From: Gemmiger sp.
GTDB taxonomy: Bacteria > Bacillota > Clostridia > Oscillospirales > Ruminococcaceae
Assembly: GCA_028710135.1 (NCBI GenBank)
Contig: JAQUSS010000005.1
Location: forward strand, 1-52,273
Direction of reading: 5' to 3'
DNA: 52,273 bases
In this document: in pieces, positions 1-52,273 of the stretch
Layout of the letters: each line of letters starts with the position of its first letter
Position numbering within the stretch: position 1 is the first letter of the stretch
The notes under the pieces: model-generated
The model's input: only the letters and a program-made list of their open reading frames with translations
Told to the model about the DNA's origin: nothing
Databases searched by the model: none
Made by a program: the position numbers and the translations under genes

Positions 1-2
1 CC

Positions 3-692
3 CTTTTCCCCGCTATTGATAACCCGGATACCACCTTCTACCCGGCATCGGATGTGGAGGCAAGCTTTTTGCTGGAAATTGAGCTTTCGCCCACCCTTAC
101 CCTTGAAAAAACCGTTACCGGCAACCTTTCAGACCCAAACAAGGCCTTTGATTTTACGCTTTACCTAAACGACAAACTGCCAACCCCCGGCACCTACCCT
201 TACGAAATTTACGATGTGAACACGGGGGAGGTGAAACGTAAAGGCACCATTACCGCCCAGGGAGATTTATCTACCCCGGCGCTGGCAAAGGTAAAGCTTG
301 CCCATAACGAGCGCCTGCGGGTGCTGGGGCTGCACCAGGGGGCAGAGTACCGCTTTGTGGAGGATGACCAAAGCCCCAGCGGCTACACCACAGGGTTCAC
401 CCATACCGATGCCGCAAATACCAAAACGACCCATAACGCCAGCCGCGATACCACCGCTGCCACCGAAAACGGCGGTAAAACGCTGGAGGTTGCCCCGGGC
501 AACACCACCCAGCCCGGCATGGTAGACCAACACGTGCGCTTTACCAACACCAAGGAGAACACACCCCCCACCGGGCTGCAATTGCACCCGGGGGCCTACC
601 TGCTGCTGGCGGCACTGCTGCTGGCGGGGCTTGTGGCACTGGGCGCGGCCCGCCGCAAACGCCGCCCCCCACTTGGGGAGGAGGAACGCTGA
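3..692 (+). CDS. FctA/Spy0128-like pilin or adhesin, C-terminal part (5' truncated by window edge)
   Basis: The frame is open from base 3 (LFPAIDNPDTTFYPASDVEASF...). It carries the pilin motif LTLEKTVTGNLSDPNKAFDFTLYL, shared with the 1563-2957 pilin, and ends in a PPTG sorting-like motif, a TM helix and RRKRR. Confidence 0.8.
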   Translation, partial: LFPAIDNPDTTFYPASDVEASFLLEIELSPTLTLEKTVTGNLSDPNKAFDFTLYLNDKLPTPGTYPYEIYDVNTGEVKRKGTITAQGDLSTPALAKVKLAHNERLRVLGLHQGAEYRFVEDDQSPSGYTTGFTHTDAANTKTTHNASRDTTAATENGGKTLEVAPGNTTQPGMVDQHVRFTNTKENTPPTGLQLHPGAYLLLAALLLAGLVALGAARRKRRPPLGEEER

Positions 693-940
693 TGGCCAAC
701 ACGCTGGAAGAAATTGCCGAAATGATTGAGAAAACCAAGTTCCGGCGCAAGCTGTTGGGCGGTGTGGATGAGGCGGATGCCTGGCGAGTGATGCACCGCC
801 TTGTGCAGGAATATACCGACCGCATTGATGCCGACCGCAAAACCATGCTGCGGGAAATGCGGGCCGATAAAGCCCGCATTGCCGCGCTGGAAGCACAGCT
901 TGCCGCACAACCGCCCCCCGAGGAACCGCCCCATGGATGA
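692..940 (+). CDS. small charged, probably coiled-coil protein of unknown function in the pilus operon
   Basis: ATG overlaps the stop of the upstream pilin (TGATGG). 82 aa, rich in E/K/R/A. Its end overlaps the start of the signal peptidase gene. Confidence 0.6.
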   Translation: MANTLEEIAEMIEKTKFRRKLLGGVDEADAWRVMHRLVQEYTDRIDADRKTMLREMRADKARIAALEAQLAAQPPPEEPPHG

Positions 941-1493
941 ACAACAACTGGCCGCGCCCCTGCCGGACGCTGTAAAAATTATTGAAAAAAAGCGCTACCG
1001 CCTTGCCGCCCGTGCCGAATTTTTGGGCCTGCTGCGCCGCCTTGCCATGGTTGCCGTGGGCGGGTGGGTGCTGTTTTACCTGGTGTTTGGCTTTGCGGTG
1101 GTAAAAGGGCAGGGGATGTACCCCCGGCTTTCGGATGGGGATTTAACCTTTTTTTACCGGCTGGAAACCAGTTTTGCCGTTGGCGATATTTTGGCGTTCC
1201 AACAAAACGGGGCGCAGGCGTTTGGCCGCATTGTGGCCATGCCGGGCGATACCGTAAATTTTACCGAGGATGGCCAACTGGTGGTGAACGGCAACATGCA
1301 GGAGGAAGAAATTTTTTTCCAAACCACCACCGCCGGGCGGGCCACACAGTACCCCCTGGCCCTGGGCAAAAACGAGGTGTTTGTGCTGGGGGACGACCGC
1401 CCCTACGCGGTGGATAGCCGCGATTATGGCGCGGTGCACCTGCAAAATATCCAAGGGGTGGTGCTGTGCATTTTCCGCAGCCGTGGGCTGTAA
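933..1493 (+). CDS. signal peptidase I (S26), pilus associated
   Basis: The ATG at 933 gives MDEQQLAAP..., with a TM segment and then VKGQGMYPRLSDGD (catalytic Ser region), GRIVAMPGDTVN and GDDRPYAVDSRDYG box-E motifs. The longer 801 start in the ORF track is less plausible. Confidence 0.85.
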   Translation: MDEQQLAAPLPDAVKIIEKKRYRLAARAEFLGLLRRLAMVAVGGWVLFYLVFGFAVVKGQGMYPRLSDGDLTFFYRLETSFAVGDILAFQQNGAQAFGRIVAMPGDTVNFTEDGQLVVNGNMQEEEIFFQTTTAGRATQYPLALGKNEVFVLGDDRPYAVDSRDYGAVHLQNIQGVVLCIFRSRGL

Positions 1494-1562
1494 AACGCAA
1501 AAAGGGCGTTGCAGCCTTTTGTTTATAAAACGCTGATACTTAAAAAACATGGAGGAATTAGA

Positions 1563-2957
1563 ATGAAACTCGCAAAACAGCTTTTCACCACGGTGGCCGG
1601 CCTTGCACTGGCTACCCTGCTGGCCGTGCCGGCGTTTGCCGCCCCCACGCCGGCCACCCCCGCACCCAAAGCGGAAATTGACGTAACCAAAATTGTGACG
1701 ACGGACGATGCAACCAAGTTCCCGCTGGGGGACGAGTACAAATTCAAGCTTGAGCCTGTCGACGTGGTGATGGGGCGTGATGGGGGAACAAAGTTTACAA
1801 AGAAAGATATGCCCATGCCGGCAGCAGACACAAATCTGAATGTAACTGTAGATGGTGTGAATGAAAACCGCACCGCTACGCTGACCATCAAGGGGCTTGC
1901 TTCGAAGGATACGGTTGGTGATGGCGACCAGAAGCGCGACCGTGACGGCTTGTTCCCCAGCATGACCTACACCAACACCGGCATTTATACCTATAAGCTG
2001 ACAGAAATTATCCCTACCCAGGGAGAAACCGGCGTTATCTACGATACTACAGAATATTTCATCAACGTGTATGTAACCAACGTGATTGATGATGTCACCA
2101 AGCAACCGGTAGTGAATGCAGATGGTACGCTAGCTGTTACCGTCAGCAACATTACCTTGTACAAGGAAACAAACGGCAATATTGCGCTGCAAGACAAGGA
2201 TAATAACGATATCAAGGCAGAGGATGCCGACGACGATGCAAAAGTTGCTATCACAACTGCCCCGAAAACCGACGATGCCACAACCATGGCCATCAACGCC
2301 CCGTTCACCAACAAATTTGACGTTGAGGATTTGACCATTTCCAAAACCGTTACCGGCAACTTGGCCGACCCCGATAAAGAGTTTGATTTTACCTTTACCC
2401 CTGGCGATAATGCGACCACTGGCTACGAATATACATACGAGGTATACACCATGGCGGGCGATGCCCCGGCCGCTGGTGATGTGCCAGTAGTTCCCTCGAA
2501 GGCAGGTTCTTTCACCGATGGTGGCACCAACAAGGTCAGCCTCAAGCACAAGCAGTATGTTGTTGTTACCGGCGTGCCGGTTGGCCTCAAGTATACCATT
2601 GCTGAAACGGCTGTCACTACCCCCGCGAACCCCAGCGCCTATACCACAGCGATTGAATGGCAGAATGGTAATGCCACGGTGGACGCAGACCATGGCACCT
2701 TGGGCGATATTGAAAAGGGAACTAGTGTGGTGACGACCGGCGAAAAAGTGATTAAAACCACCACCACGAAAGCCGGCGAAACAGGCAAGCGGGATAACCA
2801 TGCCTACTACACCAACCACGTAGAGCAAACCACCCCCACCGGCGTGTTGCTGCGTGTGCTGCCCTTTGTTCTGTTGGCAGGTATGCTGGTTGCCGGTATC
2901 GCCCTGATGCTGCTCAACCGCAAAAAGAACCGTGAAAATGGGTACCAAGGGCTGTGA
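1563..2957 (+). CDS. major pilin with FctA/Spy0128-like isopeptide domains
   Basis: RBS ggagg upstream of the ATG at 1563. Signal peptide MKLAKQLFTTVAGLALATLLAVPAFAA; repeated motif LTISKTVTGNLADPDKEFDFTFT; C-terminal TTPTG + TM + NRKKN. Confidence 0.85.
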   Translation: MKLAKQLFTTVAGLALATLLAVPAFAAPTPATPAPKAEIDVTKIVTTDDATKFPLGDEYKFKLEPVDVVMGRDGGTKFTKKDMPMPAADTNLNVTVDGVNENRTATLTIKGLASKDTVGDGDQKRDRDGLFPSMTYTNTGIYTYKLTEIIPTQGETGVIYDTTEYFINVYVTNVIDDVTKQPVVNADGTLAVTVSNITLYKETNGNIALQDKDNNDIKAEDADDDAKVAITTAPKTDDATTMAINAPFTNKFDVEDLTISKTVTGNLADPDKEFDFTFTPGDNATTGYEYTYEVYTMAGDAPAAGDVPVVPSKAGSFTDGGTNKVSLKHKQYVVVTGVPVGLKYTIAETAVTTPANPSAYTTAIEWQNGNATVDADHGTLGDIEKGTSVVTTGEKVIKTTTTKAGETGKRDNHAYYTNHVEQTTPTGVLLRVLPFVLLAGMLVAGIALMLLNRKKNRENGYQGL

Positions 2958-3742
2958 TTGCGGCAAAACCGGCACCCCAAAAACCTGTTTCTCAGCACCT
3001 TTGGGGGGCATTTTCCGGCACCAACCGCTTTTTGGATAACGTGGTTAGCGCGGTGCTGGCGGTGCTGCTGCTGTTTACCGGCTACGCCCTGTGGAACATT
3101 TGGCAGGTATACCGCGGCGCGGCGGTGGATGCGCAAATTGTTGGCTATAAACCCGATGGCACCAACAACGCGCTCAGCTTGGCCGAGCTGCAAGGCATCA
3201 ACCCCGAGGTTTGCGGCTGGCTAACCATACCCGATACCAACATCGATTACCCGCTGGTGCAAGGCCCCGATAATGCCGCCTACCTGAACCGGGATGTTTA
3301 CGGCAATTTTGCAGTTAGCGGCAGCATCTTTCTCGATTATAAAAACCAACCCGATTTTACGGATTTTTACACCATCATCTACGGCCACCATATGGATGGC
3401 GGCGCTATGTTTGGTGATGTAACCAACTTCCGGCAGGAAGAATATTTTGCGGCCCGCCCCACCGGCACCATCTTTTTGCAAAACGCTACCCTGCCGCTGG
3501 ATATTTTGGCCTGTGTGGATGCAAGCGCCTACGACCGTATGCTCTATACCCTAAATTATGGCGATGCCGCCGCACAGCAAGCCCTGCTAAACTATATCCG
3601 CGAAAATGCCGTGCAGTACCGCGAGCAAACCCTTGCCCCCGGCGATGTGCTAACGGCACTTTCCACCTGCTCTACCGCATCGGCGGATGCCCGCACCATT
3701 TTAATTGCCGTAGTGCGCCGTTCGGGCGTGCAAACGGGCTGA
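2954..3742 (+). CDS. class B sortase
   Basis: N-terminal TM; WLTIPDTNIDYPLVQGPDNAAYLNRDVYG; IIYGHHMDGGAMFGDV (catalytic His); LSTCSTASADARTILIAV (catalytic Cys and Arg). GTG start overlaps the upstream stop. Confidence 0.9.
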   Translation: MIAAKPAPQKPVSQHLWGAFSGTNRFLDNVVSAVLAVLLLFTGYALWNIWQVYRGAAVDAQIVGYKPDGTNNALSLAELQGINPEVCGWLTIPDTNIDYPLVQGPDNAAYLNRDVYGNFAVSGSIFLDYKNQPDFTDFYTIIYGHHMDGGAMFGDVTNFRQEEYFAARPTGTIFLQNATLPLDILACVDASAYDRMLYTLNYGDAAAQQALLNYIRENAVQYREQTLAPGDVLTALSTCSTASADARTILIAVVRRSGVQTG

Positions 3743-3755
3743 AAGGAGGCCACGA

Positions 3756-4460
3756 TTGCGCCACAGTTTTTTAAATAGATGGCTACCCCTTGTGCTGGTG
3801 TGCGTGGCGGGCTTACTGTTCAGTGTTTCGGCCTATGCAGCCGAGCCGGGCGCGGCTGCCGCCCCGGTTACCGCCAAGGTGGAAATTGCCGCAAGCCTTG
3901 TTTTGCAGGGCAATATGCCCGGCGGTGCCGGCCCCTATACCTTTACCCTAACGGCGCAGGATGCCGCCAACCCCATGCCCGCCGGTGCAAGCGATGGGGT
4001 AAAAACCGTTACCCAGGCGGGGGCGGGGGACTTTAGCTTTGGTAGCATCACCTTCCCCAAAGTGGGGGAGTACCACTATACCATACGCCAAACGCCCGGC
4101 AATTTGCCCGATTGCCGCTACGATACCCGCGTGTACACGGCAACCGTGTATGTGCAGTGGCAAGCCGAGGTGGCGGGCGCATTGCAGGCCACCCTGGTTT
4201 TGGGTGAAAACGGCAACCCCGCAAAACCGGCGGCTGTGCAGTTTACCACCACCGGCAGCGCGCCGGATGCCGCCGGGCCTGCAACCACGCCACCGCCGCC
4301 GCAGGCCAGCGCCGCGCCCACCGGCGTGGGGGCTGGTGGGCCGTGGCTGGCCCCACAAACGGGCGATGCCGCCAATATAGCGCTGCTGTTTTGGGCGCTG
4401 GTGGCATCGGCCACCGGGCTGCTGGCCCTTGCCATCTTGCGTGCAAAACGCAAAAGCTAA
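3756..4460 (+). CDS. minor pilin / FctA-like surface protein
   Basis: Signal peptide; GPYTFTLTAQD and GEYHYTIRQTPGN pilin motifs; C-terminal LAPQTGD sorting-like signal, TM and RAKRKS. Start is probably TTG after aggagg. Confidence 0.75.
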   Translation: MRHSFLNRWLPLVLVCVAGLLFSVSAYAAEPGAAAAPVTAKVEIAASLVLQGNMPGGAGPYTFTLTAQDAANPMPAGASDGVKTVTQAGAGDFSFGSITFPKVGEYHYTIRQTPGNLPDCRYDTRVYTATVYVQWQAEVAGALQATLVLGENGNPAKPAAVQFTTTGSAPDAAGPATTPPPPQASAAPTGVGAGGPWLAPQTGDAANIALLFWALVASATGLLALAILRAKRKS

Positions 4461-4548
4461 CCCCGTTACCAGCATATAAAACCAAGTGTGGGTACAGCAA
4501 AGCCGAGTGCCTTGCCGTGCCCACACAACTGTATTATAGGAGAATTTT

Positions 4549-6084
4549 ATGCTTATTTCCTCTTTGTTTTTTGCCCTAAGCCTCATCTTGATTTTGGGGC
4601 TGATTGCAGGCTTTATCGTTACCTGGGGCTATGTGAAAGCCCCGCCGGACCAAGCCTACATTATTTCCGGCATGAAAAGCGAGGGCAAAATTTTGATTGG
4701 CCGCGCGGGGATACGCATCCCATTTTTGGAGCGGCTGGATAAATTGTACCTTGGCCAGATGACGGTGGATATCAAAACCGAGCAATCGGTGCCCACCAAC
4801 GATTTTATCAACGTGAATGTGGATGCCGTTGCCAAGGTGCGCATTTCCCCCACCACCGATGGGATTAAGCAGGCGGCAAAAAACTTTTTAAACAAGCACC
4901 CGGAGGCCATCACGGCAGATTTGCAGGATTCTTTGCAGGGCAATATGCGGGAGATTATCGGCACTCTGACCCTTAAGGACATCAACACCGACCGCGACAG
5001 TTTTTCCGACCAGGTGATGCAAAAAGCATCGCGCGATATGGAAAAGCTGGGCATTGAAATACTATCCTGCAACATCCAAAATGTTACCGATGAAAACGGC
5101 CTTATCAAGGATTTGGGTGCCGATAACACCAGCCGCATCAAAAAGGATGCGGCCATCGCCAAGGCCCAGGCAGACCGCGATGTTGCCATTGCACAATCGG
5201 AAGCCGACAAAACGGCCAACGAGGCCCGTGTGCGGGCACAGACCGAAATTGCCCAGCGCAATAACGAACTGGCCATCCGGGAGGCCGAGCTGAAAGCACA
5301 ATCGGATGCCGAGAAGGCCAAGGCGGATGCCGCCTATGAAATTCAGCAGCAGGCGCAGCGCAAAACCATTGAAATTGCCAAGGCGGATGCGGATATTGCC
5401 AAGCAAGAAAAAGAGGTAATTGTGAAGCAGCGCGAGGCCGAGGTGCAGGAGGAAAGCCTAAACGCCACCATCAAAAAGCAGGCGGATGCCGATTTGTATA
5501 AGCGCAAGCAGGAGGCAGAAGCCAAAAAGTTTGAGCAGGAGCGCAGCGCCGAGGCGGAAAAATTTGCCGCCCAGCAGCGCGCCGAAGCACTGCGGATTGG
5601 CAAGGAGCAGGAGGCCGCCGGTATCAAGGTGGTGGGCGAGGCGGAAGCCGAGGCCATCCGCCAGCGCGGCGTTGCCGAAGCCGAGGCCATGGAGAAAAAG
5701 GCGGAGGCCTACAAAAAATATGGCCAGGCGGCCATGGCGGAAATGGTGGTTAAAATTTTGCCCCAAATTGCAAAAGAGGTGGCCACCCCGCTTGAAAAAA
5801 TTGATAAAATTACCATTTTTGGCGGCGGAAGCGATGGCTCTGCCGGGGTGGATGGGCTGGCGGGCAATGTGCCTGCCGTGATGGCCCGGACCTTCCAAAC
5901 CGTTAAGGAAGCCACCGGCATTGATTTGGCCGATATTGTGCGCGCCGAAACCTACGATGCCAAGGTTACCCAAAACCTGAATATTTCGGGCCTGGGGGAG
6001 GGCGCGTCAAACCAAGTGGCCGCCGCCACCGCCGCCCGGGCGCTTGCCGATAAAGCAGGCGATAAGCCCGGCAAATTGAAATAA
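4549..6084 (+). CDS. flotillin / SPFH-domain protein
   Basis: N-terminal TM, SPFH-like N-terminal part, then a long Ala/Glu/Lys-rich coiled coil (AEAEAIRQRGVAEAEAMEKKAEAYKKYGQAAMAEMVVKILPQIAKEVATPLEKIDKI) typical of flotillins. Confidence 0.92.
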   Translation: MLISSLFFALSLILILGLIAGFIVTWGYVKAPPDQAYIISGMKSEGKILIGRAGIRIPFLERLDKLYLGQMTVDIKTEQSVPTNDFINVNVDAVAKVRISPTTDGIKQAAKNFLNKHPEAITADLQDSLQGNMREIIGTLTLKDINTDRDSFSDQVMQKASRDMEKLGIEILSCNIQNVTDENGLIKDLGADNTSRIKKDAAIAKAQADRDVAIAQSEADKTANEARVRAQTEIAQRNNELAIREAELKAQSDAEKAKADAAYEIQQQAQRKTIEIAKADADIAKQEKEVIVKQREAEVQEESLNATIKKQADADLYKRKQEAEAKKFEQERSAEAEKFAAQQRAEALRIGKEQEAAGIKVVGEAEAEAIRQRGVAEAEAMEKKAEAYKKYGQAAMAEMVVKILPQIAKEVATPLEKIDKITIFGGGSDGSAGVDGLAGNVPAVMARTFQTVKEATGIDLADIVRAETYDAKVTQNLNISGLGEGASNQVAAATAARALADKAGDKPGKLK

Positions 6085-6105
6085 GCTGCATTTTGCGGGG
6101 GCGCT

Positions 6106-6130
6106 AAAAAATGGCCGGAGGCTATTTTTT
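6106..6130 (+). terminator. putative rho-independent terminator after the flotillin gene
   Basis: aaaaaatggcc-gga-ggctatttttt hairpin 22 bp after the stop. Confidence 0.6.
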
Positions 6131-6194
6131 GAGCATCTGCCCCGGTTGCCGCCTTTCGCCGCCCTGCGCCTAGCTTTTGGGGGCCAGGCGGCCC

Positions 6195-6264
6195 ACCTGC
6201 CATTCTGAAGAAGGTGCCAAAGAACCGTATCCAAAGGTTCTAGGGCACCCTCAGGGTGGCAGGT
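6195..6264. repeat. ~70-bp imperfect palindrome with 8-bp perfect terminal inverted repeats
   Basis: acctgcca...ggtgcc...agaacc-gtatccaaa-ggttct...ggcacc...tggcaggt. Nested arms pair. Confidence 0.6.
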
Positions 6265-6439
6265 TTTTTGTTGTGCGGGGCAACTTAGGATGGCAGGTTG
6301 CTTGTTGTACCTGGCTTTTTGCCTCCGCTTTTTATGGCAATTGCAGTTTATTTCGGTTATGGTAATCGATAGCGCATAAGAAATAAACGGTATAAAAACT
6401 ATAGGTGGGCATCGCATTGGGCAGTTTTATCTAACTTTT

Positions 6440-8809
6440 TCAGTCCTCTAATCCTGTGGTGGTATAAGCTATGCACGGCAAGCCTTGAATAAAATCATCA
6501 AGATTCAGCGTACTTGGCGCGTCAGCAATCGTTTTGAATATATCTTGAATATGTACGAAAGTTTTTTCACGAGATGCTTTGATGTGATTCAAAGATATCG
6601 TATCGAGTGTCATCCATAAAAAATAGAAATTTTGGTCGGTTTTATGGCGCGTTCCCAACAAGAGCGGTAGCTGCTGCCCTTTTTCTCCTACGAGGCAGCA
6701 TAGCTTTTCAATGAAGGTTTCGACTGCAGCTATAGAGATTTCAAAATCATTGCCATTGAGCGAGGCTAAATTTTCCAGCATTTTGGTGATACGGTCTTTC
6801 GATGAAACTCTGGCACAAATGTGGCGATCACGCACATATATAGTCAGCAGGTCCTTATAACGCATTTTATTATGTCGGGTTTGATAATTAAGATAGGCCA
6901 ATGCGGTGATTAGTTCTTCGTTGCTCATGCGAGTATCTTGTACACGAAAAATTTTCCCTTCATATTCCGATGCTAAATCTTTGATTTTCTTTGTGATATC
7001 TTGCGCCACATAGGCATTCCACATTTCAAAAGAGTTCGGCTTGATTGGGAATGGTTTGGTGTTAAGACGAAGAAACAAATCAATGCTGTTGAAATTTGGA
7101 TTTTGCATTGCATCGATTTCCACCACATCAAGCGAAAAATCCAAGATATTGTCTATGTATTTGGGGTACCTTTCCTGTACTTTGTCGACGTTTAAGCCGT
7201 TCAGTTCTTTCAGGATTATCAACCCGCTAAGTTTGAACTTGTGTTTTTTAGACGTTTGCTCTATCCCGTTTTCGTCTTTATACGTTTTCCCCAAAAAGCC
7301 TATCAATGTAAGGATACGCTGCTGCCCATCAATAACTTCTTTTATTTTATCTTCTCGCTTATAAATATAGATGGGGGGAATTTTTATCCCAAGCATAATG
7401 CTTTCGAGCAAGTAAGAAGATTTTTGTATGTTCTTCGTTTCGGATCGCTGGTAAGATGGGCGTACAAGAAATTTTGATTGCTTCATTTCTGCAAGAATAT
7501 CGTAAATTGTCGTAGAGGTTGGATCGGGCTTTATCAACCTTAATTGGCTTAATTGCTCACAGGGAGAGGATTCTCCCATGATTTTAGAAAAACGTGAAGC
7601 ATTTTTGATTTTGCCTGCAAAATCCACCGCATATTTTTGTGTAAAATAGTTTGCTGCAAAGCGATATCGATCCAAAGTTGCATTTCTATAATGACTTCCC
7701 GTGGATTCGAAAATAGATTCTGGTGTTTTGCTGTCGTTTATAATTCCCTCCCATAGCCGTACATCATGCTGTGAGTTGATTAAGTCTTCGGCAATTTGAG
7801 AGGCATCACTGAATGTAATGGCTTTTCCTTGCTCCAATGCTATAAAAATTCCCCAACAGAGGCTTTCGTACAATAGTGTATTGTTATAGATGTATTTTGA
7901 GCTGATTTTGGATTTTACTTCTGCAAGGATATCAACCACGGTCAAAAAGCGAGCAACCTCGTTAGCTGCTGATTTTTTAGTGATTTCGGCCGAATAAAAA
8001 CTGCGAATGATATCATACCGATGCGAAGATTTTGCATAACTATATATGGGGATTTCCGGCATCGTAAGGAGAGTGCGAGCACGATCCAATAGAATATTGA
8101 TTTTATCCCGAGGGGCGAGCATTGTTTTGTTTTTAGACAAGAATAAATCTTCAGCCTTTCCCAATCTCACACTGTCTTTGCCAAAAGTTTCTTTTAAGGT
8201 GGTTGTGATAGCATCCGCAATGTATTCTGCACGAGCATTCTCTTCCCTTTTCAGCGGTGTGATACCAGAATTATAGCGTTTAAAAATCTCTTTTTTTATT
8301 TTGTCTGCTTTTTCTACCGTTAAAGAGGGTTCGTTGGGAACACGGCACTGAAGTATACGCAGCTTTGTGCTAGTGAAACAATCTCTTGTGTTAGAATCAA
8401 GGTCGACATATCTTTTACCGGCAAAAGAAAACAGACGATGTAACCCTGACTCTTGTAAGGGGAGATCGTTATGTAAAAAGTTAAGCAATGTTTCGTAGCG
8501 TTGCCGCCCGTCAATTACCTCGTTCTTTTCGTTCAGAACAGCTTCACCGTCGAATAAAACCAGGGGTGGTATTTCTGTGCCCAATAAAATACTCTCAATA
8601 AAATAAGTTGCCTTTTCTTTATCCCACACATAGTTCCTTTGAAAATACGGTTTATAATTGATTCTTGAAGAAAAACGTTCATTTAAAAAAATGGATTGCA
8701 CCGTACGCAATGTGTTTTCTATCCTTAAAGTGGATTTAAAAATATCTCGAATATCGCTGTAATCAAGATTCCAAGAGGAGATGTCCTTTGTATTAGCCAT
8801 TGTTTTCAC
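6440..8809 (-). CDS. tandem DUF262 (GmrSD/ParB-like) protein
   Basis: Two DUF262-like blocks: YFQRNYVWDKEKATYFIESILLGTEIPPLVLF...EVIDGRQRYETLLNFL and SYQRSETKNIQKSSYLLESIMLGIKIPPIYIY...EVIDGQQRILTLIGFL. An alternative start is M4 at 8800. Confidence 0.85.
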   Translation of the reverse strand: MKTMANTKDISSWNLDYSDIRDIFKSTLRIENTLRTVQSIFLNERFSSRINYKPYFQRNYVWDKEKATYFIESILLGTEIPPLVLFDGEAVLNEKNEVIDGRQRYETLLNFLHNDLPLQESGLHRLFSFAGKRYVDLDSNTRDCFTSTKLRILQCRVPNEPSLTVEKADKIKKEIFKRYNSGITPLKREENARAEYIADAITTTLKETFGKDSVRLGKAEDLFLSKNKTMLAPRDKINILLDRARTLLTMPEIPIYSYAKSSHRYDIIRSFYSAEITKKSAANEVARFLTVVDILAEVKSKISSKYIYNNTLLYESLCWGIFIALEQGKAITFSDASQIAEDLINSQHDVRLWEGIINDSKTPESIFESTGSHYRNATLDRYRFAANYFTQKYAVDFAGKIKNASRFSKIMGESSPCEQLSQLRLIKPDPTSTTIYDILAEMKQSKFLVRPSYQRSETKNIQKSSYLLESIMLGIKIPPIYIYKREDKIKEVIDGQQRILTLIGFLGKTYKDENGIEQTSKKHKFKLSGLIILKELNGLNVDKVQERYPKYIDNILDFSLDVVEIDAMQNPNFNSIDLFLRLNTKPFPIKPNSFEMWNAYVAQDITKKIKDLASEYEGKIFRVQDTRMSNEELITALAYLNYQTRHNKMRYKDLLTIYVRDRHICARVSSKDRITKMLENLASLNGNDFEISIAAVETFIEKLCCLVGEKGQQLPLLLGTRHKTDQNFYFLWMTLDTISLNHIKASREKTFVHIQDIFKTIADAPSTLNLDDFIQGLPCIAYTTTGLED

Positions 8810-10340
8810 CTATCTGCATTCGTTGCATTCTCTCTTTCGAGTTAAATCCGGGTTCGTACTTGGAAACAACAGAACCCTGAAAGAAAAACTCGTTATTATA
8901 ATTTATCCGTTGCTTGACCAATGCGTCTAAGGCAAACCGAAATACATATTGCCAACTTTTGTTTTTCATTGCATTCGTTATTTGATCTATCGTTGGGAGC
9001 CATTCATAAAGGTACCTACATTCGTCTAAGGCTACCATGTCCGTATACATTTCGGTTTGTTTCGCGCAATATTGGTAAGCCTTACCCATTTGCGTATTGC
9101 TGTGCAAGGGGTAGGTGAGTTGATTGATTACGACATCGAAAAAGAGCGACGGGGTTGCTTTGTCCAAAAAGCGATAAAGATTCTCTTCGGAGTCGAAAAA
9201 CTCTCGGCTTACTTGTATTTCTGCGCGAGTTCCCATTTTTCCGGTTTTAACAAGAGTAAAAAGTTTGGCCCCTTTTACCAATTGCTTCCAATCTCCATCA
9301 AGCCCTACAATATCAGCACAGAGTGTTTTTAGGTTGCGGCCTGCTCCGGACATTCTGGACTCATCCCGCAAAAGCCAATCCAAAGTGAGAATCCATCTAC
9401 AAACGGAGTTGTTTGTGATTTGATTAATATCCGACAACTCCGTTTTCGAATCATAGGAGAAGAGTTCTTCTTGGGTGAATAAATTGGAATACTGCGCTAA
9501 CTCCCCAAAGCGCCGTAGAGGTATGATGACCGCTGCTAAATCCGATAAAATGTGTGTAATAAATTCTCCGTAAAACGCGTTGAATTCCGTATGAACATTT
9601 TCGTACATTTTTTGGAAAGCGGTTGTATTTAACCGTCCATTTTCTTCAAAAAGTTGAATGTTAGGTGTTTTCTTGAAAAGCATATATAAAGCAATTATGC
9701 GTGATAAATCGTCAATATCATCTTCACTATTAGGGCTAGGCTTCGCAAAGTTTGTAATTAGTATCCCGGGTGAGTTAATCCGTTGGTAATATAGTAAAGT
9801 TGCCACGCTGCGTAGCGCGTGCTGGGAAGAGCTTATGGTTCCACAAGCATCGATATATACAACGTCAAACTTCTTTGGTGAATGCTTGAAAAACTGCTCC
9901 ACAGACATTTTTATGATTTTTGGCTGAGAAAATGTGGACGTATTATAGGCGCAAATAGCTTGCGAATAAGTAGCTTGATTGTTTTCAAAGGCCCAAATGT
10001 TTTGCGGCAACACACCCAAAGAAATCAATTCGTTAAAATCATTCTGCGGTTGCGGGCCGGATAAGTAGCAAATGCTTAAATCGGATGGCCTTTTGTTTCC
10101 GACGATTGCATCGTGCAATGATTCCCAGTTCGTAATATACGCGGGTTCAATTAAATCTGCTTGGCAGCGCATAGGCTCGTCTTTATCATACTGATGGAAA
10201 AAATCTAAAACCTGCCGCACATAAGGCCGAGGTATACAGCAGATATGTTCTCTCTCCATCGTTAAAGCAGCCACGGCTTGGGACAAAATAAGATGACGCG
10301 CCTTATTTTTTGTTTCTTGCTGGTAATCGTAGATTGGCAT
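8793..10340 (-). CDS. uncharacterised protein with a Rossmann/methyltransferase-like N-terminal half, partner of the DUF262 protein
   Basis: 515 aa. Strong SD (ggggggag) before ATG. Alternating beta/alpha pattern: DLSICYLSGPQPQNDFNELISLGVLPQNIWAFENNQATYSQAI...KKFDVVYIDACGTISSSQHALRSVATLLYYQRINSPGILITNF. 3' end overlaps the DUF262 start. Confidence 0.7.
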   Translation of the reverse strand: MPIYDYQQETKNKARHLILSQAVAALTMEREHICCIPRPYVRQVLDFFHQYDKDEPMRCQADLIEPAYITNWESLHDAIVGNKRPSDLSICYLSGPQPQNDFNELISLGVLPQNIWAFENNQATYSQAICAYNTSTFSQPKIIKMSVEQFFKHSPKKFDVVYIDACGTISSSQHALRSVATLLYYQRINSPGILITNFAKPSPNSEDDIDDLSRIIALYMLFKKTPNIQLFEENGRLNTTAFQKMYENVHTEFNAFYGEFITHILSDLAAVIIPLRRFGELAQYSNLFTQEELFSYDSKTELSDINQITNNSVCRWILTLDWLLRDESRMSGAGRNLKTLCADIVGLDGDWKQLVKGAKLFTLVKTGKMGTRAEIQVSREFFDSEENLYRFLDKATPSLFFDVVINQLTYPLHSNTQMGKAYQYCAKQTEMYTDMVALDECRYLYEWLPTIDQITNAMKNKSWQYVFRFALDALVKQRINYNNEFFFQGSVVSKYEPGFNSKERMQRMQIGENNG

Positions 10341-10577
10341 AGCACTCCCCCCTAATATTTAAGATGAATTGTTGTAGGTTGCACCAGAAGTTTGGCGGCT
10401 GTTACACGAGATCGCGATACAGTTGGCAATGGATTGAAACCAAGGAGAACGAGAGTGGGGGCAGGAATCAGTATCTTCTGGACAGATAAGAAAATGAAGA
10501 TATAGAACAACGCCGGATACAGCGGAAATTGCTGCTACATTCAAGCAGTTCCTTTTATTGATATTTTATCTTTATCA

Positions 10578-10967
10578 ATGATGAAAATCAAGTGCTCTTA
10601 CGTATCTATTTCATTAATCCGGCGCATAGTGCAGGGTGGCTTATCGGCGTTTAGGCCATCGCTGTTCTGCCGGTATAAGAAAACTTCATCGCCAATGCAT
10701 CTTGAACCGTTCTATTCTTGTAGAACATTTGTACATCGCCAAGGGGAAAAGCATTTGCCGGCCTACCGCCGAGGGGCTAAAGCGGCCAAGCGGGCAGGCT
10801 GATATTACATTTTGAACCCGGTGAGCTGCGTGAAACACGGCTGGCAGCCCGCGCCGCGCAACCGCCCCATCCGCGTCTACCGCAGCATCGATAGCCGCCT
10901 GATTTTGGAGGACCTTTACGCCAAGCTGGCCCTGTTTGCCGCGCAGGAAAATGGCCGGGGGGAATAA
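10578..10967 (+). pseudogene. ORF remnant interrupted by an in-frame TGA
   Basis: Same frame on both sides of the TGA at 10800-10802: ...CRTFVHRQGEKHLPAYRRGAKAAKRAG*YYILNPVSCVKHGWQPAPRNRPIRVYRSIDSRLILEDLYAKLALFAAQENGRGE*. Family not recognised. Confidence 0.4.
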
Positions 10968-11045
10968 GGCTGAGGGGATAAGCTTGAGGGAATAAGCCCT
11001 TGAAAATGCCGAGCAACAAAATGAAAGCTGCCCTAAAAAGCAAAA

Positions 11046-11077
11046 AAACCGCGCTGAAGTTTGATTCAGCGCGGTTT
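11046..11077. terminator. perfect-stem, potentially bidirectional rho-independent terminator
   Basis: aaaccgcgctgaa-gtttga-ttcagcgcggttt, 13-bp perfect stem flanked by an A-run and a T-run, downstream of the MATE gene. Confidence 0.85.
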
Positions 11078-11110
11078 TTGTTTGGAAATAAACAATTTGC
11101 ATCCCAAACC

Positions 11111-12457
11111 CTATGGGTGTGGGCTTGCCGTGCGGGGTGGGGCAGCCTGGATGTGGCGATAGGCAAATTGGAAAAACGCGCCCAAGGCCAAAATGGTAAC
11201 CAGCCACCCCACCGGGTAGCAAAGGTACAAAACCTCAATGCGTGGGTACCACTTGAAAATGGTGAAAATCCAAAGCAGGCGGATGGCGCAGCTACCCGTA
11301 AGGCAAATGAGCATGGGGGCAAAAGAATACCCAATGCCCCGCAAAGCACCCACCAAAACATCCATGATGCCGCACAAAAAATAGGTGTGGCAGATAATCA
11401 CCATCCGCTGCTGCCCCGCGGCGACGACGGCAGGGTCGGGCGAATAAATGCCAAGCAAGGGGCCGGAGAACGACCAAACCAGCGTGCTGAGAAGGATGCC
11501 GGTGGCGCATACCCCGCCAATGCCAATCCATACCAGCCGCGCGATGTTGCGGTAGTTGCGGGCACCATAGTTGTGGCTGGTAAAGGTGACGCAGGCCTGG
11601 CAAAAAGCATTCATGGCAACATAGATGAACCCCTCAATGTTGCCTGCGGCACCGTTGCCCGCCACAATAATGCTGCCAAAACCGTTCAGCGCCGTTTGGA
11701 TCACCACGTTGGAAAACCCAAGGATGGTGGATTGTATCCCGGCGGGAAGGCCAATGCGCAAAATTAAAACAAATTGTTCCTTATAAAATTTTAACCGCCG
11801 TAGGGATAGGTGCAGCGGGCCCTTCTCTTTGTAGAGCAGCGTTAACGATAAAATGCAGGCCACAAACTGGCTGATTACGGTGGCAAGGGCCACGCCGGCC
11901 ACGCTCATCTGAAAACAGATGACAAACAGCAGGTTCAGCGCTACGTTCAGTGCCCCCGAAATGGTAAGGCAATACAGCGGGCGCTTGGTATCCCCCGCAG
12001 CGCGGAGCAGCGCCGAGCTAAAATTGTACAGCATGGAGGCCGGGGTACCCAAAAAATAGATGCGCAGATACAGGGTGGATAGGCCAATAATATCCGGGGG
12101 CGCGGCCATGGCCTGCAACATTGGTTTTGCGGCCAATTGGCCAAGCCCTGCCAGGCAGCCGCCAAAAAGAATGCTGAGGACGATGGAGGTGGAGGCGGTT
12201 TGGCTTACGGCGGCATCCTCTTTAGCGCCCAACTGGCGGGCCGCCAACACGTTGGTGCCCACAGAAAACCCAATGAATAAATTGGTGATCAGGCCAATTA
12301 AGCTGCCCGTCAGGCTTACGGCGGCCAGGGCTTGGCTACCGGCAAAGCGCCCCATGACCACCACATCCGCAGCATTAAACAGCAGCTGTAGAACACTGGA
12401 TATCGCCAAAGGAACCGCAAACAAAATCATTTTGCGCAAAAATGGCCCCTGCGTCAT
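11111..12457 (-). CDS. MATE family efflux transporter
   Basis: MTQGPFLRKMILFAVPLAISSVLQLLFNAADVVVMGRFAGSQALAAV; 12-TM-like hydrophobicity. MTQGPF is preferred as start over the longer track start at 12523. Confidence 0.9.
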   Translation of the reverse strand: MTQGPFLRKMILFAVPLAISSVLQLLFNAADVVVMGRFAGSQALAAVSLTGSLIGLITNLFIGFSVGTNVLAARQLGAKEDAAVSQTASTSIVLSILFGGCLAGLGQLAAKPMLQAMAAPPDIIGLSTLYLRIYFLGTPASMLYNFSSALLRAAGDTKRPLYCLTISGALNVALNLLFVICFQMSVAGVALATVISQFVACILSLTLLYKEKGPLHLSLRRLKFYKEQFVLILRIGLPAGIQSTILGFSNVVIQTALNGFGSIIVAGNGAAGNIEGFIYVAMNAFCQACVTFTSHNYGARNYRNIARLVWIGIGGVCATGILLSTLVWSFSGPLLGIYSPDPAVVAAGQQRMVIICHTYFLCGIMDVLVGALRGIGYSFAPMLICLTGSCAIRLLWIFTIFKWYPRIEVLYLCYPVGWLVTILALGAFFQFAYRHIQAAPPRTASPHP

Positions 12458-12599
12458 CTCGTGTGTTGTGGTTAACAAAATCCGATACCTCAATATGAAT
12501 AGAATGCAGCCCGCACACGGCACAGGCGGGCCTGCCGAGAAACGGGCTGCGTGGCGATAACCCCAAATGCCGCCTACTTACCGGGGGCAAGGCGCGCCC

Positions 12600-14030
12600 T
12601 TAAGCCCCAAAGCGCAGCTTTAACACGTAGGCGGGCTGGCTGCACGGATGGGCGGGTGGGTCAATGCACAGGGCGGTATCGGTTTGGGTAAAGGTGAGCG
12701 GGGCATCCTGCCCGATGAGCTGAACCGATGCCACCGGGCGGGGCTCGGCACCCCGCCGCAGGGTTTGCACCGCCCACTGGCCACTGCGGGGCAAGCCCAT
12801 GGCAATGCAGTACAGCACATCGCCCTTTACGGTAAAGCGGAAGTCTTTATCCGACAATAGGCCGCTGTGTACATCGGCGGCATCGCCGGTGTGCAGCTGT
12901 TTTTCCAGCTTTTCCACATCGTAGTTGGCATCCTCCACAATCGAGGGGCCTTCCCCCGCAATGCGGTAGGGGTGGGTGTCGTAAATGGCCTCCCCATTTT
13001 GGGCAAGCCAGCGGCCAACTTCCTCCAGAGAGCGCACGGCATCCGGGTGGAAGGAGCCATCCGCATAGGGGCCAACATTCAACAGCAGGTTGCCGTTTTT
13101 GGCAACGATATCGCAAAGTTGGTGGATGATGCGGGCACCCGATTTGTATTTGGGTTGCTGCACCATGCACCAGGTAATGTTATCCTCCAGCCGGTCGTCC
13201 GACTGCCAGGTGTAGGGCTTTGGGGCGGAAAACCGGCCACATTCCAAATCGAAAACGCCGATGGAACGCGGGAAATCCTCCTGCTTATAGGTGATGATGC
13301 CGTTTTGGCAGTGGTTGTAGTAGTGCTGGGCCGTGGCAAAACGGTCAGCCTCCCGGATGATGCAGGTTCGGCTATCAAAATAGAGGGCATCGGGGTGGTA
13401 TTTTTCTACCACCTCCTCCACCTTTTTGCGCCAGGTGCGGCAAAATGCCTCGTCCGGCATACGGTAGGGCAGGTAGCGGTTGGTTTCCAGCGGCAGGGCA
13501 GGGCCATAGTATTTTTCGTTCTCGGGCAGGTAAACGTCGGCCTCGCCATCGGTGGACATAAACCAGCCCCAAAGCCACTGGTGATGGAAGGTGGATAGCA
13601 CCTTTAGCCCCCGGGCACGGAACGCGGCGGCACACTCGCCGGTAACATCCCGGTGGGGGCCATAATTTACACAGTTGATGGGGTTGACCTTGCTATCCCA
13701 CATGGAAAAATTATCAGAATGCTCGGTGACTGGGCCGGCGTACCGTGCGCCGGCCCGGGCGGCCAAATCGGCCCATTCCTCAGGGTCAAAGCGGGCACCC
13801 GTCATGCCGGGGTAAAAATCTTTATAGCCAAAATCATGCAGGTTGCCATAGGTTTCTTGGTGGTGGCGGCTTTGCGCCAGGCTGGTGTTGTACATATTGC
13901 GGGAATACCATTCGTTTTGAAAGGCGGGAACACTGTAGGGGCCCCAGTGGAAAAACAAACCGAATTTGGCACCTGAAAACCATGCCGGGGTGGCTTTTTC
14001 CAGGCTGGCCCAGTTGATTTTTGCATCCAT
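12600..14030 (-). CDS. GH29 alpha-L-fucosidase
   Basis: WFSGAKFGLFFHWGPYSVPAFQNEWYSRNMY; ARYAGPVTEHSDNFSMWDSKVNPINC; LLLNVGPYADGSF, all typical of GH29. No signal peptide. Confidence 0.88.
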   Translation of the reverse strand: MDAKINWASLEKATPAWFSGAKFGLFFHWGPYSVPAFQNEWYSRNMYNTSLAQSRHHQETYGNLHDFGYKDFYPGMTGARFDPEEWADLAARAGARYAGPVTEHSDNFSMWDSKVNPINCVNYGPHRDVTGECAAAFRARGLKVLSTFHHQWLWGWFMSTDGEADVYLPENEKYYGPALPLETNRYLPYRMPDEAFCRTWRKKVEEVVEKYHPDALYFDSRTCIIREADRFATAQHYYNHCQNGIITYKQEDFPRSIGVFDLECGRFSAPKPYTWQSDDRLEDNITWCMVQQPKYKSGARIIHQLCDIVAKNGNLLLNVGPYADGSFHPDAVRSLEEVGRWLAQNGEAIYDTHPYRIAGEGPSIVEDANYDVEKLEKQLHTGDAADVHSGLLSDKDFRFTVKGDVLYCIAMGLPRSGQWAVQTLRRGAEPRPVASVQLIGQDAPLTFTQTDTALCIDPPAHPCSQPAYVLKLRFGA

Positions 14031-14048
14031 GATGTACTTCCTCTCGTT

Positions 14049-15440
14049 TCAGCGTAGCGTAAGCGGCAGCTTGTAGCAGGAAAGCGGCGGCAGGCAGGTA
14101 ACCTCGTCCACCGGCGGGTAGGAAACCGGGTTGGCCGTCCACTGGAAGGAGAGCAGCAGGCTGCCCACAGGGGCGCGGCCCACAAGCAGGTTGATGCCGT
14201 TGCGGTCCTCCCGGCCATAGGATACCGCCTCGATGGGCAGGGGGCCATCGTCATCCTCCAGGGTAAACCCGTTATCGGCGTTATCCACCGAGCGCACAAT
14301 GAAGCTTACCGCCACATGGTCGTATTCCAACCGCAGGGTGCGGGGGGCGGTAAGGGTGGCGCGCGCCAGGCGTGGGGCCTCAAAAAGGGGGCCGCCCAAC
14401 AGGTAATGCCCGGCCTGCATGGCCAATTTTTCGCCCAAAACCAGGTTGGCGGCCGCACTGTTGTGGATGGCATCGGCCAGCGCGCAGTTGGTGGTGGGCA
14501 GCAGGTATACCTTTTCCAGTTGGTCAGCCGCCTGGCGCTGGGCTTCCCGCACTAAGGCCCAGCCCTCGTGGTTGGGGTCGCCCACCATCCGGTTGAGCTG
14601 GAAGGTGAAAAACGGCACCGTATACCCAAGCGCCTGCCGCATGGCGTTTACCAGGGTGGTAAAGTTTTGCAGGTAGTGGGGCGCAAGCTCCATGGCGGTA
14701 TCGTTGCAGCCCTGGTACCACAGCACCCCAGCAAATTGGCCCTGCGTTTCGGTGACCTTTTGCATCATGTTGCCATACAAATCTCCCGCCGGCAACCAGC
14801 GGGAGATGGGGGAGCCGCCCAGGGCGGTTTGCACCAGCCCTACGGGGCGGCCACTCATCTGCGAAAACCGTTTGGCAAAGCTTAGGTAGGGCGAAACACC
14901 CGGTATCCCCATCTCCTCGTTGGGCAAGCTGCCTGCGCCGGTGCTCTCGTTCATGGGGTGGGTGGCAATATCCCAGCAGCCGCGGTTGCGGTACAGGTGT
15001 ACCGCCATGCTGGGTGGGTCGGGCGCATAATCCCGGCTGTAGCCTGCCGCGTTGGATTGCCCGGCGATAATAAAAACGTCCCCCACGCCCAGGTGGAGAA
15101 CACAATCCCCACGGTAGAGCCAGGTCAGGTTTTTTACAACGCTTTTGGTTTCCAGGGTGGTATCAATGCGGTAAAGCCCCCCGGCGGGAAGGCGGAGGGT
15201 ATCGGCAAAGGTGCCGGAAAAATCGGGGTTGGTGTGGTGGGCCAACGGCTGCCAGGGCAGCACGCAAAGGTTGCTATCCTCCCGCATCACCCGCACCATG
15301 GGGCATACCTGCGCAACGCCAACCTCAATGGCGGCGGGGTGAACGCAGTAGCTGCCGCGCAGGGTTACCTCGGCAAAGCCGGCCTGCTGTTGCAGGATAG
15401 CCCAATCCGCCGGGGCACTGGTTAGTGTAATGCCGTGCAT
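14049..15440 (-). CDS. SASA-domain carbohydrate esterase (sialate O-acetylesterase-like)
   Basis: GDVFIIAGQSNAAGYS (GQSN block), GLVQTALGGSPISRWLP, GVLWYQGCNDT motifs. No signal peptide. Confidence 0.85.
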   Translation of the reverse strand: MHGITLTSAPADWAILQQQAGFAEVTLRGSYCVHPAAIEVGVAQVCPMVRVMREDSNLCVLPWQPLAHHTNPDFSGTFADTLRLPAGGLYRIDTTLETKSVVKNLTWLYRGDCVLHLGVGDVFIIAGQSNAAGYSRDYAPDPPSMAVHLYRNRGCWDIATHPMNESTGAGSLPNEEMGIPGVSPYLSFAKRFSQMSGRPVGLVQTALGGSPISRWLPAGDLYGNMMQKVTETQGQFAGVLWYQGCNDTAMELAPHYLQNFTTLVNAMRQALGYTVPFFTFQLNRMVGDPNHEGWALVREAQRQAADQLEKVYLLPTTNCALADAIHNSAAANLVLGEKLAMQAGHYLLGGPLFEAPRLARATLTAPRTLRLEYDHVAVSFIVRSVDNADNGFTLEDDDGPLPIEAVSYGREDRNGINLLVGRAPVGSLLLSFQWTANPVSYPPVDEVTCLPPLSCYKLPLTLR

Positions 15441-15442
15441 AC

Positions 15443-16504
15443 TTAGTCCTCCTTGGGGGGCTGCGCGTTTGGCTCGGCGGCGTTTGCCGCCCGGTTATAC
15501 ACGCTGGCCCGCTTGACAATTTCAGGGAATACGGCAATCCGCACAATCTCCGCCGTTTTGCCCCGTATCCGTTTATCCAGGCGCTCAACGGCCAAAGCAC
15601 CCATACGGTCGTTGGGTACGGCCATGGTGGTTAGCTGGGGGTCAATCATCTGGCAGATGGGCATATCGTCAAAGCCAATCATCGAAACTTCCTCCGGCAC
15701 ACAGTAGCCGGATTTTAACAGTGCGCGCATACAGCCCAGGGCAATGATGTCGTTATCGGCAAAAAAGGCGGTGGGCAGCACCGGGTTGGTGGCCAAATAC
15801 GCCATCATATCCTCAAAGGCACTCTCGGTGGTGGTGCCAAGGGAGATAATCCGCTTGGAGGAATCGTTGTCGGCATCCTTTAAAGCGTTCACGGCGTTCA
15901 AATAGCCATCCCGGCGTTCCCGGAAGTTGCGAATTTCCACCTTGCTGTGCAGGTAGCCGATGCGGGTGTGGCCGCTGCGTATCAGGTGGTGTACCGCGCG
16001 CCAGGCAGCGTAGGTGTTATCAATCACAACGGCATCATAGCGCTTGTTGGGGAACCAGTTATCCAGCAGAACAACGGGCACATGAAGGTTTTGGAACGGC
16101 TCCATGTCGCTGCTTTTCATCTCGGTTGCCAACAAAATAATGCCGGCACATTTGGAGCTGGCAATGGTGCGCAGCTGCTCGCTGCTGTTTTCGGTGCCAT
16201 AAAAATAGGCAATGGAAAGCTGGTACCCCAGTTGGTGTACCTTGTCCGAAACGCCCTGGGTCAGCCGGTCAAAAAACGAGGTGCTGGATACAACCTTCCC
16301 GTGGCGCTTATAAATAATGAACTGGATGGTGTTACTGTGGCGCTGCCCGGGTATGGCCGAATACTCAAACCCGACCTCCTGTGCGGTGGCAATCACCTTT
16401 TCCCGAACAGCATCGCTGACCCCGGGTTTGTTCCGAAATACGAGGGATACGGTGGCGGGGGATACCCCCAGCAGCCGTGCGATGTCTTTTGCAGTTGCGC
16501 TCAT
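15443..16504 (-). CDS. LacI family transcriptional regulator
   Basis: MSATAKDIARLLGVSPATVSLVFRNKPGVSDAVREKVIATAQEVGF HTH, followed by a periplasmic-binding-like domain. aaaggag RBS before the ATG at 16504. Confidence 0.93.
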   Translation of the reverse strand: MSATAKDIARLLGVSPATVSLVFRNKPGVSDAVREKVIATAQEVGFEYSAIPGQRHSNTIQFIIYKRHGKVVSSTSFFDRLTQGVSDKVHQLGYQLSIAYFYGTENSSEQLRTIASSKCAGIILLATEMKSSDMEPFQNLHVPVVLLDNWFPNKRYDAVVIDNTYAAWRAVHHLIRSGHTRIGYLHSKVEIRNFRERRDGYLNAVNALKDADNDSSKRIISLGTTTESAFEDMMAYLATNPVLPTAFFADNDIIALGCMRALLKSGYCVPEEVSMIGFDDMPICQMIDPQLTTMAVPNDRMGALAVERLDKRIRGKTAEIVRIAVFPEIVKRASVYNRAANAAEPNAQPPKED

Positions 16505-16550
16505 GCGGTTCACTCCTTTTAAGGTACAGCAAGGCGATTATGACAGTAAA

Positions 16551-16575
16551 TTTAGTAATTCGATTATAAACTAAA
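16551..16575. promoter_or_regulatory. candidate LacI-family operator
   Basis: tttagtaattcgattataaactaaa: outer TTTAGT/ACTAAA arms and inner TAATtCGATTA dyad, in the lacI/ABC divergent intergenic region. Confidence 0.4.
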
Positions 16576-16610
16576 GCTTGAAACAAGTCAATGCATAAAG
16601 GTCAATTTAG

Positions 16611-16623
16611 CTAAACGATTTAG
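16611..16623. promoter_or_regulatory. candidate LacI-family operator
   Basis: ctaaacgatttag: CTAAA/TTTAG dyad with central CG. Confidence 0.45.
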
Positions 16624-16725
16624 TAAAACAGCCGGAGTTTGGGCGAAAAACCGATGAAAATATACAAATATGCCGTCATGCGTTGCCAGTATCGTACAAT
16701 GTTTTGGTAATAAAATCAAATCCGC

Positions 16726-16754
16726 TTGTCACTAATTTATCCGCATGATATACT
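16726..16754 (+). promoter_or_regulatory. sigma-A-type promoter for the ABC transporter/GH operon
   Basis: TTGTCA, 17-nt spacer, TATACT; lies ~195 bp upstream of the first permease. Confidence 0.6.
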
Positions 16755-16948
16755 AAACTCAAGTTAAAAATCTGGACGGCGGAAGGCTGCGGCAAACCCT
16801 GAATTTGCCCATCTGCTTGCCCGGTACGCCATACCCGCAACCACCGCGGCGGGGTGCTGCCGGGCAAGTGGCCACCGGGGATTTTACGGCCATGTGCAGC
16901 ATGGCTACATCACTTACCCATACGTTGGGACGGAAAGGACGGTACACC

Positions 16949-17938
16949 ATGAGCGATAAAACCAGCGCGGCTGGCATTGTGGGTGCAAAAAAGCGTAAGC
17001 AGAAGGAACCGCAATTGTTACAGCCTAAAAAGTCTTTTTGGCAAACCCTGTGGCGGCAGCGTTCCATCTTGCTGCTTGCCCTGCCGGGCGTTGTGCTGCT
17101 GATTATCTTCCGCTATGTGCCAATGTACGGCATTTTGATCGCCTTTAAAAACTATAAGGCGGCGCATGGTGTTTGGGGCAGCGCATGGCTGGACCCACTG
17201 TGGAAAAACTTTGCGATGTTCTTTAAAAATGTAAACTGCTGGCCAATTATCTGGAACACGTTAAAGGTTGGCGTTCTCTCGCTGCTGTTTACCTTCCCGG
17301 CGCCAATCATCTTTGCAATTTTGCTAAACGAAACCAAGGGCCGCCTTTTTAAAAAGGGTGCGCAAACCATCTCCTACATTCCGCACTTTATCTCGGTGGT
17401 GGTTATCTGCTCGATGCTCAACGGCTTTGGCTCCACCACCGGCCTTTTTAACGACCTGCGGGAGATTATGGGCTTTGCCCGGGTGGATATGAACTATGGC
17501 GACCAATACTTTTTGCTGGAATACATAGGCTCCGCGGTATGGCAGGGCATGGGCTGGGGCTCCATCATTTACCTGGCGGCACTTTCCAACGTGGATACCA
17601 CCTTATATGATGTGGCCAACATCGACGGTGCAAACCGCTGGCAAAAAATTAAAAACATTGCATGGCCAACCATCCTCCCCACGGCTGCCATTATGCTGAT
17701 TATGAACGTTGGCAACGTGCTGAACGCCGATTTCACCAAGATACTGCTGATGCAAAACGATACCAACCGCAGCAGCCTGGATGTAATTGCCACGTTTGTG
17801 TACCAAAAGGGTATTGTGGAAGGAAAGTTCAGCTATTCCACGGCGGTTAACCTATTCGCTTCCATCATCAGTTTTATTTTGGTCTATGGCGCAAATGCCT
17901 TCACCCGCAAAATAAACCCGGAAAACAGCCTTTGGTAA
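16949..17938 (+). CDS. carbohydrate ABC transporter permease (LplB-like)
   Basis: RSILLLALPGVVLLIIFRYVPMYGILIAFKNYKAAHGVWGSAW; EAA-like loop DVANIDGANRWQKIKNIAWPTI. Start MSDKTSAAG. Confidence 0.92.
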   Translation: MSDKTSAAGIVGAKKRKQKEPQLLQPKKSFWQTLWRQRSILLLALPGVVLLIIFRYVPMYGILIAFKNYKAAHGVWGSAWLDPLWKNFAMFFKNVNCWPIIWNTLKVGVLSLLFTFPAPIIFAILLNETKGRLFKKGAQTISYIPHFISVVVICSMLNGFGSTTGLFNDLREIMGFARVDMNYGDQYFLLEYIGSAVWQGMGWGSIIYLAALSNVDTTLYDVANIDGANRWQKIKNIAWPTILPTAAIMLIMNVGNVLNADFTKILLMQNDTNRSSLDVIATFVYQKGIVEGKFSYSTAVNLFASIISFILVYGANAFTRKINPENSLW

Positions 17939-17953
17939 GGGAGGGGGCACAAC

Positions 17954-18862
17954 ATGGCAAAAGCTACATTACGGCCCAAGCGGGGGCATGGCATCAGGAA
18001 CGACAGCCTTGCAGTGGATATCGTCATTCAAATTGTGATGGTGCTTCTGTGCATCGTATTCCTCTATCCGTTTTTAAACGTTATTGCGGTTTCTTTCTCC
18101 AGCAACAGCATGATCACCACCGGGCAGGTAACCTTTTACCCGAAAGAATTTACCACCAAGGGCTACGAGCTTTTGTTTGAAGAGCAAAACATTTGGGCCG
18201 CGTACCTAAACACCATCCTGATTGCCGTTGGCGCAACCGCAGTAAACCTGGTGGCAACCTCCATGCTGGCCTACGCCATGATGCTGCCGGAGTTTGTGCT
18301 GCACAAATTCCTTTCGGTGTTTTTGCTCATCACCATGTTCTTCTCGGGCGGCACCGTGCCTACCTATTTGCTGATTAAAAACCTAAACCTCTACAATACC
18401 TGGTGGGCGCTGATATTGCCCACGGCGGTTGCGGCGTACAACGTGTTTGTTTACCGCGCGTTTTACAAGGGCATCTCCCCGGAGATACGGGAGGCCGCAA
18501 GAATTGACGGCGCCTCCGAACCGCGGATACTTGCCAGCATCTATGTGCCGCTTTCCAAACCCCTATATGCAACCTTCGGCTTGTTCTCCTTAGTAAATGT
18601 GTGGAACAGCTACTACGAGGCCCTTCTCTACATCAGCGATGCCGACAAAATGCCAATCCAGATGATTTTGCGTCGAATCGTGTTCTCGTCCGGCGTAAAC
18701 AATATGGCCGGTGCCCTAGATATGATCAACCATGGTTCGCTTAACCCGCTCAACGTGCAATATGCGTGTGTTATTGCCACCATCGGCCCCATTCTTTTGG
18801 TTTACCCCTTCCTGCAAAAATACTTTGCGCAAGGTATGCAGGTTGGCGCGGTAAAAGGATAA
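17954..18862 (+). CDS. carbohydrate ABC transporter permease (YtcP-like)
   Basis: VLLCIVFLYPFLNVIAVSFSSNSMI; EAARIDGASEPRILASIYVPLSKPLYATFGLF; ends GMQVGAVKG. Confidence 0.92.
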   Translation: MAKATLRPKRGHGIRNDSLAVDIVIQIVMVLLCIVFLYPFLNVIAVSFSSNSMITTGQVTFYPKEFTTKGYELLFEEQNIWAAYLNTILIAVGATAVNLVATSMLAYAMMLPEFVLHKFLSVFLLITMFFSGGTVPTYLLIKNLNLYNTWWALILPTAVAAYNVFVYRAFYKGISPEIREAARIDGASEPRILASIYVPLSKPLYATFGLFSLVNVWNSYYEALLYISDADKMPIQMILRRIVFSSGVNNMAGALDMINHGSLNPLNVQYACVIATIGPILLVYPFLQKYFAQGMQVGAVKG

Positions 18863-18951
18863 ACCGCATCTTTTTTACGGAACCCGACAAGCTTGTCACG
18901 CGATACCGGCAACCCTACAAAACAAACCCGGAAAATAAGGAGGAAAAGAAT

Positions 18952-20742
18952 ATGAAAAAGCTCACCCATCGCGCTTGGCTGAAGGCCGCCAGTGCCGTTA
19001 GCGCAGTTGCGATTATGGCAGGCTGCGGCGGCTCGGTAGCCTCGTCCGCAGCAAGCACCACCGCATCGTCCGCTTCGGCAGCCACGGGGGAAACCACTGC
19101 CGCCAAAGATTACTCGGATATCTCCGCCAATTTTGATATTACCAAGTATGCCACCGCCGCCGATAACGGCGTGGAGCTGCCCGCGCTGGAAGGCCCCCTG
19201 AAGCTGAACATCAGCATTATTGACTATAACCAGTCTTCCGAAAATACCAAGGTGCAAAAGCTTTGGGAAGCCTGCATGGAGCATTACCTCGGGTGCGAGC
19301 TGGATATTACCTGGAAGCGTACCCCCCTACAGGATTACCAGGCCAACGAGCTGGTTGTGCTGCAATCCGGCGATGTGCCCGATATTGCTACCCTGAACAA
19401 GGGCAGCGCCGTGAACGAGTACGGCGAGGACGGCACCGTTTTGAACCTGGCCAATTACATGGATCAGCTTTACTATTACAAGCAATTCATGCAGGAAACC
19501 AACGGCGGTGAAAAGTTTGCCATGAACGAGGACGGCTCCATGTATTATTTCATGGACGGCTTCTATAACCCCGATGACATTCAGGGCGCACAGTCCTTCA
19601 CCTCGTTTGCCTACCGGTTTGACCTGCTCAAGGAAGCGGGCTTGACCCCCGCAACGACCCTGGACGAATTTACCGAGCTGTGCAAAAACCTGAAGGCAAA
19701 AATTGATGATGGCAGCCTGGATATCCAGTACCCCATCATCAACAGCACCAAAGATTACTCCCTCTACCGTGGCTTTGTAGGCGTGTTCCACACCTGGGAC
19801 TGTGTCTATTATAACGAGGGTAGCTGGCGCTTTGGCCCCATCGAGGATAACTTCCGCGAGATGCTCAAGTACCTCAAAACCCTGTACGATGCCGGCTATG
19901 TGGACCCTGAGTTTGCCACCGCCGATACCACCGCAGGCCAAACGAAGGCCACCACGGGCGTTGGCGCCATCTGCCCCAACCTGTGGAGCGGCAGCGCAGC
20001 AGCCTGGAACACCGCCGCCACGGATAAAACCGTGCAGTGGGGCCTTTCCTACCTGCCTAAAAACGAAACCTACGGTACCCCCTGGAAATGGGGTTCCAAG
20101 CAGGCCGGCAAATCTCTTAGCTCTTACCTGAAGGGCATTTATATCGGCGGCGCAACCGAGCACCCCGAGTATGCGGTGGCCATGGTGGACTACCAGTACA
20201 GCGACGAGATGATTGAGCTGACAAACTGGGGCGTGGAAGGCGAAGAGTACACGACCGCAAACGACGAAAATACCTTTGTCGATAGCATTACCAGCACCGA
20301 AAACCCGGCCCTGACCGTTGCCGACCTTGGCATTATCTCCTCCGGCGTGTGCGGCAGCGGCATCCCTTGCTCCCCCTACGACTTTAACTCGATGCTCTCG
20401 GTTTCCTCCCTGCCTGAGCCTTGGTGGAATGCGACCGATGGCTACTACGAGGGTAAATACTGGGTAGAGAGCGACCGCCTCGGCGGCGAAGATTCGGTTG
20501 CCCCCTACGACCGCCCCCCGGTGATGTACCTGACCGCAGAGGAATCCACCCAGAAAGCACAGCTGGACTACGGCGGAGCCTGCGAGAGCCGCGTAAAGCA
20601 GTTGGCGGTTGAATTTATCACCGGCCAGAGAGATATCAATGATGACGGCGCATGGGCAGACTACATTAAAGATATCAAGAGCCAAACCGATGAAGATTTT
20701 GATACCATCATTGCGACCCTGAACGAAAATACAGTAAAATAA
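18952..20742 (+). CDS. extracellular solute-binding lipoprotein (LplA-like)
   Basis: Lipobox MAGCGGS, Ser/Ala-rich linker; gene order permease-permease-SBP; ggagg RBS. Confidence 0.9.
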   Translation: MKKLTHRAWLKAASAVSAVAIMAGCGGSVASSAASTTASSASAATGETTAAKDYSDISANFDITKYATAADNGVELPALEGPLKLNISIIDYNQSSENTKVQKLWEACMEHYLGCELDITWKRTPLQDYQANELVVLQSGDVPDIATLNKGSAVNEYGEDGTVLNLANYMDQLYYYKQFMQETNGGEKFAMNEDGSMYYFMDGFYNPDDIQGAQSFTSFAYRFDLLKEAGLTPATTLDEFTELCKNLKAKIDDGSLDIQYPIINSTKDYSLYRGFVGVFHTWDCVYYNEGSWRFGPIEDNFREMLKYLKTLYDAGYVDPEFATADTTAGQTKATTGVGAICPNLWSGSAAAWNTAATDKTVQWGLSYLPKNETYGTPWKWGSKQAGKSLSSYLKGIYIGGATEHPEYAVAMVDYQYSDEMIELTNWGVEGEEYTTANDENTFVDSITSTENPALTVADLGIISSGVCGSGIPCSPYDFNSMLSVSSLPEPWWNATDGYYEGKYWVESDRLGGEDSVAPYDRPPVMYLTAEESTQKAQLDYGGACESRVKQLAVEFITGQRDINDDGAWADYIKDIKSQTDEDFDTIIATLNENTVK

Positions 20743-20763
20743 TGGCCTAAATAGGAAAAATTG

Positions 20764-20811
20764 CCCGGAACTGACATCTGCTAAAACAGTTGATCTGTTC
20801 CGGGTTGTTTT
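20764..20811 (+). terminator. putative terminator/attenuator hairpin between the SBP and GH78 genes
   Basis: cccggaac...gttccggg arms followed by ttgttttt. Confidence 0.55.
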
Positions 20812-20860
20812 TAGGGAAATGGAAAGCGTTTCGGATGCGATGCGCAGGAGATAGAAAACC

Positions 20861-23434
20861 ATGAAAATCGTAAGAATGCAAACCGAAAACCGCACAACAC
20901 CCCTGGGCATTGATAACACCAAGCCGGTTTTTAGCTGGAATGTGGAAACCGATTGCCCCAACTGGAAGCAGCAAACCTACCGCATTGTGGTGCAAAATGG
21001 CGGTGCGGTGGTTTGGGATAGCGGCGTGGCCGCATCCGATGCCATGGTGCAGGTACCCTATGCGGGGCACCCCCTTTGCGCGGCAACCCGCTACACCTGG
21101 ACGGTGGAGGTGGGCGATGGCAAAGGCACGGCCAAGCAAAGCAGCTGGTTTGAAACCGGGCTGCTGGATGCGGCAGCCTGGCAGGGGTGCTTTATTGGGG
21201 AAACCGAGGAAAATACCTTCCACCTATACCGGAAAGAATTTGAGGTGCCCGGCCCGGTAAAGCAGGCGCGGCTATACGTTTGTGGGCTGGGCCAATATGT
21301 GGGCAGCCTGAACGGGCAGCCACTTGCAGACACCGTGCTGGACCCACCCTGGAGCGATTACCGCAAAACCTGTTTTTACCAAACCTACGATGTTACGGCG
21401 CAGCTGCGCGCCGGCACCAATGCCATGGGGTTTAAGCTGGGCAACGGGATGTTTAACCTGCCGGGTGGGCGGTATGTCTATTTTGAACGCTCCTACGGTA
21501 AGATGAAGCTGCTGGTGCAGCTCAATATCCTCTACACAGATGGCAGCACGGCCAGCGTGGTGACCGATGAAAGTTGGCAGCAGGGCCGAAGCCCTATACA
21601 GTTTTGCTGTATGTATGGTGGGGAGGATTACGATGGCCGGTTGGAACAACCCGGCTATACCCTGCCCGGCGCAAGCACAGCCGGTTGGGAAGCTGCGCAC
21701 CAGGTAAAGCCGCCACAGGGTACGCTGGCGGCCAGCCCCCTACAGCCGCTGCGCATTATGCAGCGGTATACCCCCGTTGCGGTGACGCAAAAGCCCGAAG
21801 GCTGGCTGTACGATTTTGGCACCAATTTTTCCGGCTGGGCACGCATTACCCTGGCGCGCAACGGTGCGCCGGAGGGCACGGCGGTTACCATGGTGCCGGG
21901 AGAGCTGTTGGGCGCAAACGGCCTGCCCGACCAACGGGTTACCGGGCAGGGCTACCACTGGCAATACCTTTTAAACGGCCAAGCCCAACAAACCTTTGCA
22001 CCGGATTTTACCTACACCGGGTTCCGGTACCTGCTGGTAAGCGGGGCGGCACCCTTGGGCAGCGCCGGGGCGGGGCAACCCATCTTGCAGGCGCTGACGG
22101 GCGAATTTATCTACCCGGATATCGAAACCGAGGGGAGCTTTCGGTGCTCCGAGCCGCTGTTTGAAAAAATCCATCAAATTGTCTGCCAGGCCATTTTATC
22201 CAACACCAAAAGCTATTTGACGGATTGCCCCCACCGCGAGCGTTTGGCCTGGATGGAGCAAACCCACCTGATTGCCCCCGGCATCATGTACAATTATGGG
22301 GTGCAAAGCCTTTACGAAAAAATGGAGGGCGATATTTTAGATGCACAGCATGCGGATGGCTTAATCCCCTGCATCTGCCCCGAATATGTGGCGTTTGGCT
22401 ACCACCGTGGCTTTGTGGATACCCCGGAATGGGGCAGCGCGGGCATTATCAACCCCTGGTACGCCTACCAGCGCTGGGGCAATGTTGCCCTGCTTAAAAA
22501 AAGCTACGAGGGGATGAAAAAATACGCAGCCTACCTTGCGGGTAAAACCCACCACGGTGTGCTGCACCACGGGCTGGGCGATTGGCTGGATATTGGCCCC
22601 AACCGCCCCTGGGCGCAAAATACGCCGGTGCCGGTAACCGCCACCGCCATCTATTATTACGACCTTTGCATCCTGCAAAAGGCCGCCGCTATTTTGGGCA
22701 AACCCGAGGAGGCAGCCGCCTTTGCGGCCCAGGCGGCGCAGGTATACGAGGAATTTAACGCCCAATTTTTTGACGACCAAACCGACCGCTACGCCACCGG
22801 CAGCCAGGCGGCCCAGGCTATCAGCCTTGTAACGGGGCTGGTGCCCCCCGCCCACCATGCGGGCGTTGTAAAAAAACTGCGGCAGGATATTACCAACCGT
22901 GGCTACGCCGTTACCGCAGGGGATGTGGGGCACCCGTTTTTGATTACCGCGGCCATCCAAGAGGGCCTTTCGGATTTAATTTACCAGATGACCCTAAAAA
23001 CCGATGTGCCGGGGTACGGCTACCAGGTTGCAAACGGCGCAACCACCCTGACGGAGGAATGGGATGGCCCCGACCCCAAGCAGCCCCATGGCTCCCAAAA
23101 CCACCTGATGCTGGGCGGCATTGAGGAATGGTTTTACGGGGGGCTTGGCGGCATCCGGCTGCTGCACAGCGCGCAGCCCTTTGGCACGGTGGAAATTGCC
23201 CCCTTTGTGCCCGCCGATATGGCCCACTGTGCGGCGGCGCTGCGCCACCCCTACGGCATGGTGCGCACCGCTTGGCAGCAGGAGGACGGCATGGTACACT
23301 ACACCATTGAAATCCCCCCGAACCTGACGGCGGTTTTGCGGCTGGAGGGCCAGCCAAGCTGCCGCGTAGGCTCCGGTGTATGGCAGTATACCCTGCCACG
23401 GCGAAAAGAGGTTGAAGATGGAACTGTTGAATGA
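20861..23434 (+). CDS. GH78 alpha-L-rhamnosidase
   Basis: RTTPLGIDNTKPVFSWNVE; LNGQPLADTVLDPPWSDYRKTCFYQTYDVT; YLTDCPHRERLAWMEQ; HLMLGGIEEWFYGGLGGI. Confidence 0.92.
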   Translation: MKIVRMQTENRTTPLGIDNTKPVFSWNVETDCPNWKQQTYRIVVQNGGAVVWDSGVAASDAMVQVPYAGHPLCAATRYTWTVEVGDGKGTAKQSSWFETGLLDAAAWQGCFIGETEENTFHLYRKEFEVPGPVKQARLYVCGLGQYVGSLNGQPLADTVLDPPWSDYRKTCFYQTYDVTAQLRAGTNAMGFKLGNGMFNLPGGRYVYFERSYGKMKLLVQLNILYTDGSTASVVTDESWQQGRSPIQFCCMYGGEDYDGRLEQPGYTLPGASTAGWEAAHQVKPPQGTLAASPLQPLRIMQRYTPVAVTQKPEGWLYDFGTNFSGWARITLARNGAPEGTAVTMVPGELLGANGLPDQRVTGQGYHWQYLLNGQAQQTFAPDFTYTGFRYLLVSGAAPLGSAGAGQPILQALTGEFIYPDIETEGSFRCSEPLFEKIHQIVCQAILSNTKSYLTDCPHRERLAWMEQTHLIAPGIMYNYGVQSLYEKMEGDILDAQHADGLIPCICPEYVAFGYHRGFVDTPEWGSAGIINPWYAYQRWGNVALLKKSYEGMKKYAAYLAGKTHHGVLHHGLGDWLDIGPNRPWAQNTPVPVTATAIYYYDLCILQKAAAILGKPEEAAAFAAQAAQVYEEFNAQFFDDQTDRYATGSQAAQAISLVTGLVPPAHHAGVVKKLRQDITNRGYAVTAGDVGHPFLITAAIQEGLSDLIYQMTLKTDVPGYGYQVANGATTLTEEWDGPDPKQPHGSQNHLMLGGIEEWFYGGLGGIRLLHSAQPFGTVEIAPFVPADMAHCAAALRHPYGMVRTAWQQEDGMVHYTIEIPPNLTAVLRLEGQPSCRVGSGVWQYTLPRRKEVEDGTVE

Positions 23435-24449
23435 AACGCGCTTGCAACGCTACCAAACGCCCTACCGCTGGCCGACCCATATCCTAACGGGTGGCGCAGG
23501 CGAGGGTGGTTTTGACCGGCAAGGGGTGGATATCCCGTTTGTGTTCCGCCATAGGGGGCAGTTTTATATGCTGTATACCGGCTATGATGGGCAGGGGTAT
23601 CAGTCCGCACTGGCTACCAGCCAGGATTTGCTCCACTGGAAGTTCCACGGCTTTGTTTTGCAGCGCCAACCCGGTGAAGCCCGGTGGGATGCGGCAAGCT
23701 GCGCCGCAACCTGGATACTAAAAAAGAGCGATAATTTGTGGGACACCCCGGAGCCTGGCCAATACGACGGCAAATATTGGATGGTGTACCACGCCTACCC
23801 CCGCACCGGCTATGAAAATGGCGCGGCAGAAATTGGCCTTGCCTGGACAACGGACGAAAATTTGTTGGATTGGCACCGGCTGGATGCCCCCATTCTTTCC
23901 TGGCGGGATGGCGCATCGTGGGAAGCCGGTGGGCTATATAAGGCTTGCCTGATACGCCACCAGGGCAAATTTTTGCTATACTATAATGCGAAGGACCGGG
24001 AGCCGCGCTGGACCGAGCAAACCGGCCTGGCAACCTCGGCCGATTTGCTGCATTTTACCCGCTGCCCCCAAAACCCGCTGCTCAAGGTGAACCGCGAAAG
24101 CTGGGACGAGCGCTTTGTATCCGACCCGTATGTTGTGCAGGATGGCGATATCTGGTTGAATTTTTATTTCGGCTACGGCAATGGCCACGCGCAGGAGGGG
24201 CTGGCAGCCTCCCGCGACCTATTAGCTTGGGAAAAATGGCCCCAACCGCTGCTAGCCCATGGCCCGGCCGGCGCCCCCGACCAAAACCATGCCCACAAGG
24301 CATCGATGCTTTACGATCAGGGCACCCTGTACCATTTCTACTGTGGCACCCGCCCCTGGCAAGAGGGCGACCCCACGCAGGTATTTGGCGAGCTGCGCGG
24401 TATTTGTGTGGCAACCAGCCAGCCGTTTTCCCGCTTGAACTGGGAATAA
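23418..24449 (+). CDS. five-bladed beta-propeller glycosidase (GH43-like)
   Basis: VDIPFVFRHRGQFYMLYTGYDGQGYQSALATSQDLLHW and repeated propeller-blade motifs. Overlaps the GH78 3' end. Confidence 0.7.
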   Translation: MELLNETRLQRYQTPYRWPTHILTGGAGEGGFDRQGVDIPFVFRHRGQFYMLYTGYDGQGYQSALATSQDLLHWKFHGFVLQRQPGEARWDAASCAATWILKKSDNLWDTPEPGQYDGKYWMVYHAYPRTGYENGAAEIGLAWTTDENLLDWHRLDAPILSWRDGASWEAGGLYKACLIRHQGKFLLYYNAKDREPRWTEQTGLATSADLLHFTRCPQNPLLKVNRESWDERFVSDPYVVQDGDIWLNFYFGYGNGHAQEGLAASRDLLAWEKWPQPLLAHGPAGAPDQNHAHKASMLYDQGTLYHFYCGTRPWQEGDPTQVFGELRGICVATSQPFSRLNWE

Positions 24450-24462
24450 AAAGGAGGAACCC

Positions 24463-27063
24463 ATGAAAAGGCTGAACGATTTATGCGAAGGGCGGCAGGA
24501 AAGCGCAATTTTGCCTTTTCTTTGGCTGCGGGGGGAGCCCAACCCCGTAATTGGGCAGGAGCTGGACGAGATAGAAGCCTGCGGCATACGGGAAGTCTGC
24601 CTGGAATCCCGCCCGCACCCGGAATTTTGCGGCCCCGCCTGGTGGAACAACCTGGATTATATCCTGGCGGAAGCCAAGCGGCGGGCTATGCGGGTTTGGG
24701 TGCTGGACGATGATAAATTCCCCACTGGGCACTGCAACGGGGCCCTGCGTGAAAAATACCCCCAGTATGCCAAATGGTACCTGGCAGAGCGCCACATGGA
24801 TATCCTTGGCCCCTGCACCCAAGGCGCGGTGCTGGTACAAAATTTTTTGCAGCCGGATGGCCGCCTGCTGGGTATTTTGGCCTGCCCCAAGCCGGATGGC
24901 GAAACAACCGATGTCTGCCTGGAAAATGCAATCGATTTGACCGCGCAGTACCGCGATGGTTTTGTCTACTTTGACCTCCCGGCGGGGGCCTACCGCTTGT
25001 TTGTTCTGTTTACCACCCAAAAGGGTGGTGGCCGAGAGGACTATATGAACCTGATTGATAGCCGCTCGGTTCGGGTTTTGCTGGACGAGGTATACGAAAA
25101 GCATTACCAGCACTACGCTGCCTATTTTGGCACCACCTTTGCGGGCTTTTTTTCCGACGAACCGGAGCTGGGCAATGTAAAGGGCTACCCCTTTGACCTT
25201 ACGCTGGGTACCCCCAACATCCGCCTGCCCTGGAGCGAGGAGCTGGAAACCGCCCTGCGCACCGCCTGGCAAGAAAATTTCCTTCGCTTTTTGCCGGCGC
25301 TGTGGTATGGTGTGGGCAAGGCCACGGTGCCGGTGCGCAGCCAATATATGGAGGAACTAACCACCCTGGTAGCGCGCTGCTTTACCGGCCAGGTGTTACG
25401 CTGGTGCCAGGCCCACGGGGTGGAGTACATTGGCCATATTATTGAGGATGACAATGCCCATGCCCGGCTGGGGTGCAGCATTGGCCATTATTTCCGCGAA
25501 ATGTCGGGCCAAAGCATGGCGGGCATTGATTTGGTACACCATCAAATCGTGCCCGGCTTTACCGAAAAAATCCACCAGTGGATTGCGGGGGATAGCGACG
25601 GCGAGTTTTTCCACTATGGGTTGGCAAAGCTGGCAAGCTCCGCCGCGCACATCGACCCCGGCAAGCAGGGCCGCGCCCTCTGCGAACTGTTTGGGAACTA
25701 TGGCTGGGCAGAGGGCGTAAGCCTGATGAAATGGTTGACCGACCATATGCTGGTGCGGGGCATCAACCGCTTTACCCCCCATGCCTTTTCCATGCGTTAC
25801 CCCGATGTAGATTGCCCGCCGCATTTTTACGCGCAGGGCAACAACCCCCAGTTTGGCTGCTTTGCGGCGCTGATGCGCTATATGGCGCGGGGGGCGCACC
25901 TGTTGAGCGGCGGCGTACACTGTGCCGATGCAGCGGTGCTTTACCATGCGGAGGCAGAATGGGCCGGGGCGCGGATGGCCTTCCAAAAGCCGATGCGGGT
26001 GCTGATGGAGCACCAACTGGATTGCGATGTGATACCGGCAGATGCCCTGCAAAGCGCTGCGCTGCGGGATGGCAAGCTATGCCTGAATGGGGAAAGCTAC
26101 GCGGCCCTGGTGCTGCCCTGGTGCGAATATATCCCGCCTACGGTGGTGGATTTTGTGCTGGATAGCAGCAAAAAAGGGCTGCCCACCTTGATGGTGGATG
26201 CCTTGCCCCATGCCGATACCCAGGGTAACCCCCTGCCACCGGCGTTTGCGGCGGCGGTAACGCTGCTGCCCTTAAAAGAACTGGCAACCTACTGGCGGCA
26301 AAAACTGCCGTATTGCCTGGAGGTTGCCGGGTACCACCCGCAGCTCCGCACCTTTTTGACCCGCCAGCCCGATGGCCTTGCCGCTATGTTTTTTAACGAG
26401 AGCACCACCGAGCGGGTGGTGGCCGAATGCCGGCTGATGCTGCCGGGCTACCGGGCGCTTACAAAGGCAGAACTCTGGCAGCAACAGCTGTGGCGGATGC
26501 CTTTTGATGGCACCACCTTCCCGCTAGAGCTGGAACCGGGGGAGGCTACCTACTATATCTTCCAGCCCGGGGGCGGGCAAAACGCAGCGCTGCCCATGCT
26601 GGAGCAAGCGCCCTATACGGTTTGTGCCGTGGATGATGGTTGGCACCTCAGCAAAAAAGCGGCGGGCAGCACCCCGTGGGTGCCCTGTGCCGACCTTTTG
26701 CCGGGGCAATACCCCAACATGAACGGCCCGGCGGCCGAGCCTTCTTTTTCGGGCACCTTCCGCTACCGGCAAAAGGTGGCAATACCCCCCTTGCCCGCCA
26801 AAACCCACCTGTTTTTAAAGCTGGAAGCGGTGGGGGATACGGCCAGCATCTGCGTGAACGGAACGCCGATGGGCGAGCTGGCAGCCTTCCCCGGCAAGAT
26901 AGAGATCACCCCGGCGGTAAAGCCGGGGGAGAACGAAATTGTGCTGGAAATTGCCAATACCCTGGTGTGGAAGCTGAAGGACGGTGCTTCCACCCACTTG
27001 CAGCTTGCCGCAACCGGCCTTTTGGCAGCACCAAAACTGTTGTACCATCGTGAAAAGGAGTGA
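24463..27063 (+). CDS. GH106-like large glycoside hydrolase (putative rhamnosidase)
   Basis: PFLWLRGEPNPVIGQELDEIEACGIREVCLESRP...VWVLDDDKFPTGHCNGAL...FFSDEPELGN; C-terminal jelly-roll-like TASICVNGTPMGELAAFPGKIEITPAVKPGENEIVLEIANTL. Confidence 0.65.
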   Translation: MKRLNDLCEGRQESAILPFLWLRGEPNPVIGQELDEIEACGIREVCLESRPHPEFCGPAWWNNLDYILAEAKRRAMRVWVLDDDKFPTGHCNGALREKYPQYAKWYLAERHMDILGPCTQGAVLVQNFLQPDGRLLGILACPKPDGETTDVCLENAIDLTAQYRDGFVYFDLPAGAYRLFVLFTTQKGGGREDYMNLIDSRSVRVLLDEVYEKHYQHYAAYFGTTFAGFFSDEPELGNVKGYPFDLTLGTPNIRLPWSEELETALRTAWQENFLRFLPALWYGVGKATVPVRSQYMEELTTLVARCFTGQVLRWCQAHGVEYIGHIIEDDNAHARLGCSIGHYFREMSGQSMAGIDLVHHQIVPGFTEKIHQWIAGDSDGEFFHYGLAKLASSAAHIDPGKQGRALCELFGNYGWAEGVSLMKWLTDHMLVRGINRFTPHAFSMRYPDVDCPPHFYAQGNNPQFGCFAALMRYMARGAHLLSGGVHCADAAVLYHAEAEWAGARMAFQKPMRVLMEHQLDCDVIPADALQSAALRDGKLCLNGESYAALVLPWCEYIPPTVVDFVLDSSKKGLPTLMVDALPHADTQGNPLPPAFAAAVTLLPLKELATYWRQKLPYCLEVAGYHPQLRTFLTRQPDGLAAMFFNESTTERVVAECRLMLPGYRALTKAELWQQQLWRMPFDGTTFPLELEPGEATYYIFQPGGGQNAALPMLEQAPYTVCAVDDGWHLSKKAAGSTPWVPCADLLPGQYPNMNGPAAEPSFSGTFRYRQKVAIPPLPAKTHLFLKLEAVGDTASICVNGTPMGELAAFPGKIEITPAVKPGENEIVLEIANTLVWKLKDGASTHLQLAATGLLAAPKLLYHREKE

Positions 27064-27068
27064 CAACT

Positions 27069-29078
27069 ATGATACAGGCGGACAAAATTTTTTTTGGCGG
27101 TGATTATAGCCCCGAACAATGGGACGAAGCCACCGTAGAACGCGATATGGCCTATTTCCAAAAGGCAGGCATCAACCTGCTTACCCTGCCGGTATTCGCT
27201 TGGGAAAAGCTGGAGCCGGACGAGGGTGTGTACAATTTTGGGTGGCTGGATAAGGTGATGGACCTGTGCTGGGCACATGGCATCCAGGTTTGCCTGGCTA
27301 CGCCCACCAGCGCACAACCGGCCTGGCTTTCCACCCGCTACCCGGAGGTATTGCCGGTGGATATTGCGGGGCGCAAGCGCACCCACGGGATGCGTGTGTT
27401 TTTCTGCGTAAACAGCCTAAAATACCGTGAACGCGCCGCCGCCATGGCAGAGCAGATGGCCCTGCGCTATGCACACCACCCGGCACTGGCCATGTGGCAT
27501 GTTTGCAACGAATATGGCACCTACTGCTATTGCCCTACCTGCCAGGCACAGTTCCGCCTTTGGCTGCGCAAGCGCTATGGCACGGTGGAAAGTTTGAACC
27601 AGCACTGGCACACCGTGTTTTGGGGCAGAACCCTTACCAGCTTTGAGGAAGTGTGCCTGCCCACCGAACTGAATGACGATTACCGTTTTTCGCCCACCAT
27701 TCAACTGGATTATATGCGCTTTGTGACCGATTCCACCGCCGCCTGCCTGGATAATGAGGCGCTGGTGCTAAAAAAGCACAACCCCGAAATCCCGGTGATG
27801 ACCAATATGTCGGGCTTTATCAAAAAGCTCGATCAGTTTACCATGACCCGCCATATTGATTTGGTTGGGTGGGACAATTACCCCTGGCCCCAGGATAAAC
27901 CCTATTTTATCGCCATGAAGCACGATATTATGCGGGGGCTAAAGGGTGGCCAGCCCTTTGTGCTGACCGAACAATCCCCCAACCAGCAGAACTGGCAGCC
28001 CTATAACCGCCTTAAGCGCCCCGGCGAGGTGCGGGTGTTGAGCTACCAGGCCCTGGCCCACGGCGCGGATAGCTGCCTTTTCTTCCAGCTGCGGCAATCG
28101 CTTGCCGGGCAAGAAAAATTCCACGGTGCCGTCATCACCCATGCGGGGCACGATGATACCCGGGTCTACCGCGAAACGGCAGCCCTTGGTGCCGAGCTAC
28201 AAAAGCTGGGCAATGCCTTTTTGGGTGGGCGCACCCCCGCAAAGGTCGGCTTTATGTTCGATTGGAACAACTGGTGGGCGCTGGAGCTGGCAAGCGGGCC
28301 AAGCGTGGATAAAGACTACCTGAAAACCGTGGCCCAGTATTACCGCCCCTTCTTTGAGAAAAATATTGCGGTTGATTTTTTGCATACCGAAGCCGAGCTT
28401 TCGGGCTACAAGGTAATTGTGGCACCCATGCTGTACATGACAAAGCCCGGGGTGGCGGCCCGGCTTACCGAATTTGTAAAGCAGGGTGGCACCCTGCTTA
28501 CCACGGTATTATCCGGCGTGGCCGATGAAAACGACCGCTGCGTTTTTGGGGCCTACCCCGGCGAGCTGCGGGAGGTTTTGGGAATTTGGGTGGAAGAAAC
28601 CGATGCCCTGCGCCCGGAGGAAGCCAACGCCCTGGTGGTGGCCGATCAAGCTGCCTGGGCAAAGCAAAGCTACCCCTGCGGCTTTTTGTGCGATATCCTG
28701 CACCTACAGGGGGCCGAGAGCCTGGCAAGCTATCAAGCGGATTTTTATGCCGGAACCCCCTGCGTCACCAAAAACCGGTACGGAAAGGGCGAAGCCTACT
28801 ATGTGGGCACCCAGCCGGAACCATGCTTTTTGGATGAGCTTACCGGCCACATTGCGCAGGAAAGCGGCATAGCCCCCCTTTACGCCGCCGAGGAAGGGGT
28901 GGAGCTGACCCTGAGGGTGAACGAAAAAGCGCAGACGGTGTTTGCCATTAACCATAGCGCCACGGCCAAAACGGTGGATTTTGGCAGCGAACAGCTCAAA
29001 AACCTGCTGGATGATACCCTGCTTACCGGGCGGGTAACCCTGCAACCAAACGATGTGCTGGTGGCGGAAAGGAAATAA
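27069..29078 (+). CDS. GH42 beta-galactosidase (copy 1)
   Basis: GGDYSPEQWDEATVERDMAYFQKAGINLLTLPVFAWEKLEP; MWHVCNEYGTYCYCPTC (acid/base NE and Zn-type Cys cluster); FVLTEQSPNQQNW nucleophile region. Confidence 0.93.
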   Translation: MIQADKIFFGGDYSPEQWDEATVERDMAYFQKAGINLLTLPVFAWEKLEPDEGVYNFGWLDKVMDLCWAHGIQVCLATPTSAQPAWLSTRYPEVLPVDIAGRKRTHGMRVFFCVNSLKYRERAAAMAEQMALRYAHHPALAMWHVCNEYGTYCYCPTCQAQFRLWLRKRYGTVESLNQHWHTVFWGRTLTSFEEVCLPTELNDDYRFSPTIQLDYMRFVTDSTAACLDNEALVLKKHNPEIPVMTNMSGFIKKLDQFTMTRHIDLVGWDNYPWPQDKPYFIAMKHDIMRGLKGGQPFVLTEQSPNQQNWQPYNRLKRPGEVRVLSYQALAHGADSCLFFQLRQSLAGQEKFHGAVITHAGHDDTRVYRETAALGAELQKLGNAFLGGRTPAKVGFMFDWNNWWALELASGPSVDKDYLKTVAQYYRPFFEKNIAVDFLHTEAELSGYKVIVAPMLYMTKPGVAARLTEFVKQGGTLLTTVLSGVADENDRCVFGAYPGELREVLGIWVEETDALRPEEANALVVADQAAWAKQSYPCGFLCDILHLQGAESLASYQADFYAGTPCVTKNRYGKGEAYYVGTQPEPCFLDELTGHIAQESGIAPLYAAEEGVELTLRVNEKAQTVFAINHSATAKTVDFGSEQLKNLLDDTLLTGRVTLQPNDVLVAERK

Positions 29079-29082
29079 GAAG

Positions 29083-31122
29083 ATGCGTGTACAGACCAAC
29101 CGCTTGTTTTCAAAGCCTGCCGGGCTGCTGCACGGGGGAGATTATAACCCCGAGCAGTGGCTCGACCGCCCGGATATCCTGGAGGAGGATATCCGCCTGA
29201 TGAAGCAGGCCCATGTGAACGAGGCCACCCTGGGCGTTTTTGCCTGGAGTGTGGAGGAACCCAGCGAGGGGGTTTTCCATTTTGATTGGCTCAAAGAGAT
29301 TATGGACCGTTTGTACGAGAACGGCATTTATACCATTTTGGCAACCCCCACCGGGGCCCGCCCGGTGTGGCTGGATAAAAAGTACCCCGAGGCCATGCGG
29401 GTAAACAGCGCGGGGGAGCGCAACCTGCACGGCTTGCGCCATAACCATTGCATGAGCGCCCCGGCGTTTCGGGCGCGGGTAAAAATGATCGATACCCAGC
29501 TTGCCCAAGCGCTGGGCAACCACCCGGGGCTGCTGATGTGGCATATTTCCAACGAGCTGGGGGGCGAGTGCTACTGCCCCCTTTGCCGCGCACGGTTCCA
29601 GCAATATTTGCGGGGCCGTTTTGGGGGTGATATCAGCGCCCTCAACCATGCCTGGTGGACAACCTTTTGGAGCCACCAATTTTCGGATTTTGACGAGATT
29701 GACCCCCCCATGAAAAACGGGGAGGGGAGCATTGGCGGGCTGAACCTGGCTTGGAAAGAATTTACAAGCTGGAATATGACCGATTTTTTAAAAACAGAAA
29801 TCGATACGCTGCGCGCCGTAACGCCCCATATCCCGGTAACCACCAATTTTATGAAGCTTTATAACGGGCTGGATTACCGGGTGCTGCACCGCCCGCTGGA
29901 TGTGGTAAGCTGGGATAGCTACCCCCGCTTTGGCAACAACGAGGAACCCTTGGCGGATACCTTTGCGGAGAATGCGTTTGACCATGCGGTGATGCGCTCC
30001 TTTAAAAAAGACCGCCCCTTTTTGCTGATGGAAAGTGCGCCGGGGCTGGTGAACTGGCACCCCTACAATGCCCTAAAACGCCCCGGGATACACAGCCTTG
30101 CGGGGCTACAGGCGGTGGCGTGTGGCGCGGATAGCGTACTTTACTTCCAGTGGCGCAAAGGGCGGGGCAGCTTTGAACAGTACCACGGCGCGGTGGTGGA
30201 CCATTTGGGCACCGGCGATACCCGCGTTTTTAAAGAGGTGGAAGCCATGGGCAGCCAGCTTCAAGCGCTGGCACCGGTGGCCGGCAGCCTTTCCCACAAC
30301 CGGGTGGCGCTTTTGTTTGATTGGCCAAACCGCTGGGCCATTGCGGATATGGCGGGCTTAAGCCGGGAGAAAAAGCAGTACGAGCGCACCTGCCTGCTGC
30401 AACACCGCTCGCTGCTGCGCATGGGTGTGGATTGCGATATCCTATCCATGCAGGACGACCTTACCCCCTATAAGCTGGTGGTAGCCCCCATGCTTTACCT
30501 GCTGGAACTGGGCGCGAGCGAAAACCTTACCCGATATGTGCAGCAGGGCGGCAACCTGGTTGCCGGGTACCTGGCCGGGTATGTGAACGAGGATACCCTG
30601 TGCTGGCTGGGCGGCTTCCCCGGGGATGGGCTAAGTGATTTGTTTGGGGTAATTAGCGAGGAGATAGATACACTTTACCCCGGCAAAACCAACGCCGCCA
30701 TCTTTGAAGGGGGCACCCGCTTTGCCATCCAAGATTTTGCAGAGCTGCTTCGCCTAAAAGGCGCACAGGTTCTTGCCAAGTACGAGCAGGATTACTGCCA
30801 AAATACCCCCGCCGTTACGGTACACACCGTGGGCACCGGCAACGCCTATTATGTGGCGGCCCGGCTGGAACAAGCCGGGATGGAACACCTTTACCGCCGC
30901 TGCCTGGCCGAGGCCGGCATCCCGGTACAAAGCCTGCCGCATGGGGTTGAATTTCATTGCCGCTATACCGAGAAGGAACGCTTTGCGTTCTACCTGAACG
31001 AGAGCGAAAACCCTGCCACCATTGCCGATGTGTTTGGCACCGATATGCTAACCGGCCAGGTGCTGGATGGCACCCTGCGGCTGGCACCCTTGCAGGCGGC
31101 GGTGCTGCGCCAGGCACGATAA
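29083..31122 (+). CDS. GH42 beta-galactosidase (copy 2)
   Basis: GGDYNPEQWLDRPDILEEDIRLMKQAHVNEATLGVFAWSVEEP; MWHISNELGGECYCPLC; FLLMESAPGLVNWHPYN. Confidence 0.93.
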   Translation: MRVQTNRLFSKPAGLLHGGDYNPEQWLDRPDILEEDIRLMKQAHVNEATLGVFAWSVEEPSEGVFHFDWLKEIMDRLYENGIYTILATPTGARPVWLDKKYPEAMRVNSAGERNLHGLRHNHCMSAPAFRARVKMIDTQLAQALGNHPGLLMWHISNELGGECYCPLCRARFQQYLRGRFGGDISALNHAWWTTFWSHQFSDFDEIDPPMKNGEGSIGGLNLAWKEFTSWNMTDFLKTEIDTLRAVTPHIPVTTNFMKLYNGLDYRVLHRPLDVVSWDSYPRFGNNEEPLADTFAENAFDHAVMRSFKKDRPFLLMESAPGLVNWHPYNALKRPGIHSLAGLQAVACGADSVLYFQWRKGRGSFEQYHGAVVDHLGTGDTRVFKEVEAMGSQLQALAPVAGSLSHNRVALLFDWPNRWAIADMAGLSREKKQYERTCLLQHRSLLRMGVDCDILSMQDDLTPYKLVVAPMLYLLELGASENLTRYVQQGGNLVAGYLAGYVNEDTLCWLGGFPGDGLSDLFGVISEEIDTLYPGKTNAAIFEGGTRFAIQDFAELLRLKGAQVLAKYEQDYCQNTPAVTVHTVGTGNAYYVAARLEQAGMEHLYRRCLAEAGIPVQSLPHGVEFHCRYTEKERFAFYLNESENPATIADVFGTDMLTGQVLDGTLRLAPLQAAVLRQAR

Positions 31123-31145
31123 CGCTTGAACGAAAGGAAAGGCAA

Positions 31146-33524
31146 ATGAAGCTATGTTGGGAACGCCCGGCCCTGCACGCTGGCAGCGGCAAGGGGGCGG
31201 TATGCTGGCAAGATGCCCCGGCCTTGCAGGGGCAAACCGTTACCCTGCGCCTGCAAAGCCAAGCGGGGGAAACGGTAGCCGTTAAAAGCTGCCCCGCCGC
31301 AGCGGGCCTGGTAGAGCTTACCGTGCCCCACCCCGATTGCTGGAGCCCGGCGCAGCCCCGGCTCTACCAGGCAGCCCTATGCTGGCCCGGCGGGCAAGCC
31401 TGCTGCACGGTTGGCTTTGGCAGCTTGCAACGGGCAGGGAACCAAGTTTTGTGGAATGGCCAGCCCATCAAGCTACGCGGCATTTGCTGCAACGAAAAAC
31501 CCGGGATGCCGCTGGCGGATATCCGCCGGATGTTGCAGCTTTTTAAGGCGGCCAACGTAAATTACCTACGTGCGCTTTACCGCCCGTTCAGCCCTGCCTT
31601 TCTTGCCCTGTGCGATGCGCTTGGCTTTTTTGTGGAGGATGCCGCGCCTTTAAACGGAATTGGCGGCGAGGGGCCGGTTACCCAAAATAGCCCCGCCCAC
31701 CGCGAGGCGTGTTACCTGGCCCCCTTGCAGGAGATGGTGGAGCGTGACCGCCAGCATATCTGCATTTTGATTTGGTCGCTTGGGCAAGACTGTGTTTGGG
31801 GCAGCAATTTTAGCGCCATGTACCGCTGGCTGCGTGCGGCGGATGCCGAGCGGCTGGTTACCTTCCACCTGCCCATGACGGTGCCCCAAACCGAGCAGCC
31901 GCTGGATGTATGGCCGGTACATTACCGGGATGCCGCCCTGCCGGCAGGCGAACATTACGACCAGATGGTGATTTTTCATTCGCCGGGGGCGGGCAACGCC
32001 ATCGGGTATGCCACAGGCCGCGATGCCGGCCAAACGATGCCGGTTATCCAAGATATCTATGCCCCCGTGCCCTGCGCAAACCTTGAGGAAATCCGCCGGG
32101 ACCCGGGCATCCACGAATTTTGGGGGGAGAGCCTGAAACGCCACTGGCAGGCCATCCAAGCGGAACCCGGCTGCTTGGGCGGCGCGGTGCTGGCCGCCGT
32201 GGATGAAGTGCCGGACCCTGCCTCCGCCATTGTGGCGGAGCGGGACGGTTGGCCGTGGGGCGTTTTGCATACCGATTTTACCCCGAAGCCGGAGTACCAC
32301 CACCTGTGCATGGTGTACGGCCAGGGCGATGGGTTTACCCTGCGCCAAAATGCCGGGGTGCTGGCGCTTGAAAACAGCACCCTACACTACCGGTTTTGCC
32401 GCAAAAGCTGCCAGCTGGAAACGGCCACGGTACAGGGGCTGCCGGTGCTGTGCGGCGGCCCGTTTTTGCAGGCGACCGGGCTGCACCTGCCACCCTGGCA
32501 GGGCACCGGATGCAACGCCCTTGTGCGGGCGGATGGCAGTGCCGAGGTGCGCCTGCGGGGCGGCTATGGCGAGGGCTCCGCACTGGAATTTGTGTTGCAG
32601 CTGCAACCGGATGGCACCATCCAAACGGTATGCAAAGTGGATAGATGGAACATCCCCATGCCCTTCCATGTAAAGGCGGGGATTGGCCTGGATGCCGGTG
32701 GCTTGGCCGAAAAAGGGATTGCCTTTTTGGCGGCCCCGGGTATGCAGCGCCTAATGTGGGAGCGGGAGGGCCTGTGGAGCTGGTACCCCGAAAACCACCC
32801 CGGTGCCAATACCGGCACGGCCGATAGGGCCGAAACCGAACGCTTTTTCTCGATGAAGCACGCGTTCCGCCGGGCGCGGCTGTGGAATACCGAAAACCGG
32901 GTGCAGGTGGTGGCGGTTGCCCAAGGGGCGCAAAGCCTGCGCCTGGAGGAAAGCCCCACCCTTGTGCTGGATGACCGCAGCGATGCGGTGGTTTACCAAG
33001 GCGATTGGTATGAGGTGGACGAAAATTGCGGAAGCCGAAACGGCACCGAAACCATGTCGAACCAACCGGGGGCCACCGCCACGGTGCACTTTACCGGCAC
33101 CGGCATCACCGCCTACGGCGCGGCAGATTTGCTGAATGGCCACTACGATATCCTGCTGGATGGCAGCCCTGTGGCCACGGGGCTGCGCCAATACCCCCAA
33201 AGCCAGGAATTTGCCGTTATGAGCCGTGGATACGAAAAACGCTACCAGGTGCCCATGTACCAGGTAAATACCCTGCCCTTTGGGCCGCATAGCCTGACCA
33301 TACGGGTGGTGGGCGGCCAAACACAAAAGCCCGCCGCAGAGTATGTAACGCTCGATTATTTTGTGGTGGAATCGCCCCAGGCACCGCCTGCCTTGCGGGT
33401 GATTGTAAACCAGCAGTTCAACTACCCCCGCTTTGTGCAGGGCAACTACCACCATGAAAAGGTGGTGCTACAGCCGGGTGATCTTCTAAAAAGTAAGCTA
33501 TGGATAGGTAGGGAGCCACTATGA
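31146..33524 (+). CDS. GH2-like protein, shortened, predicted catalytically inactive paralogue
   Basis: Aligns by eye to the downstream GH2 from its central Ig-like domain onward (VLWNGQPIKLRGICCNE; ICILIWSLGQDCVWG; PVIQDIYAPVPCANLEEIRRDPG). It lacks the N-terminal jelly roll, and its catalytic positions are substituted. Confidence 0.8.
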   Translation: MKLCWERPALHAGSGKGAVCWQDAPALQGQTVTLRLQSQAGETVAVKSCPAAAGLVELTVPHPDCWSPAQPRLYQAALCWPGGQACCTVGFGSLQRAGNQVLWNGQPIKLRGICCNEKPGMPLADIRRMLQLFKAANVNYLRALYRPFSPAFLALCDALGFFVEDAAPLNGIGGEGPVTQNSPAHREACYLAPLQEMVERDRQHICILIWSLGQDCVWGSNFSAMYRWLRAADAERLVTFHLPMTVPQTEQPLDVWPVHYRDAALPAGEHYDQMVIFHSPGAGNAIGYATGRDAGQTMPVIQDIYAPVPCANLEEIRRDPGIHEFWGESLKRHWQAIQAEPGCLGGAVLAAVDEVPDPASAIVAERDGWPWGVLHTDFTPKPEYHHLCMVYGQGDGFTLRQNAGVLALENSTLHYRFCRKSCQLETATVQGLPVLCGGPFLQATGLHLPPWQGTGCNALVRADGSAEVRLRGGYGEGSALEFVLQLQPDGTIQTVCKVDRWNIPMPFHVKAGIGLDAGGLAEKGIAFLAAPGMQRLMWEREGLWSWYPENHPGANTGTADRAETERFFSMKHAFRRARLWNTENRVQVVAVAQGAQSLRLEESPTLVLDDRSDAVVYQGDWYEVDENCGSRNGTETMSNQPGATATVHFTGTGITAYGAADLLNGHYDILLDGSPVATGLRQYPQSQEFAVMSRGYEKRYQVPMYQVNTLPFGPHSLTIRVVGGQTQKPAAEYVTLDYFVVESPQAPPALRVIVNQQFNYPRFVQGNYHHEKVVLQPGDLLKSKLWIGREPL

Positions 33525-36500
33525 AATATAAAAAGCCTGCACCCCTATTCCCCAAAAAAATCCTTTGCCCGGCGCACTGTGCGGGTATCCCGCAGCCGGT
33601 GTGCTGCTTAGATGGCAGCTGGCAGGTACGCCCGGGCCTTACCCGCAAGGGGGAGGATGGCTGGCTTGCGGCCACCGTGCCGGAGGACCGCACAGCGGCG
33701 GCGGGCGGGTGCTTTGGCGGGCAGTATACCTACCGCCGTAGGCTCGATATCCCCGCCGAGGGCGCGCACCATATTTTGAAATTTGAGGGGGTAAACGGCC
33801 ACGCCGAAGTGTGGGTGGGGGAACAAAAAGTTGCCACGCACGACAATGGCTTTATCACCTGGTATGCCGATATTAGCGGTGCCGTATCCGCCGGCTGCCC
33901 GGCCATGCTGTATGTGGCCGTGGATGAAACCGTGGCGGGGATAGGCTGCTTTAACCATGGGGGCATCCTGCACAGCGTTTACCTGTATGCGTTGCCGGAG
34001 CGCTATGTTGATGGCCTATCCATCGTTACCCAGCTGCAAGATAACTACAAAAAAGCCTGCATCCACGCAAAAATTCACCTTTCCACCGGCGGCGGGGCGG
34101 GCTGTGTGGAGGTTTGCATACTGGCACCAAGCGATACCCCGGTGGCAAAAACCACCCTGCCCGTGCCCACCGCGCAGGAAGGCCGGGTGGATATCCCGCT
34201 GGCAGCGCCCCTGCTGTGGGATGCCGAACACCCCAACCTGTATACCCTGCGCCTGCGCCTGCTGGATGGCGAAACCGTGCAGGAGGAAGTTACGCAGCCC
34301 TTTGGCATCCGGGAAATTCGGCGGGTGCAAAACCGGGTATACGTCAATGGGCAGGAAATTAAGCTGCGCGGGGTTTGCCGCCATGAAACCACCCCCACCC
34401 AGGGCCGCGCCGTGCCCCGGGCGTGGATTGATGCAGATATCCGCCTGTTTAAGGAGGCAAACTGCAATTACATCCGTACCTCCCACTACCCGCCCAGCAG
34501 TTATTTTCTGGAACAGTGCGACCGTGTGGGCCTCTACGTGGAGGACGAATTGGATTTGGCCTTCATTGCCAAAACCACCCCCTATTACCAGCGCGACCCC
34601 GCCCTTACCGCCGCCTTTTATTCCGCCTTTGCGGAGGTGCTGGTGCGGGATGCCCCCCACCCCAGCGTGCTGATTTGGTCCATTGCCAACGAGGCGTTTG
34701 GCGGCTACAATTATGATGCCATCAACCGTTTGGCCCACCAGGTAGACCCTACCCGCCTTACCAAGTTCAGCTACCCTATGACCATGCAGCGCGAACATGA
34801 GCCGACCGATATTTGGAGCATCCACTATGCCAATGTGGAGGGCCAAATGGAGGAAAAGCGCGACAATTTGAGCGTTGGCCTGGAGGAAGGGTACGATTAC
34901 CCCATCCTTTACGATGAATATGTTCACCTGCCCTGCTATAACCGGGAGGAAATTCGCCGCGACCCCTATGTGCGAAGCTTTTGGGGGCGGAGCGTGGCGC
35001 AATTTTACGATAAAATATGGGCTACCCCGGGGGCCTTGGGCGGGGCAATATGGGCGGGCATTGATGAAACCGTGCTATTTTACCCGGCAAACCAAAAGCC
35101 CGCCACCCCCGCCCGCCCGGGCACAACGGATTTTGAATGGGGCCTTTTGGATTTGTGGCGGCGGAAAAAACCGGAGTTTTTTGCCACCAGAAAAGCCTAT
35201 ACCCCTGTTAAAATTCAGGCAAAAACCTATACCATCGGTGCAGATTGTGTTGCCATCCCCCTGGAAAACCGCTTTTGCCATACCAATTTGTGCGAGGTGC
35301 GGGTGGAATGGCAATACCCCGGCGTGGGCCAGGGCAGCGCCTTTGGGCCGGATATCCCGCCCGCAGGCACCGGTGTGCTGGAGCTGCCACTGCCGGTGGG
35401 CGGGCCGGGGCAACCCCTGTTGCTTCAGTTTTACGGCCCGGACGGCAATATGGTGGATGAATACCGCCTAGCAGCCCCTGCAACCGGCCCCGCGCCCACC
35501 CAGCCGGGTGAACAGGCAGGCAGGCGGTGGAAGCCGCTGGCCGTGGCAAAAAATGCAGCCGGGTTTGCGGTTACGGGCGAAGATTTTCAGTATTGCTTCG
35601 CGGCAGATACCGGGCTGCTTACCCTGGCTGAAAAGGCGGGCGAACCCGTTTTGATAGGCGGCCCCTTTTTGCATACCGAGCGCTTTTTGCTTGGGAAATG
35701 GGTTTTAAAAAGCAGCAAGGTGGAGCCCCAAGGCGAAAACGTGGTGGTAGAGCTGGTGGGCGGCTACCAGGGTAGCCTGGATGTGCATTTTACCCTGACA
35801 ATTTGCCCCGATGGCACGCTGACGACCACCTATAAAATAGAGGCGCTATACGCCCCCCTACCGCCCGAAAAAAAGCTGCGGGTAGGCGTGGATGCCGGTG
35901 GCCTTGCCGAGCTGGGGGTCGCCTACCGGGCGGCACCGGGCTTTGAATGCCTGTGGTGGCAGCGCGAAGGGCAAAATGCAACCTATAGCGAGGAGGATAT
36001 TGCCCGCACCGAGGGCACTGCCCGCCGCTATGCCACCCCCACACCGTTTGCGCAACCGCCCCACCAACCCTGGAAGGATGAAACACGCAATTACCTGCTC
36101 AATGGCCGGTACGATGTGGATTACAAGGGCACGGCAGATTTTAGGGCCCTTAAAGAAAATATCCGGGTGGCGCGGCTGTATGCACCAAAGCGCAGGGCGG
36201 CGCTGGCCGCCCTGGCAAACGGCGATGCCCACCTGCGCCTACTGGTGGAGGAACCGCCCGCGCTGGTAATTACCCCACGGGATGCCGCCGTTACCAAAAA
36301 CGGCAGCTGGTACTGCGAGGCAGACCCCGGCAACCATACGGGTGAGGAATGGCTTTGCTGCGAGGCAGGCGGCTGGATGGAATGCACCTTTGCCGGTACC
36401 GGAGTTGTTTGGTATGGGCCGGTGGATACCATTTACGGCATTGCGCGGGTTTACCTGGACGATGTGCTGGTGGACCCGGGCTTAGACCAAAAGATTAATG

Positions 36501-36874
36501 GGGTCGATTTCCCGGGCTCGGCGGCGGGGTACGATAAAAAGTACAAATACCCGGTATTTTCGGTGCAAAACCTTGCGCCGGGCACACACCGCCTGCGGGT
36601 GGAGGTGACGGGCCAAGGGGTGAAGGATGCCAACAACACCTACCTGGCTGTGGATTATTTCCGGGTTTTGGATGGCACCGCCCCCGAGCCGCTGCGCGTG
36701 CTGCTGCTCAACGATTTTAACTACCCGCAAATCTCCTGGGGGAACTTTAAAAAACCGGGAATCTACATTTACCCGGGCTACCAAAACCAGGTGACCCTGC
36801 GCTTGGAGCACCGGCCCGATGGCCAAATGGCGGATAACACAGACGAAACGGTTGCGTTGCAAAAGCAACCCTAA
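33521..36874 (+). CDS. GH2 family glycoside hydrolase with C-terminal extension
   Basis: VYVNGQEIKLRGVCRHE; PSVLIWSIANEAFGGYN (acid/base); YPILYDEYVHLPC (nucleophile candidate); ATGA overlap with the upstream gene. Confidence 0.88.
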   Translation: MKYKKPAPLFPKKILCPAHCAGIPQPVCCLDGSWQVRPGLTRKGEDGWLAATVPEDRTAAAGGCFGGQYTYRRRLDIPAEGAHHILKFEGVNGHAEVWVGEQKVATHDNGFITWYADISGAVSAGCPAMLYVAVDETVAGIGCFNHGGILHSVYLYALPERYVDGLSIVTQLQDNYKKACIHAKIHLSTGGGAGCVEVCILAPSDTPVAKTTLPVPTAQEGRVDIPLAAPLLWDAEHPNLYTLRLRLLDGETVQEEVTQPFGIREIRRVQNRVYVNGQEIKLRGVCRHETTPTQGRAVPRAWIDADIRLFKEANCNYIRTSHYPPSSYFLEQCDRVGLYVEDELDLAFIAKTTPYYQRDPALTAAFYSAFAEVLVRDAPHPSVLIWSIANEAFGGYNYDAINRLAHQVDPTRLTKFSYPMTMQREHEPTDIWSIHYANVEGQMEEKRDNLSVGLEEGYDYPILYDEYVHLPCYNREEIRRDPYVRSFWGRSVAQFYDKIWATPGALGGAIWAGIDETVLFYPANQKPATPARPGTTDFEWGLLDLWRRKKPEFFATRKAYTPVKIQAKTYTIGADCVAIPLENRFCHTNLCEVRVEWQYPGVGQGSAFGPDIPPAGTGVLELPLPVGGPGQPLLLQFYGPDGNMVDEYRLAAPATGPAPTQPGEQAGRRWKPLAVAKNAAGFAVTGEDFQYCFAADTGLLTLAEKAGEPVLIGGPFLHTERFLLGKWVLKSSKVEPQGENVVVELVGGYQGSLDVHFTLTICPDGTLTTTYKIEALYAPLPPEKKLRVGVDAGGLAELGVAYRAAPGFECLWWQREGQNATYSEEDIARTEGTARRYATPTPFAQPPHQPWKDETRNYLLNGRYDVDYKGTADFRALKENIRVARLYAPKRRAALAALANGDAHLRLLVEEPPALVITPRDAAVTKNGSWYCEADPGNHTGEEWLCCEAGGWMECTFAGTGVVWYGPVDTIYGIARVYLDDVLVDPGLDQKINGVDFPGSAAGYDKKYKYPVFSVQNLAPGTHRLRVEVTGQGVKDANNTYLAVDYFRVLDGTAPEPLRVLLLNDFNYPQISWGNFKKPGIYIYPGYQNQVTLRLEHRPDGQMADNTDETVALQKQP

Positions 36875-36887
36875 AGAGGAAAAACGT

Positions 36888-38849
36888 ATGCTGACAAATA
36901 CACAAAAATCCCCCAACACAGGGCTATGCCCCCTGCCGGCCGGCAAGGTGCAGTGGACGGACGGGTTGTGGCAGGAGCGGGTGGAAACCTGCGCCACCGC
37001 CACCGTGCCCCACCTGGAAACCATGTTTGCAAGCAAGGACATCAGCCATGTTGTAGAAAATTTTAAAATTTGCGCCGGTGAGGCGGAAGGCGATTTCGAT
37101 GGTACCGTTTTTGGGGACGGCGATTTCTATAAATGGATGGAAGCCGCCACCTACCTGGCGGCAGCCCGCAAAGACCAAGCCATGCTGGATAAGCTGGAAG
37201 CTTATATCCAGCTTATTGGCAAGGCACAGCAGCCGGATGGCTATCTTTCCACCAAGCAAATTATTGGGGAACGCAACGGCACGGCATCCCGCATGGGCGA
37301 TATCAACGACTTTGAGGTTTATAATTTTGGGCACCTGTTTACCGCCGCCTGCCTGTATTTCCGGGTGACCGGGCGGGACGGCTTTTTAAAAATTGCCGAG
37401 CGCACCGCCGCGTATCTTCAAACCCTATACACCGAGGCCGAGCGCACCGGCAAAGCGCAAACGGCGGTTTGCCCCTCCCACTATATGGGGTTGGTAGAGC
37501 TGTACCGCACCACCGGCAAGCAAAAGTATCTGGCGCTGGCCCAGCAGGCCGTTGCCCTGCGCAGCCGGGTTGAAAAAGGGCTGGATGATAACCAAGACCG
37601 CATCCCCCTGGAGGAGCAGGAGGCCATTATGGGCCATGCGGTGCGGGCAAACTATTTGTATGCCGGCATGGCGGATCTCTGCGCGGAAAGTGCACAGCCC
37701 GCATACCGCGCGGTGCTGGATAAGGTTTGGCGCAGCCTGGTGGATAAAAAGCTGTATATCACCGGCGGGTGCGGGGCGCTTTATAACGGTGCTTCGCCCT
37801 ACGGCAATTTCTTTGACCATCAACTGGTGCACCAGGCGTATGGGTACGAATACCAACTGCCCAACATTACCGCCTACAACGAAACCTGCGCCGCTGTGGG
37901 TGGCGTATACTGGGCCTACCGTATGTTTTTGCTAAAGCAGAAGGCGGAATATTTTGATGTGCTGGAACGGATGCTGCTCAACACCGTTTTGGCGGGCGTT
38001 AGCCTGGATGGCAAGCGGTTTTTCTATGAAAATATGCTTCGGCGCGCCAAAAAGCTGGATTACAAGCTGGTTTGGCCCCTTACTCGCAGCGAGTATATCC
38101 TAAGCTACTGCTGCCCACCCAACCTGGCCCGCACGGTGGCACAATCTGCCGAATACGCCTACCTTGTTTCGGAGGATGGCGTTTGGGCGGGCATTTATGG
38201 GGCAAGCCGGGCGGAGATTGCGCTGCCCGGTGGCAATTGCTTTACGCTGGTGCAAAGCACCGGCTACCCGTTTGACGGCAAAATTACCTTTACCGCCGAA
38301 AATGCGGCCAAGGCCGCACCCTTCACCCTCCATCTGCGGATACCCGCCTGGGCGGAGGAAGCCACCCTTACGGTAAACGGTGTGCCCAGCCCCCGGCCTG
38401 CCGCCGGAAGCTACCTGCCGGTTGTAATCAACAACCCTGCCACGGCACAGGTCGTGCTGGATTTGGGGATGAAGCCGCGCCTAACGGTTGCCAACAGCAT
38501 GGTGGAGGAGGATGTAGGCCAGGCAGCGGTGGAATGCGGGCCGCTGGTGTACTGCATCGAAAGCCCGGATGCCGATGTGCCCGCGCTGGAGGATTTGATG
38601 TGGGATCCCTCGGCTTCGTTCCGGCTTACAAGCTACTCGCTGGCCGGCAGAACCGTTACGGCGCTGGAAACCGAGATGCTGTGCCTGGAGCGCGGCAACT
38701 ATGACCGTGCCGCCCTCTACCAGCGGCTTCGGCCCCGGGCAAAAACGAAAAAAACCGTACGGCTGGTTCCGTATTTCGCCTGGGATAACCGCGGTGCGGA
38801 AGGGGAAATGCGAATTTGGTTCCCGGTGGCATACGGTATGGATTTTTAA
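36888..38849 (+). CDS. GH127 (DUF1680) beta-L-arabinofuranosidase-like
   Basis: GDGDFYKWMEAATYLAAA; LYITGGCGALYNG; YNETCAAVGGVYWAYRMF; SYCCPPNLARTVAQ, the hallmark Cys motif of the family. Confidence 0.92.
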   Translation: MLTNTQKSPNTGLCPLPAGKVQWTDGLWQERVETCATATVPHLETMFASKDISHVVENFKICAGEAEGDFDGTVFGDGDFYKWMEAATYLAAARKDQAMLDKLEAYIQLIGKAQQPDGYLSTKQIIGERNGTASRMGDINDFEVYNFGHLFTAACLYFRVTGRDGFLKIAERTAAYLQTLYTEAERTGKAQTAVCPSHYMGLVELYRTTGKQKYLALAQQAVALRSRVEKGLDDNQDRIPLEEQEAIMGHAVRANYLYAGMADLCAESAQPAYRAVLDKVWRSLVDKKLYITGGCGALYNGASPYGNFFDHQLVHQAYGYEYQLPNITAYNETCAAVGGVYWAYRMFLLKQKAEYFDVLERMLLNTVLAGVSLDGKRFFYENMLRRAKKLDYKLVWPLTRSEYILSYCCPPNLARTVAQSAEYAYLVSEDGVWAGIYGASRAEIALPGGNCFTLVQSTGYPFDGKITFTAENAAKAAPFTLHLRIPAWAEEATLTVNGVPSPRPAAGSYLPVVINNPATAQVVLDLGMKPRLTVANSMVEEDVGQAAVECGPLVYCIESPDADVPALEDLMWDPSASFRLTSYSLAGRTVTALETEMLCLERGNYDRAALYQRLRPRAKTKKTVRLVPYFAWDNRGAEGEMRIWFPVAYGMDF

Positions 38850-38858
38850 GAAAGCTTG

Positions 38859-38905
38859 GCATAGCAAAAAGGCAGACACCTGGGTGTCTGCCCTTTTTGC
38901 TATGC
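38859..38905. terminator. strong, probably bidirectional terminator between convergent genes
   Basis: gcatagcaaaaaggcagacacc-tg-ggtgtctgccctttttgctatgc: ~22-bp stem with a single bulge. Confidence 0.85.
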
Positions 38906-38952
38906 GGTTAAACCTGTGCAATTGTTGCCGCAGCCCGCACAAAGCCGCCACC

Positions 38953-40044
38953 TTACAGCAGGGAAGATATGCTTACAAAGCTGGCCTGCGTTTGGGTATC
39001 GCTGATGGGGTAATTGAAGTAGACGCGCCGGCCATCGCGGGAGAAGGTGGGGTTGGGGTGGATGTGCTTTTGCCAGGTGATGCCTTGGAAATTTTGGCTG
39101 GACAAAACGGCGGCGGGGGCTTCCTCGCCACGGCGGTAAAGCAAAACATCTGCCGGGTAGCCGGGGTAGGCACGGTCGCCCACAAACCAGCGCCGGTCGG
39201 GCGAGGCATCGATGTGGTTGCCAACACCGCCCAAGGTTTCAAGCTCTGCGCCATCCAGCGAAAACCGGCGTATCCGGCTGGATGCCATCTCTATTTTTTG
39301 GTTGCGGTAATACTGGCGGGTGGCAAGGTAGCTCTCGTTATCAAACCAAAGCTGATGTACGGGTTTATCCGGCACAAAATGTGTTTGCCGGGTTGCCAAA
39401 TCGATCTCGCCCAGCGCGCCAAAAACCGGGCACTCCGCCACCGATAACCGCATCATCACCCGGTCGGCTGCCGGGTTTAGCTGCACATGGCTCATGGCAA
39501 GGGTGGCCGGGGTGGGGGTGTAGCCAGCCTTTTTTACCATATTTAAAATTTCTTCCGGCTCCACAATCCGCGCAATTTCACCGCTGGCAATGTTCAGGGT
39601 ATAAATGCCGCTGCCGTTCAGCGCGGGGTAGGCCGGGTTTTTGCCAATAAATTCGTCCGAGAGGGAAAACTGGTACAGCCCGTTTTCCGCGCAGTGGCTC
39701 TCCTTGGCAAAAATCGGGCCGTAAACCACCTTGCCGCTATCAATATCCACCATGCGCAAGGCGCTGAGGCCCGCGATCGTATCGCGGAAAACAACAAGCT
39801 GGTCGTTCACAAACGAGGCGGAGGGGCCGTTGTGGTTCTCGCAGTGTACGGTAAAAAGCTTGCGCTGCCCGGCCAGGGTATCCCGCTCGCAAAGCCAAAT
39901 TTCGGTGTCGGTTTCAAGCGGGGTTTCCAGGCTGGCCTTGCGGGCGTACACCAACCATTTGCCGTTCGGGCTTTCGGGCTGGCCGCCGTTCATCCCGAGC
40001 AGGGAGGAACCCGGGCCGCTGTAAAGGGGGGTGATGGTAAACAT
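38953..40044 (-). CDS. PL22/oligogalacturonate lyase-like beta-propeller protein (divergent)
   Basis: SPNGKWLVYARK; LAMSHVQLNPAADRVMM; KHIHPNPTFSRDGRRVYFNYPISD propeller motifs. Confidence 0.65.
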   Translation of the reverse strand: MFTITPLYSGPGSSLLGMNGGQPESPNGKWLVYARKASLETPLETDTEIWLCERDTLAGQRKLFTVHCENHNGPSASFVNDQLVVFRDTIAGLSALRMVDIDSGKVVYGPIFAKESHCAENGLYQFSLSDEFIGKNPAYPALNGSGIYTLNIASGEIARIVEPEEILNMVKKAGYTPTPATLAMSHVQLNPAADRVMMRLSVAECPVFGALGEIDLATRQTHFVPDKPVHQLWFDNESYLATRQYYRNQKIEMASSRIRRFSLDGAELETLGGVGNHIDASPDRRWFVGDRAYPGYPADVLLYRRGEEAPAAVLSSQNFQGITWQKHIHPNPTFSRDGRRVYFNYPISDTQTQASFVSISSLL

Positions 40045-40051
40045 AGCAATC

Positions 40052-40867
40052 TCACTTTCCTAAATCAACCAGGCTGCCGCCGGGTATTTCCTGCCGGGTG
40101 CCATCCACCTCCAGCCACACCGATGTGTAGCTGGGGTTGTACACCCGGCTCCCCGCGGCGGTAAACTGTAGCCGTGCGGCAGCCTCCATATAATCCACAA
40201 TTTCAATGTTGGTGGCGTACCATATATCCGGCTGCCCGCCAACCATTTCGCAAAAGCTTTCCATCACCTGCCAGTTGTTTCGCTGGGTAAACTCGTAGCT
40301 ATGGCCCCAAACGTACAGCATATACAGGTATTGGGTTTTGTGCAGCGCGGTAAACTGCTGGCCAAGGGCCAACAGATTGTGGTTGTGGTGGCAGGTGGGT
40401 GCCCAGGCCATAAAATTATCCGGCAGGGCAAAGCCATCGGTACCGGCTACGGTGCGCGCATACCGTATGCCAAGCGACGGTAGCAGCGCCATGATGGCAG
40501 GGGAGTAGGAGCCATTGGGGTACGCCAGCCCCCGCACCGGGGCACCCATCATCTCCTCCAGCACGCGGCGGTCCTGCAACACCTGCTCCACCACCTGCTC
40601 GCTGGGGCAGCGGGCAATGGTGGGGTGCAGGTAGGTGTGGCAGGCAACCTCGTGCCCCTTATACAGGGCTTTGTATTCCTGCAAGGGGATGCGGCCATCC
40701 GTATGCAACCCGGCGTTCAGGTTAAAGGTACCCCGGATGCCATATTGGTTGAACAGCGCTACCAGCCGCCGGTCCTCGTCGCGGCCATCATCGTAGCTCA
40801 TGGTAAGCACCTTGTGCTTGCCGCCGGGGAAGCAGGTGTAGATGTTTTTCAGTGGTGGAAATTCCAT
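40052..40867 (-). CDS. polysaccharide deacetylase (CE4-like)
   Basis: KVLTMSYDDGRDEDRRLVALFNQYGIRGTFNLNAGLH; EVACHTYLHPTIA (HxxxH-type metal ligands). Confidence 0.85.
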   Translation of the reverse strand: MEFPPLKNIYTCFPGGKHKVLTMSYDDGRDEDRRLVALFNQYGIRGTFNLNAGLHTDGRIPLQEYKALYKGHEVACHTYLHPTIARCPSEQVVEQVLQDRRVLEEMMGAPVRGLAYPNGSYSPAIMALLPSLGIRYARTVAGTDGFALPDNFMAWAPTCHHNHNLLALGQQFTALHKTQYLYMLYVWGHSYEFTQRNNWQVMESFCEMVGGQPDIWYATNIEIVDYMEAAARLQFTAAGSRVYNPSYTSVWLEVDGTRQEIPGGSLVDLGK

Positions 40868-40891
40868 AATACAGCCTTCTTTTTTTTAAAA

Positions 40892-42055
40892 TTACAGCTT
40901 TACCTGGTAAATTGCCGGCTTGCCGTCCTTATCGGAGGTAAACAGCAGCCGTTTGCCATCCCCGGTAAAGCAGGGGTGGGGGTGGGCATCCTGGGGGGAA
41001 CCATGCGCCGCCGTCCAGGAGGTACCGTGCCAGCAAAGGGGTATCTCCTTGCGGGTGGCAATATCCACCAGGTAGATAAAATTGTTGCGCACAGCCTGGC
41101 TATCCCCCTGCTGCCCTTGCAGGTGGATGGGGGTATCGCTGCCCTGGCAATCGCCCGCAAAATATTGCATTTGTGGGTCGCAGATAAAATGGGCATAGGG
41201 CTGGCAGGGCATCAGGGTTTCCTCTTTTAGGGTGGCGGGGTTCATCAGGCAGATGGCTTCCTCCTGCGCGCCGGTTGTTTCGCGCCGCACATAGGCAAAC
41301 TGGTGGCCATCGGGCATCCAAAACTCGTGGGTGATAATCAAATCGCTCGGCTGTTGGCGGGCGCAGCGGTAGTTGCTGCCATCGCTTTGCACCAGCCACA
41401 GGCGGGCATCGATCATATCATAGGGGCCCTCGTGGCAAAACAGGATGGTATCGGGGTCGTGCGGGCGAAGCTGGGCGTGGCCAAACCAGCAGTGGTCCAC
41501 CACCACCACATGGCTTTTGCCGGTAAGGGTATCCAGGTAAACAATGTGGCAAAGGGGCTTTGCCGCGCAGACGATGGGGAAGAATTCCCAGCCCTTTTTG
41601 CCGGTTAAATCGGGCAGGGTATCGCGCCGGGTTTCGGCCAAAACCAGAAAATGGTTGTCCTCGCTGGTGCCCCAGTTGCCGCAGTTCCAGCCATCGGCGG
41701 CGCGGTAAAGGCAGGTGCGCGCCAGGGTTGCCACATCCACCTTCCACAGTGCGTTGCCCTGCTGGTAAATTACCGCCTTGTCATCGGCGGTAATCAGCCC
41801 GCCGTAATCCTCCAAACTGGGGCCTTCGGTCAATTGCAGGGCATCGCCGGTATCCAAATCCATCAGGTATAGCTGGCGCTCGCCGTTAAGCTCGGCGCAG
41901 TACAGCAGCTTTTTGCCATCCGCGGTTGTCATCCGGTTATAAAAATACATATGGTGGCAGGTGTGGTCCGGCTCGGTAAGGCGGGTTACCTCGTGCCCGG
42001 TGTAGGGGTCAAGGTAGGTGGTGGCGTGGTTGTGCAGGATGGTTCCGATAGACAT
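40892..42055 (-). CDS. oligogalacturonate lyase (PL22)
   Basis: DHCWFGHAQLRPHDPDTILFCHEGPYDMIDARLWLVQSDG; DAHPHPCFTGDGKRLLFTSDKDG (HxH metal motif). Confidence 0.85.
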   Translation of the reverse strand: MSIGTILHNHATTYLDPYTGHEVTRLTEPDHTCHHMYFYNRMTTADGKKLLYCAELNGERQLYLMDLDTGDALQLTEGPSLEDYGGLITADDKAVIYQQGNALWKVDVATLARTCLYRAADGWNCGNWGTSEDNHFLVLAETRRDTLPDLTGKKGWEFFPIVCAAKPLCHIVYLDTLTGKSHVVVVDHCWFGHAQLRPHDPDTILFCHEGPYDMIDARLWLVQSDGSNYRCARQQPSDLIITHEFWMPDGHQFAYVRRETTGAQEEAICLMNPATLKEETLMPCQPYAHFICDPQMQYFAGDCQGSDTPIHLQGQQGDSQAVRNNFIYLVDIATRKEIPLCWHGTSWTAAHGSPQDAHPHPCFTGDGKRLLFTSDKDGKPAIYQVKL

Positions 42056-45000
42056 TATAATACACTTCCATTCTGATTGATAAGGTTTTTAAAAAATTGC
42101 AAACGTGGGTCGGCCGTGGTGGCCAGCAGGCGGGCAAATTCGGCGGCAAAGCGGGTGGCACCGGCAAGCTGTAGGTGCGCGTTATCTTGGCAACCTTGGG
42201 CCAGGTTGCTTTGCGGGTAGGCCCCGGGTTCTAACCACAAAAACAAATTTTTGGTGCGCAGCGGCCCGGCCTGTTGGCAGAGCGCGGCGGTGGCGGCCCC
42301 CATATCCAGGTAGGGGATATCCTCGGCGGCGGCAAGCGCCGCCATGGCCGCGCGGTAGGGGGCAAAGCTGGCAGGGCAATGGCCGCTGCCATCAAATTCA
42401 CGCAAAGCAATGGGCGAAACCAAAATGCACTGTGCGCCCTTTTGGCGGGCGGCATCCAGGTAGGGGCGCAAGGCGGCGGCAAAATGCTCGGGGGCGGTGT
42501 ACCGCTCGGGCTTTTGGGCGTAGGCATCGTTGTGGGCAAACTGCACCACCAAAAAATCGCCGGGGCGCAGGTGGGCGGCAATATCGTCCAGCCGGCCTTC
42601 CTCCCGGAAGGTGCGGCTGCTGCGCCCTGCCATGGCGCAGTTATCAATCGTAAGGGCGGGCAGGCGGTACTGCACCTCCTGCGGGTAGGGGCAATCGGCC
42701 CGGTGGGCGGTGTGGCAGAGCGCCGCGCCCGCAAACTGCTGCCAAAGCTGCTGGCCCCAGCCGCACTGGGGCGCGCTGCTGCCCGGGTAGCTTTGCATGG
42801 TGGAATCCCCCGCAAGGTAGAGGGTGGGGGCATTGCCGAGTTGGGGCAGCACCCCATCAAACGCCATATCGCGGGCATAGTAAAAGCTGGGGTACACCGG
42901 CTGGTTATAGCAATTGTTTTGCCAGGCAATGCCGCAGCGGTACTGCGCGTCCTGCATCAGGGTGAACAGCTTATGGTGGGTCAGCTCGGTGGTGGTGTAA
43001 ATGCGGATGGCGGTATCATCCGCCTTGCGCAATAGTAGTTCCTCCCGGAAATCGCCCAGCACATCGGCAATTAGGCAGGGGTTGCCCTTGGTGCCGTTGT
43101 TGGTGGCGGTAGCGTGGGGGCGCAGCAGGCAGCCGCGCTGTAAATCGTGGATGGCACCGCACTTGGCTTCGTGCAGGTAATCCTGCCCATCTATAATCTG
43201 GGTGGAAAGGTCGCCCGCCCAATAGATGCGGGCGTTGGTGCCGGGGGCCGGCAGGCCAAGGGGCTTGCCGTGGCAATCGAGCAGTTCGTTCACCCACACC
43301 TGTAGCCCCCGCACCCCGGGCACCACATCGCCCACCATGCAGCGGCCAAGGTCCTCCTCCGCATATTCGCCAAAATAGGCTTGGCCGGTTTCGGCATCCC
43401 GCAGGGCGTAGCCGTAGGGGGCGTTCTCAGCCCCTTCAAACACATTAAAAATTTCAAGGCCGGGGCGGTCAGGGTCAATATCGGCCACCTGCATGGCATC
43501 GCCATGGCCAAATTTGGCGCACCGGCCATCGGGCAAGGCCCCATAGCTGGAGTAGAGCAGGCTGCCATCGTGGTCAATCACCGCGGCACCGTACACAATT
43601 TCCATGCAGCCATCCCCATCCACATCGGCGGCGGAAAGGCTGTGGTTGCCCTGGCCTGCCAGCCTGCCAAACACAGGGTCGGCACCCTCGGCGGTATGTG
43701 GGGTGTTATGAAAGGGGTTGGACATTGGCACAAAGCCGGAATCTACCCGCCAAACCTCGTGGAAATGGCCGGAGAAAAAATCGTAGGCCGCCACGGCCGT
43801 GCGGGTGTAGTAGCCCCGGCAAACAATCAGGTAGGGGCGCTTGCCATCAAGGTAGGCAACCCCCGAAAGGAAACGGTCTACCCGGTTGCAGGGCTCGATG
43901 CGGGGCATGGCATAATCGCCCCAAAGCAGGCCATCGTCCACGCGCGGGAAGGGGAAGGGGATGGTTTGCCGCTCGGCACCCGTGCCATCGAACATACTCA
44001 GGTATTCGGGGCCTTGGTAGATAAAGCCTTCAAATTGATCCAACCGGTTTTTGGGGCTGCGGCCCGGGGCGTAAACGTTGATAAAATAATCCGCTAGGGC
44101 CTCGGCATCGGCGCTGCTAAGGGGGTAGGCGTGGGTTACCGGGATGCCAAAGCATTCCTCCAGGGTGGGGGGCCAGCGGCCCGCCACTACCTCGGGGTGG
44201 TGTTGCCAGGCGCGGAAGGTTGCGGCCAAATGGGCGCGGTATTCGGCGGCAGAGCAGGCGTAGGCATCGGTGTGGGCATACCCGGCGGCAAGGTCTGCCG
44301 GGGGCATGGTGATATACCGTGTTTCCAGGGCGGTGCCATCGGGTGCATAGCGGGTGATGCGGGTGCCGGGGGCGGTTTTCACGGCCATCTCGGCACGGCC
44401 ATCGCCGTCAAAATCGTACACCATAAACTGGGTGTAATGGGCGCCCGCCCGGATGTTTGGCCCCATATCCAGCCGCCAAAGCAGCGTGCCATCCAGCTTA
44501 TAGCAATCTATCAGGCAGTGCCCGGTGTAGCCCTTGATGGAAACATCCTGCGAATTATCAGGGTCCCACTTCACAAAATACTCGTACTCGCCATCGCCAT
44601 CCACATCGCCAACGCTCATATCGTTGGCATGGTAGCAATAGGGCTGCCCGGCGGGGGTAACCCCACCGGCGGGGCGGGTGAGGGGGAGGTCGTAATAGCC
44701 CTTTTGCCAGGGGCGCACCGGGCGGCAGGCGGGGTATTCCACCCCGGCAAACACCGGGGCCACCGCATAGCAATCCGCCGCGGTGCCGGTGGCATCCAGG
44801 TAGTTGGTGCTATCGGTAACCAGCGCCAACCGGGTGCCGTTTTTATAAAGGGCAAAATCCATACCGGCTAGGCCGGTGGGGGTGTAGCCTGCGGCCTCGG
44901 TTTTAAAAAAGCGCCAGCTGATAAAAACGCCGGTGTTGGCCTTTACCGCAACCAGCCCGCGGGATAGTGCCTCCAACTGGGGGGCCAATACCCGGGCAAC

Positions 45001-45258
45001 CGGGGTTTTGCAGGGGGCGGTGCATTCGATAACCGCGCCGGTGGCATCCAGTGCCTCCAAAATTAGGTGATAAGGCCGGTGGGTGGAGCGTTTGAAGGTA
45101 TAGCCGGTTGCTTCGGCAGGCAGGGTGGCCGCAATTTTAAACTGCGCGGTGGCCGTTGCCCGGTCAGACCATTTCAGCCGGTATTGCGCCGCTTGCGGCA
45201 GGGGCTGCCAGGCTAGGGTAATGCTTTGGGGGCTTACGCTGGTGATGGTAAGGTTCAT
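42055..45258 (-). CDS. rhamnogalacturonan lyase (PL11) fused to a rhamnogalacturonan acetylesterase-like SGNH domain (CE12)
   Basis: N-terminal FnIII-like domain; PL11 motifs DMSVGDVDGDGEYEYFVKWDPDNSQD, YTQFMVYDFDGDGRAEMAVKTAPGT; C-terminal LYLAGDSTMQSYPG, NCAMAGRSSRTF, VVQFAHND, GCQDNAHLQLAGA (SGNH blocks). Confidence 0.9.
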   Translation of the reverse strand: MNLTITSVSPQSITLAWQPLPQAAQYRLKWSDRATATAQFKIAATLPAEATGYTFKRSTHRPYHLILEALDATGAVIECTAPCKTPVARVLAPQLEALSRGLVAVKANTGVFISWRFFKTEAAGYTPTGLAGMDFALYKNGTRLALVTDSTNYLDATGTAADCYAVAPVFAGVEYPACRPVRPWQKGYYDLPLTRPAGGVTPAGQPYCYHANDMSVGDVDGDGEYEYFVKWDPDNSQDVSIKGYTGHCLIDCYKLDGTLLWRLDMGPNIRAGAHYTQFMVYDFDGDGRAEMAVKTAPGTRITRYAPDGTALETRYITMPPADLAAGYAHTDAYACSAAEYRAHLAATFRAWQHHPEVVAGRWPPTLEECFGIPVTHAYPLSSADAEALADYFINVYAPGRSPKNRLDQFEGFIYQGPEYLSMFDGTGAERQTIPFPFPRVDDGLLWGDYAMPRIEPCNRVDRFLSGVAYLDGKRPYLIVCRGYYTRTAVAAYDFFSGHFHEVWRVDSGFVPMSNPFHNTPHTAEGADPVFGRLAGQGNHSLSAADVDGDGCMEIVYGAAVIDHDGSLLYSSYGALPDGRCAKFGHGDAMQVADIDPDRPGLEIFNVFEGAENAPYGYALRDAETGQAYFGEYAEEDLGRCMVGDVVPGVRGLQVWVNELLDCHGKPLGLPAPGTNARIYWAGDLSTQIIDGQDYLHEAKCGAIHDLQRGCLLRPHATATNNGTKGNPCLIADVLGDFREELLLRKADDTAIRIYTTTELTHHKLFTLMQDAQYRCGIAWQNNCYNQPVYPSFYYARDMAFDGVLPQLGNAPTLYLAGDSTMQSYPGSSAPQCGWGQQLWQQFAGAALCHTAHRADCPYPQEVQYRLPALTIDNCAMAGRSSRTFREEGRLDDIAAHLRPGDFLVVQFAHNDAYAQKPERYTAPEHFAAALRPYLDAARQKGAQCILVSPIALREFDGSGHCPASFAPYRAAMAALAAAEDIPYLDMGAATAALCQQAGPLRTKNLFLWLEPGAYPQSNLAQGCQDNAHLQLAGATRFAAEFARLLATTADPRLQFFKNLINQNGSVL

Positions 45259-45288
45259 GGTGGGTTCCTCGGTTCCAATAAATTTGTG

Positions 45289-45332
45289 CCCGGTGTGGCC
45301 CGGTGTGGCCCGGTATGGCCCGGTATGGCCTA
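45289..45332. repeat. 4-copy 10-bp tandem repeat
   Basis: cggtgtggcc cggtgtggcc cggtatggcc cggtatggcc upstream of the PL11-CE12 start. Confidence 0.9.
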
Positions 45333-45410
45333 AGGCGCGGCGGCCCTTACCCCCGGCGGGCAGGCGGCGGGGGGCTTAGCGTATAAGGGGGCGGTACCGG
45401 CGGTATCCGC

Positions 45411-45446
45411 AAAAAAGGCGCCGCAAAACGGCATTGCAGCGCCTTT
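45411..45446 (-). terminator. rho-independent terminator of the minus-strand ABC operon
   Basis: On the minus strand: aaaggcgctgca...gcggcgcctttttt, 20 bp after the SBP stop. Confidence 0.75.
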
Positions 45447-45466
45447 ATAGAAGCTATAAGTTTTGG

Positions 45467-47053
45467 TTACCCGGCGCTGGCAAGCTGGTTTACTTCCTCA
45501 ATAAGCTGGGTGCCGCCACGGTCGTTCCACTGCTGGAACGCACTCTCCAAACCGGCATCGTCAATCTGGCCGCAGATGTACTGGGTGCGCGCATCGTCCA
45601 AAATTTGGTCGATGTCGGTGCCAACCTCGGCGTACACGCTGGAGTTTGCCAGGTAGCCCGCTGCGGGGTTCATCACAGCGTACTGCTCGTTGTAGGCGTA
45701 CATTTCGTCCTGCTTGAGGTCGCTTTCCCGCTTTTCAAGGGCCAAATCGGGGGAAGCAAGGTTCGGAATGTAGGCAACCGTCTGGTTCAGGCCAATGTTG
45801 GCGTGCTGCGAAACCTCCAGGTTGGGGTCAAGCACAACGTTGCCGTTCTCGTTCAGGGTATAGTCGATGCCCTCAATGCCAAAATCGGCAAGCTCCATCA
45901 TTTTGGGGTCGCACATTTTGTCCAGGAAATGGAGGCAGTTCTTGAGGTCTTCCTCGGTTTTGGCACCCGATTTGGTGATGACGTAGAAGCCGTTGTACCC
46001 GGTGGTGGCCAGGGTGCGGGCCTCGCTGGTGGCATCCTTGGCAATGGGGCCAACCATCGTCATGGTGGCGGTGGTGGTGGGGTCGGTCACGCTTTTTACA
46101 TCGTTATCGGTGTAGTAGTTCCAAATGCGCTTGGCGCTATCCATAACATCAATGAACACGCCCGATTCACCCTTTTTGCAGCCATCGCTCCAGGTGCTGG
46201 TATCTACGGTTGCCCAGTCGGGGCGCACCAGGCCATCGGTGTAAATTTTGTGCATCCACTCCAGGGCTTCTTTATATTCGGCCGTTTGGTGAACGGGGGT
46301 GTACTTGCCATCTTCCTCCACCCAAAGGTTGCCAACGCCAAACCAGGTTTGCATAATATCCCACGGGCCAGTGTATTTGGTCATTTCCAGGCCGTAGGTA
46401 TCGTCCTGGCCGTTTCCATCGGGGTCCTCGTAGGTAAACTTGTACAGCATATTGTAAACGTCTTCAATGGTTTTGGGGGCCTCGGTAATGCCAACGTTCT
46501 CCGCCCAGTCGGTGCGGTAGGAGAAGCCGTACCGCCCAATGGCGCGGGCACGGTACACGGCAATCACCTGGCCGTCTACCGTCAGGCTTTTCAGCACGTT
46601 CTCGTTGGCCTGGGCAAGGTTGGGGTAGCTTTCGGCATCCTTCAAATAATCGGTCAAATCCCAGAAGGCACCCTTTTTGGCGGCATCAATCACGTTGGCG
46701 GTCAAAAGGCCGGGGCAGGTTAAAATCATGGGCATATTGTCTTTATCCATCAGGGTCAGGCCCAGCTTATCCTTGTAGGTGTCGTTTGCCTCCCAGCGGA
46801 ACTCAAGTTCGGTGTTGGTGTACTCCTGGCATTTTTGGATGACCTGGTCGGAGCCATTGTTGGCAAGGTCGGTGCCGTAGTAAGAGGGCAGCATGAACGA
46901 AATTTTTGCCGGGGCGGCGGCTGCCGTGGAAGAGGCCGTGTCGGTGGTGGCGGCGCTGGATGCCGAGCTTGCGGGGGTGCTGCTGCCGGAACACCCGGCC
47001 AGCAGCCCGGCGGCCATTGTGCCCGCCATGAGCATAGAAATTGCTTTTTTCAT
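45467..47053 (-). CDS. extracellular solute-binding lipoprotein (LplA-like)
   Basis: MKKAISMLMAGTMAAGLLAGCSGSSTPASS lipobox; start at 47053 preceded by ggagg. The track start at 47290 is implausibly upstream. Confidence 0.9.
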   Translation of the reverse strand: MKKAISMLMAGTMAAGLLAGCSGSSTPASSASSAATTDTASSTAAAAPAKISFMLPSYYGTDLANNGSDQVIQKCQEYTNTELEFRWEANDTYKDKLGLTLMDKDNMPMILTCPGLLTANVIDAAKKGAFWDLTDYLKDAESYPNLAQANENVLKSLTVDGQVIAVYRARAIGRYGFSYRTDWAENVGITEAPKTIEDVYNMLYKFTYEDPDGNGQDDTYGLEMTKYTGPWDIMQTWFGVGNLWVEEDGKYTPVHQTAEYKEALEWMHKIYTDGLVRPDWATVDTSTWSDGCKKGESGVFIDVMDSAKRIWNYYTDNDVKSVTDPTTTATMTMVGPIAKDATSEARTLATTGYNGFYVITKSGAKTEEDLKNCLHFLDKMCDPKMMELADFGIEGIDYTLNENGNVVLDPNLEVSQHANIGLNQTVAYIPNLASPDLALEKRESDLKQDEMYAYNEQYAVMNPAAGYLANSSVYAEVGTDIDQILDDARTQYICGQIDDAGLESAFQQWNDRGGTQLIEEVNQLASAG

Positions 47054-47101
47054 AATCTTTCCTCCTAAAATAAATACCAAATAGCGTGTAGCTTTATTTT
47101 T

Positions 47102-47117
47102 CCGGCGTAAGCGCCGG
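47102..47117 (-). other. GC-rich stem-loop between permease and SBP genes
   Basis: ccggcg-taag-cgccgg. Confidence 0.55.
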
Positions 47118-47148
47118 GGTACTACCATGGGGTTACGGGGCGCGGGGC

Positions 47149-48060
47149 TTACCCTTTTACCGAGCCTACCATCAGGCCCTGCGTAAAGTATTTTTGGATG
47201 AAGGGGTACACCACCAAAATGGGCATGGTGGCAACCACGGTGGTTGCCATTTTCACCGCCTTGGAGGGTGGCATCCCCGCTAGGCCCCAATCAAAGGTGC
47301 TATCGGTTGTAAGCGAGCTGGTTAAAAATACAATCCGCCGCAGCACAATCTGCACCACTTCCTTGGAGCTATCGCTGATGTAGAGCATGGCGTTAAAGTA
47401 GGCGTTCCAGTGGCCAACCGCGTAAAACAGCCCCACCGATGCCAACACCGGCATGGAAAGCGGCAGGATAATTTTGATAAAAATCTGCAAATCGTTGCAG
47501 CCGTCAATCCGGGCGGCCTCCTCCAGCTCGTTCGGTAAGCCCTGGAAGTAGTTTTTGATGATAATCATGTTGAAGGCGCTCATGGCACCCGGCAGCCAAA
47601 GTGCCCAAAAGGTGTTTTGCAGGTGCAAAATGTTTACCACCAAAATGTAAGCGGGGATCATACCGCCCGAAAACAGCATCGATACAATCACCATGTTGGT
47701 AACAAAATTGCGGCCCTTCAGGTAATGGCGGGATAGCGGGTAGGCCAGGGTGCAGGATACAAACATATTGATCATGGTGCCAAAAATGGTCACGATGAAG
47801 GAGTTTTTCAGCCCGCGGAACACATCCCCAGTTTTAAAAATGTACTGGTAGGCGTTGATGGAAAGGTCGTGCGGAATCAAGAAAAAGGGGCGCTCGGTCA
47901 GCTCGCGCTCGGTGGCAAAGGAACCGGCAATCACATAGATAAAGGGCAGCACCGCCAGCACGGCACAGGCGGCAATCATCACATACAAAAACACCTGCAC
48001 GGCTTGGTCGGCGGGGGTGCGCTTGATGCCGGGGCTTTTTGGCTTGGCAAGGTTCATCAT
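47149..48060 (-). CDS. carbohydrate ABC transporter permease (YtcP-like)
   Basis: MMNLAKPKSPGIKRTPADQAVQVFLYVMIAACAVLAVLPFIYVIAGSF; EEAARIDGCNDLQIFIKIILPLSMPVLASVGLF; ends GLMVGSVKG. Confidence 0.92.
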   Translation of the reverse strand: MMNLAKPKSPGIKRTPADQAVQVFLYVMIAACAVLAVLPFIYVIAGSFATERELTERPFFLIPHDLSINAYQYIFKTGDVFRGLKNSFIVTIFGTMINMFVSCTLAYPLSRHYLKGRNFVTNMVIVSMLFSGGMIPAYILVVNILHLQNTFWALWLPGAMSAFNMIIIKNYFQGLPNELEEAARIDGCNDLQIFIKIILPLSMPVLASVGLFYAVGHWNAYFNAMLYISDSSKEVVQIVLRRIVFLTSSLTTDSTFDWGLAGMPPSKAVKMATTVVATMPILVVYPFIQKYFTQGLMVGSVKG

Positions 48061-48076
48061 AACGGTTCCCTCTTTC

Positions 48077-49063
48077 TCAATATAGGCCAGATTCGCCAAA
48101 CAGCTTGGCAATCTTGTTGGCACCCAGCACCATAATCATGCTGACGATGGATTTGAACAGCCCGGCTGCCGTTGCCAGCGAATACTGCCCGTTCACAATG
48201 CCCTTGGTGTAGATGTAGGTATCAAACACATCCGAAACCGTTCGGTTCATAGAGTTTTGCATCAGGAAAATTTGCTCGTAGCCGGTGTTCAGCAGTGCGC
48301 CCACCTTCATAATCAGCATGATGACGATGGTGCCCCGGATGGCCGGCAGGGTGATGTGCCACATCAGGTTCCAGCGCCCGGCACCATCAATTTTGGCGGC
48401 CTCGTATAGCTGGGTGTCCACGCTGGAAAGTGCGGCCAGGTAGATGATGGTGCCGTAGCCGGTTTCCTTCCAGATGTTTTGGCCAACAATCATGGCGGTA
48501 AAAAGCTTGGGGTCACTCATCAAATCGGGCGCGTTGCCCTTGCCAAAAATTTGCACAAACAGGTGGTACACAACGCCATCGGTGGTGGAAAATAGCTGCA
48601 TCGTCAGGGAGGCAACAATCACGATGGAGATAAAGTGCGGGATGTATACCAGCGTTTGCGAAAACCGCTTGAACCATTTGCAGCGCAGCTCGTTGAGCAG
48701 CAGCGCCAAAATGATGGGCGCGGGGAAGGCGAACAGCAGGTTTGCCACCGAGATGGATAGGGTGTTGCGCAGCAACCGCCAAAAATCCGGCCCGGTAAGA
48801 AATTTGCGGAAGATATCCAGCCCCACAAACGGGCTTTTGATAAATGCTTCCACCATGGTATCGCCGCTGTAGGGGCTAAAATTTTCAAACGCCATAACGA
48901 GGCCGCCCATCGGCAGAAAGTTAAAGATGATCATGTACAGCACGCCGGGCACCAACAGCAGATATAGCCAGCCGTGGTTGCGCAGCGCCCGTGCCCAGGT
49001 TTCGCCCTGGTGGGTGGGCAGGGTGCGCGCGGTGCCTCCCGCTGTGCGGGTAGTTTTACCCAT
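48077..49063 (-). CDS. carbohydrate ABC transporter permease (LplB-like)
   Basis: WLYLLLVPGVLYMIIFNFLPMGGLVMAFENFSPYSG; EAAKIDGAGRWNLMWHITLPAI. Confidence 0.92.
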   Translation of the reverse strand: MGKTTRTAGGTARTLPTHQGETWARALRNHGWLYLLLVPGVLYMIIFNFLPMGGLVMAFENFSPYSGDTMVEAFIKSPFVGLDIFRKFLTGPDFWRLLRNTLSISVANLLFAFPAPIILALLLNELRCKWFKRFSQTLVYIPHFISIVIVASLTMQLFSTTDGVVYHLFVQIFGKGNAPDLMSDPKLFTAMIVGQNIWKETGYGTIIYLAALSSVDTQLYEAAKIDGAGRWNLMWHITLPAIRGTIVIMLIMKVGALLNTGYEQIFLMQNSMNRTVSDVFDTYIYTKGIVNGQYSLATAAGLFKSIVSMIMVLGANKIAKLFGESGLY

Positions 49064-49350
49064 AGTTTTTCCTCCTCTGTTTTTATTGGTTACGCGGGTA
49101 AACCGGCCCGCTATGGCAAGTGCTTGCCGGGGGGCCTTCGCTTTCGTTGGTTTGATTGTACCCCGCGCGGCCCCCGCTTTACAATAATCAAAATCTAGCC
49201 GAAAATTTAGGATAATAGTGCGTAGCTGCGCTGTATTTTAAAAACAAAAAGGCAAATGCTCATTTTCTTATTTTACAAAACCAATACACAAATTTTTCGA
49301 TTGTTGTGTAAAATGCACAAACAAAAGGGCTGCCGCCTGCTAAAGTAAAC

Positions 49351-49389
49351 AAAGCGGCCCGCCGGCAAAATTTGCCGGTGGGCCGCTTT
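49351..49389 (-). terminator. long hairpin terminator downstream of the AraC-type regulator
   Basis: aaagcggcccgccggcaaa / tttgccggtgggccgcttt, ~19-bp stem with one G-T pair. Confidence 0.65.
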
Positions 49390-49464
49390 GGCAATCTTGG
49401 CCATCTTAGAAATTTTCGAAATTTTTGCGATTTTGGCAATTTGGGCGGTTGTGGCGGTTTTGCC
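49389..49464 (-). repeat. degenerate 9-bp periodic repeat between the regulator stop and its terminator
   Basis: Minus strand: ...attgccaaaatcgcaaaaatttcgaaaatttctaagatggccaagattgcc; 9-nt period of the form AARATYKCS. Confidence 0.6.
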
Positions 49465-49477
49465 GTTTGCCGGGGGG

Positions 49478-51952
49478 TTAGCGCCCGCCGCCTTCGGGGG
49501 TGCCGCCGTTTTGGTTGCCCGCAGGCGGCGCGCTGTTTTGCGGCGCTTCGGGCGGGGCCGGATTTGTGGCATTTGGGGCCTTTTCAGGGCCTTCGGGGTT
49601 CTCGCCCTTTTCAATGCGGTACTCTTTGCGGTACTTGCCGGGGGTCATCCCCAGTTCTTTGTTGAAAAAGCGGATAAAATTCTGTACGTTGGCATAGTGC
49701 AGGGTATCGGAAATGGCCGCAACGGTCATGGGGGTGGTAATCAGCATCTGCTTGGCCATCTCCAGCTTTTCACGGTTTACATAGTCGGTAAAGGTGGCGT
49801 TGCGGTCGCTTTTCAGCACCTTCCAAATATAGCTGGGGTGGTAGTTCAGCTTTTCGGCACATTCGGTCAGGGTGATATCGCCGTGTGTTTCTTTGATAAG
49901 CTGCATCACCTGGTTTACAAGGTCGGGCGAATCGGCCTGGCGGTGCTCGTTCAGCAGTTGAATCACCGGCAGGGCAACATCGTTCAGCAAAAAGCTGTGC
50001 AGGGTATCGGCGGCATAAATTTGGCTCAGCATCTCAAACGAATTTTCGCGTTGGTCGCTAAAAATATCGTTCATCGAAAGCCCCGCGTTGCTGCCCACCG
50101 ATAAAATGGCGTTGACAATGCGGTAGAGATAAAAGCTGCGCTCGTGCCCGGAAATTTTTTTGTTGGATAGCCGGTCAATAAAGCATTGCAGCAGGCGGTC
50201 GGTCTCGTTGGTATCGCAGCCGTTCACGGCGGCGCAAAGCTCGCGCTCCAACAACACATCGTAGGCGTTTTTCATAAAATCGCTGCCAAGGGGCTGGGTG
50301 TAATAGGCAATGCTATCGCCCTCGTGCCCCTGCATAAAGGTGCGGCTGCGCAGGGCCTCGGTGGATTCGTGGTAGGCGGTGCGCATATGCGAAAGTGTGT
50401 GGAAGGGCTCGCTTACGCCAATCAGGGCGGTGCAGCCAAACGTGGCCCCCACATAGCGGTGGATATCCTTGCAAAGGGCGTTCAGCGCCTGGGTAAGGGC
50501 GGCATCCTCGGCACCGCCCACCGCAAACAGAACCCGCCGCCCCAGCGCGGCCGGGCAGATAAACATCCGCTGCTTTAGCGCGGCGGGCATCTGCTGCACA
50601 ATCGTCAGCGCAAGGGCCTCCCGCTCGGGGCCGGTTGGCCGCTGTTCGGTTTCGCCCCCCGGCGGGGAGCAAAGCATACTGGCCATGCGGTAGCAGGCGC
50701 AGGGGCGGATGTTAAATTCAGCCAGGGTGTGGGTGATGGCCTCGGCGGTAACCTCGCTGCGTACCAGGTGGGTCATAAACAGCTCTTGCAGTTGGCTTTG
50801 CTGTAGCCCCACCAGCTCTTGCAGGTTATCTTTGCTTTGGGCCAACTGGTTTACCCCCAGCGCCAGGTAGCTAAATTCATCCTGGCTGCCATCCTTGGCA
50901 CCAAAAATGGTTTGCACCGAGCCCATCAAATCCCGCACGGGGCGGTACAAAAAGGCCGAGCTCCAACGGCAGATGGCCAAAATCAACACGGTGGCCGCCG
51001 CCACAATCATCGAGATAACAAGCGCCAAATTTTGCCCGGCGCTGGCCGCGGCAACATCGTACCCGGCCAGGTAAACAAAGCCGTTTGCGCTCATCTCCTG
51101 CGAAACAATGCTGTATTGCACCGGCTTCCCGGCGGCGTTTTCGGCCCGCAGGCCGGTAACCCCCGTGCCTGCCGCCATGCCCGCATCCAGGTACGCCTGG
51201 CTGAAGGCGGCATCGGTGGTGGCAATCAGGTTATTTTCACGGTCAAAAATGCTCAGCTCGTAGGCATCGCCCGCCCAGCTTTGCAGCAGCTGGGTAAAAT
51301 ATTCGGTGTTTAGGTGAACCAGCAGCATACATTTCACCCCGTAGGTGCTGGTGCTTAGCTTTAGCACCAGCAGCTCGCCGCTTAAATCCACCGTGCGGCT
51401 GGGGCGCAGGGTGCCCGCGGTGGCGGCATCCGGCCGGTGCAGCCAGTATACCGAGAGGGCGTTGGCGCTTTGCTCCGCCACAAAGGCGGCAATCTCGTCA
51501 TAATTGCGGGCATCCGTGTAGGGGTACAGGCCGTAGTTGTTCAGCACCCAGCATTCCCGCAGGTTCAAAAATTCGTAGCTTTTTATGTATTGGTCCATAT
51601 AGCTGCTGCCCTGCAACAGCTTTTGCGCGGCGTTTAAGCTGCTGTATTGGGAATAGGGCACCGCGCTGGCGTTCAGCAACCAGGAGAAGGTATCGCCCTT
51701 GGCGGCATCCAGGTAATAATTGCGGATGCCGATGGCGGTATTTTCCAGCTGCGTGGTAACGTTTTGCTGCATAGATTCCAGCAAAAGGTCGTTCCGGCTG
51801 CGCTGCGCGGCGGCATAGCTGCGCCATGCCAACACCCCTACCACCAATAGCGGCACCGAAACCAGCAACACCAACTGGATAAATATTCGGTTTTTATAGT
51901 TGCGCGTTTTGCGCTCGGGAACCGTTATGGGGTTCGTTATGGGCTTCATCAT
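49478..51952 (-). CDS. membrane-anchored AraC/YesN-type transcriptional regulator
   Basis: N-terminal TM (IFIQLVLLVSVPLLVVGVLAW), extracytoplasmic region, second TM, C-terminal HTH_18: HGDITLTECAEKLNYHPSYIWKVLKSDRNATFTDYVNREKLEMAKQML...NVQNFIRFFNKELGMTPGKYRKEYR. Confidence 0.9.
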   Translation of the reverse strand: MMKPITNPITVPERKTRNYKNRIFIQLVLLVSVPLLVVGVLAWRSYAAAQRSRNDLLLESMQQNVTTQLENTAIGIRNYYLDAAKGDTFSWLLNASAVPYSQYSSLNAAQKLLQGSSYMDQYIKSYEFLNLRECWVLNNYGLYPYTDARNYDEIAAFVAEQSANALSVYWLHRPDAATAGTLRPSRTVDLSGELLVLKLSTSTYGVKCMLLVHLNTEYFTQLLQSWAGDAYELSIFDRENNLIATTDAAFSQAYLDAGMAAGTGVTGLRAENAAGKPVQYSIVSQEMSANGFVYLAGYDVAAASAGQNLALVISMIVAAATVLILAICRWSSAFLYRPVRDLMGSVQTIFGAKDGSQDEFSYLALGVNQLAQSKDNLQELVGLQQSQLQELFMTHLVRSEVTAEAITHTLAEFNIRPCACYRMASMLCSPPGGETEQRPTGPEREALALTIVQQMPAALKQRMFICPAALGRRVLFAVGGAEDAALTQALNALCKDIHRYVGATFGCTALIGVSEPFHTLSHMRTAYHESTEALRSRTFMQGHEGDSIAYYTQPLGSDFMKNAYDVLLERELCAAVNGCDTNETDRLLQCFIDRLSNKKISGHERSFYLYRIVNAILSVGSNAGLSMNDIFSDQRENSFEMLSQIYAADTLHSFLLNDVALPVIQLLNEHRQADSPDLVNQVMQLIKETHGDITLTECAEKLNYHPSYIWKVLKSDRNATFTDYVNREKLEMAKQMLITTPMTVAAISDTLHYANVQNFIRFFNKELGMTPGKYRKEYRIEKGENPEGPEKAPNATNPAPPEAPQNSAPPAGNQNGGTPEGGGR

Positions 51953-51977
51953 TACCTCCTGTGCAGGTGGGGTGCCG

Positions 51978-52273
51978 TTACAGCGCATACACCCGCAAAT
52001 CGCGGTATTCTGCGCGCAAAGGGGCAAGCTGGCGGAACCCGATGCCCCCCCCGCCCAGCAGGGGGCCACAGGCTACGCCATCATCCAGGTAATCAAAAAT
52101 CAGCAAATCGTTCACATAAAAGGCCACGCGGTTTTTTTGCTTTACCGTGCGCAGGGTATAAAACCCGGCGGCATCGGCTGCGGCGGGCAGGGGGTCGGCC
52201 CCCTGGGCAACCAGGTGGAAGCCGTAGCTTTTGCGCAGGTTGCAAAGGTGGAAGGCGCGCTCGTCCGGTTCCT
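51978..52273 (-). CDS. DUF1961 family protein (5' end beyond window)
   Basis: Reverse translation with no in-window start: EPDERAFHLCNLRKSYGFHLVAQGADPLPAAADAAGFYTLRTVKQKNRVAFYVNDLLIFDYLDDGVACGPLLGGGGIGFRQLAPLRAEYRDLRVYAL*. Concanavalin-like/DUF1961 look. Confidence 0.65.
   Translation of the reverse strand, partial: EPDERAFHLCNLRKSYGFHLVAQGADPLPAAADAAGFYTLRTVKQKNRVAFYVNDLLIFDYLDDGVACGPLLGGGGIGFRQLAPLRAEYRDLRVYAL

Follow-up and report, generated by a model that had tools for sequence, protein, structure and literature searches.

A foreign-looking gene pair in Gemmiger sp. unites a tandem-DUF262 protein with a methyltransferase-fold partner and is a candidate anti-phage module

The cassette and its surroundings

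The window analysed here (the whole stretch of 52,273 nucleotides from Gemmiger sp.) carries a compact cassette of two genes on the same strand, in which a gene termed here the ‘partner’ lies upstream and a gene encoding a tandem-DUF262 protein lies downstream:

8793..10340, minus strand: partner gene, 515 aa from ATG, uninterrupted open reading frame
6440..8809, minus strand: tandem-DUF262 gene, 789 aa from GTG, uninterrupted open reading frame
8793..8800, minus strand: start/stop overlap ATGGCTAA, 8 nt, read from the sequence, which couples both genes
11044..11079, minus strand: terminator-like hairpin of the upstream MatE gene, with a 15-bp stem and a T tract

A previous sequence-only reading of this DNA had placed both open reading frames at these positions, had described the cassette as AT-rich, and had proposed that its genes are translationally coupled; all three claims hold. 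Both frames are present and unbroken. The overlap with the partner’s stop codon measures 17 nt if the downstream gene is read from the GTG at 8809, and 8 nt if it is read from the in-frame ATG at 8800; the ATG is the more likely start, because an AGG lies just upstream of it, and coupling is supported with either. The GC content of the cassette (4 kb) is 0.397; outside it the window averages 0.572, and there no 1-kb segment falls to 0.41 or below.

The genes that flank the cassette on both sides are of an ordinary chromosomal kind. On one side lie a flotillin gene and genes for a sortase and pilins; on the other lie a MatE transporter gene with its own terminator, the hairpin of which separates it from the cassette, and an alpha-L-fucosidase gene. 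A search for att-type repeats flanking the cassette returned weak, chance-level repeats only. Both cassette genes are foreign-looking.

The tandem-DUF262 protein

The Pfam model PF03235 (GmrSD_N, DUF262) matches two stretches of the downstream protein (E 5.2e-33), which comprises two intact domains of the ParB/Srx-type NTPase class. The two complete motif sets that had been picked out from the sequence were both found, and nearly all homologues retain them:

8498..8521, minus strand: first NTP-pocket motif, EVIDGRQR, residues 97-104 of the 789-aa reading
7316..7339, minus strand: second NTP-pocket motif, EVIDGQQR, residues 491-498 of the 789-aa reading

Both motifs are nearly invariant in one alignment of DUF262 homologues (A3), and the DGQQR of the second is invariant in another (A4). 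The two domains may, as the sequence-only reading suggested, act as an internal dimer. The predicted structure of the protein is of moderate quality (pTM 0.54), and Foldseek searches with it returned weak ParB and BrxU matches only, in line with what a model of that quality would give.

The sequence-only reading had seen no C-terminal HNH motif in the protein, and indeed no HNH/DUF1524 domain was found in it with Pfam, nor in the three same-strand frames just downstream of the gene. The idea that an HNH might instead be encoded in another frame, or in a separate downstream ORF of 136 aa (6007-6417), was rejected, as the motif is absent there. The protein thus resembles the type IV enzymes GmrSD and BrxU (which combine DUF262 with DUF1524/HNH) in possessing a defence-linked DUF262 domain with a DGQQR-type NTP pocket, but differs from them in carrying two DUF262 domains in one chain without HNH/DUF1524, and in that proteins of the window type are always accompanied by a gene for a methyltransferase-fold partner.

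The partner and its fold

Searches of the partner against Pfam, NCBIfam and PADLOC gave no significant match, and the notion that it belongs to a standard annotated family was rejected, since no model in those collections fits; no nuclease domain was found in it with Pfam, and no relative by sequence was found in the PDB. Its structure was predicted with high confidence from a 42-sequence alignment (AlphaFold2; pLDDT 90.2, pTM 0.92). The predicted core contains Rossmann strands at residues 90-93, 115-118, 141-143, 158-164 and 188-199, and is elaborated by a large helical insert (residues 206-409) and an antiparallel beta hairpin (420-439). The strongest Foldseek matches in the PDB are class I methyltransferases (40 matches at E<=1e-3). 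The methyltransferase-like fold that had been suspected from the sequence is therefore borne out by the predicted model and by Foldseek, and the partner is confirmed, at the level of that model, as a noncanonical version of the class I methyltransferase fold.

The departures from the canonical family lie in its signature motifs. The glycine-rich motif I (GxGxG) is missing throughout the partner family and an invariant GPxPxND stands in its place, while the motif IV site mostly reads D-A/F-C-G, with neither NPPY nor PC. At the same time, 22 residues are invariant in the 42-member alignment, including G95, P96, P98, N100 and D101, E119, D159, D164 and N197, as well as K427, M431, D434, D439, C441 and R442. 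The acidic residue that ends strand 2, at the ribose-binding position, is E119 (42 of 42 sequences), and the residues expected on the cofactor side (D159, D164, N197, K427, M431 and D434) are invariant in family members that are paired with a DUF262 gene and in those that are not. From the standard topology of the fold, these conserved cofactor-side residues would be expected to line one pocket. In our reading of the alignment, the partner appears to keep an active or binding site and is probably not a decayed fold, although a protein with GPxPxND at motif I could be a binding-only pseudo-enzyme.

It might be asked whether the cassette is simply a divergent copy of an already described system, such as Dazbog, Menshen or another that contains DUF262, which the available models miss. 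The best PADLOC match of the DUF262 protein is NsnA of Menshen (NsnA/B/C; 1.3e-52, residues 424-653, in the second DUF262 half), and Dazbog, a system linked to phage DNA methylases, also has a DUF262 gene (PMC10952713) and likewise no DUF1524. The NsnA model spans 385 positions and matches best on one of the two DUF262 domains. We regard this explanation as quite improbable, although membership in Dazbog is a possibility: the OLD/TOPRIM component of Menshen is absent among the flanking genes scanned here, and the partner matches no PADLOC model.

Conservation and mobility of the pair

The partner alignment, run against 84,980 genomes, retrieved 46 loci. In 10 of these, all from Bacillota (Lachnospiraceae, Paenibacillus, other Clostridia and Marinisporobacter), a tandem-DUF262 gene lies directly downstream; a viral contig (L069/L077) adds one more pair. 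The gene order is the same as in the window, with short gaps or overlaps between the genes. Two of the pairs are damaged, with the DUF262 gene split by an insertion in one (L008) and broken in its first part in another (L012). All 12 partner loci found in low-GC Gram-positives (the window and 11 others) have a tandem-DUF262 gene directly downstream of the partner, and no DUF262 match was found in the flanks fetched around the remaining 36 genome loci. On a tree built from 49 proteins of the partner family, a single change accounts for the ‘paired’ state (none of 500 shuffles gave as low a number); the exact branch on which it falls has low support (55). The two genes are conserved as a unit in other genomes, with 11 further examples in the same order; because the arrangement recurs in this way, the pair is a real unit, and more than a chance juxtaposition.

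The unit is also rare. It is absent from 34 congeners and has no match in phage GenBank records, and no other match was found with the partner in 300 genomes of the phylum, or with the DUF262 profile in 399 genomes.

Seven other loci were measured for base composition. Their pairs are all AT-rich, with a GC content of 0.25-0.29 that lies below that of the flanks in every case (from 0.263 vs 0.282 in Marinisporobacter to 0.272 vs 0.461 in Paenibacillus). In one Lachnospiraceae locus (L008) the pair adjoins a duplicated rumA 3' end (a 306-bp repeat), and in two others (L009 and L011) it adjoins a divergent rumA-like fragment; a TnsA-family gene adjoins the Marinisporobacter pair, and recombinase-like genes lie upstream of the pair on the viral contig. 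Together, the low GC content and the insertion or mobile contexts point to horizontal transfer of the pair.

HNH and the partner exclude each other in the copies found

A search for tandem-DUF262 proteins without a partner recovered three homologues, the closest relatives of this kind. They share about 39% of their residues with the window protein and have a homologous tandem layout: two are of full length (857 aa in genome G1049 and 858 aa in genome G1325), and one is a plasmid copy from Priestia that lacks the first DUF262 domain. All three differ from the window protein in possessing a C-terminal HNH (by a PF01844 match in G1049 and Priestia, and by a motif read from the sequence in G1325). 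The partner gene is found nowhere in the G1049 or G1325 genomes, nor around the Priestia plasmid locus, the scope of that search being the locus itself. Conversely, HNH is absent from all 10 partnered copies with a readable C-terminus (for the split L008 gene, its final piece was the one counted). The view that the Priestia ‘HNH endonuclease’ speaks for a family that retains its HNH was rejected in favour of mutual exclusion between HNH and partner.

The surroundings of the HNH form are of a defence type. In both G1049 and G1325 the gene upstream in the operon encodes a Schlafen group 3 helicase, with McrBC-like genes nearby in the former and Septu-like genes in the latter (the Septu-like call and the G1325 helicase call were made by reading the sequence).

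The copies with HNH have the partnered copy from Marinisporobacter as their sister on the DUF262 tree, and the exclusion amounts to one switch, involving three HNH copies of which two are close; the correlation thus rests on few independent evolutionary events. Because HNH and partner exclude each other, the partner probably stands in for the HNH nuclease as effector, a conclusion drawn from that one switch.

A different division of labour would be a type IV-like restriction, in which the partner reads modified phage DNA and cutting falls to the DUF262 protein or to a nuclease recruited from the host. Such a reading has precedent, in that the DUF262 proteins GmrSD, BrxU and SspE act on or sense modified DNA (PMC10952713, PMC9646914) and nuclease activity is possible in proteins of the ParB/Srx fold (PMC4619093). 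We consider it unlikely, though worth keeping in mind: a nuclease domain is recognised in neither protein, HNH is missing from just those copies that have the partner, and most relatives of the partner have no DUF262 neighbour.

Stand-alone relatives of the partner

The partner family is broad and its members usually stand alone, in other phyla, on viral contigs and in E. coli. One member, WP_021572920.1, was found in 5 genomes among 5,426 from E. coli; the match is 100% identical and adjoins the same integrase gene in all five. In the two genomes inspected, it lies by ssrA in a P4-like satellite, with no other gene between int and psu. Alignment with hhalign links it to the partner family (probability 100, E 3e-86). 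Rousset et al. 2022 (PMC9122126) identified the psu-int interval of P4-like satellites as an antiviral hotspot. Solo members are also present on seven further viral contigs, in some cases inside phage-like gene runs. We take the hotspot and viral members as the strongest sign of a partner family that is defensive in its own right. Since solo relatives exist, a DUF262 switch is not indispensable to every member of the family.

Several solo relatives have type I restriction-modification genes or a C5 methylase gene nearby, and this, with the methyltransferase fold, would suit a restriction-modification-like or epigenetic pair, in which the partner marks host DNA as self and leaves DNA without the mark to the DUF262 protein. 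That arrangement seems quite improbable for the cassette, given the missing NPPY or PC at motif IV, the lack of any recognised target-recognition domain, and the lack of a nuclease in the pair.

The pair might also be a mobile accessory with a role other than defence, for example in RNA modification or element maintenance, a proposal that draws on the fact that the P4-hotspot argument is one of location only. It is, in our judgement, improbable when set against the patchy spread of the pair, its low GC content, its phage, satellite and integrative contexts, and the defence-type neighbours of the sister (HNH) form. A defence role is well supported by context, and the sequence-only proposal of an uncharacterised, probably defence-related cassette has been strengthened. 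We rate the cassette as a probable DUF262-based defence system with an undescribed family of methyltransferase-fold partners.

A proposed switch and effector

The reading that we favour, at slightly less than even odds (about 0.45), is that of a horizontally moving two-gene anti-phage module in which the tandem-DUF262 protein serves as an NTP-driven sensor or switch and the methyltransferase-fold partner serves as effector. The analysis shows that the pair is a unit and that it moves, and it shows the fold of the partner, the conservation on its cofactor side, the HNH-partner exclusion and the presence of solo relatives in a defence hotspot; the anti-phage activity, the sensing part, the use of SAM and the target are what we infer. 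The first proposal for the partner, that it is a sensor or a subunit that binds modified nucleotides, has become less supported: an effector role is more likely, because the family is mostly solo (and includes the sole cargo of a P4 hotspot) and because, among tandem-DUF262 loci, the partner occurs exactly where HNH is missing.

In the DUF262 proteins SspE and BrxU, NTP binding and hydrolysis and a change of conformation or assembly control the attached nuclease (PMC9646914, PMC10952713). By analogy, the two ParB/Srx-type NTP pockets in one chain would allow ligand binding and hydrolysis to shift the conformation of the tandem-DUF262 protein, with the partner taking the place of the HNH nuclease as the acting part. 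Once infection was sensed, the DUF262 protein would release or activate the partner, which would then modify an essential target and so stop phage production. That target may be an RNA, a protein or a nucleotide rather than a DNA base, as the partner lacks an NPPY-type motif IV. The likeness to SspE, a phosphorothioate-sensing DUF262-HNH nickase, would lie in the proposed control of an effector by a DUF262 NTPase switch, and the difference in that the effector here would be a separate protein instead of an HNH. Neither ssp nor dnd genes were recognised near the cassette, which has flotillin, sortase/pilin, MatE and fucosidase genes around it.

Many defence systems make use of a DUF262 domain, and for several of them the coupling of sensing to killing is obscure. 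A lineage in which a methyltransferase-fold protein is present where the nuclease is absent offers a natural test of DUF262 as a modular switch. We tentatively suggest, as a possibility that falls somewhat short of an even chance, that a new family of anti-phage effectors with a GPxPxND-type methyltransferase fold, whose members usually stand alone, was recruited once in low-GC Gram-positives to replace, in trans, the HNH nuclease of a tandem-DUF262 sensor, and that DUF262 is a general NTP switch with exchangeable effectors. The partner family, for which there is no Pfam or NCBIfam model, would also be a compact candidate for single-gene defence in several phyla. The MADS mad2 model of PADLOC, which does not match the window partner itself, weakly matches some of the solo relatives (best 4e-5), over a part of the Rossmann fold limited to the strand 1-5 core.

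Solo relatives of the partner gene

Among the partner-family genes that stand without a DUF262 neighbour, one from E. coli, found as an identical copy in five E. coli genomes, provides a ready-made test case:

L067 (E. coli NZ_CP098203.1), 14751-16388: solo partner-family gene; the int-psu interval of its P4-like satellite, which sits at ssrA, carries no other cargo

The solo relatives at loci L033, L034, L041 and L043 are weakly matched (best, 4e-5) by PADLOC mad2 (PDLC04134), a component of MADS, across the Rossmann core, a sequence likeness that may reflect distant kinship.

Genomic surroundings

One Lachnospiraceae pair (locus L008) lies beside a duplicated 3' end of rumA, a uracil-5-methyltransferase-like gene, and this end is likely an integration hotspot in Lachnospiraceae:

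L008, 4220-4525 and 7483-7788: 306-bp direct repeat (90%), rumA 3' end, just upstream of this pair

Two tandem DUF262-HNH genes have the following neighbours:

L088 (genome G1049), 308-8826: operon of Schlafen group 3 helicase, tandem DUF262-HNH, AAA_5 NTPase and DUF2357/PDDEXK_7
L093 (genome G1325), 1649-3728: ATPase and small HNH gene pair near the DUF262-HNH gene

The first is defence-like in make-up, with McrBC-like AAA_5 NTPase and DUF2357/PDDEXK_7 components. The second, judged by eye from sequence, resembles Septu (PtuA/PtuB).

Elsewhere in the window are a likely pilus cluster and a pectin (rhamnogalacturonan) utilisation locus, whose lyase bears a GDSL esterase domain:

1509-4460: DUF7601 protein, sortase and FctA-type isopeptide pilin genes
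16805-45258: sugar ABC permeases, then rhamnosidases, GH42 and GH2 enzymes and rhamnogalacturonan lyase
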